A DNA stretch of 64,000 nucleotides from Altererythrobacter sp. (lineage in GTDB: Bacteria; Pseudomonadota; Alphaproteobacteria; Sphingomonadales; Sphingomonadaceae): assembly GCA_031178065.1 (NCBI GenBank), contig JAPSJS010000008.1, forward strand, positions 1-64,000, written 5' to 3'. The notes beneath the pieces are model-generated. The model saw only the letters and a program-made list of their open reading frames with translations, had not been told where the DNA came from and ran no database searches. Position 1 is the first letter of the stretch. Each line of letters begins with the position of its first letter. This document shows positions 1-64,000 of the stretch, piece after piece. The position numbers were made by a program, and so were the translations under genes.

Positions 1-530
1 CGGCCCGTGATCGGATCGACCTGGCCCAGCACCTGCAGATCGATGAAAGATGCGTTGATTGGCGTGACGAGGGTGTCCGCCATGGCAACGGCCCGGCGGA
101 AGATCGGACAGTCGGCGCCCGGCGCGTCGAGGACGATGTAGTCGGCGCGCGCGTCGAGCCGGACAATTTCCTGATAGAGTTGCGCGGTGCAGGGTCTCGT
201 CAGCACCGCATGCGCGGGCATCGGCAGGGCCGCGCCGAGGACGCGCGCGGTCCCCTCGCGGAAGGACAGGCTCCGCTCGAGCGTCGATTGGCGCCAGTCG
301 AGGTCCAGCGCGACCACACGATGGCCGGCATGCGCCAGCGCCACCGCGCAGTGGAATGCCAGCGTTGACTTGCCGACGCCGCCCTTCTCGTTGGCGAACG
401 CGATCACGTGCCCCGCAAGTGCGGGGCGCGAGGCGATCTCCGCCACGATCACTTTGGGATGCTCGCCGTCGGTCCAGCCGCGCGCGAGGGGTTCGCCCCC
501 GTTATCTGAATGCTCGAGATCTTTCCACAC
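1..530 (-). CDS. mipZ: MipZ-like division-plane positioning ATPase (C-terminus off the window)
   Basis: ParA/MinD-superfamily ATPase. MipZ forms polar gradients with ParB and blocks FtsZ assembly away from midcell in alphaproteobacteria. The visible part begins VWKDLEHSD and has the deviant Walker A motif KGGVGKST, a DLDWRQ segment like the MipZ DLDxRQ motif, an IVLDAPG Walker B region, and the segment TPINASFIDLQVLGQVDP typical of MipZ. I chose the GTG at 530 because a GGGGGAG ribosome site lies about 8 bases upstream and the frame is open from there. The gene runs off the left edge, so about 176 residues are seen. A general ParA-family protein is the alternative; the TPxNxSFxD segment favours MipZ. 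Confidence 0.85.
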   Translation of the reverse strand, partial: MWKDLEHSDNGGEPLARGWTDGEHPKVIVAEIASRPALAGHVIAFANEKGGVGKSTLAFHCAVALAHAGHRVVALDLDWRQSTLERSLSFREGTARVLGAALPMPAHAVLTRPCTAQLYQEIVRLDARADYIVLDAPGADCPIFRRAVAMADTLVTPINASFIDLQVLGQVDPITG

Positions 531-650
531 GACGCAGCTCCCCCACCCGGCGCTTCGCGAATCGGTTTATCCACAGCTTTTAGCACGATTTCGTCAACAG
601 TACCTTGCACTGTCTTGATGTCGTGGAGGTGACACGCCGCTGCGCCGGAT

Positions 651-1547
651 TCATCCGGCGCGCAATTCCTCCGCCAGCAACTCGAAATCGGCCTTGCGAG
701 GGGAGTTCTTGCGCCAGATGAGAGCGATCTCCCGGCTGGCTGCCTGCGACTTGAGAGGGCGGGCGACGACCTCCGTTTCGTGCAGGATACCGGCCTCGAT
801 CGCCATTTCGGGCAGCATGGTAAGGCCGAGATCGTTGTTCACCATCTGCACCAGCGTGTGCAGGCTCGTGCCGATCATGGTCGCCGACGCGCGCAGCTCG
901 GGCCGGTTGCAGGCGGCGAGGGCGTGTTCCTTGAGGCAGTGGCCGTCTTCGAGCAGCAGCAGCCGACCCTCGTCGATCATCGACGGTGGGATCACCGCAG
1001 GCGGGTCGCGCGGATCGTCCTTCGGGAAGGCGACGAAGAGCCGGTCGTCGGCGATGTGCGCCATCTCGACTTCGCCGGTGGCGAAGGGGAGGGCGAGCAG
1101 CACGCAGTCAACCCGCCCATGGTGCAGGCTCTCGACCGCGTCGTTGCTCGTCTCCTCGCGCAGGAAGAGCTTGAGATCCGGGCGCTCCCTGCGCAAGCGC
1201 GGCAGGATTCGCGGCAGCATGAAGGGCGCGATGGTGGGAATCACGCTCATCCGCAGCGTGCCCGACAGCGGCTTGCCGCTCGCACGAACGAGGTCCGACA
1301 GTTCCTCCGCCTCGCGCAGCAGGCGGTGTGCCTTCTCCACCACCTGCTCGCCCAAGGCCGTGAAGCGCACCACGCGGCGACTGCGCTCGACGAGCGTCAC
1401 GCCGAGCAGCGATTCGAGCTCGCGGATACCGGCCGAGAGCGTTGACTGGGAAACGAAGCTCGCCTCCGCCGCGCGGCCGAAATGGCCATGCTCGTGCAGC
1501 GCCACGAGGTACTGGAGCTGCTTGATCGTGGGGAGGTAGGTGGCCAT
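651..1547 (-). CDS. oxyR: OxyR-type LysR-family peroxide sensor
   Basis: 298-residue LysR-family activator, the usual OxyR length. The N-terminal winged helix-turn-helix covers about residues 7-65 (QSTLSAGIRELE recognition region) and the substrate-binding-like domain follows. The segment DGHCLKEHALAAC places Cys204 and Cys213 nine residues apart, matching the redox pair C199/C208 of E. coli OxyR, which forms a disulfide on H2O2 exposure. This is the main reason for calling OxyR rather than a generic LysR. A perfect inverted repeat (642-661, 9-base arms) encloses the stop codon but has no T-run, so I do not call it a terminator. No katG or ahpC neighbour is present. Confidence 0.9.
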   Translation of the reverse strand: MATYLPTIKQLQYLVALHEHGHFGRAAEASFVSQSTLSAGIRELESLLGVTLVERSRRVVRFTALGEQVVEKAHRLLREAEELSDLVRASGKPLSGTLRMSVIPTIAPFMLPRILPRLRRERPDLKLFLREETSNDAVESLHHGRVDCVLLALPFATGEVEMAHIADDRLFVAFPKDDPRDPPAVIPPSMIDEGRLLLLEDGHCLKEHALAACNRPELRASATMIGTSLHTLVQMVNNDLGLTMLPEMAIEAGILHETEVVARPLKSQAASREIALIWRKNSPRKADFELLAEELRAG

Positions 1548-1641
1548 TGCTAGATCACGGGCCCTCTAAGGAACACATCGCTCATTCCGAGGAGCGGCTT
1601 GGGAGCCGCCGAGCGGCGTCGCGAAGGCATATGTCGACGGA

Positions 1642-2844
1642 TCACTCGGCCGCTTCCGCCTCGGCCATGTCGTCCGCCACGTCGTCGATGTGCGTCATGT
1701 TCAGCTTGCCGCCCTTGACCGCGAAGGCCAGCTTGCCCTCGACCAGCTCGAGCGCGTCGCGGCCGAAGACCTCGAAGCGCCAGCCCTGGAGCACTGGCAG
1801 CTTGCGCACGCCGGCGGCGAGCGCCTCCATTTCATCGGAGCGCGTGAGCAGCCGCGCGGCAACGTCGATCTCGCGGGTGCGGATCTTGAGCAGCAGCTTG
1901 AGCAGATCAGCGACCAGCGCGCCTTCCTTGCCCAGCGGCGCGCCACGTTTGGGCTTGTCGGGCATTTCGTCGGCAGGCAGCGGCTCGGCTTTCTCGAGCA
2001 TCTTCATCAGCCGCTTGCCGATGTCGTTGTCTTTCCAGGCGTTCGAAAGACCGCGAACCTTGATGAGGTCAGCCTGCTGCTTCGGCGGATGGCTGGCGAT
2101 GTCGGCCAAGGTCTCGTCACGCATGATGCGGCCGCGCGGGATGTTCTTGTGCTGCGCCTCGCCCTCGCGCCAGGCGGCGAGCGCCTTCAGCCGGCCGAGC
2201 ACGGCCGGATTGCGCCCAGCCTGCCGGATGCGGCGCCACGCCTCGCCCGCATCGTTGCGGTAGTTGGCGGGGTCGGCGAGCTTCTCCATCTCGGCGTCGA
2301 GCCATTCGCCGCGCCCGGTCTTCATCAGCTTCTTCAGGATCTTGGGGAAGATCTTGGAAAGATGCGTGACGTCGCCGATCGCATATTCGATCTGCCGGGC
2401 CGTCAGCGGGCGGCGGCTCCAATCGGTGAAGCGGGCGCCCTTGTCGACCGTGATGCCGAGCCATGCTTCGACGAGGTTGGCATAGCCGATCTGCTCCGAC
2501 TGGCTGATCGCCATCATGGCGATTTGCGTGTCGAAGATCGGATGCGGCGTCTTCCCGGTCAGGTTGTAGATGATCTCGACGTCCTGCCCGCCTGCGTGGA
2601 AGACCTTGAGCACGTCCTCATTGTCGCACATCAGGTCAAGCAGGGGGGTAAGGTCGATCCCGTCGGCCAGCGGGTCGATCGCCGCGGCTTCTTCCTCGTT
2701 GGCGATCTGCACCAGGCACAGTTCCGGCCAATAGGTGTTCTCACGCATGAATTCGGTATCGACGGTAACGAAGTCGGACTTCGCCAGACGCTCGCACAGC
2801 GCGGCGAGCGCGTCGGTGGTGGTAATCAGATCGTGTATCTTCAT
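1642..2844 (-). CDS. rnd: Ribonuclease D
   Basis: 400-residue 3'-5' exoribonuclease that trims tRNA and other stable RNA precursors. The DEDD exonuclease motifs are visible: motif I VDTEFMRE (Asp29, Glu31), motif II around FHAGGQDVEI and motif III YAIGDVTHL. The HRDC nucleic-acid-binding domain follows at about residues 205-285. Length agrees with the family (about 375-400). It reads away from aspS with a 155-base intergenic region that should carry both promoters. oxyR lies 94 bases downstream on the same strand. Confidence 0.95.
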   Translation of the reverse strand: MKIHDLITTTDALAALCERLAKSDFVTVDTEFMRENTYWPELCLVQIANEEEAAAIDPLADGIDLTPLLDLMCDNEDVLKVFHAGGQDVEIIYNLTGKTPHPIFDTQIAMMAISQSEQIGYANLVEAWLGITVDKGARFTDWSRRPLTARQIEYAIGDVTHLSKIFPKILKKLMKTGRGEWLDAEMEKLADPANYRNDAGEAWRRIRQAGRNPAVLGRLKALAAWREGEAQHKNIPRGRIMRDETLADIASHPPKQQADLIKVRGLSNAWKDNDIGKRLMKMLEKAEPLPADEMPDKPKRGAPLGKEGALVADLLKLLLKIRTREIDVAARLLTRSDEMEALAAGVRKLPVLQGWRFEVFGRDALELVEGKLAFAVKGGKLNMTHIDDVADDMAEAEAAE

Positions 2845-2999
2845 TCTGTCTTTTCTATCGTGGGGCGGAGTACCGCCACTCGGGTGCCCGGTGCCTTGAC
2901 AAAGGCCCGTGCTTCCCCTGTTAGCGCGCGCGACATGCCGCGGTGCGCCATCGGTGGCGCGCCCTTAGCGCCATAGCTCCGAAAATGGAAAGATTTTAG

Positions 3000-4820
3000 A
3001 TGCACGCCTACCGTACCCACAACTGTGCACAGCTAGCGAAGGCGAACGTCGGCGAAACGGTTCGCCTCTCGGGCTGGATCCACCGCAAGCGCGACCATGG
3101 CGGGGTGCTGTTCGTCGATCTGCGTGACCACTACGGCCTCACGCAGATCGTGGCGGACGAGGACAGCCCCGCGCTCAGCGTACTCGACGGGCTGAAGCTG
3201 GAATCGGTCGTCACCATCGATGGCGAGGTCAAGGCGCGCGCGGAGGGCACGGTGAACCCGAACCTTCCGACCGGCGAGATCGAGGTCTTCGCACGCAGCG
3301 TGACGGTGCAGAGCCGTGCCGAGGAGCTGCCTCTGCCGGTCGCCGGCGAGCAGGAGTACCCGGAGGACATCCGTCTCAAGTACCGCTTCGTCGACCTTCG
3401 CCGCGAGACCATGCACCGCAACATCATGTTGCGCAGCCAGGTCATCACCTCGATCCGCCGCCGCATGACGGCGCAAGGCTTCACCGAGTTTCAGACGCCG
3501 ATCCTCGGCGCCTCCAGCCCTGAGGGCGCGCGAGACTACCTCGTGCCCAGCCGCCTGCATCCGGGCCGCTTCTACGCGCTCCCGCAGGCGCCGCAGATGT
3601 TCAAGCAGCTGCTGATGGTCGCGGGCTTCGACCGCTATTTCCAGATCGCGCCCTGTTTCCGCGACGAGGATCTGCGCGCCGACCGCAGCCCCGAGTTCTA
3701 CCAGCTCGACTTCGAAATGAGCTTCGTCACGCAGGAAGACGTATTCCAGGCGATCGAGCCGGTGCTCGCCGGGGTGTTCGAAGAATTTGCGAACGGAAAG
3801 AGCGTGACGCCCGCGGGCGAATTCCCGCGCATCCCTTATGCCGACGCAGTACTGAAGTACGGCACGGATAAGCCGGACCTGCGCAACCCGCTGATCATCA
3901 GCGACGTGACGCACCACTTCGCAACCTCGGGTTTCGGCCTGTTCGAGAAGATCGTCGGTTCCGGCGGCCGTGTCCGCGTCGTCCCGGCGCCGAACACGCA
4001 CGAGAAGAGCCGCAAGTTCTTCGACGACATGAACGACTGGGCGCGGCGCGAAGGCTTTGCCGGTCTGGGCTACGTCACCCGCAAGGGCGGCGAGTTCGGC
4101 GGCCCCATAGCCAAGAACCACGGCACCGAGGGCATGGAGAAGCTCTACGCCGAGCTCGGTCTGGGCGAGAACGACGGCCTGTTCTTCGCCGCGGGCAAGG
4201 AGAAGGACGCGGCGAAGCTCGCCGGCGCTGCCCGTACCCGCGTCGCCGAGGAGCTCGGTCTGATCGAGCAGGGCTGCTTCAAGTTCTGCTGGATCGTCGA
4301 CTTCCCGATGTTCGAGTATGACGAGGAGCAAAAGAAGGTCGACTTCAGCCACAATCCGTTCTCGATGCCGCAGGGCGAGATGGAAGCGCTGGAGAACGAG
4401 GACCCCCTGACCATCAAGGCGTGGCAGTACGACATCGTCTGCAACGGCTACGAGTTGTCGTCGGGCGCGATCCGGAACCACCGGCCCGACATCATGTACA
4501 AGGCGTTCGAGATCGCCGGCTATTCGAAGGAAGACGTCGATGCGAACTTCTCGGGCATGATCGAGGCGTTCAAGCTCGGCGCGCCGCCGCACGGCGGCTC
4601 GGCCCCAGGGATCGACCGTATCGTCATGCTGCTGGCGGACGAACCGAACATCCGCGAGGTCATCGCCTTCCCGCTCAACCAGCGCGCGCAGGACCTGATG
4701 ATGGGTGCTCCATCGGTGGTGAGCCCCCGCCAGCTTCGCGACGTGCACATCCGTACCGTGGAGGCGCCGAAGCCGCAGCCGGGTGCGGAAACGCGCGTCG
4801 ATCAGGCCGGAGACGCTTGA
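3000..4820 (+). CDS. aspS: Aspartyl-tRNA synthetase, probably non-discriminating type
   Basis: 606-residue class IIb synthetase of the long bacterial type. It has an N-terminal OB-fold anticodon domain, a catalytic core with motif 2 ([14 protein letters not shown]) and a motif 3 region (GGSAPGIDR), and the bacterial insertion domain. The anticodon domain reads RKRDHGG with His33 and has Gly83 in EGTVNPN. From recalled literature these match the His/Gly pair that lets Pseudomonas-type AspRS charge both tRNA-Asp and tRNA-Asn, unlike E. coli AspRS (RDLG). That implies a GatCAB amidotransferase elsewhere. Start ATG at 3000; 75 bases separate it from acpP. Confidence 0.96.
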
Positions 4821-4895
4821 GCGGGCACTTGCCAGCGCCTTCGCCGTTCATTAGGGCGAAAGCAACATTTAACCCCAATACACAGAGGGCATAAT

Positions 4896-5132
4896 ATGAG
4901 CGATACCGCCGACCGCGTGCAGAAGATCGTTGTCGAGCATCTGGGCGTCGAAGCCGACAAGGTGACCCAGGATGCGAGCTTCATCGACGATCTCGGCGCC
5001 GACAGCCTCGACATCGTCGAACTGGTGATGGCTTTCGAGGAAGAATTCGGCGTCGAAATCCCTGACGATGCGGCCGAGAAGATCACCACCGTGGGCGACG
5101 CCACGAAGTACATCGAAGAACACAAGGGCTAG
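4896..5132 (+). CDS. acpP: Acyl carrier protein
   Basis: 78-residue acidic four-helix carrier for fatty acid synthesis. The phosphopantetheine attachment motif GADSLD is present with Ser37, within the canonical helix II sequence [15 protein letters not shown]. Length and charge match bacterial AcpP. It is followed by fabF 148 bases downstream, the standard acpP-fabF order, with a strong hairpin terminator between them, so acpP probably makes both a short abundant transcript and some readthrough into fabF. Confidence 0.98.
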
Positions 5133-5220
5133 GCTTTTCGCGCTTTTCCCGTTCGCTCGAGCTTGCATTAGCAAAAGCGACGAGGGAGAGGCCCGATCCC
5201 TGTTAGCGCAGGGATATGCA

Positions 5221-5257
5221 GGCTCAGCCCTAACGGGTTGGGCCTGTTGTTCTTTCT
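5221..5257 (+). terminator. Rho-independent terminator after acpP
   Basis: A 10-bp stem (5221-5230 with 5235-5244, two G-T pairs, loop TAAC) is followed by the T-rich tail TGTTGTTCTTTCT. It lies 90 bases past the acpP stop and just before fabF. It probably tunes the high acpP to lower fabF transcript ratio. Confidence 0.75.
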
Positions 5258-5280
5258 GGAAGACGTAATCGGAGAATTGC

Positions 5281-6540
5281 ATGCGCCGTGTGGTCGTAAC
5301 CGGTCTGGGTCTCGTCACCCCGCTGGGTGCCGATGTCGAGACGACGTGGAAGAACCTTATCGCCGGCAAGAGCGGGGCGGGGCAGATCACCCGTTTCGAC
5401 GCGAGCAACCAGAAGTGCACCATCGCCTGCGAAGTGAAGGCGAAGGATCACGAATGGGGTTTCGACCCCGACAAGCGCGTTGACCACAAGGTTCAGCGGC
5501 AGGTCGATCCGTTCATCATCTATGGCATCGATGCCGCCGGACAGGCGCTCGAGGACGCCGGGCTTGCCGAGATGGACGACGACCTCAAGCAGCGCACCGG
5601 CGTCTCGATCGGTTCGGGCATTGGCGGCCTGCCGGGGATCGAGAGCGAATCGATCGTCCTGCACGAGCGTGGCCCGAGCCGCGTGAGCCCGCACTTCGTT
5701 CACGGCCGATTGATCAATCTCATCTCGGGCCAGGTCTCGATCAAGTACGGCCTGATGGGTCCGAATCATGCAGTTGTGACCGCATGCTCGACCGGTGCGC
5801 ACTCGATCGGCGATGCCGCGCGGATGATCCGCGACGGCGATGCCGACGTCATGCTCGCGGGCGGCGCGGAAGGCACGATCAACCCGTTGGGCGTCGCCGG
5901 TTTCGCGCAGGCGCGCGCGCTCAACATGAGCATGAACGACCGTCCGACGGAAGCGAGCCGCCCCTACGACAAGGACCGCGATGGCTTCGTCATGGGCGAG
6001 GGTGCGGGCGTCGTCGTGCTCGAGGAATACGAGCATGCCAAGGCGCGCGGCGCTAAGATCTATGCCGAGGTCGTCGGGTACGGCCTCTCGGGCGATGCCT
6101 ACCACGTCACGGCGCCGCACCCGGAAGGCAAGGGCGCCGAACTCGCCATGCGCATGGCGATCCGCAAGTCCGGACTTGAGCCGGGCGACATCGACTACGT
6201 CAATGCGCACGGCACCTCGACGATGGCGGACACGATCGAGCTCGCCGCGGTCAAGCGCGTGCTCGGCAACGATCTCAGCGGCGCTTCGATGAGCAGCACC
6301 AAGTCCGCCATCGGGCACCTTCTGGGCGGCGCCGGAGCCGTGGAGAGCATCTTCTGCATCCTTGCGATGCGCGACCAGATCGTTCCGCCCACGCTCAACC
6401 TCGACAATCCGGACGAGGGAACCGAAGGCGTCGATCTCGTCCCGCATGAAGCGAAGAAGCGCGAGGTTCGCGCCGTGCTGAACAACAGCTTCGGCTTCGG
6501 CGGAACCAACGCCAGCCTGGTGATGAAGAAGGTCGACTGA
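5281..6540 (+). CDS. fabF: Beta-ketoacyl-ACP synthase II
   Basis: 419-residue condensing enzyme extending acyl-ACP with malonyl-ACP. The Cys-His-His triad is visible: Cys169 in TACSTGAH, His310 in NAHGTSTMAD and His346 in KSAIGHLLGGAG. The terminal NNSFGFGGTNAS loop is the conserved KAS glycine-rich segment. Length is typical (about 412-420). It follows acpP and overlaps functionally with mltG, which starts 2 bases after its stop, so fabF-mltG-RNA ligase form one transcript. Confidence 0.98.
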   Translation: MRRVVVTGLGLVTPLGADVETTWKNLIAGKSGAGQITRFDASNQKCTIACEVKAKDHEWGFDPDKRVDHKVQRQVDPFIIYGIDAAGQALEDAGLAEMDDDLKQRTGVSIGSGIGGLPGIESESIVLHERGPSRVSPHFVHGRLINLISGQVSIKYGLMGPNHAVVTACSTGAHSIGDAARMIRDGDADVMLAGGAEGTINPLGVAGFAQARALNMSMNDRPTEASRPYDKDRDGFVMGEGAGVVVLEEYEHAKARGAKIYAEVVGYGLSGDAYHVTAPHPEGKGAELAMRMAIRKSGLEPGDIDYVNAHGTSTMADTIELAAVKRVLGNDLSGASMSSTKSAIGHLLGGAGAVESIFCILAMRDQIVPPTLNLDNPDEGTEGVDLVPHEAKKREVRAVLNNSFGFGGTNASLVMKKVD

Positions 6541-6541
6541 C

Positions 6542-7513
6542 ATGCGGCGGCGCGGCTGCATGGCCGCCGGGGCGCTCGCCGCCCTGGCGCTCCTTTCGGC
6601 CGTGATCTTCGGCAGCCTGGCGTTCGGCTCCGCGCAAGTGGAGAAGGACACGGCCTTCATCGTCCCTTCGGGCGCGACGCTAACGGCCGCCGCACGCAAG
6701 CTGGAAGACGAAGGGCTGATCACCTCTGCCGACGGCTTCCTGCTACGGGCCAAGCTGCTTGGCAGTTCCGACCCGATCCAGGCCGGCGAGTTCCGTCTCC
6801 CGGCCGGGATAGGGCAGGGCGGCATTCTCGACACTTTCCAGCATGGCGAGGTGATCCGCCGCTTCGTCACCATTCCCGAGGGCATGCCGTCGACCCTCGT
6901 CTACGAGAAGCTGATGGCGGAACCGCTGCTGACCGGCGAGATCCCGGTGCCCGAGGAAGGTTCGGTCCTGCCCGATACCTATGCCTTCGAGCGCGGCGAG
7001 GCCCGCACGGCGGTTCTCGCGCGGATGCAGGCGGCGATGCGCAACTACCTCGCCGAGGCATGGCCCAAGCGTGGCAAGGACATCGCCGTCGACACGATCG
7101 AGGAGGCGGTGACGCTGGCCTCGATCGTCGAGAAGGAAACCGCGCTGCCGAAGGAGCGGCGGATGGTTGCCGGGCTCTACTCGAACCGGGTGAAAGAGGG
7201 CATGTTCCTCCAGGCCGATCCCACGATCATCTATCCGATCACCAAGGGCAAGCCGCTCGGCCGCCGCATCCGTCAGTCGGAGATCGCGGCGATCAACGAC
7301 TACAACACTTATTCGATGGCTGGTCTTCCGAAGGGACCGATTACCAACCCCGGGCGGGAGAGCATCGCCGCGGTGCTCAATCCCGCCAAAACCGATGCGC
7401 TCTATATGGTCGCAGACGGGACGGGCGGGCACGTGTTCAATTCGGACTATGCCGCGCACCAGGAAGCCGTCGACAAATGGTTCGCGATCCGCCGCGCGCG
7501 CGGCGAGATGTGA
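6542..7513 (+). CDS. mltG: Endolytic murein transglycosylase MltG
   Basis: 323-residue YceG-family lytic transglycosylase thought to terminate nascent glycan strands in the inner-membrane periplasm. One N-terminal membrane segment spans about residues 8-28. A LysM-like region follows, then the catalytic segment SIVEKETALP (194-202) with the essential Glu, and the FLQADPTIIY and YNTYSMAGLPKGPITNPG signatures. It starts one base after the fabF stop and its own stop overlaps the next gene, so translation is likely coupled. Confidence 0.96.
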   Translation: MRRRGCMAAGALAALALLSAVIFGSLAFGSAQVEKDTAFIVPSGATLTAAARKLEDEGLITSADGFLLRAKLLGSSDPIQAGEFRLPAGIGQGGILDTFQHGEVIRRFVTIPEGMPSTLVYEKLMAEPLLTGEIPVPEEGSVLPDTYAFERGEARTAVLARMQAAMRNYLAEAWPKRGKDIAVDTIEEAVTLASIVEKETALPKERRMVAGLYSNRVKEGMFLQADPTIIYPITKGKPLGRRIRQSEIAAINDYNTYSMAGLPKGPITNPGRESIAAVLNPAKTDALYMVADGTGGHVFNSDYAAHQEAVDKWFAIRRARGEM

Positions 7514-8040
7514 CCGGGGCGGCACCCGCGCCGCTGATCGTCACGGCGGAGCTGCCGCCGGACATTCACCGCTGGGCTACGCGACTGCGCGCGGCGCACT
7601 ATCCACCAGAGCGCAACTTTCTGGAGGCGCACGTCACGCTGTTCCATGCCCTGCCACCCGGCAGCGAGGACGAAGTGAAGGATCGTCTGGCAAGGCTCGC
7701 CGCGGAGCACGCGCCCATCGCAGCGCGGCTCGAAGGCGTCATGCCGCTCGGGACTGGCACGGCACTCCATCTGACGAGTCCTGAGATGCTCGCGCTGCGC
7801 AGCGATCTCGCCGCGCAATTCCATGGCCTTCTCACCTTGCAAGACGCACACGAACCGCGCCTCCACGTCACGATCCAGAACAAGGTATCCTCGCAAGCTG
7901 CGCGGGATCTTCAGCGCAGGCTGTCCGCCCAGATCGAACCACGCGCTTTCACCTTCCCGGGACTCGCGCTGCACCGCTATCGCGGCGGGCCATGGGAGTT
8001 CGTGAAGCGCTGGCCGTTCCGGGGCAAAAAGCGAGGTTGA
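7510..8040 (+). CDS. 2'-5' RNA ligase-like (LigT/2H phosphoesterase family) protein
   Basis: 176 residues from a GTG that overlaps the mltG stop (GTGA). The two HxT motifs that define the 2H phosphoesterase fold are present: HVTLFH (His41) and HVTIQN (His119). Family members open or form 2',5' phosphodiester or cyclic phosphate bonds in RNA; the physiological substrate in bacteria is generally not established. The size fits the family (about 170-190). I chose the GTG because the upstream frame is only a shadow of mltG and the four-base overlap is a normal operon junction. Confidence 0.85.
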   Translation: MTGAAPAPLIVTAELPPDIHRWATRLRAAHYPPERNFLEAHVTLFHALPPGSEDEVKDRLARLAAEHAPIAARLEGVMPLGTGTALHLTSPEMLALRSDLAAQFHGLLTLQDAHEPRLHVTIQNKVSSQAARDLQRRLSAQIEPRAFTFPGLALHRYRGGPWEFVKRWPFRGKKRG

Positions 8041-8129
8041 CCGGCTCGCAAGCCCGCCCTAAATGCGCCGCCTGCCCCCGCGCCGGCGGAGGCTCGCCGA
8101 ACCGCCATGCGATCGGCAAGTGCCCATGG

Positions 8130-8206
8130 GGCGGAGTAGCTCAGCTGGTTAGAGCAGCGGAATCATAATCCGCGTGTCGGGGGTTCAAGTCCCTCCTCCG
8201 CTACCA
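8130..8206 (+). tRNA. tRNA-Met (anticodon CAT), elongator type
   Basis: A 77-base cloverleaf. The acceptor stem GGCGGAG pairs with CTCCGCT (G-T closing pair), the D arm contains AGCTCAGCTGGTTAGAGC, the anticodon stem is GCGGA/TCCGC with loop ATCATAA (CAT at positions 34-36), and the T arm contains GGTTCAAGTCC. CCA is encoded. The sequence resembles alphaproteobacterial elongator Met tRNA rather than the initiator. A lysidine-modified Ile2 tRNA would share the anticodon. An integrase remnant lies 190 bases downstream, so its 3' end may have been an integration site. Confidence 0.93.
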
Positions 8207-8396
8207 TTCGCGAATCCCTTCCAAACCTCGCATTTTTGGCGGTTTTCCGCCATTTTTGAGGTGATGGAGCGCGCCAAAATCACACGTTTTGCGGAACCGC
8301 GGCATGGTCAGATTTGGCCATTTTTGCCCCGTTTTGACGCCACTTGTGTGAGAATTGGTGTGGTCGTTTTATCGCCTCGATTGGGCCGAGGCATCC

Positions 8397-8650
8397 ATGG
8401 AAAAGGACGTAAATCTAACACCTTCGCGTATCGACCAGCTCGAGAGGGGGGCGATATTCGACCCCGAAATCCCCGGACTTTGTGTGATCGTTTTGGGGCC
8501 GGGCAAGAAGGTCTGGCGCTTCAAACGGCGCATCGCGCGCACAAAAACCATTATAGAACTGAATCTCCTATTCCGTTGCCGCCGCGCGCGAGTGGGTGCG
8601 CCTGCTAGCAGATGCGTTGCCAGTTGCCCTGCTGTCTCTTGAAGGGTTTT
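8397..8650 (+). pseudogene. Tyrosine integrase remnant (N-terminal DUF4102-like part)
   Basis: From the ATG at 8397 the reading LTPSRIDQLERG followed by PEIPGLCVIVLGPGKKVWRF resembles the DUF4102 arm-binding domain at the start of P4-type integrases, whose members read like 'D..LPGFGVRV.PSGRKTW.FRYR'. After about 8571 the homologous reading continues in another frame (AAAREWVRLLADAL, typical of the following helix), so there is a frameshift. No catalytic recombinase domain follows. It sits just past the tRNA-Met, the classic location for such an integrase, and is best read as the stub of a lost integrative element. Confidence 0.6.
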
Positions 8651-8760
8651 GCCGCGGTCGCGCTGCGTATGGGTCAGGTTGGGTCAAGCAACTCCCAGAA
8701 AAGCTGCAGCGGGATCGGTACCTTCCGCCATGTGCGGGGGAACCCAGCCAGTGCACAGCA

Positions 8761-8795
8761 CTAAGAATAAGGGGCGGCGAATTACCGCCGCCCCT
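8761..8795 (-). terminator. Rho-independent terminator for the small secreted-protein gene
   Basis: Perfect 10-bp inverted repeat (8770-8779 with 8786-8795, six-base loop). On the minus strand it is followed by the T-rich stretch TTATTCTTAG. It lies 25 bases past the stop of the gene at 8820-9095. Confidence 0.8.
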
Positions 8796-8819
8796 GGGAT
8801 TCCAAGTGGAGTACGCCGG

Positions 8820-9095
8820 TTATTGCGGCTCAGGCGCTGTGTCGCCCTCCTGGGGGATGGGCTCACCGGTAACGTCGTCAATTCCGTCCCCGTCCTGATC
8901 GACCGGTTCTGGCGCAGGCTCCGGCGCCGGATTGGTGGGCGCCGGTTCAGGAGCAGGTGCTGGTGGGGCGGGTTCTTCTGGTGTTGGTGGCGGCGGGGTC
9001 TCGGTGTCCTGGGCCTGGATCGCCGTTCCGCCGGCAGCGAGGGCCAAAGCCAGGGCGGCTTTGGCGAGCACTGAATTCGACATCATCATCTTCAT
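8820..9095 (-). CDS. Small secreted proline-rich protein with one DxDxDGxxD motif
   Basis: 91 residues from the ATG at 9095, which has AGAGGAC 8 bases upstream. Residues 1-28 form a signal peptide ending AIQAQ. The mature part is a low-complexity Pro/Ala/Glu segment (about residues 32-64) followed by DQDGDGIDD, which looks like a single calcium-binding loop of the thrombospondin type 3/dockerin kind. Function is unknown; an envelope or surface protein is plausible. It has its own strong terminator, so it is probably expressed alone. No family recognised. Confidence 0.7.
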   Translation of the reverse strand: MKMMMSNSVLAKAALALALAAGGTAIQAQDTETPPPPTPEEPAPPAPAPEPAPTNPAPEPAPEPVDQDGDGIDDVTGEPIPQEGDTAPEPQ

Positions 9096-9330
9096 GGATC
9101 GTCCTCTTACATCCCCTGGTAAGGGGCAGACGATTCGCTCTGGAGAAGGCTCCCAAGCCTGCGGCGGGGCGAAAGGGGCTTCCGACGAGCGGCCGCTTCT
9201 AGTGCTTTTGGGCTTGCGGCTCCGTATGGATGTGTGACCCTCCGACGGGTCACGCTCTTGGCGGACGCACTGATCATTCAAGCTGACCCTCGATGCCGAA
9301 GCATAACGGCCCTCGAGAGCTGCTGTGCTC

Positions 9331-9651
9331 CTAGACGGCGCCCCGGGTGAGGATGATGTCGTAGTGTTGGGCGCGTTCGTCGAACCGCGAAAGCACCTCT
9401 CGGGCTCGCGGCGGGACGTGACTTTGCTCGAAGTCTTCGCCCGTAAATGCCCTGACCGCCTCAATATCGCGAAACCACATGATCGTGATGAACTCGACGT
9501 CCGAATCTCTTGCGCGGCGAAAGAGCTCGATTTTCTCGAAGCCCGGTATCTTCATCTCCAGGATCTCTGGGATAACTTCTCCCGTCACGATCGCCTGATA
9601 CCGATCTGCGTTTTCAGGGGTGGTATATCCATGCCAGATGCGGCTGATCAC
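9331..9651 (-). CDS. Antibiotic biosynthesis monooxygenase-like (ABM fold) protein
   Basis: 106 residues with the pattern of small dimeric alpha/beta ABM-superfamily proteins: an N-terminal strand (ISRIWHGYTT), a helix with PEILEMKIPGFEKIELF, and FITIMWFRDIEAVRAFTGEDF in the second half. ABM-fold proteins include haem or quinone monooxygenases and many of unknown substrate; nothing here fixes the reaction. The ATG at 9651 gives the normal family length. It stands alone, 235 bases upstream of the small secreted-protein gene on the same strand. Confidence 0.65.
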   Translation of the reverse strand: MISRIWHGYTTPENADRYQAIVTGEVIPEILEMKIPGFEKIELFRRARDSDVEFITIMWFRDIEAVRAFTGEDFEQSHVPPRAREVLSRFDERAQHYDIILTRGAV

Positions 9652-9884
9652 TTGCGTCTCCTAACTTCTCCACCAAGGCGAGCACCGGAACCCCGGAAAC
9701 GCCATGGCTGACATCCAACAACCTCCCGCTGTGCCCGCGCCCCGCGCTGTTTCTGCCTTCCGCTCGCCTGCGCCGACATCATATCGCACGCATGGTGCGG
9801 CAGTCTCATTCCCTTCGTTGTGCGTTACGGCCAATGCCAGCGTACCGTCTCGGTAATCTGCGAGAGAAAACGAGGCAAGGTCTG

Positions 9885-9922
9885 TTCATATGAGCTGATG
9901 TATGCCATGTCGTGCATATGAA
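9885..9922. promoter_or_regulatory. Inverted repeat upstream of the toxin-antitoxin pair (candidate operator)
   Basis: Perfect 8-base arms TTCATATG and CATATGAA separated by 22 bases, immediately before the antitoxin start at 9933. Autorepression by the Xre-type antitoxin at such palindromes is usual for this family; the role here is inferred from position. Confidence 0.5.
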
Positions 9923-9932
9923 AGGAATGGAT

Positions 9933-10310
9933 ATGGCTACCGTGCCCGGCGAGACACAGGCCCGTGACGGCAGGATACTGACTTCCGCCATCGCGCGCAT
10001 CGCCGACTTTTGGGGGCTGACCAATGCAAAACTGGGGGCGGTCCTTGGTCTCTCGGCAGCCACGATCTCGCGGCTGCGTGCAGGCAAGGCGGAGCTCGAT
10101 CCGGCCAGCAAGTCGTTCGAGGCAGGGCAATTCCTGTTGCGGTTATTTCGCTCGCTTGATGCCCTCCTTGGCAGTGATGACCTGGCGGCGCGGTCCTGGC
10201 TGGCTACGCCGAACCTCGATCTTGATGCGCGCCCGATCGACATGATCGACAGTTTCAAGGGGCTCATGACCGTTTGTGACTATGTGGACGCTCACCGCGC
10301 TCGCGTCTGA
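9933..10310 (+). CDS. Xre/MbcA/ParS-type antitoxin
   Basis: About 125 residues. An N-terminal Xre-like helix-turn-helix (KLGAVLGLSAATISRLRAGK) is followed by a DUF2384/MbcA-ParS C-terminal domain (LFRSLDALLGSDDLAARSWL, with the LDARPIDMI motif shortly after). This family neutralises RES-domain toxins and represses its own operon. I prefer the ATG at 9933 because AAGGA lies 7 bases upstream; in-frame starts at 9912, 9918 and 9927 are possible. The gene overlaps the next by about 30 bases, the typical layout of this module. Confidence 0.88.
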   Translation: MATVPGETQARDGRILTSAIARIADFWGLTNAKLGAVLGLSAATISRLRAGKAELDPASKSFEAGQFLLRLFRSLDALLGSDDLAARSWLATPNLDLDARPIDMIDSFKGLMTVCDYVDAHRARV

Positions 10311-11010
10311 GTTCCGCCGCTATCGCAAGACCGTCTGGCGCGTGGTCGAAGCGCAGCATCGCATCTCGACAAATCGTCTGACCGGCAGTCTTGCCGATCA
10401 GAAACGTCTCGAGGAACTCGCTGACACCGTCAAACCGGATCTGCCAAGAGCGGCGCGAGATATCCATTATCTCCTCGCATCACCATTCCGCTATGGTCAT
10501 GCTGTCGCCAGCCGCTTTCGTCGCGCGCACGAGCGTCCCGGCATTTTCTACGCGAGCGAGCGTGAAATCACTGCAATCACCGAGACAGCCTATTGGCGGT
10601 TGCGCTTCATCAGCCGGTCCCCGGGGTTCTTGCCCGGCAATCGCACGAGTGAGCACCTGAGCTTTAGCGTACCGCTCGCTGCGGCTCGGATCGTGGATCT
10701 GACGCGCGCACCTTTCGATGCCTGTGCCGCGGATTGGACAGATGCCGTCGACTACACCGCCTGTCAGACGCTGGCCGCTACGGCACGCGATGCCGGCGCG
10801 CAGGCAATCCGCGTCAGATCGGCACGTGATCTAGACGGCATCAACGTTGCGCTGTTCGATCCCAGATGCTTTGCCAAATCCGAACCGTCCCATGGGCGTA
10901 ACTGGCATTTGCGGCTCGAACGCGATCGTCTGAGCGCATTCGCCGCATTTCCCGGCGACGAGGTATTGCATTTCACGCCCGAGCAGTTCGGATTGCCAGG
11001 GCTAAGCTGA
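10276..11010 (+). CDS. RES-domain toxin
   Basis: 244 residues from GTG 10276 (ATG 10282 also possible). RES toxins are ADP-ribosyltransferase-like enzymes that degrade NAD+ or modify a metabolic enzyme, causing stasis. The sequence has the family pattern: Arg-rich start (VWRVVEAQHR), RAHERPGIFYASEREITAITET with the Arg/Tyr-Ala-Ser/Glu core, and NVALFDPRCF near the end, where family members often have a 'NLVLW'-type segment. It is longer than many RES proteins (150-230), having an N-terminal extension of about 60 residues. Paired with and overlapping the antitoxin. Confidence 0.85.
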   Translation: MTMWTLTALASEFRRYRKTVWRVVEAQHRISTNRLTGSLADQKRLEELADTVKPDLPRAARDIHYLLASPFRYGHAVASRFRRAHERPGIFYASEREITAITETAYWRLRFISRSPGFLPGNRTSEHLSFSVPLAAARIVDLTRAPFDACAADWTDAVDYTACQTLAATARDAGAQAIRVRSARDLDGINVALFDPRCFAKSEPSHGRNWHLRLERDRLSAFAAFPGDEVLHFTPEQFGLPGLS

Positions 11011-11406
11011 TGGGGGCGCTCCCCGCACGATGGACCGCGGCCAAGGAGGTCCTCGAGGCGACAGAGTTCCTTGACCGCTTCCGTGGGCCTTCCGCCAATC
11101 CTGGCTAGCGTGCAGCATCGGCTATACGGTGAAAATCTGGCGCGATACCCGTGCCGATGTGCCGGGCCTTCCTGGCCGAACGCTGCAAGCGGGAGACGGT
11201 CGGTCTGCTGGCACCAAAGACGCTGATCTCGACTGCGGCGCGCTCTGGCGAGATCGAACGGGGTCCAGCTGCGAAGCTGCTTATCCGAGGAGCACCACTC
11301 CGCTAGGGAGACGAGTGGCTTCAACGTTCAGCAGGCGTTGAAGCTGGACCACGGCGAGGTCGATCTGATCGATGTGGGACACGCACGTTACTGGCCACGC
11401 CCTCTT
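11011..11406. other. Non-coding or decayed stretch
   Basis: No convincing gene. A 33-codon ORF starts in a TGATG overlap with the RES stop (11009-11110) but resembles nothing known. Short open stretches at 11150-11340 look like decayed coding sequence, unidentified. Confidence 0.5.
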
Positions 11407-11942
11407 AACTGTTGTCCGTCAACACCAGGCGGCCGGGAGAATAGCGGTTGATCTGCGGAATGGCCCGCGAGACCGGCGTTTGGCGCAAAATAAGCAGTCC
11501 GCGGCGCCACGCAAGCCGGACCAGCGGATCGGCCGGTTCCTCGCGTACATCGCCGTTTGCGGCGAACATGATCTCGCGCACGGCCTGCAGCGTCTCGCTG
11601 TGATTCGCCCCGGGCGACTTCGACCGCTCCCTTCACGCAGGTCACGCACAAGTCGCCGTCGAAGGACTGGACGTTGAACGACGCCTGGCGCGCGGTGATG
11701 ATTCCGCCCGCGGCCACGAGCCGGAACGGCTGTTCGAGCCTGGCGACGGTTACGAAGGCTTCACCGCCGATCAGCTCGAGCGCCTTGCCGCCATTCGCGC
11801 GCGAGGTGCTCGATCGCGGATTGAGCTCGACATCGACGCCGGCGATCGGGCTGAATGCAAGCCGTTCGCCGGGTGCGGTACGTTCATCGGCTGTCAGTTC
11901 GGCTAGCGAAGGCCACAGGCCAAGTGGCGGATTGATCGCCAT
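11407..11942 (-). pseudogene. FecR-family anti-sigma/sensor remnant
   Basis: The reading from 11942 gives PPLGLWPSLAELTADERTAPGE, then ELIGGEAFVTVA and a later LVAAGGIITARQASFNVQ, followed by DGDLCVTCVKGAVEVARG, all characteristic of the periplasmic FecR domain. At about 11620 the homology moves to another frame (REIMFAANGDV, then PVSRAIPQINRYSPGRLVL, which matches the FecR C-terminal signal) and ends in TAA at 11407-11409. The cytoplasmic DUF4880 part and membrane segment that should precede it are missing. So the gene is truncated at the front and frameshifted. No ECF sigma factor or TonB receptor partner remains beside it. Confidence 0.75.
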
Positions 11943-12050
11943 CAGTCGCTGCCAGCGCGGGCGTCACGGCCCAGACCCTGCGAAAGGGATTTCGGTCCTG
12001 CCTCGGCACCGCCGTCAAGGCCTTCATTCAGAACGTCGCGATCCACCCGA

Positions 12051-12896
12051 TCAGACGATGCCGCCGTTCGCGAAGACCGTCTGTCCGTTGATCCAGGCGC
12101 CATCGCCGCGGCAAAGGGCTGCGATGGTGTTTGCGATGTCGGAAGGTTCGCCGATCCGCCCATGCGGCGTGCGGGCAGCGAAACCCGCGATCTGTTCGGG
12201 GGTCTTGCCATCGGTGAAGAGTGTCGTGTCGACCACGCCGGGCGCGATCGCGTTCACCGATACCATGCGCCCTGCGAGCTCCTTCGCAAGCACGTTCGCG
12301 AACATGTCCTGCGCGCCCTTGGTGGCCGCGTAGGGGCCGTATGTGGGAAGGCGCAATTGCGTGATGCTCGACGAGAGTGCGATGATGCGGCCGCCGTCGC
12401 GCACGCGCCGCGCCGCTTCGCGCAGCACGAGGAAGCTGCCCTTCTGATTGACATCGACCATGCGGATGAAGTCCGCATCGGTCATGTCGCGGAACGGCGC
12501 CAGCCGCATGACACCGGCGTTGCTCACCACCACGTCGACACCGCCGAATGCGCGATCGTTCTCATCGAACAGGCGGCGGACCGCCGCGGGATCGCTCACA
12601 TCGGCCTGCACCCAGATGGCTCGTCCTCCCGCAGCTTCGATCTCGCGAACGACGCCGGCCGCGAGATCGCGGTTAACCTCGCAATTGACGGTGACCGCGT
12701 AGCCGTCCTGCGCGAGACGTTTTGCCGTCGCGGCGCCGATGCCGCGGGAGGAGCCGGTCACTAGCGCCACTTTGCCATGCACCGTCTGCGCAGACTCAGT
12801 CGCGTGAGCGCCGGCCGCACCGATCGCCAACATTGCGGGAGCCATGGCAGCCCCCGCCAGCACGGTCCGTCGCGGTATCTCGTATCGTCCAGCCAT
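12051..12896 (-). CDS. Tat-exported short-chain dehydrogenase/reductase
   Basis: 281 residues. A twin-arginine signal (RRTVLAGAAM near residues 8-17, ending AHATES) precedes a complete SDR domain: nucleotide motif TGSSRGIG, the SNAG segment (VVSNAGVMRL), the catalytic Ser region ALSSSI and the YAATK motif. Substrate unknown. I chose the ATG at 12896 because AGGAAGGGAC lies just upstream; the longer frame to 13064 crosses the promoter region. It faces an AraC_N-type regulator 154 bases away, a common pairing in proteobacteria that suggests the regulator controls it. An exported SDR is unusual, since NAD(P) must be bound before Tat export. Confidence 0.85.
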   Translation of the reverse strand: MAGRYEIPRRTVLAGAAMAPAMLAIGAAGAHATESAQTVHGKVALVTGSSRGIGAATAKRLAQDGYAVTVNCEVNRDLAAGVVREIEAAGGRAIWVQADVSDPAAVRRLFDENDRAFGGVDVVVSNAGVMRLAPFRDMTDADFIRMVDVNQKGSFLVLREAARRVRDGGRIIALSSSITQLRLPTYGPYAATKGAQDMFANVLAKELAGRMVSVNAIAPGVVDTTLFTDGKTPEQIAGFAARTPHGRIGEPSDIANTIAALCRGDGAWINGQTVFANGGIV

Positions 12897-13050
12897 CGGA
12901 GTCCCTTCCTGCTCGAGTACTGTCGGGACATCCATACCCGCCAGGCCGGTCCGGAACTTGCCGAGGTCTGCGCAAAACTTGCCTGATCTTGCAGTCCGGG
13001 TGATGTTCGCTTCCGCGCATGCTATGTCCCTCGCGCTGCTGGAGGGCCGC

Positions 13051-13992
13051 ATGAACCCGCTCAAAGACGCCGTTCGGACCTATGCCACCGCCCATTCAAA
13101 CCCCGATGGGCTCGCTCTGACCCCCGTTCCGGGGCTGCGGATGATGTGCGTCGAGGCGCCGCGCGGCGATCTTCATTCCATCTATCGGCCGCTCATTTGC
13201 CTGGTTCTGCAGGGCGCCAAGCGCATGACCGTGGGCCGGGAGCAACGGCTCTTTCTTGCCGGGCAGTCGGTGATCGTGAGCGCCGACATGCCGGTCGTGG
13301 GGCATATCGTGCAGGCGAGCCGGAACGAACCCTACCTCGCGGTCGCGGTGGAGCTTCAGTTGGCCACCCTGCGCGAGTTTGCCGCCCGGATGGGCAGCGT
13401 CCGCCCACCACGCCCTTCGCAGACCCGCACACTCTTCGCCGAAAACACGACCGCCGCCGTTCTTGATTGTGCGTTGCGGTTGATGCGACTGCTCGACCAG
13501 CCGGAGGCCGTGCCGCTGCTCCACGCGGGGATCATGCGGGAACTGCATTATTGGCTTCTGTCCGGCCCGCATGGCGACGCGCTGCTGGCCCTCGCGGACC
13601 CGACCAGCCACGCGAGCCGTCTCGCCGAGGCCGTCGTGATCTTGAGAGCCGGGTATCGGTCACGTATCCGCGTCGAGCAGCTTGCGGCGGCGGCGGGAAT
13701 GAGCCTCACCGCCTTCCACAAACACTTCAAGCATCTGACCTCGCTCACGCCGGGGCAGTACCAAAAGCGGCTGCGCCTGATCGAAGCGCGCCGTCTCATG
13801 CTGGAAGAAGGCATCTCGGCCAGCAGTGCCGCGTTCGAAGTGGGCTATGAAAGCGTCTCGCAGTTCACGCGGGAGTATGGCCGGCTGTTCAAGGCGCCGC
13901 CGAAGCGCGACGTTCTGCGCGTCCGGGACTCGTCGCCCCAGGTCAATGGCGCGACGCAGCGAATTTCCGTGGAGCCGTTGGCGATGCTCTGA
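13051..13992 (+). CDS. AraC-family regulator with AraC_N domain
   Basis: 313 residues from the ATG at 13051, which has GGAGGG 7 bases upstream (ATG 13024 is in frame but lacks a site). The N-terminal cupin-like AraC_N domain is recognisable (SIYRPLICLVLQGAKRMTVG). Two C-terminal helix-turn-helix units follow: VEQLAAAAGMSLTAFHKHFK, then SSAAFEVGYESVSQFTREYG. It probably regulates the divergent SDR at 12051-12896; the inducer is unknown. Confidence 0.9.
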   Translation: MNPLKDAVRTYATAHSNPDGLALTPVPGLRMMCVEAPRGDLHSIYRPLICLVLQGAKRMTVGREQRLFLAGQSVIVSADMPVVGHIVQASRNEPYLAVAVELQLATLREFAARMGSVRPPRPSQTRTLFAENTTAAVLDCALRLMRLLDQPEAVPLLHAGIMRELHYWLLSGPHGDALLALADPTSHASRLAEAVVILRAGYRSRIRVEQLAAAAGMSLTAFHKHFKHLTSLTPGQYQKRLRLIEARRLMLEEGISASSAAFEVGYESVSQFTREYGRLFKAPPKRDVLRVRDSSPQVNGATQRISVEPLAML

Positions 13993-14252
13993 AGCGGTGC
14001 GATCAGGGAAGCGGGAATGCACACCTCATCGCGAGCATCATCTCCCGCTGATGCCGGACCGCAGAACGGCCAGTCCGCTCGTCGCCAAAGGTAGCTGAGC
14101 CGCTGATAACGGCTGCAATTGATTGCGCCTGTTCCGAAGCCAATGTTCCGGTCGCCGCTACGCGCGGCTGACATGCCCTTCGATGAGGTGGCAAAATAAG
14201 TCTGTTGCAATTCAGCTGCCACTTGCGAGAACGCTAGCAACGGAGGATCATC
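13993..14252. other. 260-base intergenic region before the DUF885 gene
   Basis: No ORF or RNA recognised. It should hold the promoter of the lipoprotein gene; GGAGG lies about 8 bases before that gene's ATG. Confidence 0.5.
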
Positions 14253-16115
14253 ATGAAGCTTAGATCAATCTTGCTTGCTGCGACGGCAGGGCTTTCGGCA
14301 TGCGCCGAGCCATCTGACAGGATCACGTCCACGCCGACGTCGCCCAGCACCGCCACCGCGCCGGGATCGGTCCTCCCGGCCGGCCCCGCGCCCACACAGG
14401 CTTCCGAGGATGCGCGGTTGCTGGCACTGGTCGATGCGGCCTTCGACGAGGCCGTAGCGCGCAGCCCCGAGGCGCTCACCAGCCTTGGCATCAAGCAGGA
14501 CTACGGACGTCTTGACGACTACACCGATGCTCACCGCCTTGGGGATATGGAACTCGCCGAAGCCCACCTTGCAAGCATCAAGGCGGAAATCGACTATGAG
14601 GCGCTCAGCCCTGAGGGCCAGCTCACTTACGACTTGTTCGAGCGAGAGGTGGAGCGTGACCGGCGCAGCCTCGAATGGCGCTGGCACAACTTCATCTTCT
14701 CAACTAATGGCAGTCCCGCAGGGGAGATTCCGGCCTTTCTGATTAACCAGCACCGGATCGACAGTGTCGCCGATGCTGAGGCATATGTGTCGCGGCTGCG
14801 CGAAGTCGAGCGAGTGATGTCGGAGATCTCCGCGAATATCCGCACGCAGGCGGACAAAGGAATCGTGCCGCCCAAGTTCGTGTTCGACCCGGTTCGGACC
14901 GATGCCGAGAACGTGCTGGAAGGCGCTCCTTTCGAAGACGGGCCTCCCAGCACACTGCTTGCCGACTTCACTACCAAGGTCGAGGCACTGTCGGCTCCGC
15001 CTGAAGAGAAGGCGCGGCTGATCGCCGCCGCGGGCGAAGCGCTAACCGGTCCATTCAAGCGCGGCTATGGCACTTTTTTCGCTGCGATGGACGCGGTCGA
15101 GCCGCAGGCGACCAGCAATGACGGCGCCTGGCGGCTGCCTCGCGGCGGCGAGTATTACGCGAACAATCTGCGTAATTCGACCACGACGGAGCTGACGGCT
15201 GATCAGATTCATCAGATCGGTCTCGACGAGGTCAAGCGGATCCATGGCGAGATGGAGGCGATCATGGCGCAGGTCGGCTTCGAAGGCACGCTCCAGCAGT
15301 TCTTCCAGCACATCAAAACCGGCGATCAATTCAAGTATCCGAACACCCAGGCGGGCCGGGAGCAGTATCTTCAGGACGCCCGCGCCTTCATCGCCCAGGT
15401 TATGGACAAGGCGCCCGAGTATTTTCACCGTCTGCCTGAGGCGGAACTGGAAGTTCGCGCGGTGGAGGAGTGGCGCGAGGCCACCGCCTCGGTCGCGTTC
15501 TACAACCGGCCCGCGCCGGACGGTTCACGGCCTGGCATCTATTACGTGAATCTTGCTGACATGACTCAGGTGCTCAAACCGCAGATCGAAGGCATCAGCT
15601 ATCACGAAGGGGCGCCGGGGCATCACTTCCAGATCGCCCGCGCGATGGAGCTGGAGGGGCTGCCCAAGTTCCGCCGCTTCGGCTTCTATGGAGCCTATAC
15701 CGAGGGTTGGGGACTCTATGCCGAGCGACTCGGCCGCGAGATGGGCTTCTATCAGGACCCTTATTCCGAGTTCGGCCATCTCAGCCTGGAGCTCTGGCGC
15801 GCCGTTCGGCTGGTGACCGACACCGGACTCCACGCCAAGCGCTGGTCGCGCGAGGACGCGATCCGCTACTTCCAGGAGAACTCCCTCCTGTCGGAACGCG
15901 ACATCGTCAAGGAGGTCGAGCGCTACATCAACTGGCCGGGCCAGGCGACGAGCTACAAAATAGGGCAGCTGAAAATCCTCGAACTGCGCCGCAAGGCGGA
16001 GCAAGCGCTGGGCGATCGGTTCGACGTTCGCGACTTCCACGAAATCGTGCTCGGCAATGGCCCGCTACCACTCGATGTGCTGGAGGAGCGGGTCGACGCT
16101 TACATCGCTAGTTAG
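14253..16115 (+). CDS. DUF885 family lipoprotein, putative zinc peptidase
   Basis: 620 residues. A lipoprotein signal with lipobox LSAC puts Cys17 at the mature N-terminus, followed by a Thr/Pro/Ser-rich linker to about residue 50. The DUF885 domain carries the metalloprotease-like motif HEGAPGHH near residue 450 and the partner motif EGWGLYAERLGRE about 35 residues later, matching the HExxxxHH/EGW arrangement of the family. Members are thought to be M2/M3-like peptidases, but the substrate is not established. The length matches sphingomonad and xanthomonad homologues (about 590-620). Monocistronic as far as can be seen. Confidence 0.88.
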   Translation: MKLRSILLAATAGLSACAEPSDRITSTPTSPSTATAPGSVLPAGPAPTQASEDARLLALVDAAFDEAVARSPEALTSLGIKQDYGRLDDYTDAHRLGDMELAEAHLASIKAEIDYEALSPEGQLTYDLFEREVERDRRSLEWRWHNFIFSTNGSPAGEIPAFLINQHRIDSVADAEAYVSRLREVERVMSEISANIRTQADKGIVPPKFVFDPVRTDAENVLEGAPFEDGPPSTLLADFTTKVEALSAPPEEKARLIAAAGEALTGPFKRGYGTFFAAMDAVEPQATSNDGAWRLPRGGEYYANNLRNSTTTELTADQIHQIGLDEVKRIHGEMEAIMAQVGFEGTLQQFFQHIKTGDQFKYPNTQAGREQYLQDARAFIAQVMDKAPEYFHRLPEAELEVRAVEEWREATASVAFYNRPAPDGSRPGIYYVNLADMTQVLKPQIEGISYHEGAPGHHFQIARAMELEGLPKFRRFGFYGAYTEGWGLYAERLGREMGFYQDPYSEFGHLSLELWRAVRLVTDTGLHAKRWSREDAIRYFQENSLLSERDIVKEVERYINWPGQATSYKIGQLKILELRRKAEQALGDRFDVRDFHEIVLGNGPLPLDVLEERVDAYIAS

Positions 16116-16469
16116 ACGCTTGCTGCAGGTCACGCGCTCGACCGACGAGCGGCACAGCTCCAGTGCGTGCCTCGGCGGCACCCATGCGGGGCGGCTGGTG
16201 GCGGGCAGGTGCATCGATGTGTGGCCGTCCGCCAGTCGAACGTATCCTTATCCGGCATCTCCAAACGGGTGCGGATCTGATCGATGCGGATCTGTGGGAA
16301 CCAGATACAGGTCTTGCCGTGGACCGGCGGTAGGGCCCCTGAGATTGTTGCGACCTGTCTAGTATAAGCGGCGGGTCGCGCCGGGGATGCGAGATCGGTC
16401 TAGGCGGCCGCGGAGGCTTTTTCCGGAGCGACGATTATCGTGCCGCCTGTCGCGCAAAGGGCCTGTCGA
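16116..16469. other. 350-base stretch without a recognised gene
   Basis: Short open frames on both strands, none with a ribosome site or recognisable family. Nothing further seen. Confidence 0.5.
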
Positions 16470-16847
16470 TCAGGTCGCTGCGAATGTAAGTGCCTCGATC
16501 TTGTTTCCGTCAGGGTCGCGGATGAAGGCGGCATAGTAGTGAGCGTCGTATTCCGGCCTCAGGCCGGGCGTCCCGTCGCTCGTGCCGCCGTTTGCCAATG
16601 CTGCTTGGAAGAACGCGTCGACGGCGGCGCGCGTTTCCACTTCGAAGGCGATATGCGTGCCATTGCCTACGGTCGCCTGTTCTCCATCGGCAGGAAGGTT
16701 AAGGCTGAACACCGTGATACCCGCTCCATAACCCACCGCCTCGTCGACATCGAGTGTCCGGCGCAGGCCCACCTCTTTCATGACCGGATCGTAGAACGCG
16801 CGAGCACGATCAAGATCGGAGGTGCCAAGCGAAACGTGGTGCAGCAT
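16470..16847 (-). CDS. VOC-family (glyoxalase/dioxygenase fold) protein
   Basis: About 125 residues with paired beta-alpha-beta-beta-beta motifs: MLHHVSLGTSDLDRARAFYD at the start, HIAFEVETRAAVDAFF in the middle and FIRDPDGNKIEAL at the end. The metal-site residues of the fold (His near the start, Glu near the end) are present. Members act as lyases, dioxygenases or drug-binding proteins; the substrate here is unknown. The typical family start is the ATG at 16847; a GTG at 16865 with AGGAA upstream is the alternative. Confidence 0.82.
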   Translation of the reverse strand: MLHHVSLGTSDLDRARAFYDPVMKEVGLRRTLDVDEAVGYGAGITVFSLNLPADGEQATVGNGTHIAFEVETRAAVDAFFQAALANGGTSDGTPGLRPEYDAHYYAAFIRDPDGNKIEALTFAAT

Positions 16848-17049
16848 ACTCCAACATATCTTCACTCGAAGAAGGGTTCCTGAACGCCCGCTATCATGTC
16901 GCGTGCCGCCGGTCCGTTGGCGGGATCACACTTGCCTGGCGGAGCATTGGGGCCACTGGCTGCAAGCGAGTGGTATGGCCGGCTTCTCGCCGTCTGGAAT
17001 CCGGCGGCCCGAGCGCAGGGCGCCCGCGATGCCCACTCTGGTGGAGCGT

Positions 17050-17532
17050 TTACGCGGTCTTGGCTTTGCCCGGCGCCTTAGCCGGGCTCGACTTGGTCGC
17101 AGACTTCGCGGCGCGGTCCTTCTGGCCGAGCCCGATCCTCTTCGCCATTTCGCTACGCTTGGCCGAGTAGCTCTCCGAGACCATCGGGTAATCGGGCTTG
17201 AGATTGTAGCGCTGGCGATACTCCTCGGGCGTGAGGCCATGCGTCGACAGATGCCGGCGCAGCGTCTTGTACGGCTTGCCGTCGATCATCGAGATGATGT
17301 GGTCTTTCGAGGCAAGTGACTTGCGCACCGATACTGCCCGCGTGAACTCCTCTGCTTCCTGCTCGTCGCCAGGAACATTCGCCCCGCTGGTAAGCTCGGC
17401 CACCGCCTGATGGATCGAGCGCAGGAATGCCGGGACTTCGTCTGCTGTGACCTGGTTGTTCTGATTGCCGAGCCAGGCAATCGTGATCTCGGTCGCAAGC
17501 TCGACGGCGTTCAGTTCGTTTTCTTCAGGCAT
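17050..17532 (-). CDS. MucR/Ros-family transcriptional regulator lacking the zinc cysteines
   Basis: 160 residues from the ATG at 17532 (GGAGCG upstream). MucR proteins are alphaproteobacterial nucleoid-type regulators of exopolysaccharide, motility and cell-cycle genes. The N-terminal oligomerisation region (about 1-50) is followed by the Ros finger, HIISMIDGKPYKTLRRHL then THGLTPEEYR, and the conserved tail DYPMVSESYSAKRSEMAKRIGLG. In classical MucR the finger begins CxxC; here Ser81 and Asp84 stand in those positions while His94 and His98 remain, so zinc binding is altered or absent. A Lys/Ala-rich basic tail ends the protein. Confidence 0.92.
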   Translation of the reverse strand: MPEENELNAVELATEITIAWLGNQNNQVTADEVPAFLRSIHQAVAELTSGANVPGDEQEAEEFTRAVSVRKSLASKDHIISMIDGKPYKTLRRHLSTHGLTPEEYRQRYNLKPDYPMVSESYSAKRSEMAKRIGLGQKDRAAKSATKSSPAKAPGKAKTA

Positions 17533-17878
17533 TTCTCGCTCCCCAATCATTGGCGTGACGTGTGTAACATCTACATCCCACAGCGTGCATAGTGCCCGCC
17601 TTGTGTCGATCGAATGCGACTGCTTGCGCATTGATGAATCCACTTTTCTCACCAAACCAAGTGAGGGCGTACAACTCGCCGACTCCGATGGGCTCACTTT
17701 CGACCGCAGAGTCGTCAGTTCGATTTCGATGTGGTATGTGGTAATCAGCGGCTGCCATTCGACCACGTCGGCTCTTCGTGGCGCCAGCATTGTGCGCAGC
17801 CGACCGCTTCTTTTACTTAGCCGATATCTTGCCGAACGGGAGCAGATCTCCCTGACGTCGAGGCGTCGGAGGTGTGCC
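17533..17878. other. Intergenic region upstream of mucR-like gene
   Basis: 345 bases between divergent genes. MucR proteins usually repress their own promoter at AT-rich sites, and the stretch around 17560-17760 is locally less GC-rich, so an autoregulatory site is plausible. No ORF supported. Confidence 0.4.
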
Positions 17879-18100
17879 ATGCGAACATTTACCTTACGTC
17901 TTGAAGCCGATGCGACCCAAGGCCCCAGATCGATCGAGTTCGTCGGTCTCGATGCTCACCAGGCATTCGTCATACTCGCTCGCGAGCCCGAGCGCCGGCA
18001 AGCGGCCGTCTGGGAGGGCGCAACTTGTCTCGGCTCGGTGCTGCGCACCGGGAAGGACAGCTGGGAGTTCGCAAGTCAGTGCAACCCCATCGGTACGTGA
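17879..18100 (+). CDS. Small hypothetical protein
   Basis: 73 residues from the ATG at 17879, with GGAGGT 6 bases upstream. The sequence (FTLRLEADATQGPRSIEF, VGLDAHQAFVILAREPERR, AAVWEGATCLGSVLRT) looks like a compact folded beta-rich domain. It resembles short uncharacterised proteins I associate with sphingomonads, but I cannot name a family. It reads away from the MucR gene. Confidence 0.6.
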   Translation: MRTFTLRLEADATQGPRSIEFVGLDAHQAFVILAREPERRQAAVWEGATCLGSVLRTGKDSWEFASQCNPIGT

Positions 18101-18440
18101 TCGGATAGCTCGCGTCCGGTCCGCGCTTTAGACTGGAACGACTAAACGGGAAGGCGATCAGGCAGGACAAGCGTGATCGGTTCGCAGGCGTGTGCTGGCC
18201 ATTCGGGAGCCGGGCTCTCGGCGAACGCGATCGTGTCCGTTATTCAGATGAAGCCTTGGCTTGGCCCCCCCGGTGAGCAACGGGCAGCTAGCGGCTCAGA
18301 TGAATGCAGCTTTTGCAGCCGGCGTCTGGGGCGAAGACTGCATGCGCGGCTTTTCACCGCTGGAGAGGCGAGACTCTCGCTGTTGGGTTGCGTCTCGCGA
18401 CGTTAGGACGACTGTGAGTTTGTAGCTCAGGATAACTCGG
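18101..18440. other. 340-base stretch without a recognised gene
   Basis: No ORF with a plausible start and family match, and no clear terminator or RNA seen. Confidence 0.5.
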
Positions 18441-19361
18441 TCACGCGCCCGTACGCGCGATCCTTGGAAGGCCGCGACCGGACATTACCGTCAGTTCGTT
18501 CACCAGTGCATCAAGATCCGCTCGCCTGGGGTGCTTCTCAGCATAGACCGCCCAAAAGGAGGGCATCGGTAGATGATGTTCGCCGATCCGGATCAAATCG
18601 CCGCTATTCAGGCGATCCCCAATCAGTCGTTCCGACAACAGCGCCACGCCAAACCCGGAAAGCGCGGCCTGGACTGCGTGGCTCTCTTCGCTGAAACTGC
18701 CGGCAATCATCAGGCTGCGCCTGATTATCCCGGCGCGGGCAAACCAATCCTCCCAGCCGAGAGCATCCCGTTGCCGCGACGTCCAATGATAGTGGACCAA
18801 CGGCATGGCGAGCAGATCCGCCGGGCCGTCCGGATGGCCGCTCCGCTCGAGAAGGGCCGGTGCGCCGACTGCGATAAGGCGATCGTCGAACAGGTGGTGC
18901 CATACGCCGTCTGCGTCAGGCCCCGCCTGGGACCGGATTGCAAGATCAACACCGCCGCCACTCAGATCCGCGGGCCGGTTGTCGGCATGAACTGCGATGT
19001 CCAGACGGGTCGCTTCCTTGAGGCAGGCGAGGCGCGGAGTGAACCATTCGGCGGCTAAAGCCATCGTCATCGAAACCACCAGCGGCCTAGGCGGCTCCTG
19101 CCGGACACTGGCGATCGCCTCCGCCATCCGGTCCATCGCATCGCATATAACCGGGTAGAGCTGCGCGCCGATGTCAGTCAGGCGTAGCGGACGGGGCCGT
19201 CGGTGGAACAAGGCGGTGCCTAGCAGCTCCTCCAGCTTGCGGACCTGATGGCTGATCGCCGTGGAATCGAGATGCAACTCTTCCGCGGCGCGACCGAAAT
19301 GCAGATGGCGCGCCGCCGCTTCGAAGGCGCGAAGGGCGTGCAGCGGAGGAAGCTGGCGCAT
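18441..19361 (-). CDS. LysR-family regulator (GcvA/AmpR-like)
   Basis: About 306 residues from the ATG at 19361 (MRQLPPLHALRAFEAAAR, the standard GcvA-type start); an in-frame start at 19397 exists but is less typical. The helix-turn-helix covers about residues 5-62, with HLHFGRAAEELHLDSTAISH, and the effector domain includes GVDLAIRSQAG. It is divergent from an FMN azoreductase gene 130 bases away, so regulation of that gene, perhaps by quinones or azo compounds, is likely but inferred. Confidence 0.88.
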   Translation of the reverse strand: MRQLPPLHALRAFEAAARHLHFGRAAEELHLDSTAISHQVRKLEELLGTALFHRRPRPLRLTDIGAQLYPVICDAMDRMAEAIASVRQEPPRPLVVSMTMALAAEWFTPRLACLKEATRLDIAVHADNRPADLSGGGVDLAIRSQAGPDADGVWHHLFDDRLIAVGAPALLERSGHPDGPADLLAMPLVHYHWTSRQRDALGWEDWFARAGIIRRSLMIAGSFSEESHAVQAALSGFGVALLSERLIGDRLNSGDLIRIGEHHLPMPSFWAVYAEKHPRRADLDALVNELTVMSGRGLPRIARTGA

Positions 19362-19491
19362 GATCGTTCCACATGACTTGGGGTGGATGATTCTCATTCA
19401 TCCTATGGGTGAGAAATCGCCTTTCGCCAAGGTGAGCGCTGGGCAGGTATCCGGAAGCAACTCTCGCTGATGACGAAGGAGCGACAACTGG

Positions 19492-20145
19492 ATGGCTACA
19501 CTGCTCAAGATCGATGCGAGTGCTCAATTGCGCGAGCGCTCCCACACCCATCAATTGACGGAGCTCTTTACGCGCACCTTTCTCGACGCCGCTCCACGAA
19601 CACAGGTGATCGAGCGGGACGTGGGACAATCCCCCCCGCCTTTCGTGGACCACCGTTTCATCCATGCCGCCTTTACACCGCCAGACAAACGCGAACCTTG
19701 GATGGCGGATGTGCTCGCCACGTCCGACCGCCTCATCGATGAGATTGTTGCCGCCGACGTCATCGTTCTGGGGACGCCGATGTACAACTATGGGATACCC
19801 GCAACCCTGAAGGCATGGATCGATCAGGTCGCACGGATCGGCCGCACGTTCTCCTTCGACTTGGAGCGGGGAGACTTCCCGATCGAGCCGATGCTTTCCG
19901 GCAAGCGGCTCGTTGTCCTATCCTCGCGTGGTGAATTCGGCTTCGCGCCGGGCGGTGTTCGAGCGGACAGGAACATGCTCGATCCCGCGATCGCGGCTTG
20001 TGCGCATTACCTTGGCGTTGATGCCGCGACGATCGCGACGATCGCCATCGAATATCAGGAGTTCAAGGACGAGCGGCATTCCGCGTCGGTGGACGCGGCG
20101 AGGGTTCGCGCCGTGGATCTAGCGCGGCAGTGGGCAGTCATTTGA
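19492..20145 (+). CDS. azoR: FMN-dependent NADH-azoreductase
   Basis: 217-residue flavodoxin-like enzyme that reduces azo dyes and quinones with NADH. The motifs LLKIDASAQLRERSHTHQL (phosphate loop), GTPMYNYGIPATLKAWIDQV and SSRGEFGF are those of the AzoR family, and the length is slightly above the usual 200. Cytoplasmic. Divergent from a LysR regulator (18441-19361) that probably controls it. Confidence 0.88.
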   Translation: MATLLKIDASAQLRERSHTHQLTELFTRTFLDAAPRTQVIERDVGQSPPPFVDHRFIHAAFTPPDKREPWMADVLATSDRLIDEIVAADVIVLGTPMYNYGIPATLKAWIDQVARIGRTFSFDLERGDFPIEPMLSGKRLVVLSSRGEFGFAPGGVRADRNMLDPAIAACAHYLGVDAATIATIAIEYQEFKDERHSASVDAARVRAVDLARQWAVI

Positions 20146-20316
20146 GCGATCGTCTGGGCCAGCCAGAAGTCCCGATCTTGGGCTGTTTGCTCGCCGAAGC
20201 CGGTGGAGCGGTCATGGCGGCCGCCTTGCCAAACGTTACGATCGGCGAGGGTGATATCGATCGCTGTCGTTCCTGCAGCGTACTGCCGGCAATTGCCAGG
20301 TTCGGGGGAGGGGCCC

Positions 20317-20700
20317 TCAGCGCGCGGCCCCAGGATTATGGACCCTTCGCCGCTCGGCTGCGTCGGGGCTTGCCGCACGCTCGTCTTCAACAGTTCTGGC
20401 CGCTTCCCACCAATCGCCCAACGCATCGATGAGCGGTACCAGTCGCACTCCGGCGGGGGTCAAGTCATACTCGACACGAAGCGGATAGCCTCCGAATTCC
20501 GTGCGGCGGACGATGCCGGTGTCTTCCAGCTTGCGCAGCTCGAGCGTCAGCATCTTGTGCGAAATCGTCGGATTGTCCCGGCGAAGATCGCTGAACCGCT
20601 TCGTTCCCTCCTGCAGATAGTAGATCAGCAAGGTCGGCCACCGACCGCTGAGGATCTGCATCACCTCTTCGATAGGGCAGCGGGAAACAAGGTCTTTCAT
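20317..20700 (-). CDS. HxlR-family transcriptional regulator
   Basis: 127 residues with the HxlR winged-helix signature: CPIEEVMQILSGRWPTLLIY with one conserved Cys, FSDLRRDNPTISHKMLTLEL and VEYDLTPAGVRL. HxlR regulators often sense quinones or aldehydes through that Cys and control a neighbouring oxidoreductase. It faces the degraded GST gene starting 110 bases away; the intact target may have been lost. The C-terminus is slightly extended (Ala/Arg-rich). Confidence 0.88.
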   Translation of the reverse strand: MKDLVSRCPIEEVMQILSGRWPTLLIYYLQEGTKRFSDLRRDNPTISHKMLTLELRKLEDTGIVRRTEFGGYPLRVEYDLTPAGVRLVPLIDALGDWWEAARTVEDERAASPDAAERRRVHNPGAAR

Positions 20701-20809
20701 ACTGTTCTCGTGGTAACAAAAAGGTGCGTAATTTACTTGGACCAGCCGTCAGCTAGTGCCGGGTCTCGCTGCGCAGCGTGGTCACAAGAAATCACGGAGA
20801 ACCATAAAC

Positions 20810-21036
20810 ATGGAACCTATCCTCGTATACGGCTACCCCGCGGGCAGCTCCATGGGGCTCGTCGCCGCTCTTGAGTGGCTGGGCAAGCCCTACAAGCTCT
20901 GCCGCGTCGACATGTTGAGCGAAATGCGCCAGGAATCCTACAAGCGCATCAACCCTCGCGTCGAAACACCCGCCTTGGTCACCGATCGCCGCGACGTGAT
21001 CACCGAAACCATGGCAATCGCCCGATGGCTTGAAGT
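20810..21036 (+). pseudogene. Glutathione S-transferase N-terminal fragment
   Basis: From the ATG at 20810 the reading MEPILVYGYPAGSSMGLVAA is a GST thioredoxin-like domain that continues through INPRVETPALVTD and ETMAIARWLE to about residue 75. The homology then stops abruptly and the next bases encode an M20 peptidase core in a different frame, so the all-helical C-terminal domain is missing. The breakpoint is about 21030-21040. The open frame continues to 21457 but is not GST after the junction. Confidence 0.75.
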
Positions 21037-22104
21037 GCGGGACACTGCGAGGGCGATCGCCTCTACGGCCGGGGCGGCGCCGACGATGGCTACGCCATCT
21101 TCAGTACAGTCCTGGCCATATCGGCGCTCCGCGACCAATCCGCGTCGTATCCGCCGCTCAAGATCCTTATCGAGGGAAGCGAAGAATCCGGAAGCGGCGA
21201 TCTTGCTCCCACCATCGAACACCTTGGCGCGAGGCTGGGCGCTCCCGGTCTACTGGTCGCCCTCGACGGGTCGTGCGGCAACTATGATCAGTTGTGGACG
21301 ACCACGTCGCTGCGCGGGCAAGTCGCCGGGACGCTCACGGTTCGCACCATGCGAGAAGCCGTCCACTCCGGCGAAGCCTCCGGCATTGTCCCTCCGAGCT
21401 TTCGCGTGGCGCAGCAGCTCATCGCGAGGCTGGAGGATACCGCAACCGGTGAGATAATCGACCAAGCCTTCCACGCGCCGATCCCTTCGGACCAGCGAGA
21501 TCGGGCAGCGGCAGCGTGCGAGGCTATCGGCCATCCGCATCGTGCGCTTCCCTTATCAAATGCGGCCACGCCGGTTACCAACAGCGCGACGGACCAGCTG
21601 TTGAATCGATCTTGGCGGCCACAGCTCACGATCACCGGCATCGATGGCTTGCCGGACGTCGCCAATGCTGCGGCGGTGATGTGGCCCTCGCTGACGCTCA
21701 AGCTCAGCCTCCGCCTCCCTCCGACGCTTGATGCGGCCCAGGCGAGCCTGAGGCTGAAGATGCTCCTCGAGGAGGATCCACCCTACTCCTGCGATGTCGA
21801 TTTCAGCGTCGATATGGTCTCCCAAGGCTCAGAAGCGCCGACGTTGAGCGCCAATCTTGCCGAACACCTTGCTGCCGCCTCGCACCTGTTCTTCGGCAAG
21901 ACGGCGGCAAGTCTCGGCGGCGGCGGGGGCATTCCGTTCCTTGCGATGTTGGGCGAGCGGTTTGCAGGGTCGGAGTTCATCGTGACCGGAGTCCTCGGGC
22001 CCGAGTCAAACGCGCATGGGCCTAACGAATTTCTCCATCTGCCGACAGCGCACAAGCTGACCACCGCACTGGCCTACATCCTTCACAATATGGAAGACCG
22101 CTGA
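21037..22104 (+). pseudogene. M20-family metallopeptidase, 5' truncated
   Basis: The frame open from about 21027 reads GDRLYGRGGADDGYAIFSTV, then KILIEGSEESGSGDL, which are the dizinc motifs II and III of M20 peptidases. Later come WRPQLTITGID and GPESNAHGPNEFLHL with the last metal His near the end. The N-terminal 110-130 residues, including the first zinc His (HxD), are missing because the gene is joined to the GST fragment. About 350 residues remain intact in frame, so it was probably a whole gene recently. A start at 21292 would miss the zinc site. Confidence 0.8.
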
Positions 22105-22107
22105 GAG

Positions 22108-22722
22108 ATGAAACTGCTTTACCAAACGCACTCGCCCTTCGCTCGCAAGGCGCTTGTCTTTGCCCATGAGGCCGGGCTGGCGAACCAAATCCAGGTCGAG
22201 CATCAAGAGACGAGCCCCACACGAAGCAATCCGGCCGTCTTCGATGAGAACCCCCTCGGCAAGGTGCCGGTCCTGTTACGGGCCGGTCAGGAGCCGATCT
22301 TCGATTCGAATGTCATCTGCGCCTTTCTCGACACGCTCTATCGGGGCCCGAAGCTGATCCCCTTACAAGGGGAGGAGCGCTGGCGCGCTCTGCGCTTTGA
22401 GGCGGCTGCGCAAGGCCTCGCCGATTCAGGCATCTCCCTTCGGTGGGAGCTGGTTCGGCGCCCCGAGGCGCTGCGCTATCAGCCTCTCGCCGACGGATAC
22501 GCGCTCAAACTCACTTGCACTTATGCCTGGCTCGACCGGCAGATCGATGTCGAGGAACCAGTGAACATCGGTTCGATCGCTTTGGCCACGGCTCTCGATT
22601 GGCTTGAGTTTCGGCATCTCCCCTCGTTCCGCAATTACCCCAGGCTGAGTGTGTGGATCGATCGCTTTACGCAGCGTTCTTCGATGCTTGCGACGCCTCT
22701 AGCCGGTGAAACGCAGGACTGA
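22108..22722 (+). CDS. Glutathione S-transferase
   Basis: 204 residues, full length: thioredoxin-like N-terminal domain (KLLYQTHSPFARKALVFAHE, NPLGKVPVLLRAG with the cis-Pro, DSNVICAFLD) and a helical C-terminal domain. It starts 3 bases after the M20 stop, so it was probably in the same operon. It is intact although its neighbours on both sides are broken. Substrate unknown. Confidence 0.85.
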   Translation: MKLLYQTHSPFARKALVFAHEAGLANQIQVEHQETSPTRSNPAVFDENPLGKVPVLLRAGQEPIFDSNVICAFLDTLYRGPKLIPLQGEERWRALRFEAAAQGLADSGISLRWELVRRPEALRYQPLADGYALKLTCTYAWLDRQIDVEEPVNIGSIALATALDWLEFRHLPSFRNYPRLSVWIDRFTQRSSMLATPLAGETQD

Positions 22723-22768
22723 AAGCTTGCGACGGAGGGACGCCGAAGGCGAGGGCGGAGACATAGTG

Positions 22769-23213
22769 ATGGCGCAGCGCCTCGCGCCCGACATGTTCCC
22801 GCTCTCGGCGCAGGTGCGTTTCGCGTGCTTCAAGCTATCGAGGGCGTCTACCGCCTGCGCGGCGAGGACGTGCCCAGGAAGCACTTCGACTTCGCACCGA
22901 AAGTCTAGGCGGAGGGAGCGGCGGGACTCGTTGGACGATGCTCACGCTTGCATCGGACAGACACTGTCTTCCTGGGCCAACGAGGCGATGCGCTGCGGGA
23001 CGTAGATGATGCGCCCGTGTCGCCGGAATTGCCGAACGGCATGGTCTTCGACATGACTGTGCAGCAATACGCGCGCTGCTTCCGCAGTTCTATTTCCACT
23101 TGACGATGGCTTACGCGATTCTGCGCAACCGCGGTGTTGAGCTCGGGAAGGCCGACCTTGTTGCGCACGTGCTCGCCTACCTTCGAGCAGGAACTGAACC
23201 TGCGGAGGGGTAG
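22769..23213 (+). pseudogene. DUF1993-family protein remnant
   Basis: Pieces in different frames read RLAPDMFPLSAQV, GEDVPGKHFDF-like, then ELPNGMVFDMTVQQYARCF and MAYAILRNRGVELGKADLVAH, in the order found in the small four-helix DUF1993 family (about 170 residues). At least two frameshifts separate them and the usual N-terminal helix is missing. The remnant ends in TAG at 23211. Confidence 0.65.
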
Positions 23214-23245
23214 ATCGCTCGCGGAACGTCGCAGAATACTTGGCA

Positions 23246-23410
23246 CTATGCCCATGACCATCGCTGGACTACAAGCCAGGAGGGGCGCTGAAGCAGGAAC
23301 GACGCGAGCGAACCTGCGATGACGGCAATGACGGCGTTTAGCGCAAGGCTAATGCCGATTTGCGTCGACCCCAGCACGAGCGACTGGACTAAGACGCTTC
23401 AAAGAGAGCC
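23246..23410 (-). pseudogene. LysE/RhtB-type exporter C-terminal remnant
   Basis: On the minus strand the reading SVLVQSLVLGSTQIGISLAL, then NAVIAVIAGSLASFLLQRPS, ends VVQRWSWA and TAG at 23246-23248. This is the last transmembrane pair of a LysE/RhtB amino-acid exporter. Just upstream of Ser a TGA interrupts the frame and no further homologous sequence follows. About 50 of roughly 205 residues survive. Confidence 0.55.
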
Positions 23411-23528
23411 GGACCACGCTCGAGCTGATCCTCTCGAAGCTGTAGGCGGGTCGCCGTCAGAGAAGGCGCGCCACCTGGCCAGATGAATGCGGGTTGGGGC
23501 GTGCCCGCTGTGCTGCTACGGCGCGCGC

Positions 23529-25394
23529 ATGCTGGCAATCAATGACATTACCGTGCGGCTTGGCGGCCGCACCATCCTCGACCGCGCAAGCGCCGCGATT
23601 CCGCCGGGCGGAAAAGTCGGCCTGATCGGCCGCAATGGCGCGGGCAAGTCCACCTTGATGAAGGTGATCGTCGGTCAGCTCGAACCCGACGAAGGCGGGA
23701 CCGAGATGCCGCGCCGTACCCGGCTGGGCTATATCGCACAGGACGCCCCGAGCGGTTCGACCACGCCAGAACAGGCAGTGCTGGCGGCCGATGTCGAACG
23801 CGCCCGATTGCTCGAAGAATCGGAGACCTGCGTCGACCCCGACCGGCTTGGCGACATTCACGATCGGCTGCTCGCGATCGATGCCTATAGCGCGCCGTCG
23901 CGTGCAGGCCGCATCTTGACCGGCCTGGGATTCGACGAAGCGATGCAGGGCCAGCCGCTCGACAGCTTTTCCGGTGGCTGGCGCATGCGCGTGGCGCTGG
24001 CGGCGCTGCTGTTTTCCGCGCCCGACGTGCTGCTGCTCGACGAACCGTCTAACCACCTCGATCTCGAAGCTACCTTGTGGCTCGAGAACTTCCTCAAGTC
24101 CTACCCTGCGACGATGGTCGTTATCAGCCACGAACGCGACCTGCTGAACAATGTTGTCGACCATATCCTCCACCTTCAGGGGGGCAAGCTGACGCTCTAT
24201 CCGGGAAGTTATGACAGCTTCGAGCGCCAACGGGCGGAGCGCGCGGCGCAGCTTTCCGCGGCCAAGGCCTCTCAGGATGCGCAGCGCGCCCGGTTGCAGG
24301 ATTATGTCGCGCGCAACAGCGCCCGAGCGTCGACCGCCAAGCAGGCGCAGTCGCGCGCCAAGATGCTGGCAAAGATGCAGCCGATCGCCGCCCTGATCGA
24401 CGATCCCTCGCTGAGCTTCAATTTCCCCGATCCCGGCGAATTGAGGCCGCCGCTGATTTCGCTGGATCTTGCCGCGGTGGGCTATGCGGCCGATGCGCCG
24501 GTGTTGCGGCGGCTCAATTTGCGGATCGACCCCGACGACCGGATCGCCCTGCTGGGCCGCAACGGCAACGGCAAGACCACACTTGCCCGCCTGCTGGCTG
24601 CGCAGCTTCCCGCGATGGAAGGGGCCATGAATGCGTCCGCCAAGATGAAGGTGGGCTATTTCACCCAATATCAGGTGGAGGAACTGGCCACGGATGCCAC
24701 TCCGCTGGAGCATATGACCCGCGTGATGCAAGGCAAACCGCCCCGCGAGGTTCGCGAACAACTGGGGCGCTTCGGCTTTTCCGGTAATCGCGCGACCACC
24801 GATGTCGGGCGGCTGTCCGGCGGCGAGCGCGCCAGGCTGGCGCTGGCGCTGATCACCCGCGATGCGCCGCACATGCTGATCCTCGACGAGCCGACCAACC
24901 ACCTCGATGTCGATGCGCGCGAGGCACTGGTCCAGGCGCTCAACGACTACTCGGGCGCCGTGATCCTGATCAGCCACGATCGCCACATGGTGGAACTGAC
25001 CGCCGACCGGTTGGTGCTGGTCGATGACGGCACGGCCAAGGACTATGTCGGGAGCATGGAGGACTATATCGATTTCGTGCTGGGCCGGAACCAGCCCAGA
25101 AAAGGTCCGAACGCCAAACCCGCGAAGACGGGCCGCAAGGCGTCGAGCAAGGCGCGCAAAGAGGCACGCTCCATCAATTCGGAGGTCGCAGCGGTCGAGA
25201 AATCCATCGCCAGGCTTCAGACTGAATGTTCCGAAATCGACCAGGCGATAAGCGAACCCGCGAAATCTCCGCCTCATCTGGCCGGCAAGACTGTGAACGA
25301 CCTGCTGGTGCAAAGGGCGCAAGTGGCAAGCGCACTGGAAAAGCTCGAAGCTGAATGGTTGGCGCTGGGTGAGCAGCTTGAGCGCACGGTGTAA
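23529..25394 (+). CDS. ABC-F family ATPase (Uup/YheS-like)
   Basis: About 621 residues with two nucleotide-binding domains and no membrane part, the soluble ABC-F class acting on the ribosome. Domain 1: Walker A GRNGAGKST, signature SGGWRMRVALA, Walker B LLLDEPSNHLD. Domain 2: GRNGNGKTT, SGGERARLALA, ILDEPTNHLD. The linker (about residues 225-300) is rich in charged residues, and a C-terminal coiled coil starts near residue 540 (KARKEARSINSEVAAVEKSI), as in YheS/Uup. The second Met of the open frame (MLAINDITVRLGG) is the standard start. It lies intact amid pseudogenes. Confidence 0.92.
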   Translation: MLAINDITVRLGGRTILDRASAAIPPGGKVGLIGRNGAGKSTLMKVIVGQLEPDEGGTEMPRRTRLGYIAQDAPSGSTTPEQAVLAADVERARLLEESETCVDPDRLGDIHDRLLAIDAYSAPSRAGRILTGLGFDEAMQGQPLDSFSGGWRMRVALAALLFSAPDVLLLDEPSNHLDLEATLWLENFLKSYPATMVVISHERDLLNNVVDHILHLQGGKLTLYPGSYDSFERQRAERAAQLSAAKASQDAQRARLQDYVARNSARASTAKQAQSRAKMLAKMQPIAALIDDPSLSFNFPDPGELRPPLISLDLAAVGYAADAPVLRRLNLRIDPDDRIALLGRNGNGKTTLARLLAAQLPAMEGAMNASAKMKVGYFTQYQVEELATDATPLEHMTRVMQGKPPREVREQLGRFGFSGNRATTDVGRLSGGERARLALALITRDAPHMLILDEPTNHLDVDAREALVQALNDYSGAVILISHDRHMVELTADRLVLVDDGTAKDYVGSMEDYIDFVLGRNQPRKGPNAKPAKTGRKASSKARKEARSINSEVAAVEKSIARLQTECSEIDQAISEPAKSPPHLAGKTVNDLLVQRAQVASALEKLEAEWLALGEQLERTV

Positions 25395-25419
25395 GTTCCG
25401 GTCTTTGGGCGGAAGAAGA

Positions 25420-25707
25420 TCAGGCAGACGGTTTCCTATCAGCTCTCCAAGGCGCACTGGCCGTTCGGGTTTGGTCTTCGTTGAAGGCGATTGTGTCCTG
25501 TTCGAACAGCATCACAATCATCGGCCCGAGAAGGAAGCGGCCCATTTGCTCTCCCTTCTTCAGCTGGATGTCCCGATCCGCAAAAGTCCACTCTGACATC
25601 GTGCCGCTACGCTTCGGATTGACCACGCCGTGCCACGCTCCGGCAATGCTTCCGACGATGGTGGCGCCGGCGAGCAGCATCACGAATATGCCATGGACAC
25701 GCGCATC
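25420..25707 (-). pseudogene. Phosphatidylserine decarboxylase C-terminal remnant
   Basis: Reads GIFVMLLAGATIVGSIAGAWHG, then LKKGEQMGRFLLG and MIVMLFEQDTIAFN, the end of Psd. Psd must cleave itself at an LGST motif to make the pyruvoyl cofactor; here the sequence is LGPM, so the essential Ser is lost. A TAA stop lies directly upstream (25708-25710) and the N-terminal 150 or so residues are absent. Inactive fragment. Confidence 0.7.
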
Positions 25708-25713
25708 TTATCC

Positions 25714-26225
25714 CGCGATCGACGGCGCGGGCACCATCGAGCCGGCCGAACGCCGCGCCTGGCTGCAGGCCGTGCTCTGGCTGCCGCAAATACCGCGCGC
25801 AGGCTCGGTGCAGCGGCTCGATCCCTCCTTCGACTTCGCGCTGGCCCTGCTCGACGGAAGCACTCGCACCGATGCGATCGGCTTCCTGCCGCTGGATAGC
25901 GGCATGAACGCAGCCGCCTTCGGCCGTGCCCGGCAGACCGACTGGGACGATTTCCGCTATAGCGCGCTGATCGTCACCGGGATTGGACCGGAGCTGGAGG
26001 ACATGCCGCTTAGCCCTGGCGGCAAATACCATCTTCGCCGATCCCGATGTTCGGGAAATGGTTTATGAGCGCACCGCCGCCGGGGCTGCGATGCTGCGAG
26101 ACATGCTGTGCCGCGCATGGGCAGAAAGCGCCAACCCGCCGGCTGAAGTGACGCCTTCCCCGATCGACTTCGATAATCCTGCATTCAACCCTACGACAGG
26201 ATCAGCACCCGCAGCGCCGCGCTGA
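25714..26225 (+). pseudogene. Unidentified coding remnants (one possibly YdcF-like)
   Basis: 25710-26030 reads IDGAGTIEPAERRAWLQAVL, then SFDFALALLDG and YSALIVTGIGPELEDMPLSP, which I tentatively compare with the middle of a YdcF/DUF218 protein, without start or end. A second piece in another frame (26040-26225) reads FADPDVREMVYERTAAGAAM and ends GSAPAAPR. Neither has a start site, and the two abut at a frame change. Weak identification. Confidence 0.35.
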
Positions 26226-26258
26226 CGCGGCCTTCAGCCGGCTCTGGTGATGGCGGTC

Positions 26259-26284
26259 AAAAAAATCCCCTCCCGAAGGAGGGG
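26259..26284 (-). terminator. Rho-independent terminator of the kduI operon
   Basis: Perfect 7-bp stem CCCCTCC/GGAGGGG with a four-base loop (26267-26284). On the minus strand it is followed by ATTTTTTT. It lies 26 bases beyond the kduI stop. Confidence 0.88.
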
Positions 26285-26309
26285 CAGGGTGGGAGGTTGG
26301 GCGGACGAG

Positions 26310-27143
26310 CTAGCCGGCGCCGAGCGTGTCCATATCGGTGTAATCCTGGTTCTCACCGGCCATGGCCCAGATGAAGGCATAGGCTTTGGTGCCCACGCCC
26401 ATGTGGATCGACCATGGTGGAGAGATCACGGCTTCCTCGTTCGCCATGATGATGTGGCGCGCTGGTTCACGCTCGCCCATGAAGTGAATCACCCGGTCGC
26501 CTTCCGGATCCGCGAGTTCGAAATAGAAGTAGATCTCGGTGCGGCGGTCGTGGACATGCGGCGGCATCGTGTTCCACACGTTCCCCTCCTTGAGCACCGT
26601 CACGCCCATGACGAGCTGGGCGGAATCGCACACGCCGGGAATGACGAGCTGATGGATAGTGCGCTCGTTCGCCGCCGCGTGGCTGCCGCGATCGAGCGTG
26701 TTGCCGTCGCTCAACGCAAGTTTGCGCGTCGCGAAAGCCTGGTGGGCCGGGCAGGAGGCCAGATAGAAGCGCGCGCCGGGTCCCGAAAACTCGATCTCTT
26801 CGGCCCCTTTCGTCACGTAGAGGCATTCCTTGTTCGCCAGGACGAAGCGCTCGCCGTCGACCGTAACCGCTCCTTCGGTCGAACCCACGTTGACGATCCC
26901 CAGTTCGCGCCGCTCGAGAAAGGGCTTGTTCTTCGACGTGGCGGGCGCCTGCTGGCGAGGCAACTGTACTGGATCGGACTCGACTAAAACGCCCCCGATC
27001 ACGAAGCGTTCGGCGTGCGTATAGTTCAGGACGCATGCGCCCTTGCGAAACAGATTCTGGATCAGATAGCGATCACGCAGTTCTTCGTTCGAGGCGCCCG
27101 CCATCATGTCCGGATGGGTGGCATAATAGGTCCGATCGAACAT
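26310..27143 (-). CDS. kduI: 5-dehydro-4-deoxy-D-glucuronate isomerase
   Basis: 277-residue cupin-fold enzyme converting 5-keto-4-deoxyuronate, the monomer left by polyuronate lyases, into 2,5-diketo-3-deoxygluconate on the way to KDG. The zinc ligands are visible: His196 and His198 in [12 protein letters not shown], Glu203, and a further His (His247 in PPWSIHMG). Length matches E. coli KduI (278). Third gene of a leftward operon with a DUF4861 lipoprotein and an MFS transporter. The partner dehydrogenase KduD is not seen in this window. Confidence 0.95.
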
Positions 27144-27198
27144 CAGGCAGTTTCCCGTTTTGTGAAAGGCATGATCGGAGAAAGCCGAAACGATGTGG

Positions 27199-28170
27199 CT
27201 ACCGCACCGCCGGTCGCGGTGCGCTGAAGTCGAGCTTTTCTGCTGCGGCGTAGGCGTCCCACTTCTGGCGGGTGTCGAAGCCGCCGGCGCCCCGGCTCCA
27301 CGCCGAACCAGAGTAGTAGACGAACGGGGTGCCCGGCATGACCCGCACGATCATCAGGTGGTTGTCCGCATCGTCGCGCACCTCGACGATCGTCGAAGGA
27401 TCGACGCGCAGCGCGATCGCCATCCGGCCGTGGGTCTCGTTGTCTGGGCCCCACCAAGTCATCAGGCCCTTGGCGCGATCGACCGTCACCTCACCGCCAT
27501 CCGGCCCGGTCGTGCGCCGGCCGATGCCGATGCCGACCAGCAGCGGTTCCTGGCGGTTCGACGAGAGCGTCGAGACCATTCGGGTGAAATGCGTGCCCAG
27601 CGCCAGCGTAAAGCGCCGTGTTTCGCTCACCTGACGATCGACACCGACCGGCCAGGGCGCGTAATCTACCTCGAAATCAGCCACGTCGGCGCCGCTCGCG
27701 TGCACACGGTGCGCGACATAGTTGCGCGAGGTCCATAGCTTGTTGTCGTGCCAGATGCCGAGGCCGCCAGCGCCCCGACCAGTGCCGACATTGTAGAAGT
27801 CCAGCCCCTCGCCGTGATAGCCGTGCTGGTCGCCGGTGCGCAGCTGGCGATCGGCGAAGGGCCACGGATATTGTTTGCCCCAGCTGTCGATGCCCGAACC
27901 CGAGGGCGGTTCGACCGCTTCGAGGGCATGGCCGTAGATGCGGTGCGCGGTGCGGTCGTTCTCCCACAATAGATCGTCGTAGCGATAGTCCGCCTGGACG
28001 ACGACCGCGGCTGGCGCGCGGTCCGCCGGCCGTGTCAGCACCGGAGGCTTGGTCGTCATGACCGGTGGTGCTTGGTCCTGCGGCGGCGCGACGCTGGCGC
28101 AGCCCGTAGTGGCCGCGGTAGCGGCAATCAGGATGTGAGCGATCAGGGACGACCGAAGTGCCAGGTTCAC
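27199..28170 (-). CDS. DUF4861 lipoprotein of a polyuronate locus
   Basis: 323 residues from a GTG at 28170 that overlaps the upstream MFS stop (GTGA). A lipoprotein signal ([17 protein letters not shown]) puts Cys23 at the mature end. The rest matches the DUF4861 pattern: [32 protein letters not shown], and a later beta-rich part. DUF4861 proteins occur in loci with pectin, alginate or ulvan lyases and KduI. The reaction is not known; a galactose-mutarotase-like fold acting on uronic sugars is plausible. Likely outer-membrane or periplasmic. Confidence 0.82.
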
Positions 28171-29480
28171 GTAGCGTATCCCTCTTTGGCGGGTGAAGAA
28201 TGGGGCACGATGGCGGGGGCGAGGCGCGGTGCCAGGATGTGCACGATCGCCAGCGCGATGACGTAGGTGAAGCCAATCACGACGAAGATGGAGGTGTAGC
28301 TGCCAGTCGTGTCCAGGACATAGCCCGCGTATTGCGACATCAGCATCCCGCCGATCGCGCCGGCCATGCCGCCGAAGCCGACCACCGACCCGATCGCCCG
28401 TCGCGGCATCGTATCGGACACGAGTGTAAACAGATTGGCGGACCATCCCTGATGCGCCGCGGCGGCAAGGCCGACGATCGCGACTGCGAGCCAGAGTTGA
28501 TCCGCGCTGGCGGCGAAGCTTACCGGCAGCACACAGAGCGCGCAGACGAGCATCGCGATCTTGCGCCCCGCATTGACGCTCCAGCCGCGTTGAATCAGCG
28601 TAGAGGAAAGCCACCCGCCGCCGATGCTGCCGACGTCTGCTATCAGATAAATGGCGATGAGCGGCGGGCCGAACGTGCGCAGGTCGAGTCCATGGGTCTT
28701 GGCAAAGAAATCGGGTAGCCAGAACAGGAAGAACCACCAAATGGGATCGGTCATGAACTTGGCGATCGCGAAGGCCCAGGTCTGCCGAAGCGGCAGGATC
28801 GCGCGCCACCGTACGGGCCGATCATCCTCGGCCGGATCGCTGCGAATATGGGCGAGTTCGGCGGCGCCGAGCCGCTGCGACTTTTCAGGGGCACGGTAGA
28901 CGGCGAGCCACACCGCCAACCAGACGAATCCCAGTGCGCCGGTGATGATGAATGCCGCCTCCCATCCCATCGCAAGAGCGATCGGGGGCACGACGAGCGG
29001 CGTCACGACCGCGCCGACGTTGGAGCCAGCGTTGAAGATGCCGGTCGCGAAGGCGCGTTCCTTCTTCGGAAACCATTCGGAAACCGCTTTGATCGCCGCG
29101 GGGAAGTTGGCCGCTTCACCGAGGCCGAGGGCGATTCGAGCGATGGCGAAGCTTACGACGCTTCGACCGAACGCGTGTGCCATCGCCGCAAAACTCCAGA
29201 TCACGATGGCGATGGCGAAACCGCGGCGCACCCCGACGCGGTCGAGAAGACGACCGGCCCCTACCAGACCCACCGCGTAGGCGACCTGAAACCAGAAGAC
29301 GATGTTGGCGTAGTCGCGCTCGCTCCAGCCGAATTCGAGTTCCAGCGTCGGCTTGAGGATGCCGATAATCTGCCGGTCGACATAGTTGATCGTCGTAGCA
29401 AAGAAGAGGAGCGCACAAATTACCCAGCGCTGGTGACCGATGCGCGGCGTTGGTCCTGCAGTGGCTTCACGTTCAGACAT
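28167..29480 (-). CDS. MFS transporter, ExuT/anion-cation symporter type
   Basis: 437 residues with twelve predicted membrane helices. The start (RWVICALLFFATTINYVDRQ) and the RIALGLGEAANFPAAIKAVS helix 4-5 segment are signatures of the hexuronate/glucarate permease family. A membrane sugar-acid symporter fits the KduI/DUF4861 operon: it probably imports unsaturated or deoxy-uronate monomers. I chose the ATG at 29480; a longer frame reaches back into non-coding DNA. Confidence 0.9.
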   Translation of the reverse strand: MSEREATAGPTPRIGHQRWVICALLFFATTINYVDRQIIGILKPTLELEFGWSERDYANIVFWFQVAYAVGLVGAGRLLDRVGVRRGFAIAIVIWSFAAMAHAFGRSVVSFAIARIALGLGEAANFPAAIKAVSEWFPKKERAFATGIFNAGSNVGAVVTPLVVPPIALAMGWEAAFIITGALGFVWLAVWLAVYRAPEKSQRLGAAELAHIRSDPAEDDRPVRWRAILPLRQTWAFAIAKFMTDPIWWFFLFWLPDFFAKTHGLDLRTFGPPLIAIYLIADVGSIGGGWLSSTLIQRGWSVNAGRKIAMLVCALCVLPVSFAASADQLWLAVAIVGLAAAAHQGWSANLFTLVSDTMPRRAIGSVVGFGGMAGAIGGMLMSQYAGYVLDTTGSYTSIFVVIGFTYVIALAIVHILAPRLAPAIVPHSSPAKEGYAT

Positions 29481-30083
29481 ACTGCTCCTCTCCGGGGTGC
29501 CTGGCGCTCGCCTTGTTCGCTGGAGCCGCGGCCTGAATTCGACCGGTGACCAAATGGGCCGAGATCCATTTCTGCGGGCGAGTGGTGATCTTGAAGCTGG
29601 GCCAAAAGGGCCGGGTGTGGCGGGGCGGGGCAGTGATGCAGTCCCGCACGAAGCGGTTGTCCGCACTGAAATCGACCAGGTCCATGAGCAGTCGGTCATC
29701 CCAACAAACGATATGTTCGGCGCATCTCGGGACGTGGGCGGTCTGGATCCGCTGCATTGCAATGCCGGGGCCGTAGCCGCGATGGCCCACATGAGCGCAG
29801 GGCGTTTCCCGTGCCGAGCATCGATGCTCCGCGGTCGGCGTAAGGTTGGCGACGATGTGCGAGCTCGGGAGCCTCACAGCGGCAGAGACCGGTTTCCACA
29901 ACCGCGACCTGGCAGCGCAGCTCCGTTCTTGGCGGATTGCCGGATCATACCCTCTCCCACTTTCTCTAATGAGCCAGTTGTATGACGACATACAAGATGT
30001 TGTCAAACGTGTTGATTCGAGCTAGCCCATGCAGCCTGCCGAGTAGTGGAGGCGAACTCCCGAGTCGGTTTGGGAGTTGAGCA
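29481..30083. other. 600-base divergent control region of the polyuronate locus
   Basis: Between the leftward transporter operon and the GntR regulator. Open frames on the minus strand look like high-GC shadows and none matches a family. The operator at 29978-29995 sits about 90 bases before the regulator start. The distance to the leftward operon (about 500 bases) leaves room for a long leader; no RNA element recognised. Confidence 0.5.
29978..29995. promoter_or_regulatory. GntR/FadR-type operator palindrome, site A
   Basis: TTGTATGACGACATACAA: arms TTGTATG and CATACAA pair perfectly around a four-base centre. It shares the core GTATGA-N2-nCATAC with site B at 30959. Its position upstream of both the regulator and the leftward operon suggests it is the binding site of the product of 30084-30863. 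Confidence 0.65.
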
Positions 30084-30863
30084 GTGAGTGTGTCTGATCG
30101 CAGCACTGAAGAAGCACGGTTTGCTCGAAAGCGGCGACCCACCCTGGTGGATGCGGCGTGCGAGCACATTCGGAGCAGCATTCATTCCGGCGCGCATGCC
30201 CCGGGCGAACGGTTGCCGACTGAGGCGGAGTTCGGGGATGTGCTGGGTGTCAGTCGAACGGTGGTGCGGGAGGCCGTGGCCAGGTTGGCAGCCGAAGGAC
30301 TCGTCGAGCCTCGCCACGGCAAGGGTGTTTTCGTCAGCGAAACGGCGAAATACCAGGCATTTCAGATCACACGCGATGAGCTGGACAGCCTCAGCGACGT
30401 CATCCAGCTGCTCGAGCTGCGCCTCTCGGTCGAAACCGAGATGGCGAGCCTCGCGGCGGAGCGCCGTGGTGAAGTCGACCTGATGAACATGCGGCGGCAG
30501 CTCAAGCTGCTCGCGAGCGCGAAGGGGGACATCGACGAATCGGTCAGGGCCGATGTCGAATTCCATCGGGCGATCGCGAAGGCCAGCAACAACATCTATT
30601 TCACCAAGCTCATCGATTTTCTCGGCGTGCGGCTAGTTCCGCCGCGCTCGCTCTATCTCCGCCAAAAGGAAATCCAGGCGAGTCAGAGCTACATCGCGAC
30701 GATCAGCGCTGAGCATGAAGCGATACTGGATGCAGTGGTTGCCGGGGATCCTCAAGCCGCACGGATTGCGGCGCGAGCGCATATGAGCGAGAGTCTTCGG
30801 CGGCATCGCGCGCTGGAAAGCGCCGCGACCGTTGTCGATCGACATCGTCGGAGAAGCGATTGA
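30084..30863 (+). CDS. GntR-family (FadR/FCD) transcriptional regulator
   Basis: 259 residues. The N-terminal winged helix-turn-helix (LPTEAEFGDVLGVSRTVVRE) is followed by an all-helical FCD ligand domain (LELRLSVETEMASLAAERR; VEFHRAIAKASNN; AEHEAILDAV; AARAHM) whose Asp/His residues usually bind a metal and an acidic sugar derivative. It most likely represses the flanking transporter, KduI and receptor genes and is released by KDG or a related uronate. Two matching palindromes (29978 and 30959) support this. Confidence 0.9.
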   Translation: MSVSDRSTEEARFARKRRPTLVDAACEHIRSSIHSGAHAPGERLPTEAEFGDVLGVSRTVVREAVARLAAEGLVEPRHGKGVFVSETAKYQAFQITRDELDSLSDVIQLLELRLSVETEMASLAAERRGEVDLMNMRRQLKLLASAKGDIDESVRADVEFHRAIAKASNNIYFTKLIDFLGVRLVPPRSLYLRQKEIQASQSYIATISAEHEAILDAVVAGDPQAARIAARAHMSESLRRHRALESAATVVDRHRRRSD

Positions 30864-30958
30864 TCGCACGTGCATCGCGGGCGTGTTGAGGGACGCAGCT
30901 AGAATTTCAGGCACCTGAGAAATGAGGGATCGAGGGAGCTTGTGCGCAAAAAATATAG

Positions 30959-30972
30959 GTATGACATCATAC
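30959..30972. promoter_or_regulatory. GntR/FadR-type operator palindrome, site B
   Basis: GTATGACATCATAC: perfect six-base arms around CA. It sits 12 bases before the TonB-receptor start and next to its AGGAGAGG ribosome site, where a repressor would block transcription. Confidence 0.7.
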
Positions 30973-30984
30973 AGGAGAGGATCT

Positions 30985-33804
30985 ATGCAAGCCAAATGGC
31001 TCACATCCGCAGCGCTGGCTGCCATCGCGCTTCACTCGGTTGCGCCCGGCGCAGCAAAGGCGCAGACCGCATCTGCCCCGGCGAACGAGGCCGCCCAAGC
31101 GCAAGGCTCTAGCCCCCAGGGTGCCACCGCAGCGGACCGGGCAAACGAGCCGGCGAGCGCCGGCCAGGAAATTGTGGTCACCGGCATTCGCGAAAGCCTC
31201 GCCCAGGCCGCTGAGATCAAGCGGGCCTCGACCAACGTGGTCGATTCGATCGTCGCCGAAGATATCGGCAAGCTTCCCGATCTCACCACCGCGTCCGCCT
31301 TGCAACGCGTGCCGGGCGTTCAGGTGGTGGTCGGCGGCAACAACGAGATCGTTGGCGTTCGCATCCGCGGCCTGACCGACATCGTCACGACCCTCAACGG
31401 CCGCGAGATCTTCACCGGGGTCGGCCGCGGCTTTGCCTTTCAGGACCTCCCCGCTGAAGCGCTTGCCGGCGTGGACGTGTATAAGTCGAGTTCCGCCGAG
31501 CGGGTCGAGGGCGGTGTCGGCGGCGGCATCAACATGCGGCTGCGGCGCGCGCTCGATTTCGACAAACTGACGATCTCCGGCAGTGCCCGCGCGACCTACG
31601 CGGCGGAAGCCGGTGCCGACAACCCGGTCAATCCCGCGATCAGCGGCCTGATCGCAAACCGCTGGACGACCGGGATCGGCGACATCGCGGCGATGCTAGG
31701 CGTGTCGTACCAGCGCAACGAATATGCCCGACCCAACGCCTGGAACGACTGGACGCGCAGTTCCGACGCCGCGCCGAACAGCACCGTGCCCGGCATCCAG
31801 ACCCCAACCGGCTTCGCGGCGTCGAGCGAATACGGCACTTATGAACGGCCCCAGGCGAATTTCTCGGTCGAATGGGCGCCCGATAGTGAGACCAAATTCT
31901 ATCTTGAAGGGCTTTTCGCAGGCTATCGCGCCAATGAATTTCAGGCGCGGCCGACGTTCCGCGCCTTCACCGGATCGTCGTTCGAACCCGTGGTGGGCGA
32001 CCGGTGCGAGGAATTCGGCGTCGGCCCGGACGGTTACAATACCTCGGATATTCGCGGCCCGGAAAATCCCGATGGCGAGGGCACCATTCAGGAGCTTTGC
32101 AACGCGACCGGCTATACCGCGCGCGATATCGAATATTACACCGCGACGGTGGCCAATCGCGCCCGGACCGACCTGTTCCTGATCGCCACCGGCTTCGAAA
32201 AGGACATCGGCGCCCTCAATTGGAAGACCGATATCTCTTATGAGGTGTCCAAGAACGAAAACAACAGCTTCCGTGTCGATATCGGCAAGCGAATTGCCGA
32301 ACTCATCCAGGTTCGCGACGTCGACCACGCCCCTCAGGCGACGATGCCCGGCAACCCGATGAACGATCCGGAAGGCCTGACGTTCACCAACGGCATGTCG
32401 GAAAATATCAACCGCAGCAAGGGCACGCTGCTCGCGGTGGCGAGCGACTTCCGATACGATGTCGGCAGCTTTGTCGATTATGTCGAAGCGGGTGTCCGCG
32501 TCGCCCGGCGCGAGGCCAATTTCCAGCAATATCTCGGCGGCCCGCCCGCGCCCGGCGGCTCGTTCGTTACCCCGCTATCCGCAGCCGGGTTGCCGTCGGA
32601 CATTCTGGTGGAATCGCCCGGCATCCCGCAGATGAACGACGGCGCGCCCGTTCTCCAGATCGACCCCAACTATCTGCTGCAGGACAGTATCAAGAGCCAG
32701 TTGCGCGAATTTTACGGTATTTCCCCCGAAACCCCGGCGTTCGATCCCACGCGCGATTATGACGCCGAGGAGCGGAGCTATGCCGGCTATCTCCAGGTCC
32801 GCTATGAATTCCCGCTGACCGACACGGTCATGGTGGACGGCCTGCTCGGCACGCGCGTGACCCGTACCGACCGCAGAATCGTCGGCGCGGGGCTCGTCAC
32901 CGATCCCGAAACCGACATATCGGAAGTGGTGGTCGTGAACCGGTCAACCAGCGACACCGATTTCCTGCCGAATGCGAGCGCGCGGATTAACTTTGGCGGC
33001 GGCCTCCAGGCGCGCTTCAACTATTCGAAGACGCTGTCGCGGCCGAGCTTCGGGCAGCTCAACCCCGGCCTGAGCTATGTCGTATCCTATGTGAACACGA
33101 TCCAGAATTCGGGGTCGGGCGGCAACCCTGACCTCAGGCCCCAAAAGGCCGATAGCTTCGACGCCTCCCTCGAATATTATTTCGGACAGAGCAATTACGT
33201 CTCCGCTGTCGCCTTCTACCGCGACATCAAGGATCGCGTGATTAACGGTACCGAAGTCCGCACGATCGACGGCCTGCAATATGTCATCTCGACGCCGCGC
33301 AACCTGGGCTCGGCCACGGTCAAGGGCATCGAGCTGAGTGGGCAGCTGTTCCTCGATTTTCTGCCCGAGGGCCTCGACGGCTTAGGGGTTCTCGGCAACT
33401 TCACCATCGTCGACAGCGAGGCGACAACGCCGGGGGACCGGCTGGAAGGGCTGGAACTGCTCGGGGTGTCCAAATACAATTACAACGCCGGCCTGATTTA
33501 TGAAAAATACGGCGTTTCGGCGCGCATCATCTACACCTATCGCTCGCAATATTATGATGGCGACATCACCAACGGCCTGTCGCTGCGGCCGATCGTCTAT
33601 CCGGTCGGCCTCAACGGCATCCGCGCAGGCGGCCGGCTCGACTTCGGTCTCAATTACGACATCACCGACGCGATCACGATCAATCTCGCCGGCACGAACA
33701 TCACTGGGCAGAAGACCTACTCGTTCGAAACGCGGGAGGATTTCGTTCGCGATGTGCGAAACGACGACACGACTTATTCGATCGGCGTTCGCTTCGATTT
33801 CTGA
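30985..33804 (+). CDS. TonB-dependent outer-membrane receptor (polysaccharide locus)
   Basis: 939 residues from the ATG at 30985 (AGGAGAGG just upstream). The signal peptide ends about AAKAQ. A TonB box-like EIVVTGIRESL motif and plug domain (about 80-210) are followed by a large beta-barrel, ending with an aromatic C-terminal strand YSIGVRFDF. The IRESLAQAAEIKR start is typical of sphingomonad and xanthomonad carbohydrate receptors. It should import an oligosaccharide cut from a polyuronate-containing glycan. Its promoter carries operator B, linking it to the regulator. Confidence 0.93.
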   Translation: MQAKWLTSAALAAIALHSVAPGAAKAQTASAPANEAAQAQGSSPQGATAADRANEPASAGQEIVVTGIRESLAQAAEIKRASTNVVDSIVAEDIGKLPDLTTASALQRVPGVQVVVGGNNEIVGVRIRGLTDIVTTLNGREIFTGVGRGFAFQDLPAEALAGVDVYKSSSAERVEGGVGGGINMRLRRALDFDKLTISGSARATYAAEAGADNPVNPAISGLIANRWTTGIGDIAAMLGVSYQRNEYARPNAWNDWTRSSDAAPNSTVPGIQTPTGFAASSEYGTYERPQANFSVEWAPDSETKFYLEGLFAGYRANEFQARPTFRAFTGSSFEPVVGDRCEEFGVGPDGYNTSDIRGPENPDGEGTIQELCNATGYTARDIEYYTATVANRARTDLFLIATGFEKDIGALNWKTDISYEVSKNENNSFRVDIGKRIAELIQVRDVDHAPQATMPGNPMNDPEGLTFTNGMSENINRSKGTLLAVASDFRYDVGSFVDYVEAGVRVARREANFQQYLGGPPAPGGSFVTPLSAAGLPSDILVESPGIPQMNDGAPVLQIDPNYLLQDSIKSQLREFYGISPETPAFDPTRDYDAEERSYAGYLQVRYEFPLTDTVMVDGLLGTRVTRTDRRIVGAGLVTDPETDISEVVVVNRSTSDTDFLPNASARINFGGGLQARFNYSKTLSRPSFGQLNPGLSYVVSYVNTIQNSGSGGNPDLRPQKADSFDASLEYYFGQSNYVSAVAFYRDIKDRVINGTEVRTIDGLQYVISTPRNLGSATVKGIELSGQLFLDFLPEGLDGLGVLGNFTIVDSEATTPGDRLEGLELLGVSKYNYNAGLIYEKYGVSARIIYTYRSQYYDGDITNGLSLRPIVYPVGLNGIRAGGRLDFGLNYDITDAITINLAGTNITGQKTYSFETREDFVRDVRNDDTTYSIGVRFDF

Positions 33805-33882
33805 CCACCGCCTTGCCCGCGCGCGCCGCCTCTGGAAGGGTCGCGCGCGAGCATCATCAATTTGCAAAACGGGAGAGTAGCT

Positions 33883-36036
33883 TTGCGATATCGTATCAAG
33901 GGGGCGTTCGTCGGACTTGCCTTTGCGACCATGGCCATGGGGGCCGGGTCCGCTCAGGCGCAGGCGCAACGCGCCGCCACGACGCTGATGGCGCCTGCCA
34001 CGCCCCTTTCCGGTGACGTACGGGTCGATCGGGCGCAGGATAGCGTCGCCATCACCTGGCCGGCCGGTGCGGAAGGCGAGCGCGGCCAGCTCGTTCTGGC
34101 CCTTGCCAAGGATGAGCCGCTGATCCGCTCGCTCGGCATCGCCGACAAGACGATCCTCGCCGGTGTCGACCCAGCCGCCGTGGTCACCATCGGTACACGC
34201 GATCTCAAGCAGGGTTGGACCGTCTTCTTCGACAATCCCCGCAACCGCCCGTTCGACAGCTTCCCGCTCGAACTGAAGCGCGACGCGATCCGAGTTGAGC
34301 AGGCCGGCGGCTATACCAAGGTCATCGTCGACGGTGCGACAGCAGGCCCGTTCAGCGGCACTTACGAGTTCACTATCTACCCCGGGTCGCGCCTGATCCG
34401 GTCGGCGTTGGTCATGTCCACGGAGCGCGACGCCACCGCCTACACCTTCGATACCGGATTGAGTGTTGCAGAATCGGCCGATCTGCCGTGGCGCGCCATT
34501 GCCTATACCGATATGTCGGACGACCTCGCGCGCGCAACGGGCGATACCCTCGCGGAGCCTGCCGCTTCGCCAAAGGTAAGAGGGCGGATGATCATCGCCG
34601 AAGGTGCGGCCGGCGGCGCGCTCGCGCTGCTGCCGCCGCCGCATCAGTATTTCTATCCGGTGGATTACGCCAACAACGACCACAGCGTTTGGTACGGCAA
34701 TGATTACCGCAATCTCGACGGACGCACCGGCTTCGGTGTCCGGCAGACGCTGGAGGGTGACCGTCGCTACGTGCCGTGGGTCAATGCGCCGCCCGGCACC
34801 GAGCAGGATATGGGCGTCTTTTACCTGCTCGACGACGGCGATGCCGCGAGCGCGACGAAAGCCGCCTTCGCCTATACGCGTGGCGACCGGTTCAAGTCGC
34901 TCCCCGGCCATCGCACCTTCACCAGCCATTACCATGTCGAACACGCGGTCGATTTCCTGAACCAGAAGCGTTTCCAGCAATCGACCGGCGTTCCGGCGGG
35001 GCTGGAGAAGCCGGAGTTCATCGACCGGTTCAAGGCGATGAACGTCGAGATCGTCCATCTCGGCGAATTGCACCTGTCGAGGGAGGACCTCGACCGCGCG
35101 GGCGATCGGCTGACGCTCCTCAAGACCATCCACGACGAAACTGCGCGCCTTTCCGACGAGGAACTGCTGCTGCTGCCGGGCGAGGAGCCCAATGTCCATC
35201 TCGGCGGCCATTGGGTGAGCTTCTTTCCCAAGCCGGTTTACTGGACCCTTGATCGCGAGGCCGGGCAGCCCTTCGTCGAAACTGACCCGGAACTCGGCAA
35301 GGTCTATCACGTCGGATCGCCCGAGGACGTGCTGAAGCTGATGGAGGCCGAAGGCGGGCTGATGTGGACGGCCCATCCGCGGATCAAGGGATCGACCGGC
35401 TATCCCGACAAATACCGCGACCAGCCTTTCTTCAAGAGCGACCGTTATCTCGGCGGTGCGTGGAAGGCGATGCCGGCCGACTATTCGCGGGGCCGGCTAG
35501 GCTGGCGCGTGCTCGACCTGCTCGACGACATGAACAACTGGGCGGCCAAGCCCAGCGAGCGCAAGTTCACGCCTGGCGAGGTCGACGTGTTTCAGATTTC
35601 GGGCGACAGCGAACTCTACGCACATATGAATATCAATTACCTTCGCCTGGAGGGGCCGCTGCCGAGCTACGAAGCCGGCTGGCAGCCGGTCGTCGATGCG
35701 CTGCGCGACGGTGCTTTCTTCACCACCACGGGCGAGGTTCTGATCCCCAGCTTCACTATCGACGGCGCCCAAAGCGGTGAAACGACCGCGCCGGGCAGCC
35801 AAGCCACGGTGCGCGCCACGATCGAATGGACCTTCCCACTGGCCTTCGCCGAGATCGTCAGCGGCGACGGGGCCCAGGTCTATCGCGAGCGGATCGATTT
35901 GACCGACCATGGTGTGTTCGGAACGGCGACGATTGCGAAAACGCTCGACCTCAGCGGCCGCAAATGGGCGCGGCTGGAGGTGTGGGACGTCGCTGCCAAT
36001 GGCGCCTTCACGCAGCCGGTCTTCTTTGGCGAGTAG
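33883..36036 (+). CDS. Secreted protein of the polyuronate locus, possibly a PHP-like (CehA/McbA) hydrolase
   Basis: About 717 residues, starting at a TTG (33883) with GGGAGAG 5 bases upstream; an in-frame TTG at 33862 is less well placed. The signal peptide ends about GSAQAQ. Two halves are visible. The first 330 residues are beta-rich and Tyr/Asp-rich with a DYANNDHSVWYGNDYRNLD segment. From about 345 there are repeated His/Asp/Glu clusters (SHYHVEHAVDFL, HLGELHLSRED, NVHLGGHWVSFF, MWTAHPRIKG) like the metal sites of the PHP/CehA superfamily. No confident family. Position between receptor and GH127 suggests a glycan-processing role, perhaps a new lyase or esterase. Confidence 0.55.
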   Translation: MRYRIKGAFVGLAFATMAMGAGSAQAQAQRAATTLMAPATPLSGDVRVDRAQDSVAITWPAGAEGERGQLVLALAKDEPLIRSLGIADKTILAGVDPAAVVTIGTRDLKQGWTVFFDNPRNRPFDSFPLELKRDAIRVEQAGGYTKVIVDGATAGPFSGTYEFTIYPGSRLIRSALVMSTERDATAYTFDTGLSVAESADLPWRAIAYTDMSDDLARATGDTLAEPAASPKVRGRMIIAEGAAGGALALLPPPHQYFYPVDYANNDHSVWYGNDYRNLDGRTGFGVRQTLEGDRRYVPWVNAPPGTEQDMGVFYLLDDGDAASATKAAFAYTRGDRFKSLPGHRTFTSHYHVEHAVDFLNQKRFQQSTGVPAGLEKPEFIDRFKAMNVEIVHLGELHLSREDLDRAGDRLTLLKTIHDETARLSDEELLLLPGEEPNVHLGGHWVSFFPKPVYWTLDREAGQPFVETDPELGKVYHVGSPEDVLKLMEAEGGLMWTAHPRIKGSTGYPDKYRDQPFFKSDRYLGGAWKAMPADYSRGRLGWRVLDLLDDMNNWAAKPSERKFTPGEVDVFQISGDSELYAHMNINYLRLEGPLPSYEAGWQPVVDALRDGAFFTTTGEVLIPSFTIDGAQSGETTAPGSQATVRATIEWTFPLAFAEIVSGDGAQVYRERIDLTDHGVFGTATIAKTLDLSGRKWARLEVWDVAANGAFTQPVFFGE

Positions 36037-36429
36037 GCTCCGAACCCATCACGCGTCGGCGCCGTAGGTCTGCCTAACAGGTTTTGCCTACGGCCCCCGC
36101 GTGACGGATTTAACGCGCCGCCTGCTCGAAGATCGCTTGTTGGGCAGGGACGCGCGCGACCGATCCTTTGGGCTTCCTGGTAAACGCGTTGGGCAGGAGC
36201 TTCTTCGCGGCAACGGATGCCGTCGATCGATGAGAGGGGGAGTGCTCGCTAGTGCTCTTCGCCAGTGCCGGCCGGAACTCCCGGCCTGAATGAACCCGAG
36301 CTGCCCCTTTTGTGGATCGAAGGAGGCGAACCAATCCCCCAGATCGCCGCAAATGAGCAAAAGCTTTCAATAGCGCGAGACTTGGCGTAACAAAAAAGAA
36401 AATTGCTTTAAAAAAGCGAAGGGACGGGG
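36037..36429. other. 390-base gap before the GH127 gene
   Basis: A minus-strand open frame (36110-36370) ends LLPNAFTRKPKGSVARVPAQ with no recognised family, start or ribosome site. It may be a decayed gene. No copy of the GTATGA operator is present here, so the GH127-transporter pair may have its own control. Confidence 0.4.
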
Positions 36430-38418
36430 ATGATCAGTCGTCGAGAGTTCGTCGGGGGAACCGCAGTGAGCATGGCGATGATGCCTGCAGCGGGGCTTGC
36501 TAGCACGAATCGAGGGCCTGTTGCCGCGGTGAACGGCGCAGTATTCAACCGCGCACCTCTGGCCGACCAGCCTTTCGCGCCATTGCCGTTGGGGGCCGTG
36601 CGCGCGAAGGGTTGGCTTGCGACGCAACTGGAGACGATGGCGCAAGGGCTGACCGGCCGGCTCGACGAGTTCTATTCGCTAGTAGGCCCGCAGAACGCGT
36701 GGCTCGGCGGTGACGGCGACGCATGGGAGCGCGGGCCGTACTGGCTCGACGGCTTGGTTCCCCTTGCTCACATCCTCGACGACAAGCGTCTCAAGGACAA
36801 GGCGCAGCCGTGGGTCGAGTTCGCCCTTCGCAGCCAGCAGCCGAGCGGATATTTCGGCCCGCCGGATGATCGCGGAACGGGTAAGGACGAGCAGGGAATT
36901 CAGCGCGAGAACTCGGCGGATTGGTGGCCCCGTATGGTCATGCTCAAAGTGCTCCAGCAGCACCACGAGGCCACGGGGGATCGGCGGGTGCTAGATTTCA
37001 TGTCGCGCTACTTTGCGTATCAGCAGCGGCAGCTCCCGGCCCAGCGGCTCGACCACTGGACGAAATGGGCGCGGCATCGCGGCGGCGAGAACACCGCCAG
37101 CGCGCTCTGGCTGTACAACCGGACGGGCGAGCGGTCGCTGCTCGACCTTGCGCGCACCCTCGTGGATCAGACGAGCGACTGGACCGCCGGCTTTGCCGCG
37201 GAGCAGCCGCCGACCGCGCACGGGGTCAATGTGGCCATGGGCGTGAAGCAGCCTGCGCTGGCTTATCTCCTCGATGGTCGTCCAGAGCACATCAATGCGA
37301 TCCGTCACGGACTGACGTTTCTGGAGCGGGATCACGGCCAGGTTACGGGAATGTTCTCTGGCGACGAGCCGCTGCACGGTACCAACCCGATCCAGGGCAC
37401 TGAGCTTTGCACCGTGGTCGAGTTCATGTTCTCACTGGAGACGCTGGGCCAGATCACCGGGGACGTGACCATTCTCGATCGTCTCGAACGCATCGCCTAC
37501 AACGCGCTGCCCGCGCAGACGACCGACGACTATATGGCGCGGCAGTACTTCCAGCAGCCCAATCAGGTGATGATCAGCCGCGATGTCGAGCAGTACGCGC
37601 AGCAGCACGGCGGCACCTCTCAACTGGTCGGCCTGTTGGACGGATATCCATGCTGCACGGTCAACATGCATCAGGGCTGGCCGAAGTTCGTCCACTCCAT
37701 GTGGGCCGCGAGTGCGGACGGTGGCCTTGCGGTGCTGAGCTACGGTCCCAGCAGTGCGCGCGCCACCATCGGTGGCATCGAGGTAGAGGCGGAGCAGCAG
37801 ACCTCCTACCCGTTCTCCGATGAGATTAGGATCGTGCTTCAGACGGAACGGCCGACATCCTTTCCGCTTCATCTCCGGATTCCGGGCTGGGCAGAAGGAG
37901 CGACGCTCAAGGTAAACGGCCAGCATGAAACGTCAGCATCCTCCGGGCGGATAGCGCGGCTCGAACGCCTCTGGCGCACGGGCGATACTGTCGAACTGAT
38001 CTTCCCGGCAAAGATCACGCGCAGCGTATGGCACAAGCAGCTCACAAGCCTGGAACGCGGGCCGCTGGTGTTTGCCCTTCCGATAGGTGAGGATTGGCGC
38101 AAGATCGGCGAACGCGGCGGCATCGATACGTCGGAAGTCTTCCCGACGACGCCGTGGAATTACGCGCTCGAACCCGATGCCGTGGTCACTCTCGCTCGTG
38201 CTGACATGGTTTCGGATCGTCCGTGGATCGGCGCGAACGCGCCGCTCAGCCTGAGCACTACCGGACGCAGAATCCCGGGGTGGGATAGATACCACCAAAC
38301 CCACGGTTCCTTGCCATTTAGCCCGGTGGCGACCGACGCGCCGACGGAGACGTTACGGCTCATTCCATACGGAAGCACCTTCCTCCGGATGTCGGAATTC
38401 CCGATCGCGAAAGCCTGA
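36430..38418 (+). CDS. GH127/DUF1680-type glycosidase (beta-L-arabinofuranosidase-like), Tat-exported
   Basis: 662 residues. The twin-arginine signal SRREFVGGT occupies residues 3-11. The (alpha/alpha)6 barrel of GH127/GH146 follows, then C-terminal beta domains. The cysteine-nucleophile chemistry of this family is supported: Glu325-Leu-Cys327 (GTELCTV) matches E338/C340 of the Bifidobacterium enzyme, and Cys408-Cys409 (GYPCCTVN) match C417/C418, so Cys408 would be the nucleophile. It should remove beta-linked arabinofuranose or a related sugar. The sugar porter 4 bases downstream is co-transcribed. Confidence 0.88.
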   Translation: MISRREFVGGTAVSMAMMPAAGLASTNRGPVAAVNGAVFNRAPLADQPFAPLPLGAVRAKGWLATQLETMAQGLTGRLDEFYSLVGPQNAWLGGDGDAWERGPYWLDGLVPLAHILDDKRLKDKAQPWVEFALRSQQPSGYFGPPDDRGTGKDEQGIQRENSADWWPRMVMLKVLQQHHEATGDRRVLDFMSRYFAYQQRQLPAQRLDHWTKWARHRGGENTASALWLYNRTGERSLLDLARTLVDQTSDWTAGFAAEQPPTAHGVNVAMGVKQPALAYLLDGRPEHINAIRHGLTFLERDHGQVTGMFSGDEPLHGTNPIQGTELCTVVEFMFSLETLGQITGDVTILDRLERIAYNALPAQTTDDYMARQYFQQPNQVMISRDVEQYAQQHGGTSQLVGLLDGYPCCTVNMHQGWPKFVHSMWAASADGGLAVLSYGPSSARATIGGIEVEAEQQTSYPFSDEIRIVLQTERPTSFPLHLRIPGWAEGATLKVNGQHETSASSGRIARLERLWRTGDTVELIFPAKITRSVWHKQLTSLERGPLVFALPIGEDWRKIGERGGIDTSEVFPTTPWNYALEPDAVVTLARADMVSDRPWIGANAPLSLSTTGRRIPGWDRYHQTHGSLPFSPVATDAPTETLRLIPYGSTFLRMSEFPIAKA

Positions 38419-38422
38419 TCTC

Positions 38423-39799
38423 ATGAACAACACGGACCTCTCGATACCCGCGCCTGGGCATGGACGCTTGACCGCCATCATGATCCTGAGTGCGGCGGGC
38501 GCCGCGCTCGGTGGCCTGCTTTTCGGGCTCGACACTGCGGTAATCTCCGGCACCACCTCCGCTCTTCAAGAGCGTTTCGCCCTGAGCGATGCTCAACTTG
38601 GCTTCACCGTAGCCTCGGCGCTCATCGGCACGATCGTGGGCTCGCTCATTGCAGGTTGGCCGTCGGACCGCTTCGGCCGCAAGGCGGTGCTCCTCACGGT
38701 GGCGATCGCCTATGTCGTGTCCTCGCTCGGATCGGCGCTCGCCGACAGTTGGGCGGTCTTCCTGGCCTTCCGCCTCCTTGCGGGGCTGGCGATCGGCGCG
38801 GCGTCGGTTATAACGCCCATCTACATCGCCGAAGTTTCGCCGGCTCACGTGCGCGGTCGCTTGGTCGCGCTCAACCAGCTCAACATCGTGTTCGGCATCC
38901 TTCTGGCCTTCATCTCGAACTACGTCATCGCGGGCCTGCTTCCGCCGGACATTGCCTGGCGATGGATGTTCGGGATTGTCACCGTGCCTTCCATGCTGTT
39001 CCTGATGGTCACGCTGGTCTTGCCGGAGAGTCCTCGCTGGCTGGTCTCTGCTGGCCGCGACACACGGGCCCTGACGGTCATGGAGCGGCTCGGTTTCGCC
39101 GATCCCGCCGGCGACGTGCGCCATATGCGCGAGGCGGCGGTGCGCGAGCTTGCCGCGACGCGGGCCAAGGCTCGACTGTTCACCCGCGCCCATTCCTTCC
39201 CTGTGACCTGCGCCATCGCTATCGCGATGTTCAATCAGCTCTCGGGGATCAACGCGCTGCTCTACTACGCGCCGCACATCTTTGAGCTCGGCGGTGCAGC
39301 AGCCGATAGCGCGCTGCTGCAATCGATCGCGATCGGTGGCACGAATCTCCTGTTCACGATCGCGGCGCTGTTCCTGATCGATCGGTTCGGCCGGCGACCG
39401 CTGCTCCTCTTCGGCTCGATCGCCACCGCTGCCGCACTGTTTCTCGTCGCTTGGCAGTTCGAAAGCGCGCGGCCGGACGGCACGCTCGTCCTGATCGGCC
39501 TGTTAGGCTTCATCGCAGCCTTCGCGCTTTCGCAAGGCGCTGTGATCTGGGTATTCATCTCCGAAATCTTCCCGAGCGCCGTCCGCGGCAAGGGACAGGC
39601 GCTCGGAAGCACTGTTCACTGGGTCATGGCGGCGGCAATCACCTGGGCCTTCCCCGTGTTTGCAGCCCGGCTGGGAGGGTGGGTGTTCGCCTTCTTCGGT
39701 GGGATGATGCTGCTCCAATTCCTCTGGTCCTTGAAGCAAATGCCCGAGACCAACGGCATCGCGCTGGAGGACATGAACTTGCAGCGAGCCGCTCGATGA
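38423..39799 (+). CDS. Sugar porter (MFS, XylE/AraE type)
   Basis: 458 residues, twelve membrane helices. Sugar porter signatures are visible: GLLFGLDTAVISGT in helix 1, DRFGRKAVLL after helix 2, PESPRWL before the central loop, QLSGINALLYYAP in helix 7 and DRFGRRPLLL. Proton-coupled import of a pentose or hexose. It directly follows the GH127 gene, so the released arabinose-type sugar is the natural guess for substrate. Confidence 0.93.
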   Translation: MNNTDLSIPAPGHGRLTAIMILSAAGAALGGLLFGLDTAVISGTTSALQERFALSDAQLGFTVASALIGTIVGSLIAGWPSDRFGRKAVLLTVAIAYVVSSLGSALADSWAVFLAFRLLAGLAIGAASVITPIYIAEVSPAHVRGRLVALNQLNIVFGILLAFISNYVIAGLLPPDIAWRWMFGIVTVPSMLFLMVTLVLPESPRWLVSAGRDTRALTVMERLGFADPAGDVRHMREAAVRELAATRAKARLFTRAHSFPVTCAIAIAMFNQLSGINALLYYAPHIFELGGAAADSALLQSIAIGGTNLLFTIAALFLIDRFGRRPLLLFGSIATAAALFLVAWQFESARPDGTLVLIGLLGFIAAFALSQGAVIWVFISEIFPSAVRGKGQALGSTVHWVMAAAITWAFPVFAARLGGWVFAFFGGMMLLQFLWSLKQMPETNGIALEDMNLQRAAR

Positions 39800-39991
39800 T
39801 TGCACGAATTCCGATTGCTCTCCCCGCCGAGCCGTAGCCGCGCTTTCAGCGACGTCTTCGTCATCCGAGCGGACGAGGAGCAGGACTGCTAAGCTGCGTG
39901 CAGCCAATCGGCCCCCCCGATTAAGGCGATGGTCGCGAATATCGGGAGAGTTTCTCCGTGCGAATCGCCAAACCGCGCTATGGTGCCCTCC

Positions 39992-40981
39992 ATGCAAGAC
40001 GACAGCATTTCGATGCCGGAGCCAGGCGCCCCGAAGGTGAGCGACCTGTGCGTGACGGCGCTTTACCGTTTCACGCCGATTGAGGACTGCGGCGCGGTGC
40101 ACGGGCCGCTCGAGGAGCTTTGCCGCACGGAGGGCGTCAAAGGGACACTGCTGCTGGCCAGCGAGGGAATAAACGGCACCATCGCCGGCACGCGGGACGC
40201 CATCGGGCGCGTGTTGGATCACATCCGGGGGATATCCGGATGTGCGGATCTCGACGTCAAGTTCTCTCCAGCAGCGACAATCCCGTTCCACCGCATGAAA
40301 GTGCGGATCAAGCGCGAAATCGTCACCATGGGGGAGACCGGCATCGATCCCCTGTCCAGTGTCGGAACCTACGTCGCGCCGCATGACTGGAACGCGCTGA
40401 TCTCCGACCCCGACACCATCGTGATCGACACGCGCAACGACTATGAAGTCGCGATCGGCAGCTTCGCGGGTTCGATCGATCCACGCACCGCCACGTTTCG
40501 CGACTTTCCCGCATGGTTCCGCGGCCGGCGCGAACAGCTTCTCGGGCATGGCAAGGCGCCGAAGGTCGCGATGTACTGCACCGGCGGCATCCGGTGCGAA
40601 AAGTCGACTGCCTTTCTCAAGGAACAGGGCGTCGACGAGGTGTTCCACCTGAAAGGCGGCATTTTGAAGTACCTGGAGACGGTTCCGGAGGAGGAAAGCC
40701 TCTGGCAAGGCGAATGCTTCGTGTTCGACCGGCGCGTGGCGGTCGGCCACGGGCTGAAGCCGGGAACGCACGAGCTTTGCCCCGCCTGTCGGCGCCCGGT
40801 GAATGCGGAAGCTGCCGCCTCGCCGCATTACGAAGCCGGTGTGAGCTGTCCGAGATGCTACCATGAGCGGACGGACGAACAGCGGGCCGGCTATCGCGAG
40901 CGCCACCGGCAGGAAGCGCTTGCCGCCGCACAAGGCCGCGATCACATCGGCGCCCGCCTTCTCGGCAAGACCGGCGCATAG
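39992..40981 (+). CDS. trhO: tRNA uridine(34) hydroxylase (rhodanese-like)
   Basis: About 329 residues from the ATG at 39992 (a further in-frame ATG is at 39980). An N-terminal acylphosphatase-like domain (TLLLASEGINGTIAGT) precedes a rhodanese domain with the active-site loop CTGGIRCEKS. A cysteine-rich C-terminus (CPACRRP, CPRCYHER) follows. TrhO/YceA proteins hydroxylate uridine 34 of tRNA in an O2-dependent reaction. The C-terminal four Cys could bind zinc. Seven bases upstream of a GST gene. Confidence 0.9.
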   Translation: MQDDSISMPEPGAPKVSDLCVTALYRFTPIEDCGAVHGPLEELCRTEGVKGTLLLASEGINGTIAGTRDAIGRVLDHIRGISGCADLDVKFSPAATIPFHRMKVRIKREIVTMGETGIDPLSSVGTYVAPHDWNALISDPDTIVIDTRNDYEVAIGSFAGSIDPRTATFRDFPAWFRGRREQLLGHGKAPKVAMYCTGGIRCEKSTAFLKEQGVDEVFHLKGGILKYLETVPEEESLWQGECFVFDRRVAVGHGLKPGTHELCPACRRPVNAEAAASPHYEAGVSCPRCYHERTDEQRAGYRERHRQEALAAAQGRDHIGARLLGKTGA

Positions 40982-40987
40982 GACGCC

Positions 40988-41659
40988 GTGACACTTCCGG
41001 TTCTCTACAGCTTCCGCCGGTGCCCTTACGCGATGCGCGCGCGGTTCGCGCTGCTCGTAAGCCGCACGACATGCGAACTGCGCGAGGTCAAGCTGTCGGA
41101 CAAACCCCCAGCTTTGCGGGAGGCTTCGGCGAAAGCGACCGTCCCGGTGATCGTCGAGCCCGGCGGCCGCGTGATCGAGGAGAGCCTCGACATCATGCGC
41201 TGGGCCCTCGGCCGCTCCGACCCCGATGGCTGGTTGCAGCGGGATGATCCCGCTCTCATCGCGGCCAACGACGGACCGTTCAAGCACGATCTCGACCGCT
41301 ACAAATATCCGGACCGGCACGGGAGCGATGCTGCGGCGCATCGCCGCGCGGGGCTTGCCTTCCTGGCCGAGCTGAACGCGCGGCTGGAAGGCCAGGGCCA
41401 ACTTTGCGGCACCGCGCCGGGGCTTGCAGACATGGCGATCATGCCCTTCGTCCGGCAGTTTGCGGCCACTGATCAGGCGTGGTTCGCCGCACAACCCCTA
41501 CCGCACTTGCAAACCTGGCTTCAGGGTCACCTCAATTCGGAGCTCTTCGCCGCCGTCATGGCTCGTCTGGATCCCTGGAAGGCCGGGGACGCGCCCGTAC
41601 CGTTTCCGATCGCGACCGACTGCTCTCCCGCGAACCATTCCTCGCAAACTCGACGCTAG
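40988..41659 (+). CDS. Glutathione S-transferase
   Basis: 223 residues from GTG 40988. A thioredoxin-like N-terminal domain begins LPVLYSFRRCPYAMRARFAL, with a CPYAMR motif of the omega/beta-like GSTs where the Cys is the catalytic residue, then VPVIVEPGG and EESLDIM. The helical C-terminal domain is complete (LADMAIMPFVRQF). Probably co-transcribed with trhO. Confidence 0.85.
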   Translation: MTLPVLYSFRRCPYAMRARFALLVSRTTCELREVKLSDKPPALREASAKATVPVIVEPGGRVIEESLDIMRWALGRSDPDGWLQRDDPALIAANDGPFKHDLDRYKYPDRHGSDAAAHRRAGLAFLAELNARLEGQGQLCGTAPGLADMAIMPFVRQFAATDQAWFAAQPLPHLQTWLQGHLNSELFAAVMARLDPWKAGDAPVPFPIATDCSPANHSSQTRR

Positions 41660-41759
41660 GCTCAGAAGCGGACGCTGAGCACACCGCCGATCGTTCGGAA
41701 CACTTCCGGCATGACGATCTCGGCGTGACCACGCAACAAACACACTTGCTTCGCATGCG

Positions 41760-41787
41760 CTACAAATGTAGCACGCTACAAATGTAG
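41760..41787. promoter_or_regulatory. Two BlaI/MecI-type operators upstream of blaI
   Basis: Two identical 12-base palindromes CTACAAATGTAG at 41760-41771 and 41776-41787, four bases apart, with the canonical BlaI half-site pair TACA-N2-TGTA. They end 17 bases before the BlaI start codon at 41805, a position fit for repression of the whole operon by tandem dimers. Confidence 0.9.
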
Positions 41788-41804
41788 TGCATGAGGTGAT
41801 TCGC

Positions 41805-42182
41805 ATGTTGTCCAATCTCCCGCCGCGAGAGCGCCAGATCGTCGACATTCTCTATGAGCGTGGGGCATCGACGGTGGGGGAGATCGGCGATGCGCTGGAG
41901 GATGAAATCTCCGGCTCCGCGATCCGCGCCATGCTCAAGCGGCTTGAGGGCAAGGGGTTTGTCGAACGCTCGCAGAGCGTCCGCGGGTTCGTCTACGCAC
42001 CCAGCCTGCCCGAAAAGGCGGCGCGCAAGTCCGCGCTGGGTCAGGTCGTGCGGGTGTTCTTTAACGGATCGCCGACCAGCGCTGCGGCAGCTCTGCTCGG
42101 CATGCAGGACAACTTGAGCATCGAAGAGCTCGACGAGCTGGAGCAGTTGATCGCCCATGCGCGCAAGGGGAGGAATTCGTGA
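41805..42182 (+). CDS. blaI: BlaI/MecI/CopY-family repressor
   Basis: About 125 residues from the ATG at 41805 (GAGGTG 6 bases upstream). The winged helix (SNLPPRERQIVDILYERG, TVGEIGDALEDEISGSAIR, MLKRLEGKGFVER) is followed by a C-terminal dimerisation tail with the family's SAAAALLGMQ and LSIEELDELEQLI. In the classical system it is cleaved by the M56 sensor next door. The stop overlaps the next gene (TGATG). Confidence 0.93.
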   Translation: MLSNLPPRERQIVDILYERGASTVGEIGDALEDEISGSAIRAMLKRLEGKGFVERSQSVRGFVYAPSLPEKAARKSALGQVVRVFFNGSPTSAAAALLGMQDNLSIEELDELEQLIAHARKGRNS

Positions 42183-43933
42183 TGCTGACCGCTTCGCTTC
42201 TAGCGAGCCTCGCTCTGAAATCGCTTGCGCTCGCCGCGCTCACGCTCGGCATTCTGAGGCTCGCGCGCAGCCGCACGCCGGCTGAGCGGTCGCTGATCGC
42301 GCATCTCGGCCTGCTCGCGATCCTGCTGCTGCCGATCGGCTCGGTCCTGCTGCCGCAATGGGCGCCCTTGCCGCAGGAGTTCCTGGCATCGAATGCGGCC
42401 GCATCGGTGGCGCCGGAAGTGCCCGCGACCGCGCATCCGGCCGATATTCCGATAACCGCCGCGGAAGCCGCGGCGGCGGCGCCTTTTTTCAGCCCGCCGA
42501 CCCTCGCGGAGCTCGCGGTGTGGATATACGCGCTGCCACTCGCGCTGATGTTCGTGATGATGGCGGTCGCGGTGTTCAGGCTGTTCGCCATGCGCCGGCG
42601 GGCCGAGGTGCTGGTCGACGGGGCCTGGCTGTCGGCACTCGCCGAAGCGCAGCGCCGGATGGGATTCAAGCACGGCACCGCACTGCTGGTCAGCGAGGAA
42701 CTGCGCTCGCCGATAAGCTGGGGCGTGCTGCGCCCGACCATTTTGCTCGATCCCCGCGCGGTCTCGGCCGTTCGGGAAGCCGAGGCGATCATCGCGCACG
42801 AACTGGCGCACGTCGCCCGCCTCGACTGGGCCAAGCTCCTCATTGCGCGGCTTGCCTGGGCGCTGTTCTGGTTCAACCCGCTGGTCTGGCTGCTTGCCCG
42901 CGAGAGCCATCACTTGCGCGAGGAAGCGGCGGACGATGCCGTCCTGCTGACCGACATCGCCGGTTCGGACTATGCCACACTGCTGGTCAACGCCGCCCGC
43001 CACGACAACCGCGCCGTGCTGATCGCCGCGCATGGTGTCGCACCGGCCAAGAATTCTCTCAAGCGCCGCGTGATCCGCGTGCTCGACGCGAACGCCTCAC
43101 GGGGGCCTGTCGGCACGGGCTGGGGGTTCCTCGGTCTTGCCTCGGTGCTGGCCATCGCCACGCCCCTGGCGGCATTCACCACCGTCGCGGCCGAGCGTGC
43201 GGAGTTGGTCGAAACGACCGCCGGCCATACGACGCGGGCAGCGACGGCTGTAGAACATGATCCCGTCAAGCTCACCAGCGACGCGCAGGCGACGGTCAGC
43301 GCGGACGATCTGGTGAGCATGCGCGCGATGGACGTAACGCCTGCCGATGTCGCCGAGATGCGTGAGAGTGGCGAAGGGTTCGACGTGGACGACGTCATTG
43401 CAGCCAAGGCGACCGGCGTCACCCCCGACTACATGGCGGAGATGCGGAGCGTATTCGGCACTGCGGATACGGACGAACTCGTCGGCGCCCGCGCGGTCGG
43501 CGTCGATCCGGCCTATGCCCGCGCCATGCGCGCGGCCGATGCCAGTGCCGACCTCGACGCAATCATCGGCGCCCGGGCGGTCGGCCTCACCGCCGCCTAT
43601 GTCCGCGAGCTTCGCGGCTACTTCCCCCGCGCCACGCTGGAGGAAATGATCAGCATGCGTGCGGTCGGCGTCACCGGGAAATTCGTCGAGGATATGCGCG
43701 CCTCGGGCCTGAACGTCGCAAACCCCGACGACGTAGTAAGCGTCCGCGCAGTGACGAGCCATCGCGGGCCGCCGCCGGGTCCGCCGCGAGGGCCGCAGGC
43801 CATCTCTGTCTCGCGGACGGGAGCTACCGCGATCGCCGGGCCCGGCGGCGTCGTGAGCACCCGCCGCACGGAAGGCGGAACTTCGACGTCGGTCGTCCTC
43901 AGCAATACGCGGTCCGATCCAACCCACGACTAA
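42182..43933 (+). CDS. BlaR1/MecR1-like M56 protease with a repeat domain in place of the beta-lactam sensor
   Basis: 583 residues. The N-terminal membrane part (about four helices) carries the zinc protease motif HELAHVARLDW in a cytoplasmic loop, with ESHHLREEAADDAVL as the third ligand region. After the last helix (GWGFLGLASVLAIATPLAA) the periplasmic region is not a penicillin-binding domain. It holds five to six units of about 28 residues with the pattern DDxVxxRAxGVTPxYxxEMR between residues 373 and 525, then a Pro/Gly-rich tail. So it senses something other than a beta-lactam and should relieve BlaI repression. Start ATG overlaps the blaI stop. Confidence 0.88.
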   Translation: MLTASLLASLALKSLALAALTLGILRLARSRTPAERSLIAHLGLLAILLLPIGSVLLPQWAPLPQEFLASNAAASVAPEVPATAHPADIPITAAEAAAAAPFFSPPTLAELAVWIYALPLALMFVMMAVAVFRLFAMRRRAEVLVDGAWLSALAEAQRRMGFKHGTALLVSEELRSPISWGVLRPTILLDPRAVSAVREAEAIIAHELAHVARLDWAKLLIARLAWALFWFNPLVWLLARESHHLREEAADDAVLLTDIAGSDYATLLVNAARHDNRAVLIAAHGVAPAKNSLKRRVIRVLDANASRGPVGTGWGFLGLASVLAIATPLAAFTTVAAERAELVETTAGHTTRAATAVEHDPVKLTSDAQATVSADDLVSMRAMDVTPADVAEMRESGEGFDVDDVIAAKATGVTPDYMAEMRSVFGTADTDELVGARAVGVDPAYARAMRAADASADLDAIIGARAVGLTAAYVRELRGYFPRATLEEMISMRAVGVTGKFVEDMRASGLNVANPDDVVSVRAVTSHRGPPPGPPRGPQAISVSRTGATAIAGPGGVVSTRRTEGGTSTSVVLSNTRSDPTHD

Positions 43934-43983
43934 CCGCCGCCCGGCGTCAAAAGCCTAATTAAATTTCGACAACGCCGGCCTTC

Positions 43984-44003
43984 GGCGAGCGCCTTCGCTC
44001 GCC
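43984..44003 (+). other. Hairpin between the M56 gene and the repeat-protein gene
   Basis: Perfect 8-bp stem GGCGAGCG/CGCTCGCC with four-base loop CCTT, embedded in a further GC-rich inverted repeat. No T-run. It may stabilise or attenuate the operon transcript. Confidence 0.45.
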
Positions 44004-44030
44004 TGCCGCCGGCGCAGAAAGGAGCCTGCC

Positions 44031-44768
44031 ATGAAGATGTTCTCCAAGCCGGCGGTTCTCGCAGCAGCGCTCATGCTCGGTTCTACCACTACGGATCCGG
44101 GATGGTCGCAAAACGGTGCGGCCGAGCTCACCGACATCGCGTGGACCGTCTCGGACACCGGCGGAAGTGCACCGACCCTGCGCATTCATCACGAGAGCAG
44201 CAGCAGCACGTTTCCGCTCGACGACGGGGAGCCCGATCTCGCATCCGTCAGGGCTGCACTGGGGTCACCGAACCAAGGTGCGGTCACATTCACGATCGAT
44301 CGCGAGCCGGGCCTGCTGACCTGCCGCGGCACTCTCGATCGGCGCTACGATGGAAGCGGCGACTGCGTCTTTGCCCCCGATGCGGCGTTCGAGGCCGGCC
44401 TGAACGCCCGCCGCTTGGCGCCGAAGCGCCAGGAAGACCTGCTGACGCTGGCTCTGGTCGACGCGGATCTCGCGCTGATCGACGGCCTGAGCCGGCAAGG
44501 CCTCGCTCCGCGTTCGCTCAACGACGTGATCGCCGCTGCGGCGCTCGATGTGACACCGGGCTACGTCGCGAGCCTCCAATCGGCGGGCCTCGATCTCGAG
44601 TCGATCGACGATGCCGTTGCTTGCCGCGCGCTGGATATCGACGAAGCCTATGTCCGCGGGATCGTCGCTGCCGGCTACGAGCCTCGCGCGCGCGACCTGG
44701 TCGCGATGAAAGCGACCGGGGTCACGCCCGAACACGCGCAAAATATCAACGCTGCGGCGCGGAACTGA
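44031..44768 (+). CDS. Secreted protein sharing the 28-residue repeat of the M56 sensor
   Basis: 245 residues, N-terminal signal (FSKPAVLAAALMLGSTTTDP). The first part is unidentified. The C-terminal part has three repeats like those of the neighbouring sensor: SLNDVIAAAALDVTPGYVAS, then DDAVACRALDIDEAYVRGIV, then ARDLVAMKATGVTPEHAQNI. Sharing the repeat suggests direct interaction with the sensor's periplasmic domain, or binding of the same ligand. No catalytic motif seen. A secreted ligand-binding adaptor is the simplest idea; unproven. Confidence 0.75.
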   Translation: MKMFSKPAVLAAALMLGSTTTDPGWSQNGAAELTDIAWTVSDTGGSAPTLRIHHESSSSTFPLDDGEPDLASVRAALGSPNQGAVTFTIDREPGLLTCRGTLDRRYDGSGDCVFAPDAAFEAGLNARRLAPKRQEDLLTLALVDADLALIDGLSRQGLAPRSLNDVIAAAALDVTPGYVASLQSAGLDLESIDDAVACRALDIDEAYVRGIVAAGYEPRARDLVAMKATGVTPEHAQNINAAARN

Positions 44769-44782
44769 GCGGGAGAGGGCAG

Positions 44783-46870
44783 ATGAAAGCATTCACCGGG
44801 GCCGCAGCGATCGCGCTGCTCGGCGCATGGCCGGCCCAGGCGCAGGATCTGCCCGAAAGCGGCGATGCCGCTGCGCCCGACCCGCAGCCCGCCGCCTCGA
44901 CCCTCCGGTCCGGGCAGGTCTACACCCCGGCCGACTTCGTCCGCTATGCCCCCAAGAATGCATACGACATGCTGAACCAGGTTCCCGGGTTCACGATCCG
45001 CGACAGCGAGCAATTGCGCGGTCTCGGCCAGGCGACGGGCAACGTCCTGTTCAACGGCCAGCGGCCGTCGAGCAAGTCCGATACGCTCGAAACGCTTCTC
45101 ACCCGCATTCCCGCCGACAATGTCGAGCGCATCGAAATCCTCGATGGCGCCACGCTCGACATTCCGGGTCTTTCGGGTCAGGTCGCCAACATCGTGTTCA
45201 AGGCCGACAGCTTCTCCGGCCAGTTCTCGTGGAAGCCGGAATTTCGCGCACACTATACCGACCCGCTGTTCACGCGCGGCGACGTGTCGGTCAGCGGGCG
45301 CAGCGGTGCGATCGAGTACGAAGTCGGGCTCAACAACGACGAGTCCGCGCGCAGCGGCGCAGGGGGCGGCACGCTCATCTACGATGCCGCGGGCGCGGTC
45401 ACCGAGCGGCGCTTCGAGATCTGGAATACGCATTACGACACGCCGAAGCTTTCGGGGAAGGTGACCTGGGATGGCCCGGGCACCAGCGTCGGGCACATCA
45501 ACGCTCACTACCAGCGCATCTACGACCGCTACGACGAGATCGGCGAACGCGCCGGTCCCGGCTTGCCCGACCGTTCCCGCATTTTCCGCGAGCGCAACGA
45601 TAGCTGGAACTACGAACTGGGTGGGGACTACGAGTTCGCCCTGGGCCCGGGACGGCTCAAGGCGATAGGCATCAGGCGCTTCAGCCACGAACCCTATCTG
45701 CAGGAAGCGATCACCAGGTTCGCCGACGGTTCGGCCGATATCGGCGACCGCTTCACGCAGACCGGCGATTTGGGCGAGACCATCGCCCGCGGTGAATACA
45801 GCTGGAAGATGCTCGGCGGGGATTGGCAGCTTTCGGGCGAAGCCGCGTTCAATACGCTGGAGAACGTCGCCGGTCTGTTTACCCTCGACCCCACGGGCGA
45901 GTTCGTCGAGATCCCGTTCCCCGAAGGCAGCGGCGGCGTGAGCGAGGACCGCTACGAGGGGCTGCTCAGCTTCGGCCGCAAGCTCACCCCTACGCTGTCG
46001 TTCCAACTCGTTGGAGGCGCCGAGCATTCGACTATCGCGCAGACGGGGTCGAACGGCCTGACGCGCAGTTTCTTCCGACCCAAGGGTTCGCTCTCGCTGG
46101 CCTGGACGCCGAGCGACGACTTCGACGTAGCGCTCAAGATCCGGCGGCGCGTGCTACAGCTCTCGTTCTACGACTTCCTCGCGCGGGCCTTCCTCAACGA
46201 CGGGAACGCGAACTCCGGGAACAACGATCTGCGCCCGCAGCAGGACTGGAGCTACGAGGCTGAGATCAACAAGAAGTTCGGCCCCTGGGGATCGACACAG
46301 CTCCGTCTGATCTACCGCGACGTCGAAGACTATGTCGACATCATCCCGGTCGGCGATGGCGAGTCTGTCGGCAACATCGCGAAGTCCCGGGCGGCGGCGG
46401 TCGTCTGGACGAGCACGATCAATCTCGACCCCGCCGGCCTCAACGGGGTGAAGCTCGACACCAGCGTTCTCTACCAGGGGTCGCGCCTGCGTGATCCGTT
46501 CACCGGAGAATCGCGCCAGTGGAGCGGCTTCACGGATACGGAGGCAAGCATCGCCTTGCGGCACGACATCCCGGACAGCGACTGGGCCTGGGGCGGTGCG
46601 GCCGACTACTCGCACAATCAGCCGAACTATCGCAGCAATCAGGTAGACCGTATCTGGGAGGGTCCTAGCTTCGCCTCCGTGTTCATCGAGAACAAGGACG
46701 TCTTCGGCCTCACCGTGCGCGCGCAAGTCGGCAATATCCTCAATGCACGGTCCCGGCGCCACAGGATCGTATATGGCGGCCTCCGGGGCGAGACGCCGAT
46801 CACCTCGATCGAGGAGCGGGACCGGCTGATCGGTCCGATCTTCTCGTTTTCCGTGCGGGGAAAGTTCTGA
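44783..46870 (+). CDS. TonB-dependent outer-membrane receptor of the BlaI/M56 operon
   Basis: 695 residues from the ATG at 44783. Signal peptide ends about AQAQD. Plug domain around residues 45-140 (NAYDMLNQVPGFTIRD; NVERIEILDGATLDIPGLSG) followed by a beta-barrel, ending with an aromatic Phe (SFSVRGKF). No clear TonB box. The stop overlaps the start of the hydrolase gene (TGATG), so both are translated together. It probably takes up the compound that the operon detects and the hydrolase processes. Confidence 0.9.
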   Translation: MKAFTGAAAIALLGAWPAQAQDLPESGDAAAPDPQPAASTLRSGQVYTPADFVRYAPKNAYDMLNQVPGFTIRDSEQLRGLGQATGNVLFNGQRPSSKSDTLETLLTRIPADNVERIEILDGATLDIPGLSGQVANIVFKADSFSGQFSWKPEFRAHYTDPLFTRGDVSVSGRSGAIEYEVGLNNDESARSGAGGGTLIYDAAGAVTERRFEIWNTHYDTPKLSGKVTWDGPGTSVGHINAHYQRIYDRYDEIGERAGPGLPDRSRIFRERNDSWNYELGGDYEFALGPGRLKAIGIRRFSHEPYLQEAITRFADGSADIGDRFTQTGDLGETIARGEYSWKMLGGDWQLSGEAAFNTLENVAGLFTLDPTGEFVEIPFPEGSGGVSEDRYEGLLSFGRKLTPTLSFQLVGGAEHSTIAQTGSNGLTRSFFRPKGSLSLAWTPSDDFDVALKIRRRVLQLSFYDFLARAFLNDGNANSGNNDLRPQQDWSYEAEINKKFGPWGSTQLRLIYRDVEDYVDIIPVGDGESVGNIAKSRAAAVVWTSTINLDPAGLNGVKLDTSVLYQGSRLRDPFTGESRQWSGFTDTEASIALRHDIPDSDWAWGGAADYSHNQPNYRSNQVDRIWEGPSFASVFIENKDVFGLTVRAQVGNILNARSRRHRIVYGGLRGETPITSIEERDRLIGPIFSFSVRGKF

Positions 46871-48075
46871 TGACCCAAAAGGCGTCGGTCAGGGAGAGCA
46901 AGATGAGCGAACTCACAACTTCGCCGGTCGGCATTGCAACTGCACGAGGGCGGGGGCCGGCCGAAGAGGGTCCAACGCGCCAGCCCCATAGGAGCATGCT
47001 CCGCTGGATTGCAGCCGCCTTCTGGGCCTTGACGTTGATGCTCGCATTCGCGGCGAATACACCGGCATCTGCCCGTAGCGTGACTTCGCTGCCCTGGAGC
47101 GCGGCACCTTCGACCGTAACCGTGAGCGAAAGCCGGACTTTCCGCAGCGGCGATGCCACGCTCGCCGGGACGCTCTATCTGCCAAAGGGAGGGCGGGCCC
47201 TGGCGGCCGTGGTCGTCACGCACAGCGCCTCGAAGTCGCTGGGCGATGCGGTGCTCTACCAGCACCTGAAGGAGATGCTGCCGCCGCTCGGTATCGCGGT
47301 GCTGACCTACGACCGGCGCGGCAGCGGACGATCGGGCGGAAGCCTGAAAGACAGCGATTACACCATGCTCGCCGACGATGCGATTGCAGCAGTACGGATG
47401 CTCAAGGCCGATCCGCGGATAGACTCGGAGCGGATCGGCATCTGGGGATTGAGCCAGGGCGGCTGGCTGTCGTTGCTTGCAGCCGCGCGCAGCTCCGATG
47501 TGCGGTTCGTCGTGTCGATCTCGGCGCCCGTTGTGACCCCCGATGTGCAGATGATGTTCCGCTCAGAGAACAGCATGCGCATCAGCGGGCATTCGGATGC
47601 CGAGATCGACCAGATGCGCGCGATGCGCCAGGCGGTGGACGATTACATGCGCGGGACGGGCGATCGCGCGACTGCGCAGGCGCTGGTCGACGCGGCCAAG
47701 GACAAGCCGTGGTTCGATCTGCTCTACATGGGCGAAACCGTCGGGGATCGGGCGACATCGCGCTGGCGCAAGGAGATCGAGTACGATCCGCTGCCGACGC
47801 TCGATCAGGTCGATGTGCCGGCGCTGATCCTGTTCGGCGCCAACGACCCGGTCGTTCCCGTGGCGACCTCGGTCGCTCGGATCAACGCCCGGCGGAGCCC
47901 GAACCTCACAGTGCGCGTGATAGCGGGCGCGGACCACCACATGGCCACATCGATGACTCCCAAGGCGCAGATGAACCCCGCGCAATCGCAGTGGGCCCGG
48001 CCCGAAGCGGCGGAGTATTTCTCGACACTGGCAAGCTGGTTTGCCGGCCAGGAGATCGCGACCGCGCCGAAGTGA
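46870..48075 (+). CDS. Alpha/beta hydrolase, exported or membrane-anchored
   Basis: 401 residues. A hydrophobic signal/anchor spans about residues 45-66 (RWIAAAFWALTLMLAFAANT) after an unusually long Arg/Pro-rich N-terminus. Hydrolase motifs: nucleophile elbow GLSQGG, an acid residue in LFGANDPVVP, and the His in AGADHHMA. The early HSASKSLGD and DRRGSGRSGG segments suit an esterase or peptidase of the dienelactone-hydrolase/S9-like group. It is the last gene of the BlaI operon, so it should act on the inducing molecule. Substrate unknown. Confidence 0.85.
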   Translation: MTQKASVRESKMSELTTSPVGIATARGRGPAEEGPTRQPHRSMLRWIAAAFWALTLMLAFAANTPASARSVTSLPWSAAPSTVTVSESRTFRSGDATLAGTLYLPKGGRALAAVVVTHSASKSLGDAVLYQHLKEMLPPLGIAVLTYDRRGSGRSGGSLKDSDYTMLADDAIAAVRMLKADPRIDSERIGIWGLSQGGWLSLLAAARSSDVRFVVSISAPVVTPDVQMMFRSENSMRISGHSDAEIDQMRAMRQAVDDYMRGTGDRATAQALVDAAKDKPWFDLLYMGETVGDRATSRWRKEIEYDPLPTLDQVDVPALILFGANDPVVPVATSVARINARRSPNLTVRVIAGADHHMATSMTPKAQMNPAQSQWARPEAAEYFSTLASWFAGQEIATAPK

Positions 48076-48168
48076 TCAGGGTGCGGCGACGACCGCGTCC
48101 TGCCGCTTTTCCGGCCGAACGTATATCGAGGAGAAGCAAGGCGATATCTCCTTCAGCTGCGCCTCGAT

Positions 48169-49014
48169 CTACTCGATCAGCCGTTCGCCTTCTCCCATCG
48201 AGACGCGATCGTCGAAGTCCGCGCTGACGGCCACGAATATCGCGTCGGGTGCGGTATGGATCGTCCGGACGTGATTGACGCTGGTGATGTTCGGATGGCT
48301 CTCAATGGCTGCGCGTATCTCGCGGACCACGGTCGGATCGGCGCTCTCGCCGATGATCAGACCCTTCGCCTCGCGCGCGAGGAGGAGGGCCACGCCGGTC
48401 AGTACCAGGCCGATCAGGATCGAGGCCAGGCCGTCGATCCGCGGGTCGCCGAAGTGATGGCTGGCCCAGACGCCAGCAGCCGCCACGGCGAGGCCGACCA
48501 GCGCTGCACTATCTTCGAACAGCACGACGAAATGCCCGGGATCCTTGGAGTTCACGACAGACTGCCACCAACCCTCGGGGTGGGGCCGGGCGGCAAATTC
48601 GCGCACTGCGGATCCTCCCTCCAGCAGGAAGGCGACGCCCAGCACCACGTAGTTGATGGTCGGATCGCGGAGCGGCTCAGGGTCCATGTAATGCATGGTC
48701 CCCTCGTAGATCGACACGCCAGCGCCGACCGCAAAGATCAGCATGGCGACGACAAAGGCCCAGAAGTAGAGCTCGCGCCCATAGCCGAACGGATGCATCC
48801 GGTCCGGCGCTCGCCGCGCGCGACCTTGGCCATAGAGCAGGAGAACCTGGTTGCCGCTATCGACGAGTGAGTGAACCCCCTCCGTCAGCATCGACGACGA
48901 ACCGCTGATCGCAGCGGCGATGAACTTGGCAACGGCGATCCCGAGATTGGCCGCGAGCGCGCCGTAAAGAACGATGTTGTCCTTGAAGTGGGCTGCTCGC
49001 GGTCGCCGGGTCAC
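48169..49014 (-). CDS. Cation diffusion facilitator transporter, cut by an in-frame amber stop
   Basis: 281 residues from GTG 49014 to a TAG at 48169-48171. Six membrane helices and the CDF metal sites (SMLTEGVHSLVDSGN; EDSAALVGLAVAAAGV) are present, then a cytoplasmic domain (TSVNHVRTIHTAPD). Family members usually go on about 30 residues further. The same frame past the TAG reads IEAQLKEISPCFSSIYVRPE and ends in TGA at 48076-48078, just as homologues do. The amber looks like a single GAG or CAG to TAG change. Loss of the last helix and strand of the metal-binding domain may reduce, not abolish, function. Likely exports Zn2+ or a similar cation. Confidence 0.85.
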   Translation of the reverse strand: MTRRPRAAHFKDNIVLYGALAANLGIAVAKFIAAAISGSSSMLTEGVHSLVDSGNQVLLLYGQGRARRAPDRMHPFGYGRELYFWAFVVAMLIFAVGAGVSIYEGTMHYMDPEPLRDPTINYVVLGVAFLLEGGSAVREFAARPHPEGWWQSVVNSKDPGHFVVLFEDSAALVGLAVAAAGVWASHHFGDPRIDGLASILIGLVLTGVALLLAREAKGLIIGESADPTVVREIRAAIESHPNITSVNHVRTIHTAPDAIFVAVSADFDDRVSMGEGERLIE

Positions 49015-49060
49015 GCCAGATCCTCCATCCGCTCGCGGAGTGGCGAGCCTCGAGCGTGCC

Positions 49061-49663
49061 TCACCCCTGCAGCTTGCCCGCTATATCGGCGACCAGGCGG
49101 CCCTGAAATCTCGCGCCTTCCAGCTCGTTCTCGCTCGGCTGGCGCGAGCCGTCGCCCCCCGCAATCGTCGTCGCGCCGTAGGGAGTGCCGCCGGTGATCT
49201 CGTCGAGAGTCATTTGTCCGGCGAAGCTGTAGGGTAGGCCGACGCAGATCATGCCGAGGTGCATCAGGTTCGTGTGGATCGCCATGAGGGTCGTTTCCTG
49301 TCCGCCGTGCTGGGTCGCGGTGGAGGTGAACGCGGATCCGACTTTTCCGTTCAGCGCGCCGCTCGCCCAAAGGCCGCCAGTCTGATCCAAGAAATTCGCC
49401 ATCTGGGATGCCATCCGGCCGTAGCGTGTGCCGACCCCGATTATGATCGCGTCGTACTTCGGCAGGTCATCGACCCGCGCGATCGGCGCCTCTTGATCGA
49501 GCTTGTAGCCGGCATCTCGCGCGACCTCTTCCGGCACGAGTTCGGGCACGCGGCGGATGTCGACCTTGGCACCGGCAACCCCGCGTGCACCTTCGGCCAT
49601 GGCCTTCGCCATCGTTTCGACGTGGCCGTAGGTGGAGTGATAGAGCACGAGAGTCCGAGGCAT
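49061..49663 (-). CDS. wrbA: NAD(P)H:quinone oxidoreductase WrbA
   Basis: 200-residue flavodoxin-like FMN enzyme, two-electron quinone reduction protecting against redox cycling. Motifs: [20 protein letters not shown] (FMN phosphate loop), [20 protein letters not shown] and [14 protein letters not shown], all standard WrbA. Stand-alone gene with a 47-base gap to the CDF transporter downstream. The divergent gdhA lies 215 bases away. Confidence 0.95.
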
Positions 49664-49779
49664 GGTTCGTCCTTCCTGAACGCGTGTCGCAAAACCGGTG
49701 ACCTGCCCTCAACGCGCCGAGGTGACGAGGTTTCCGTGAAGTGGGCGCAGCACGCGGTCGCGGACGCGTGGACCGCTAG

Positions 49780-51222
<1,443 letters not shown>

Positions 51223-51519
51223 CGACTGGCCCAGTCGACCACACTCAAGCGGCCGCGCGCGCCCACTCATCGCACACGGGAACATGCTGCAGCGGGAATG
51301 TAGGGCACTGATTGCAGTGGCGCTGCTGAAATGTTGTCGTTCGCCGAATGGGCGAATTCCGGCGGATGCCCGCCTAGAGCTCGGTAACCCTACCTATGTA
51401 GTTGGGTTCTTTCACGTATTTTCGTGAGGGTATCCTCTTCTCTACCATGGAGCAGCACTCGATTCTGGGTGCCGGCGGGGGCTCTAGATCGCCGCCGTTC
51501 AACTTGTGGAGAAGATGAG
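51223..51519. promoter_or_regulatory. Leader and promoter region of the peptide cluster
   Basis: Nearly 300 bases with no gene. A small hairpin TCACG-tattttCGTGA lies at 51412-51427. GAGAAGATGAG lies 7-17 bases before the first peptide start. No promoter boxes I would vouch for. Confidence 0.4.
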
Positions 51520-51675
51520 ATGAAGACCGAAAGCAAGACCTTCGCCTTCCGCCTCGCCGGTCGCGACGCTGCGCCCGAAGGCAAGTGGGCCGTACGTAAA
51601 GGTCCGGCGATTGCCGGCTGCAGCGAAGTTGAACGCCTGAACTATCGCGAAGGCGACACGGGCGTTTTCTGCTGA
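51520..51675 (+). CDS. Candidate RiPP precursor peptide 1 (graspetide-like)
   Basis: 51 residues, ending in Cys. The N-terminal part carries TFAFRLAGR, an amphipathic leader-like motif (compare the aromatic/Arg/Leu leader helix bound by graspetide ligases). The C-terminal part RKGPAIAGC then SEVERLNYREGDTGVFC is rich in Ser/Thr/Lys donors and Asp/Glu acceptors. The same architecture recurs in the next gene: TFAF-LA-R, KGP-x-AGC, YR-x-GD and a terminal Cys. Immediately upstream of a second peptide and an ATP-grasp ligase. No family named; function as precursor is inferred from homology of the pair and context. Confidence 0.72.
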   Translation: MKTESKTFAFRLAGRDAAPEGKWAVRKGPAIAGCSEVERLNYREGDTGVFC

Positions 51676-51689
51676 CGCCACGATTACGG

Positions 51690-51709
51690 CCCCGGGACGA
51701 GTCCCGGGG
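51690..51709 (+). other. Perfect hairpin between the two precursor genes
   Basis: A nine-base inverted repeat CCCCGGGAC/GTCCCGGGG with a two-base core, very stable. A weak T-containing tail follows (TTCGTT). It could act as a partial terminator or RNA-processing stem that keeps precursor 1 more abundant than the rest of the operon. Confidence 0.65.
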
Positions 51710-51737
51710 TTCGTTGCCGCAAAACGGGAGCTTCATC

Positions 51738-51914
51738 ATGACCGACAATCACAGGACCTTCGCCTTTTGCCTCGCGCGACGCGCCGATGGTGCGGGTACC
51801 GCCACGCCTTGGCGAGCACGCAAGGGGCCGTCCGTGGCAGGGTGCACCGGCGTGCCCTTCGGCGATTACCGTACCGGAGATATCTTCAATCCGGACAGCG
51901 GCTTTCTTTGCTGA
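51738..51914 (+). CDS. Candidate RiPP precursor peptide 2 (graspetide-like)
   Basis: 58 residues from the ATG at 51738 (GGGAG 8 bases upstream). Aligns with peptide 1: TFAFCLARR leader, RKGPSVAGC, then YRTGD, ending DSGFLC. The core is longer by several residues (IFNPDSG) and adds Asp and Ser, so different ring sizes are possible. Three Cys. The ATP-grasp gene starts 47 bases later. The duplication with a divergent core is typical of precursor families. Confidence 0.75.
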   Translation: MTDNHRTFAFCLARRADGAGTATPWRARKGPSVAGCTGVPFGDYRTGDIFNPDSGFLC

Positions 51915-51961
51915 CCCGGACGCGTGGCTTGCTTGTGCTTGACCGGCTGGGGGACGCGCAG

Positions 51962-52954
51962 GTGAGCGAAGCGGCCGTACTGATCGTCACGCGCAGCGAC
52001 GATGTCCACGCCGACCGCGTGGGCGCGCTAATCGCCGCGCGCGGCGAGCCCTGCTTTCGCATCGACCTCGACCGCTTCCCGCGCGACTACGGTCTCACGA
52101 TGGCGCTCGATGAAACGGGCTGGAGCGGTACACTCTTCTGTCGCGCGTCCGGCACAACGCTCGACCTTTCCGCGGTGCGATCGGTGTGGATGCGCAAACC
52201 TGCCGACTTCGCATTTGCCGCTGCACTGTCCCCGCAAGAGAAAGCGTTCGCCGATGGCGAGGCCAATCACCTGCTGCTCGGTTGGCTGAACAGCCTCGAC
52301 TGCTTTTTCATGAGCCATCCGGTCGCCCTGCGTGCGGCCGGATGGAAATGCGAACAACTGGTGCGGGCGCGCAGGATGGGTTTCGCGGTGCCGGCGAGCA
52401 TGATCGGCAATCGGCCAGACGAGGTCCGGCCGTTTATTGCAAAGGGCGCCGACGGGGCGATTTTCAAGACCCTGTCGACACCGACGTTGGCTGCCGAGCA
52501 CGTGCAGACCGAAGACCGCATTGCCAACGGCCTGCACACCACGCTGGTCCAGGTCGATGACCCCGAACTCGACAGCATTGCGGCCCTGCCTGGCCTGTTC
52601 CAGCACTACATCGAAAAGGCCCATGAAATCCGGGTCACGGTCGTAGCAGGGCGGATCTTCGCGGCGCGTATCGATTCCCAGGCGAACGAGCGCACGCGCG
52701 TGGATTTTCGTCACTACGACGCCGAAATCGCATATACCGCAGTCGAATTGCCCGAGGATCTCGCTACGCGCTGCTGCGAGTTCGTTGCCAGTTACGGACT
52801 GGCATATGGTGCGATCGACCTTATCGCCACACCGGACGGAAGGCATGTCTTCCTCGAGAACAATCCGGTCGGACAGTTCGTCTTCGTCGAAGAGCTTGCC
52901 CCCCCGCTTCGGATCGCCGAAGCCGTGGCCGAAGCGCTGATCGCGGGCGGGTAA
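51962..52954 (+). CDS. MvdD-like ATP-grasp ligase (RiPP macrocyclase)
   Basis: About 330 residues from GTG 51962 (GGGGGA upstream; GTG 51935 possible). Graspetide-type ATP-grasp enzymes join side chains of the precursor by ester or amide bonds. Features: LIVTRSDDVHADRV at the start, the SVWMRKPADF segment, SHPVALRAAGWKCEQLVRAR before the grasp fold, FQHYIEKAHEIRVTVVAGRI, and the Mg-site motif FLENNPVGQF at the end. Residues DLIATPD and LENNP supply the acidic and Asn ligands. Downstream of two peptides with no other substrate candidate. I am confident of the ATP-grasp class, less of the bond type. Confidence 0.85.
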   Translation: MSEAAVLIVTRSDDVHADRVGALIAARGEPCFRIDLDRFPRDYGLTMALDETGWSGTLFCRASGTTLDLSAVRSVWMRKPADFAFAAALSPQEKAFADGEANHLLLGWLNSLDCFFMSHPVALRAAGWKCEQLVRARRMGFAVPASMIGNRPDEVRPFIAKGADGAIFKTLSTPTLAAEHVQTEDRIANGLHTTLVQVDDPELDSIAALPGLFQHYIEKAHEIRVTVVAGRIFAARIDSQANERTRVDFRHYDAEIAYTAVELPEDLATRCCEFVASYGLAYGAIDLIATPDGRHVFLENNPVGQFVFVEELAPPLRIAEAVAEALIAGG

Positions 52955-52955
52955 C

Positions 52956-53477
52956 GTGGCTTTTGCAACCGCCGCCGCGGCCCTGTATCTCGTAACCTGC
53001 TTTACACTAGCTGCCGCGGCAAAGTTTCGCGATTTCGCGATGTTCGCCGCGACAGTCGCTGAAATCGCGCCCCAGCTTCCCGCGCGTGGCACCGCGGGGA
53101 TTGTAGTCGCGGTCGAGTGCCTCGTCGCCCTGACGATCGGCGGTGGGCTGATCATGGGCTCGAATACTTGCGTTGCCGCTGGCGGGGCGGTCGCCGCCGC
53201 CAGCGCGGTGCTGTTTGCAGGCGCGATCGTGATAGTATTGCGGCGCGGCGATGTCGCGGCATGCAACTGCTTCGGCGGCAACGAAGCGATCGGGCCGGTC
53301 AGCTTGTTCGGGCCGGCGCTCGTCGCGATCGCGGGACTCTTTGTGGTGGTCGGCGACGCTTGGCCTTCTTCGCCCGCGGTCTGGGTCGTCAGTTCGGCGG
53401 CCGGTGTCTACCTGATGATCGCCCAGCGCCTCCTGCCTCTACTGCATTCCAGCAACTACGTGTCGTGGTACCCATGA
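52956..53477 (+). CDS. MauE-like redox-associated membrane protein
   Basis: 173 residues with four predicted helices (YLVTCFTLAAAAKFRDF start; repeated Ala/Val-rich spans). The CNCFG motif after the third helix is characteristic of MauE/DoxX-type proteins, which pair with a thioredoxin-like protein to form or shuffle disulfides in the periplasm. It starts 2 bases after the ATP-grasp stop and overlaps the next gene (ATGA), so it is in the same operon. Probable role: oxidising or reducing the Cys of the peptides. Confidence 0.82.
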   Translation: MAFATAAAALYLVTCFTLAAAAKFRDFAMFAATVAEIAPQLPARGTAGIVVAVECLVALTIGGGLIMGSNTCVAAGGAVAAASAVLFAGAIVIVLRRGDVAACNCFGGNEAIGPVSLFGPALVAIAGLFVVVGDAWPSSPAVWVVSSAAGVYLMIAQRLLPLLHSSNYVSWYP

Positions 53478-54004
53478 GCGATACCGAGGCGATCGCCGCC
53501 TTTCTTGCGGTCGCGGCGACGACCAATCTTGCGCTGGTCGCGCATCTCTTGCGCGGCCGCCGCGGCGACGGTGGCGCGCCGCCGGACCTGTTGTTTCCAG
53601 CAGGCGCTCGCGTGGAGAATTTCACCGGCAAAAGCCGCGCCGGAACCTCGGTATCAATAGCTGCGGGCGAGACCGCCTACGTAATCGTGTTCCTATCGAA
53701 AGGCTGCCCCAAGTGCCGCGCCGCTGCGCTTGGCGTGGCGGCCGCGGCCGCACGCACTCCGGGCCGCGGCGTCGATCTGTGGGTCGTCACCGCCGAGCGG
53801 CTCAAGGCTGCCGACATCGGCCAGGACCAGGAATTCGAAGCGCATTTCCTCGATATGGCGGGGATCGCCTATGCGATGCTCAACCCGCGCCGAGCCTCGC
53901 CCGCCTACTTGTTCATCGCACCAGACATGGTGGTCGAGGCAGGCGGCTTCATCGGTGACGATAACTGGCAGAATTTCCTCGCACAGCTCGCCGAGCAGGT
54001 GTGA
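53474..54004 (+). CDS. MauD-like thioredoxin-fold protein
   Basis: 176 residues. A membrane anchor at about residues 5-25 is followed by a periplasmic thioredoxin fold with the active site CPKC (Cys78, Cys81) in FLSKGCPKCRA and the SPAYLFIA segment at the cis-Pro position. The start overlaps the MauE stop. MauE and MauD are a known disulfide pair in methylamine dehydrogenase maturation; here no methylamine genes are nearby, so the pair has been recruited to another substrate, most simply the Cys-containing peptides. Confidence 0.82.
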   Translation: MSDTEAIAAFLAVAATTNLALVAHLLRGRRGDGGAPPDLLFPAGARVENFTGKSRAGTSVSIAAGETAYVIVFLSKGCPKCRAAALGVAAAAARTPGRGVDLWVVTAERLKAADIGQDQEFEAHFLDMAGIAYAMLNPRRASPAYLFIAPDMVVEAGGFIGDDNWQNFLAQLAEQV

Positions 54005-54009
54005 TGGCG

Positions 54010-54885
54010 TCAATCGCCAATTATCCCTGCTTCCCAGCGCGGCATCATTCGATGAGGGCCGGTCCGCCGCAGATGACACGCCTCCCGGGTGGCAATGCAG
54101 GCGTCAAACCAATCATCCTGCTCGCCGTCGCGCAAGCCGCCGCCGACCGATGTCCGCAGCATCTCAGCGATCTGCCAGGCTGCCATTTCCACCCTCGTGT
54201 CGCGCACGACCGGGAGGCCGAGATCGGCAAGGTCGTCTGCGGCCAGCGGAAAGCTGTGCGAATGATAGCCGTGCATCAGATGGCTGACGATCCTGTCCGC
54301 GTCGCAGGACGGATCGGCGCCCAGACGTCGGCCGATGAGATCGCGGCAGATCGTCTCGACTTCGCGGGTGGCGCGGTAGAAGGCAGTGAGTGTGGGCGGA
54401 AATATCGCAGCGGTCATGGCGGCGAGTGCCGACAACCGCGCCTGCTCGTCCTCTTGTCCGAACCATTCGCGTGCCATCTCGGCGAAGCGGCGGACGTCCT
54501 CGGTCGATATTGCTCCGGGACCGCCGCTATCATCCGCGATCGGCCCTTGGAGCGAAGGGTCGACGGGCGAGAAGATCGCGCATGGGCCTGCGACGATCTC
54601 ATGTGCGGCGAGGGCGACTATCGTGCCCGACGATTGGCACCTGTCGGGCACGATTGCGCCGAGGTGCTCGGTTGCGTCGGCGAGCAGCAGCCCGATCCGG
54701 CGCGCACCATCGACTGCGCCACCCTTGATCCAGAGCAGTATGTCGAGGCGCGACGTATCGCCCCTCGCGGCCAAGGTGTCGTACAGCATCGGCAACAGAT
54801 CCAGATCGATATGCGATGCGGCGAGGACGACGACGCGGCTGCCGCGCCGCTCCTCGATATCGGCAATTCGTTCCGCCAGTGTCAT
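54010..54885 (-). CDS. ClpP-superfamily (SDH proteinase-like) protein
   Basis: 291 residues with the crotonase/ClpP fold pattern of the serine dehydrogenase proteinase family: LLWIKGGAVDGARRIGL, then DRCQSSGTIVALAAHEIVAG with Ser85/Ser86 at the nucleophile position, and FSPVDPSLQG. It lacks an N-terminal membrane anchor. The gene converges with the MauD-like gene (5 bases apart) and is divergent from the ABC transporter. A leader-peptide or processing protease is the obvious guess; it lies in the cluster but on the other strand, so membership is inferred. His/Asp partners not assigned. Confidence 0.7.
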   Translation of the reverse strand: MTLAERIADIEERRGSRVVVLAASHIDLDLLPMLYDTLAARGDTSRLDILLWIKGGAVDGARRIGLLLADATEHLGAIVPDRCQSSGTIVALAAHEIVAGPCAIFSPVDPSLQGPIADDSGGPGAISTEDVRRFAEMAREWFGQEDEQARLSALAAMTAAIFPPTLTAFYRATREVETICRDLIGRRLGADPSCDADRIVSHLMHGYHSHSFPLAADDLADLGLPVVRDTRVEMAAWQIAEMLRTSVGGGLRDGEQDDWFDACIATREACHLRRTGPHRMMPRWEAGIIGD

Positions 54886-55004
54886 GTCCCGCTCTCCACA
54901 TGGATGATCGGTTTTCGGCATAATTCGGCTAGCGGGCTCAGCCCAATTACAGGCCAGTAATCGGTGACGGGAAGCGCCTCGTCGGCCAGCGAAGCGCCGT
55001 TGCG

Positions 55005-56747
55005 ATGACGCTACGGCGTTATGGCGAGATGCTCTGGCCGCGCGGCGCGCCGATGATCCGCGTACAGGTGATCGTGTCGCTGCTGCTCGTCGCGGTCGGC
55101 AAACTCGTGCTGCTCGCCGCACCGTTCTTCTACAAGGATATAGTCGATAGGTTGTCCGCGCCGGGTGCAGTTACCGTGCCGGTCCTGTTGGTGGTCGCTT
55201 ACGGTTCAGCTCGGCTGATCACGCAATCGATCGCGGAACTGCGCCAGTTGACGTTCATCCGCGTGGCACAGCGCGCGATTCGATCGACCGCGATCGAGGT
55301 CTTCCGCCACCTTCATTCTCTTTCGCTGCGCTTCCATCTCGACCGCAAGAGCGGCGGCATTGCGCAGATCGTCGGCCGCGGAACGGTTTCGATCGAGTTC
55401 CTCGCCGAGCTCGTCCTGTTCACCCTGATACCGACAGTGATCGAGCTTGCGGCGGTGATCGCAATCCTCGCGAGCGGATACAGCGCCGGATATGCACTGG
55501 CGACGCTGGCAACGCTCGCTGTCTATCTGTCACTCACGGCGTTCGGCGCTCGCTACCAGGTGAGGCTGCGGCGCCAAACCAACGCGCTCGACGTCAAGGC
55601 AAGCATCGCCGCGATGGACAGCTTGCTCAACTACGAAACCGTCAAGTATTTCGCCGCCGAGGAAATCGAAGCCGACCGCTACGACCGGGCGCGGCGTGCC
55701 TACGAACGGTCGGCGGTACGCGCGAAGCTGGCTGAAACGCTGATCGGCGTATTCCAGGCGGCGGTTTTGGCGACAGGCGCCATCGTCGTCATGATAATGG
55801 CCGCGCACGGCGTCGCCGCCGGGCAGATGAGCATTGGCGACTTCGTCCTCATCAACGCTTTTCTGTTGCAGCTTTACGCCCCGTTGGAGGCGCTCGCGAC
55901 TGTCTATGGCGGTGTGCGCCAAGCCTATACCGACGCGGAGGCGATGCTTGATCTGCTGGCGGTGTCGCCCGAGGTGCGTGACGCCCCAGATGCACGCGAA
56001 CTGAGGGTCTCGAGCGGTCATGTCTCGTTCGATAACGTATCGTTCGCTTACGATCTGCGGCGGCCCATCCTCGAGGGCGTGTCGTTCGAAATTCGGCCCG
56101 GTCAGCGGGTTGCTGTCGTCGGCCCGAGCGGGAGCGGCAAATCGACCATCGCACGGTTGCTGTTTCGCTTCTACGACGCCGACGCCGGATGCATTGCGAT
56201 CGACGGGCAAGACATCAGCGAGGTGACGCAGCAAAGCCTACGCCGCGCGATCGGGGTCGTGCCGCAGGACACCGTGCTGTTCAATGACGATGCCGCCTAC
56301 AACATCGGTTATGGTGCGACGGACCTGCCAGCGGCCGAAGTCGAAGCCGCGGCCCGCGCGGCGCGTGTCCACGATGCGATCGAGCGGTTGCCCGACGGTT
56401 ATGCGAGCATCGTCGGAGAGCGCGGGCTGAAACTGTCGGGCGGCGAGAAGCAGCGCATCGCGATTGCGCGAGTGATCGTCAAATCGCCCCCGATCCTGAT
56501 CTTCGACGAAGCCACGAGCGCGCTCGACACACGCACCGAGCGCGACATCCAGGTCAGTCTCGATCGTCTCGCCAACGCACGCACCACGCTGGTCATCGCG
56601 CACCGCTTGTCGACCATCGTGGATGCCGACGAGATTCTGGTACTGGTCGCGGGCCGCATCGTCGAGCGCGGACGTCACCCCGACCTGCTCGCCGCCAACG
56701 GTACTTATGCGGCGATGTGGCGCCAGCAACGCCGCGACGGCGACTAA
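55005..56747 (+). CDS. ABC transporter, fused membrane and ATPase domains (Atm1-like)
   Basis: 580 residues: six membrane helices (about 20-320), with the LLNYETVKYFAAEEIEADRY segment typical of Atm1/HMT1-type half-transporters. The ATPase domain follows: Walker A GPSGSGKST near residue 373, signature LSGGEKQRIAIARV near 475 and Walker B ILIFDEATS near 497. It has no C39 peptidase domain, so leader removal would need a separate protease. It works as a homodimer. Likely exports the peptide product or a glutathione-like thiol; both are consistent with the redox genes. Confidence 0.88.
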   Translation: MTLRRYGEMLWPRGAPMIRVQVIVSLLLVAVGKLVLLAAPFFYKDIVDRLSAPGAVTVPVLLVVAYGSARLITQSIAELRQLTFIRVAQRAIRSTAIEVFRHLHSLSLRFHLDRKSGGIAQIVGRGTVSIEFLAELVLFTLIPTVIELAAVIAILASGYSAGYALATLATLAVYLSLTAFGARYQVRLRRQTNALDVKASIAAMDSLLNYETVKYFAAEEIEADRYDRARRAYERSAVRAKLAETLIGVFQAAVLATGAIVVMIMAAHGVAAGQMSIGDFVLINAFLLQLYAPLEALATVYGGVRQAYTDAEAMLDLLAVSPEVRDAPDARELRVSSGHVSFDNVSFAYDLRRPILEGVSFEIRPGQRVAVVGPSGSGKSTIARLLFRFYDADAGCIAIDGQDISEVTQQSLRRAIGVVPQDTVLFNDDAAYNIGYGATDLPAAEVEAAARAARVHDAIERLPDGYASIVGERGLKLSGGEKQRIAIARVIVKSPPILIFDEATSALDTRTERDIQVSLDRLANARTTLVIAHRLSTIVDADEILVLVAGRIVERGRHPDLLAANGTYAAMWRQQRRDGD

Positions 56748-56787
56748 CGGCTGGTGCTTGAGTCAGCATCCGCAGGTGGGGGCGGCG

Positions 56788-58437
56788 TTATGCCTGCCGC
56801 GCGGTGTCGGTCATCGGGTCGGCGAGTTCGCGGGGCGACGCTTCGCGGATGCCGGGGAGGGTTGAGGTCTGGCGTTCGATCAGGCGGTGGACGACGGGTC
56901 TGGCCGGCCCGATGTGCAGCTCGTGTATGTCGCGGGTGTTTTGCGCATCCTCGTGCGTGCGCCGCTGGTTGTGGCGCACGTAGTCGAGCCAAGTGGCTAC
57001 GTGGTAGCGCTCGAGCCACAGCTCGGGTTCGCCCAGGTCGCGAAGGAGGGTCCAATGCTTTGCACCGTCGCGCCTGCGGATGCGCCTTCGCTCGTGCATG
57101 ACGTTGAGGAAGCGCGGGATATCGCCGGGCGCGATGCGGTATTCGATCGTGACCACGACCGGGCCGCTGCGTTCGTCGACCGGCACGGCGGTCTCGGGCT
57201 CCGACCAGTCGCGCAGGGCCAGGTTGAGGTCGCGCGCAGCGGGCAGGGGGAGCACGAAGCCGGCGAGAATCGTGAGCCCCTGGACTGCTGCCGCCACGAG
57301 CAGGGCGAACTGCACCCCCTGCGCGTTTGCGATGCCGCCGAACAGCACTGCGCCGCCCGCCATTCCGCCGAACGCGGCCATTTGATAGAGCGACAGTGCC
57401 CGCGCCACGACCCAGCGCGGCGCGGAAAGCTGCACCGTTACGTTGAAGGTCGACAAGGCCAGAACCCAACCGCCGCCCGCCAGCGCTAGCGCTGGCATGG
57501 TTAGCAGCATGGTTTCGCTGAGCCCCGCGACCGCGCTGCCAATCACCAGCGCGCCGGCCGCAACCCGAACGATCGATTCCACGGACATGCGGTCGCGCAG
57601 CCGGCGCACTATCAGTCCGCCGCCCACCGCGCCGATCCCGAATGCGCCGAGCAGCACGCCGTACGTCAGCGAGTCGCCCACGATCACGTCGCGCGCGATT
57701 AGCGGCATCATCGCCGGGACCGCACTGGCACCGACACCGAACAGAAGGGCACGCATGAGCACCGTGCGGATGTCTGGCGACATCGCGACGTAGCGTACGC
57801 CGGCCGCCATTGCATGACCCAGCGCCTCGCGCGCCAGCACGCGCTCCTCCCGGACAGGTTGCCACCGCGCCAGAACCGCGATCAGCCCGAGATAGCTGAC
57901 CGCGTTGACGACGAACGCCGCCGCGGCGCCTGCCGCCGCGACGATGGCGCCGCCGATCGCGGGCCCGAGGCTGCGTGCGATGTTGAAGCCCATGGAGTTG
58001 AGCGCAACCGCACCCGGCAGCGCGGCGCGCGGCACCATGTCGCCTACCGAAGCCTGCCAGGCCGGCCCGTTCATCGCAGCGCCGCAGCCGAGGAGGAAGG
58101 TGAAGAGGAGGAGCAGCCACGGCGTGATCCAGCCGGCGAAGGTGATCGCCGCGAGAGCCACGGACACCAGCAGCATGAAGCCTTGCGCTGCGAGCATCAC
58201 GCGCCGCCGATCGAGATTGTCGGCAACCGCCCCGGACCAGAGCGACAGCAGCAGGATGGGGAGGGCGGTAGACGCCTGGACCAGCGCGACCATCTGGGGT
58301 GACGGGGTGAGCGAGGTCATCAGCCACGACGCACCGACCGACTGGATCAGCCCACCGAAATTCGATGCCATGCTGGCGATCCACACCGCGCGAAAAACGG
58401 GGAACGAGAGCGGTGAATTCGGCGCCGGATCAGCCAT
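56788..58437 (-). CDS. MFS exporter (MFS_3/EntS-like) with C-terminal ABM-like domain
   Basis: About 549 residues from the ATG at 58437 (58467 in frame). Twelve helices begin FPVFRAVWIASMASNFG; the WSGAVADNLDRRRVML loop is the MFS A-motif of this family. The C-terminal 130 residues (EYRIAPGDIPRFLN, DGAKHWTLLRDLGEPELWLE, HVATWLDYVRHNQRR) resemble the small dimeric ABM domain seen in PF05977 members. Drug or siderophore export is the usual assignment. It faces the ABC gene end-to-end 40 bases away, so it may belong to the peptide cluster as an immunity/export gene, but this is not shown. Confidence 0.85.
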   Translation of the reverse strand: MADPAPNSPLSFPVFRAVWIASMASNFGGLIQSVGASWLMTSLTPSPQMVALVQASTALPILLLSLWSGAVADNLDRRRVMLAAQGFMLLVSVALAAITFAGWITPWLLLLFTFLLGCGAAMNGPAWQASVGDMVPRAALPGAVALNSMGFNIARSLGPAIGGAIVAAAGAAAAFVVNAVSYLGLIAVLARWQPVREERVLAREALGHAMAAGVRYVAMSPDIRTVLMRALLFGVGASAVPAMMPLIARDVIVGDSLTYGVLLGAFGIGAVGGGLIVRRLRDRMSVESIVRVAAGALVIGSAVAGLSETMLLTMPALALAGGGWVLALSTFNVTVQLSAPRWVVARALSLYQMAAFGGMAGGAVLFGGIANAQGVQFALLVAAAVQGLTILAGFVLPLPAARDLNLALRDWSEPETAVPVDERSGPVVVTIEYRIAPGDIPRFLNVMHERRRIRRRDGAKHWTLLRDLGEPELWLERYHVATWLDYVRHNQRRTHEDAQNTRDIHELHIGPARPVVHRLIERQTSTLPGIREASPRELADPMTDTARQA

Positions 58438-58512
58438 GTCGCCCAGATGCGCGCTCTGGCCGCCCATGCCAAGCCTGCAGGGGCGGGGAGCTCGCAGTTC
58501 CGGGTTGCGAGG

Positions 58513-59397
58513 CTATAGCCTTATCGCGCCGTGATGGCCGATGGTCTCGGCGGCAAGCTCCTGGCCGGCAGCAACGGCGTCGGATGCGTTGGTGCCGCTG
58601 ATGCGGGAAGCCAGGAAGCCGGCGTTGAAGGCATCTCCGGCGCCGCTGGAATCCACGACCTCAACGCAGGATGCGGGATAGTAGCGGCACGCCCGCGAGC
58701 CCGATTTCAAGATGCAGCCGCGCTCGCCGGCCTTCACGACGACTTCCTCGCACCCGGCCTCGTGCCAGCGGTCCGCGATCTCTACCTCCGACTGCCCGGC
58801 GCCGTGCAGTTGGCGCTCGTCGACATCGGTGGGCAAACCGATCGTCGCCGAGCGCATCGCGCTGGTAGATACCTCCCGCGCGAGCGCGAGATCGGGCCAC
58901 AGCGCGGGCCGGAAATTGCTGTCGTAGGCGACGTGCAGGCCGGCAGCCTTTCGCTCGTGCGCGAGGTTCAGCAGTTGCTCGCGGCCGCGGTCGCCGATGA
59001 TCGCGAGCGTGATGAGGCTGAAGTAGACCAGATCGCATTCGGCCGCTCGGTTCAGCGATTCCGCCATGCCCGGCATGGCGAACATCTCGCGCGCCGCGCT
59101 GCGATCGCGCCAGTACAGGAAGCTGCGTTCGCCGTGTTCGTCCAGATGGATCGCGTAGATCCCCGGCGAACGGTCGGGGTGGCGGTGCACGTGAGCCGTG
59201 TCGATGCCTTCGGCCTGCCACGCAGCGACCAGAGCGTCGCTGATGGGATCGACACCCACGGCCGTCACGAAGGCCACGTCGTATCCGCGACGCGCCATGT
59301 GAACGGCCGTGTTGAGAGTGTCGCCGCCGAAGCGCAGTCCGCTCCCGCCATGCCCGTGATATTCGAGCATGGCTTCCCCGAAGATGAAGGTTTTCAT
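58513..59397 (-). CDS. kdgK: 2-dehydro-3-deoxygluconokinase (PfkB family)
   Basis: 294-residue ribokinase-like kinase phosphorylating KDG to KDPG before Entner-Doudoroff cleavage. The GEAMLEY start, the GGDTLNTAVHMARRG substrate motif and the SSGAGDAFNAGF motif with the catalytic Asp are clear. Neighbouring lyases and an SDR producing KDG make KdgK a secure choice over other PfkB kinases. Last gene of the leftward alginate operon. Confidence 0.92.
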   Translation of the reverse strand: MKTFIFGEAMLEYHGHGGSGLRFGGDTLNTAVHMARRGYDVAFVTAVGVDPISDALVAAWQAEGIDTAHVHRHPDRSPGIYAIHLDEHGERSFLYWRDRSAAREMFAMPGMAESLNRAAECDLVYFSLITLAIIGDRGREQLLNLAHERKAAGLHVAYDSNFRPALWPDLALAREVSTSAMRSATIGLPTDVDERQLHGAGQSEVEIADRWHEAGCEEVVVKAGERGCILKSGSRACRYYPASCVEVVDSSGAGDAFNAGFLASRISGTNASDAVAAGQELAAETIGHHGAIRL

Positions 59398-59423
59398 GGC
59401 GGACCGTCGCTACGCCGAAAGGC

Positions 59424-60179
59424 TCAGGAAAAGAAGGTTCCGCCGTTGATGTCGATGTTGGCGCCGGTGACGAACGCTGCATCGTCGCTCGCCAGCCAGG
59501 CGACCGCTGCCGCCACTTCGCCGGCATTGCCTTCGCGCCGCAGAGGCGTGGCGGCCGCGACGTTCTTGCGCACCTCGTCCTTGGTGAAGGTGTCGTGGAA
59601 CGTTGTCGCGATCATGCCCGGGCACAGCGCGTTCACTCTCACGCCGCGCGGGCCGAGCTCCTTTGCCATGGCCCGCGTGAAGGTCATCACGGCGCCCTTC
59701 GACGTGGCATAGGCGCAAGCGCCCGGTCCGCCGCCGTCGCGCCCCGCCTGCGAGGCAAAGTTCACGATCGCCGACCCCGCCGGCATATGGGGCACGACGG
59801 CCTTCGTGGTGAGGAACGTCGACGTCACGTTGAGCTGCATGACCTGATTGAAGAACTCCTCGTCCATCTCGGCCAGCGGGCGGCGTTCGACCATGCCCCC
59901 TGCAACGTTGGCCAGGATGTGGATCTCCTCGCCGAACGCATTGCGCACCTCGGCGACGAGTTGCGTGACCTCATCCGCCTTGGTCACGTCCGCCCGCACT
60001 TTCACGGCCGTGCCGCCCGCGCGCTCGATCTCCGCAACGGTTGCACTCGCCTTGTCGTCGTCGCCGCGGAAGTTGATAGCGACCCTGGCGCCCTGCTTCG
60101 CCAGTTCCAGCGAGACTGCGCGGCCGATGTCGCGGCCTGCCCCGGTTACGATCGCTACCTTGCCGTTGAGCTTTGTCAT
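59424..60179 (-). CDS. SDR oxidoreductase, probable DEH reductase of alginate degradation
   Basis: 251 residues, classical SDR: TGAGRDIGRA cofactor loop, ANVAGG, Ser in NFASQAG and YATSKGA. In alginate pathways the free unsaturated monomer becomes 4-deoxy-5-hexoseulose uronate (DEH), which an SDR reduces to KDG with NAD(P)H (as in Sphingomonas A1). Its place between the MFS permease and KdgK matches that step exactly. The Arg-containing loop (GRDIGR; NFRGDD) suggests NADPH preference; not proven. Confidence 0.85.
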   Translation of the reverse strand: MTKLNGKVAIVTGAGRDIGRAVSLELAKQGARVAINFRGDDDKASATVAEIERAGGTAVKVRADVTKADEVTQLVAEVRNAFGEEIHILANVAGGMVERRPLAEMDEEFFNQVMQLNVTSTFLTTKAVVPHMPAGSAIVNFASQAGRDGGGPGACAYATSKGAVMTFTRAMAKELGPRGVRVNALCPGMIATTFHDTFTKDEVRKNVAAATPLRREGNAGEVAAAVAWLASDDAAFVTGANIDINGGTFFS

Positions 60180-60219
60180 GAGTTTTCCTGTGGTTGCGTT
60201 TGATTGATGGAATGTCGAG

Positions 60220-61494
60220 TTAGGTCGCGGCGGGCTTGAGCGGCCTGATCTGCGGGCACAGGACGAGGACCGACACCACCGTCAGGATCGCCAGCGCCGA
60301 GCCGACGACGAAGGCCGGCGCGTAGCTTTCGACCGTCAAGATCGGGATCAGGAAGTTGAGTCCGACCACCGCCAGCTTGGCGGCGGTACCCGCGAACCCG
60401 GCCAGCGTCGCCACCGACTTGCCGGAGTAGAAGTCGCTCGGCAGCGTCTGGATATTGCCCACAGCGGTCTGGAAGCCGAACAGGATCGCAGCCATCAGCA
60501 GGACCGCGATGAGCGGCGTTGCGGCCACGATCGTCAGCAGCAGCGAAACGAGCATGATCGCGCCGCCGAGTGCGATGACGGTCTTGCGGGTGCGGTTGAC
60601 CGTCCAGCCGGCGGCGATGCGGTTCTGGGCAAGAAGGCCGCCGAACCATGCGCCGAACATCGCCCCGACGTAGGGCATCCAGGCGTAGAGGCCGATCTCC
60701 GCGACCCCGAAGCCGTAGGTCTCGGAAAGATAGAGCGGCAGCCATCCGACGAAGAGCCACCAGATGGGATCGAGGAAGAACGAAGCGAGGATGACGCCCC
60801 AGCTTTCCTTGCGAGAGAGGATCTCGCGCGAATTCGGCGCGTAGCTCGCCGCTTCCTCCGTATCGAGGCTGCGCTGGCCGGTCAGGATGTAGTTGCGTTC
60901 GTCGGCGCTGATCCACGGGTGCGCTTCGGGGCCGGTCTTGTAGATGATCAGCCAGGGGATCAGCCAGAGGAAGCCGAGCGCGCCGACCGCGATGAAGGTC
61001 GCCTGCCACGAATCGAGGAACACGAAGAGATAGGCGACCACGGGTGCCGATATGATCCCGCCGATCGCTGCGCCTGAGTTGAAAATCCCCTGCGCAAGCG
61101 CGCGCTCGCTGATCGGGAACCACTCCGCATTGGCCTTGGTCGCGCCAGGCCAGTTGCCTGCTTCCGACAGGCCCAGGAGCCCACGGAAAATCGAAAAGCT
61201 CGCCAGCCCCGCGGCCGCGGCGTGGAGCATGGTCGCTGCGGACCAGACCACGATCGAAAGGACGAAGCCGAGCCGCGTTCCGATCCAGTCGAAGATCTTG
61301 CCGAACAAGGTCTGGCCGAATGCGTAGGCGAAGGTGAAGACGTTGAGGATGATCGCGTAATCGAACTTGTCGAGGCCGAGGTCCTCGGAGATCTCCGGCC
61401 ACAGGAAGCCCAACGCACCGCGGTCGATGTAGTTGACCACGGTGGCGACGGCGACGAGCGTGACGATCAGCCAGCGCAGGCGATTGTGCATCAT
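60220..61494 (-). CDS. MFS transporter of the alginate operon (ExuT-like)
   Basis: 424 residues, twelve helices; VVNYIDRGALGFLWPEIS start and GLLGLSEAGNWPGATKANAE are hexuronate-transporter signatures. The ATG at 61494 overlaps the PL17 stop and has GGAGGA upstream. Expected to bring DEH or unsaturated uronate monomers across the inner membrane. It is related to the transporter at 28167-29480, so the two loci use sister permeases. Confidence 0.93.
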   Translation of the reverse strand: MMHNRLRWLIVTLVAVATVVNYIDRGALGFLWPEISEDLGLDKFDYAIILNVFTFAYAFGQTLFGKIFDWIGTRLGFVLSIVVWSAATMLHAAAAGLASFSIFRGLLGLSEAGNWPGATKANAEWFPISERALAQGIFNSGAAIGGIISAPVVAYLFVFLDSWQATFIAVGALGFLWLIPWLIIYKTGPEAHPWISADERNYILTGQRSLDTEEAASYAPNSREILSRKESWGVILASFFLDPIWWLFVGWLPLYLSETYGFGVAEIGLYAWMPYVGAMFGAWFGGLLAQNRIAAGWTVNRTRKTVIALGGAIMLVSLLLTIVAATPLIAVLLMAAILFGFQTAVGNIQTLPSDFYSGKSVATLAGFAGTAAKLAVVGLNFLIPILTVESYAPAFVVGSALAILTVVSVLVLCPQIRPLKPAAT

Positions 61495-63665
61495 CGTGCT
61501 CCTCCGGCATTCAACTCGATGACGGCCGCGAAGCCGGTCCACGCCAGCGTTTCTCCATCGAGCGTAACCTGATGGCGGGCGCTTTCATCCGTATCGTGCG
61601 ACACCGCGATCGCGACGCGGCGGCCGTCCGCCAGTGTCAGACGAACCACGTCGGTGCCGTTGATCCGGTCGTGCCGCATGGTGCGGACCCGACTGCGGCT
61701 GGCGACGGTCTGTTCCGCAGCACCGTCGTAGCGACCGTGGCTCTCGAGCAGGGAAACGAACGCGTGGTCGCGCTTGTCGCGTGCACGCAGGATCACCATC
61801 GGCTCGCGGCGCAAGTTGAAATCCGGATCGTTCGCGCCGCTCTCGCCCAGGATCGCCTGAACGCTGCCGTCGGTCACGAATCGGTAGGTGTAGAACCTGC
61901 CGTCGAGCAGCCAGGTCATCGCCGTATCGCCCGCTTCGGGCTGCGCCGCTGCATCGACCCAGATGTGCTGATAGCCGTTGTCCTCGCCCAACACGGGGCG
62001 GGCGCCGATGTGGCTTTCGACCGGGAAGCCCAACTCCATGATGTGGCCCTGATAATGGAGTGGCAGATCGTAGCTGTGGCTGGCGTCGCTCTCGGCGCGC
62101 ATCAGATCGAGGACCGTGGGCTCCTCCAATCCAGGGATGTCCGCCATCATCAACGTCCGCTGGAGGGCCACGCCTGGCTGGACGTTCTCGACGCGTGCAC
62201 TGCTCACCTGAAGCCCGGGCTGGTCCGAGAAATAGAGCTGCTCTGGAGCTATCGTTTCCCCGAGTTCGTCGTCCCCGTCGAAGTGACTGCGCATATCGAC
62301 GGCGACGGTGTTGTGGGCGATCGTCTGCTTCGCCCAACTCTCGTTCTCGGGCAGATAGCGGCCGCCGCGCTTCGCTTCGATGTTGAGGAACCGTGCCGCG
62401 CCGTAATCGCGAACGATCTCGTTGCCGTTGTCGTAGAGCTGCCAACTGAGCTTGTCGAAGTGGCCGTGACCCATGCCCTGGGAGGTGTTCTTGGCGACCA
62501 GCACCGTATGTTCGGGGCCGCCGCGGCGCAGGACTGCAACCGCCCCGCGGTCCCCATCCGGTCCGTCGCGCAGCAGCAGCGAGCGGAAAGGAAACGGCTT
62601 CGCCTTGCCGGCGGCGAGATCGCGTGCGACCAGCCGGCCGCCCTCGCTCAATACGGTACGCCCCTGAAATTCCGCAATCGACAGCAAGGCCGGATCGCGC
62701 GTTCGCTCGTAGGCGATGGCGACGCCGTGATAGAGCTCGTCGGTCCTGAGGCTCTTGTCCTTCATCGCGTCATTGAACGGGAAGAAATACCCGCCGTAGG
62801 TGAGCTGCACGGTGGTATAGAGCGCCTTGAGCAATATCCCGTCGCGGTGTTCGAAGATGCGCCGTTCCGGATCGTTGCGCGCGATCGCGTCGGCAAAGAC
62901 CATGAACGGCAGCAGCGCATAGCGCTGATAATATGGCCCTTCCGCATAATAGCCGTCGGGGGAAAACAGCAGCTCGGTCTGGCGCAGGAAGCCGGACGTG
63001 CCGCTCTTGTCCGAGCCGAGCAGTGCGCGTTCGACCATGTCCTCGTCGCCCAGCAGGTAACCAGTCATGCCGACGCCGGCGGTTGCCCAGGTCGCGTGAT
63101 TGTGGATCCGGTCGAACGTGGCGCGCGAGTCCACCGAAAGGAACTCGGCGGCCCGGCGGAAGACCTGATCGTCGATCCGTTCGCGCGCCGCCTCGCTCAG
63201 CGTTCCCCGGATCTCGCCATAGCCTTGGACCGCGTAGACCAGCCACACCGCGTCGTTGAGGACCTGCCAGAACAGGCGGCCCGGGTTCTGGTTGTGGCGC
63301 GCGGGGTGGTCGCCGAGCGTCGGGTAGAGCTCGGCATAGGCGAGCAGCATGTCACGGACATAGTCGGCATAAGCCTGCTCGCCGGTGATGCGGTACAATT
63401 CCCCGGCGAGATAGATCGCCTTGTAATTGCGCTTGTGCTGTTCGTGCGTGTAGCCGCCGCCCGGGTCTTCGGGCACCGGCACGACCACACCCGCCGCCAT
63501 CATCTCGCTCACGAAGCTGCGCGCTTCGGTAAGTTCGGCGCGGTAGAGCGGCGGCAGCTCGGTGTCGGCCGCCGACAGCGCAGGGGCGGGAGAGGCGGCC
63601 TCGGCGACCGCGGGGGCCGCCAGGGCGAGGGCAGCGGCGGCGAGGAGGGACGTGCGACGGATCAT
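61491..63665 (-). CDS. PL17 oligoalginate lyase
   Basis: 724 residues, signal peptide ending about AEAAS. The (alpha/alpha) barrel plus beta-sandwich of heparinase II/III-like lyases is present; PL17 exolyases release DEH-forming monomers from alginate oligomers. Catalytic region: DRIHNHATWAT with Asn189/His190, the Tyr-Tyr pair in EGPYYQRYALLPF (about 245-246), and MGHGHFDKLSWQLY (lid/metal site). It is co-translated with the PL6 gene: its ATG overlaps that stop. Confidence 0.92.
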   Translation of the reverse strand: MIRRTSLLAAAALALAAPAVAEAASPAPALSAADTELPPLYRAELTEARSFVSEMMAAGVVVPVPEDPGGGYTHEQHKRNYKAIYLAGELYRITGEQAYADYVRDMLLAYAELYPTLGDHPARHNQNPGRLFWQVLNDAVWLVYAVQGYGEIRGTLSEAARERIDDQVFRRAAEFLSVDSRATFDRIHNHATWATAGVGMTGYLLGDEDMVERALLGSDKSGTSGFLRQTELLFSPDGYYAEGPYYQRYALLPFMVFADAIARNDPERRIFEHRDGILLKALYTTVQLTYGGYFFPFNDAMKDKSLRTDELYHGVAIAYERTRDPALLSIAEFQGRTVLSEGGRLVARDLAAGKAKPFPFRSLLLRDGPDGDRGAVAVLRRGGPEHTVLVAKNTSQGMGHGHFDKLSWQLYDNGNEIVRDYGAARFLNIEAKRGGRYLPENESWAKQTIAHNTVAVDMRSHFDGDDELGETIAPEQLYFSDQPGLQVSSARVENVQPGVALQRTLMMADIPGLEEPTVLDLMRAESDASHSYDLPLHYQGHIMELGFPVESHIGARPVLGEDNGYQHIWVDAAAQPEAGDTAMTWLLDGRFYTYRFVTDGSVQAILGESGANDPDFNLRREPMVILRARDKRDHAFVSLLESHGRYDGAAEQTVASRSRVRTMRHDRINGTDVVRLTLADGRRVAIAVSHDTDESARHQVTLDGETLAWTGFAAVIELNAGGAR

Positions 63666-64000
63666 TCGGCAGCCCTCCCGGCGAAAGTGTTTCCGGCAAG
63701 CTCCACCCGCGGCGCGCCGTCGAAGACCAGCTCCTCGAACTCAGGCTCAGGGGTGCCGGCGAAGGTGTTGCCGGTTACCGCCGTTCTTGGCCGGCCGACC
63801 GTGTGAACGACCCGCAGTCGGGCTGAATCGGCGAAGGCGTTACGGGCCACGCGGGCGGTTTGGACGCCGTGGAGCAGGATCGAGGCGTCGTTCGCAGCCG
63901 CCTTCCCGACGTTGGAGAGGGTGTTTCCAGAAATCTCCACAAAGGGACCGAACGTGCTCTCATCGGTACCACCACGATAGACCTGGGCGATCGGGCCGCC
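63662..64000 (-). CDS. PL6 alginate lyase, C-terminal part (runs off the window)
   Basis: About 113 residues at the end of a right-handed beta-helix enzyme: GGPIAQVYRGGTDESTFGPF, then ISGNTLSNVGKAA, LLHGVQTARVARNAF and VVHTVGRPRTAVTGNTF, the rung pattern of chondroitinase-B/PL6 lyases. PL6 proteins cleave alginate (mostly MG/GG blocks). The catalytic Lys/Arg lie upstream and are not seen. Its stop overlaps the PL17 start, so this is one operon entering from the right. Confidence 0.85.
   Translation of the reverse strand, partial: GGPIAQVYRGGTDESTFGPFVEISGNTLSNVGKAAANDASILLHGVQTARVARNAFADSARLRVVHTVGRPRTAVTGNTFAGTPEPEFEELVFDGAPRVELAGNTFAGRAAE

Follow-up and report, generated by a model that had tools for sequence, protein, structure and literature searches.

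Operon, operators, and hydrolase

Five genes, coding for a BlaI-type repressor, an M56 protease, a secreted repeat protein, a TonB-dependent receptor, and a putatively exported alpha/beta hydrolase, follow one another in this order in the window (the whole stretch of 64,000 nucleotides of Altererythrobacter sp. DNA that was analyzed). The operon behind two BlaI-type operators is confirmed as real (Table 1), and the gene families named in the original prediction are borne out by Pfam, in which the repeat protein, P0003, has no match. The repressor belongs to the winged-helix Penicillinase_R family (E = 4.6e-21; 75.8 bits against a cutoff of 22.6). Comparison with relatives places its start probably at ATG 41805, so that the operators lie upstream of the gene and not against its start codon. 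Several overlapping starts had been predicted; since the hydrolase start is probably ATG 46903, only the BlaI/M56 overlap is firm.

Table 1. Features of the operon, in window coordinates
Feature	Position	Strand	Details
Operator 1	41759..41772	.	GCTACAAATGTAGC; exact core match plus flanks
Operator 2	41775..41788	.	GCTACAAATGTAGT; 16 nt from operator 1
BlaI/MecI-type repressor	41805..42182	+	PF03965; longest ORF from GTG 41787, start moved to ATG 41805
M56 (BlaR1-type) membrane metalloprotease	42182..43933	+	PF05569; four hydrophobic segments; HELAH at 206, EEAAD at 247
G+C-rich hairpin	43974..44013	+	In the 97-nt gap between the M56 and repeat genes; whole-gap z of -1.96, weak
Exported repeat protein P0003	44031..44768	+	Beta domain 33-116 and four helix-turn-helix repeats (model and BLASTP)
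TonB-dependent receptor with plug domain	44783..46870	+	PF07715; no N-terminal signaling domain found
Alpha/beta hydrolase	46903..48075	+	ORF from 46870, start re-assigned; N-terminal hydrophobic segment; GLSQG at 193 of the long ORF

The exact TACAAATGTA cores at 41761-41770 and 41777-41786 are the only TACA-N2-TGTA sequences, which we take to be the BlaI site type, in the entire window, where 0.02 such sites would be expected and where none of the 100 shuffles had two; the predicted pair of perfect operators ahead of the genes thus holds. The repressor gene has sites of the BlaI/MecI type at its own promoter by sequence match, their occupancy being predicted. Tandem sites are also found 5' of BlaI in relatives, and, where the BlaI start could be read (14 loci, counting the window), a perfect operator is present in 12 and a site with at most one mismatch in all 14. 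The genome contains one more perfect CTACAAATGTAG, its third, which was not assigned to the regulon because it falls within an ORF of C85 (locus L051); the reversed CTACAAATGTAG pattern also has one site in the genome. No sigma-70-type promoter match was detected across positions 41640-48300, and matches in the promoter/terminator scan were no commoner than in shuffles.

A repeat match at E ≤ 1e-5 was obtained in 20 of 298 family genomes, and these contain 15 loci with repeat-type M56 proteins, counting that of the window; the other five of these genomes carry secreted repeat genes alone, with M56 not nearby, and in G218 the contig end cuts the locus inside the M56 gene. Some M56 protein of any kind is encoded in 212 of the 298 genomes. 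The survey of repeat-carrying M56 proteins and their neighbors, proposed as a check in the original prediction, found the secreted repeat gene adjoining M56 in 11 of the 15 loci, the receptor in 10, and the hydrolase in 2, both from a single genus.

The hydrolase (Pfam E = 3.3e-16) has an N-terminal hydrophobic segment from which it is predicted to be exported or anchored. Together with its location 32 nt after the receptor gene, kept in the congener G003, this export-type N terminus is consistent with the original suggestion of a complete circuit, in which a specific compound is recognized by the sensor, taken up through the receptor, and degraded by the hydrolase in the periplasm. We regard this scheme as unlikely: no result indicates any compound, and 13 of the 15 loci lack the hydrolase, eight of them retaining the receptor (seven along with BlaI and a repeat-type M56; the eighth, truncated by the end of its contig, together with the secreted repeat gene). 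Such a distribution does not support a conserved detect-import-hydrolyze circuit or the inclusion of the hydrolase in a conserved module; in our best explanation, the hydrolase joined the operon late and at the level of the genus.

A helical-repeat sensor and its secreted look-alike

The M56 protein (PF05569, E = 5.2e-32; 111.6 bits against a cutoff of 31) has the expected M56/BlaR1 peptidase domain with four hydrophobic segments and the zinc motifs HELAH206 (HExxH) and E247-D251 (ExxxD), both of which are named for BlaR1 in the available text of PMC9834060. The best Foldseek matches of its model are the BlaR1 structures 8ext and 8exp. Residues 374-526, taken as periplasmic by analogy with BlaR1, form a helix-turn-helix solenoid with a unit of ∼28-29 residues, seen in both the structure model (pLDDT of 80-92 for residues 411-520 and 48-60 for residues 371-410) and the sequence period, which was matched in none of 1,000 shuffles; the predicted periplasmic repeat is thereby supported. 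The C-terminal penicillin-binding domain with the SxxK motif, a trait of the BlaR1/MecR1 beta-lactam sensors, was not found. Pfam contained no penicillin-binding family match in this protein, the NCBIfam BlaR1/MecR1 models gave weak matches confined to its M56 part (blaR1_generic, 70.1 bits against a cutoff of 400, residues 107-301 only), SxxK and S/YxN are both missing from its C-terminal part (with only an RTG at 545), and the ectodomain model consists of helical repeats with no penicillin-binding fold. The claim of an M56 protein devoid of such a domain has accordingly stood, and the hidden C-terminal fold named as its possible refutation was not found in the motifs or in the model.

The secreted protein P0003, whose export is predicted from a signal peptide judged by eye, carries repeats at the same 28-29-residue spacing (mean pLDDT of its model, 83.9). 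It is homologous to the M56 ectodomain (BLASTP E = 6e-10), and the two may be no more than copies derived from a single repeat. No Pfam repeat family scores above the cutoff in P0003 or in the repeat parts of the L045 and L046 proteins, Foldseek with the whole P0003 model as the query gave no match at E ≤ 0.001, and carriage on plasmids was dismissed, as P0003 had no match in the plasmid collection. In our opinion, the solenoid common to the sensor and its secreted neighbor is the most informative feature of the locus, and it was missed in the original prediction.

The same sensor/secreted-partner pairing is seen in one locus of one acidobacterium (a Bryobacterales bin). In one relative (locus L047), an M56 protein with a C-terminal DUF2807 domain is accompanied by a secreted DUF2807 gene in place of the solenoid, and a perfect operator lies between them and a divergent receptor gene; this domain swap represents a single locus. 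In phmmer comparisons of 70 M56 ORFs, many with flanks of ∼1.5 kb and including one duplicate (L105 and L099, same genome), matches between the ectodomain and a neighbor in its own locus were obtained for 11 repeat loci as well as the DUF2807 locus, compared with two weak matches for other M56 kinds; the pair of L096 was missed by phmmer, though a profile finds it, and L097 was left out. In four of the 15 repeat-type M56 loci, no secreted repeat gene adjoins M56, and five family genomes have seven stretches on which the secreted gene occurs with no BlaI or M56 nearby, so the partnership is not obligatory.

These unpaired members on both sides fit the view that duplication or fission made the secreted protein and the M56 ectodomain siblings and not partners, and that the sensor reads a ligand of its own; common ancestry would suffice for their similarity. 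This view appears rather doubtful to us, as the adjacency recurs in a second phylum and both parts carry another domain together in L047 (one locus in each case). We also consider it unlikely that the secreted protein is a signal carrier whose beta domain binds a ligand, the complex then turning the protease on. The beta domain is at best similar to ligand-binding folds of the PAS/Cache type (best structural match 9b9x; Z of 6.0, rmsd of 3.5, 81 residues aligned), an identity that was not accepted because this Z score is below the trust level of the tool; the match is weak and comes with no ligand, and the would-be activator is encoded under the very operator that needs induction.

TonB receptors as apparent BlaI-type targets

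The receptor is assigned to the TonB-dependent family by its plug domain (E = 2.1e-08; 35.1 bits against a cutoff of 23.9); the barrel family scores 19.2 bits, under its cutoff of 27, so the barrel half of this assignment is weak. The N-terminal STN signaling domain typical of FecA-type transducers has no Pfam match at E = 0.1, and the plug match begins shortly behind the signal peptide, at residue 39. Recurrence of the receptor in the related loci supports the predicted coupling of a TonB receptor to a regulon of the BlaI/BlaR1 type that has no beta-lactam sensor.

Operators were also found upstream of 30 of the 83 receptor genes located outside these operons (24 of 66 after de-duplication), compared with 0 of 83 coding controls and a mean of 3.7 (maximum of 9) in 200 shuffles that preserve base composition only; the remaining 53 receptors have no site. 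For 23 of these 83 genes, the source locus had at least ∼1.5 kb of flanking sequence; the other 60 lay on stretches of ∼1.2 kb that were picked from a longer family list, and some of these 60 are possibly linked to canonical BlaI. Among 1,536 palindrome patterns, TACA-N2-TGTA had the largest upstream-minus-coding excess, whereas in raw upstream counts it ranked 25th, behind mostly G+C-rich patterns frequent in coding sequence as well. In the first palindrome test (60 genes, 370 nt, spacing of 2), TACA with at most one mismatch was found in 15 of 60 upstream regions versus 0 of 60 coding ones, with G+C-rich half-sites ranking higher; after the subsequent restriction to half-sites with three A/T, TACA with spacing of 2 was first of 384 (30/83), followed by ACAA with spacing of 0 (26/83). 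Sites were present at 15 of 54 receptor genes in M56-positive genomes and 0 of 6 in M56-negative ones, a difference in the expected direction but from too small a sample.

The canonical chromosomal BlaI-M56 pair of sphingomonads, found in the same genome (C79), shares both gene families and tandem operators with the operon described here but has a different ectodomain, sites ∼19-23 nt apart, and, in L003, no matching secreted neighbor by phmmer. Its operators are flanked by A[CT]..[AG]T, as compared with GC..GC here (the canonical set being the 30 best-scoring M56 loci of a longer list, plus that of this genome), and the receptor sites carry the canonical flanks. The TonB receptor family thus looks like a wider BlaI-type target, in many places away from the repeat sensor, and the repressor acting at these other receptors is probably canonical BlaI encoded elsewhere.

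A possible proteolytic switch

A penicillin-sensor-like protein with a helical repeat probably controls an outer-membrane import receptor. The operon unites the receptor, the repressor, and a swapped sensor, and receptors of the family elsewhere in sphingomonads often seem to be under BlaI-type repressors. We tentatively favor, as plausible if short of probable, a self-contained BlaR1-like proteolytic switch for the TonB receptor, with the secreted look-alike serving as a co-sensor or feedback inhibitor. At rest, BlaI would hold the whole operon at a low level, and the exported protein would pack on the sensor solenoid, like to like, keeping the protease inactive. The exported protein would be bound, titrated, or destroyed by a signal from the envelope or from a ligand, and the freed sensor would cleave itself and BlaI, allowing the receptor to be made, until fresh exported protein reset the switch. 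The model for this switch is the proteolytic mechanism of BlaR1, as described in the available text of PMC9834060.

The staphylococcal BlaR1-BlaI and MecR1-MecI systems share with the operon a BlaI-type repressor with sites presumably of the TACA-N2-TGTA type and an M56 zinc protease with HExxH and ExxxD, four hydrophobic segments, and a sensor part after the last of them; here, that part is a helical solenoid, with no penicillin-binding sensor found, and a TonB receptor and an exported partner take the place of a beta-lactamase or PBP2a as the output. In the FecA-FecR-FecI system, an outer-membrane TonB receptor is likewise controlled via a transmembrane envelope sensor, but through an anti-sigma and a sigma factor, not a protease and a repressor, and no receptor signaling domain was found here. 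In Caulobacter, according to the available text of PMC12864828, the secreted repeat protein YjbI silences envelope sensors (UzcSR/ChvGI) controlling TonB receptors and is replenished by feedback. As a pathway-induced secreted repeat protein affecting TonB receptor expression, it is a precedent for how the switch may work; it is a pentapeptide beta-helix acting on two-component systems (PMC12864828), and no homology is claimed here. Beta-lactam sensing through a hidden penicillin-binding domain or partner was rejected as very improbable, as neither a transpeptidase family match nor an SxxK motif was found, the ectodomain model shows no such fold, and none of the five genes codes for a beta-lactamase, although BlaI and M56 are of that family and the Mycobacterium tuberculosis BlaR1 homolog similarly has no equivalent sensor domain (available text of PMC9834060).

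A more speculative generalization is that M56 sensors might form a modular class read by a secreted protein with the same kind of domain. The two domains, solenoid or DUF2807, would be swapped as a pair, and a single TonB receptor family behind BlaI-type operators would remain the constant output. The open-access literature covered (mostly titles and abstract openings, with subscription papers largely outside) contained no M56 sensor with this repeat, no DUF2807 pairing, and no BlaI-controlled TonB receptors in sphingomonads. The signal of the M. tuberculosis M56 sensor that lacks a penicillin-binding domain is unclear according to the available text of PMC9834060. Because the repeat sensor is accompanied by a putative partner in the periplasm and has a defined output, the question of what such M56 sensors detect becomes testable. 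A further prediction, from the receptor result, is control of TonB receptors by BlaI-type repressors throughout the family. Sphingomonads are known for the uptake and breakdown of unusual compounds; if the proposed scheme is true, a BlaI-receptor regulon spans the family, acting in cis at this operon and in trans at other receptors, and would represent a form of outer-membrane surveillance unrelated to beta-lactams.

The operon and its operators

The five-gene operon lies in a genome of 3.17 Mb and 108 contigs and is preceded by two exact TACAAATGTA sites, the only TACA-N2-TGTA sites in the 64 kb, where 0.02 would be expected. Pfam matches cover BlaI, M56, the TonB plug and the alpha/beta hydrolase, and Pfam contains no family for the secreted repeat protein P0003. 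The operon as observed in the original prediction stands. The gap separating the M56 and secreted repeat genes contains a G+C-rich hairpin (z of only -1.96) that might set different expression levels. A third perfect site of the genome, CTACAAATGTAG, falls within an ORF of weak coding bias and does not look like an evident promoter element.

Coordinates of the operon features and of other loci mentioned in the text
Feature	Sequence	Position	Remark
BlaI	window	41805..42182	start re-read
M56 sensor (P0002)	window	42182..43933	
Hairpin	window	43974-44013	
Secreted repeat protein (P0003)	window	44031..44768	
TonB receptor	window	44783..46870	
Alpha/beta hydrolase	window	46903..48075	start re-read
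Other BlaI-M56 pair of the genome (L003)	G000:C79	7261-9353	tandem TTTACAGTCGTAGT and TCTACAAACGTAGA upstream
Third perfect site (L051)	G000:C85	5957-5968	
Locus with two M56 genes (L101)	Sphingosinicella sp. CPCC 101087	4700-9266	

The M56 sensor and its candidate secreted partner

P0002 has four hydrophobic segments, with HELAH at 206 and EEAAD at 247, the motifs given for BlaR1 in PMC9834060. Among solved structures, BlaR1 was its sole significant phmmer match (residues 160-306), and Foldseek with the P0002 model also ranked BlaR1 first (E 8.4e-05). Beyond the last membrane segment, the model, which is poor as a whole (mean pLDDT 62.8), shows helix pairs at 374-526, with pLDDT of 80-92 at 411-520 and only 48-60 at 371-410. 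Self-comparison detected a 28-residue period in residues 372-526 (matched in 0 of 1000 shuffles) and none in residues 1-300 (978 of 1000 shuffles); a motif search past residue 347 found neither SxxK nor S/YxN. The P0003 model is good (mean pLDDT 83.9, with residues 1-29 below 50) and consists of a beta domain (33-116) followed by four helix-turn-helix units spaced 28-29 residues apart, in line with a period of 29 on self-comparison (0 of 1000 shuffles). A single BLASTP comparison matched P0003 to the M56 ectodomain at E 6e-10. Foldseek with the P0003 model gave no match at E <= 0.001, and its beta domain weakly resembles PAS/Cache domains (Z 6.0, rmsd 3.5, 81 aligned residues).

Relatives of the operon

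The repeat profile, A1, matched 20 of 298 family genomes and 3 of 398 in a draw from the phylum; all three belong to the family, the window's genome among them. Repeat-bearing M56 proteins were found in 15 of the 20, window included; in the remaining five, only secreted repeat genes were seen. An adjacent secreted repeat gene accompanies 11 of these 15 loci, the receptor 10, and both 9. The hydrolase is present in just 2, the window being one, leaving the proposed compound-degradation circuit unsupported as a conserved feature. The BlaI start was readable in 14 of the 15 loci, with a site within one mismatch nearby in all 14, a perfect site in 12 and two sites in 13.

One scan of GTDB contigs beyond the sampled genomes yielded five loci, two of them from genomes already in the sample. 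A Bryobacterales bin encodes BlaI, a repeat-bearing M56 and a secreted repeat protein in the window's order; neither a TACA-N2-TGTA-type operator nor a receptor of the window's family was found at that locus. In L101, one run of genes holds BlaI, the repeat M56 and the secreted repeat gene, followed by another M56, whose ectodomain is different and charged. A Thermoanaerobaculia locus (L104) has a long secreted repeat gene with no M56 near. No BlaI or M56 lies near the secreted repeat genes of L082, L090-L093, L095 and L098, whose N-terminal domain is similar; genomes G110 and G267 each carry two such unaccompanied genes.

When the ectodomains of 70 M56 ORFs in the examined loci were compared with neighbors in their own locus, matches appeared in 11 repeat loci and in L047 (G017:C7), with weak ones in L161 (1e-04) and L178 (5e-04). 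In L047, BlaI is accompanied by an M56 protein with DUF2807 as its C-terminal part (E 3.2e-16) and by a secreted protein that is likewise DUF2807 (E 9.1e-17); the M56 ectodomain matches this neighbor at E 6e-33 and nothing in any other locus. A receptor of the window's family is encoded divergently, a perfect operator separating the two transcription units. This DUF2807 pairing, seen at a single locus, is an observation and not a rule.

The receptor family and the proposed switch

Members of the receptor family were detected (E <= 1e-50) in 142 of the 298 family genomes, a far wider distribution than that of the repeat. Within four predicted genes per side, the 19 receptor loci L136-L154 showed no BlaI, M56 or repeat gene. 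By eye, several of these receptors adjoin ClpX/ClpP, trigger factor or amidase genes; the neighborhoods of L146-L150, L152 and L153 include clpX/clpP and trigger factor, and some of these receptors have a secreted amidase-like gene next to them.

The 250 nt upstream of 83 receptor genes outside repeat operons, among the listed matches, were searched for TACA-N2-TGTA with at most one mismatch. Sites were found in 30 of the 83 (8 perfect), compared with 0 of 83 coding controls and a mean of 3.7 (maximum 9) in 200 composition-preserving shuffles; the other 53 have no such site upstream. With similar upstreams removed, 24 of 66 retain sites. A+T is higher in the receptor upstreams than in the controls (0.41 versus 0.34). 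Among 384 half-site/spacing patterns with three A/T, TACA-N2-TGTA ranked first, followed by ACAA at spacing 0 (26 of 83, coding 2); this runner-up, like ACAT at spacing 0 and TTAC at spacing 4, may represent the TACA palindrome in a different register. Across all 1536 patterns it tops the upstream-minus-coding excess and is 25th by upstream count alone, behind mostly G+C-rich patterns that are common in coding sequence too. Flanks of the receptor sites, unused in site choice, favor A[CT]...[GA]T, as do 30 of 32 entries (two being one locus) upstream of the best-scoring canonical BlaI-M56 pairs. Canonical sphingomonad BlaI sites approximate A[CT]TAC[AG]NN[TC]GTA[AG]T, with a flank unlike the window's. 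On this motif evidence, the receptor is in many relatives probably a target of the canonical BlaI, and here probably of its own BlaI. Sites precede 0 of 6 receptor genes in genomes without M56 versus 15 of 54, six being too few to decide.

BlaR1 is established to cleave BlaI directly, and also itself (PMC9834060). Gene content, operators, catalytic motifs and a shared solenoid are seen directly in the present system, a variant of the BlaR1-BlaI kind. The secreted protein would pack like-to-like on the sensor, a signal would release it, the receptor would then be derepressed, and fresh secreted protein would reset the switch. YjbI of Caulobacter (PMC12864828) offers a precedent that works alike, without homology. 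The interest of the operon lies in its paired sensor and in the probable receptor regulon.
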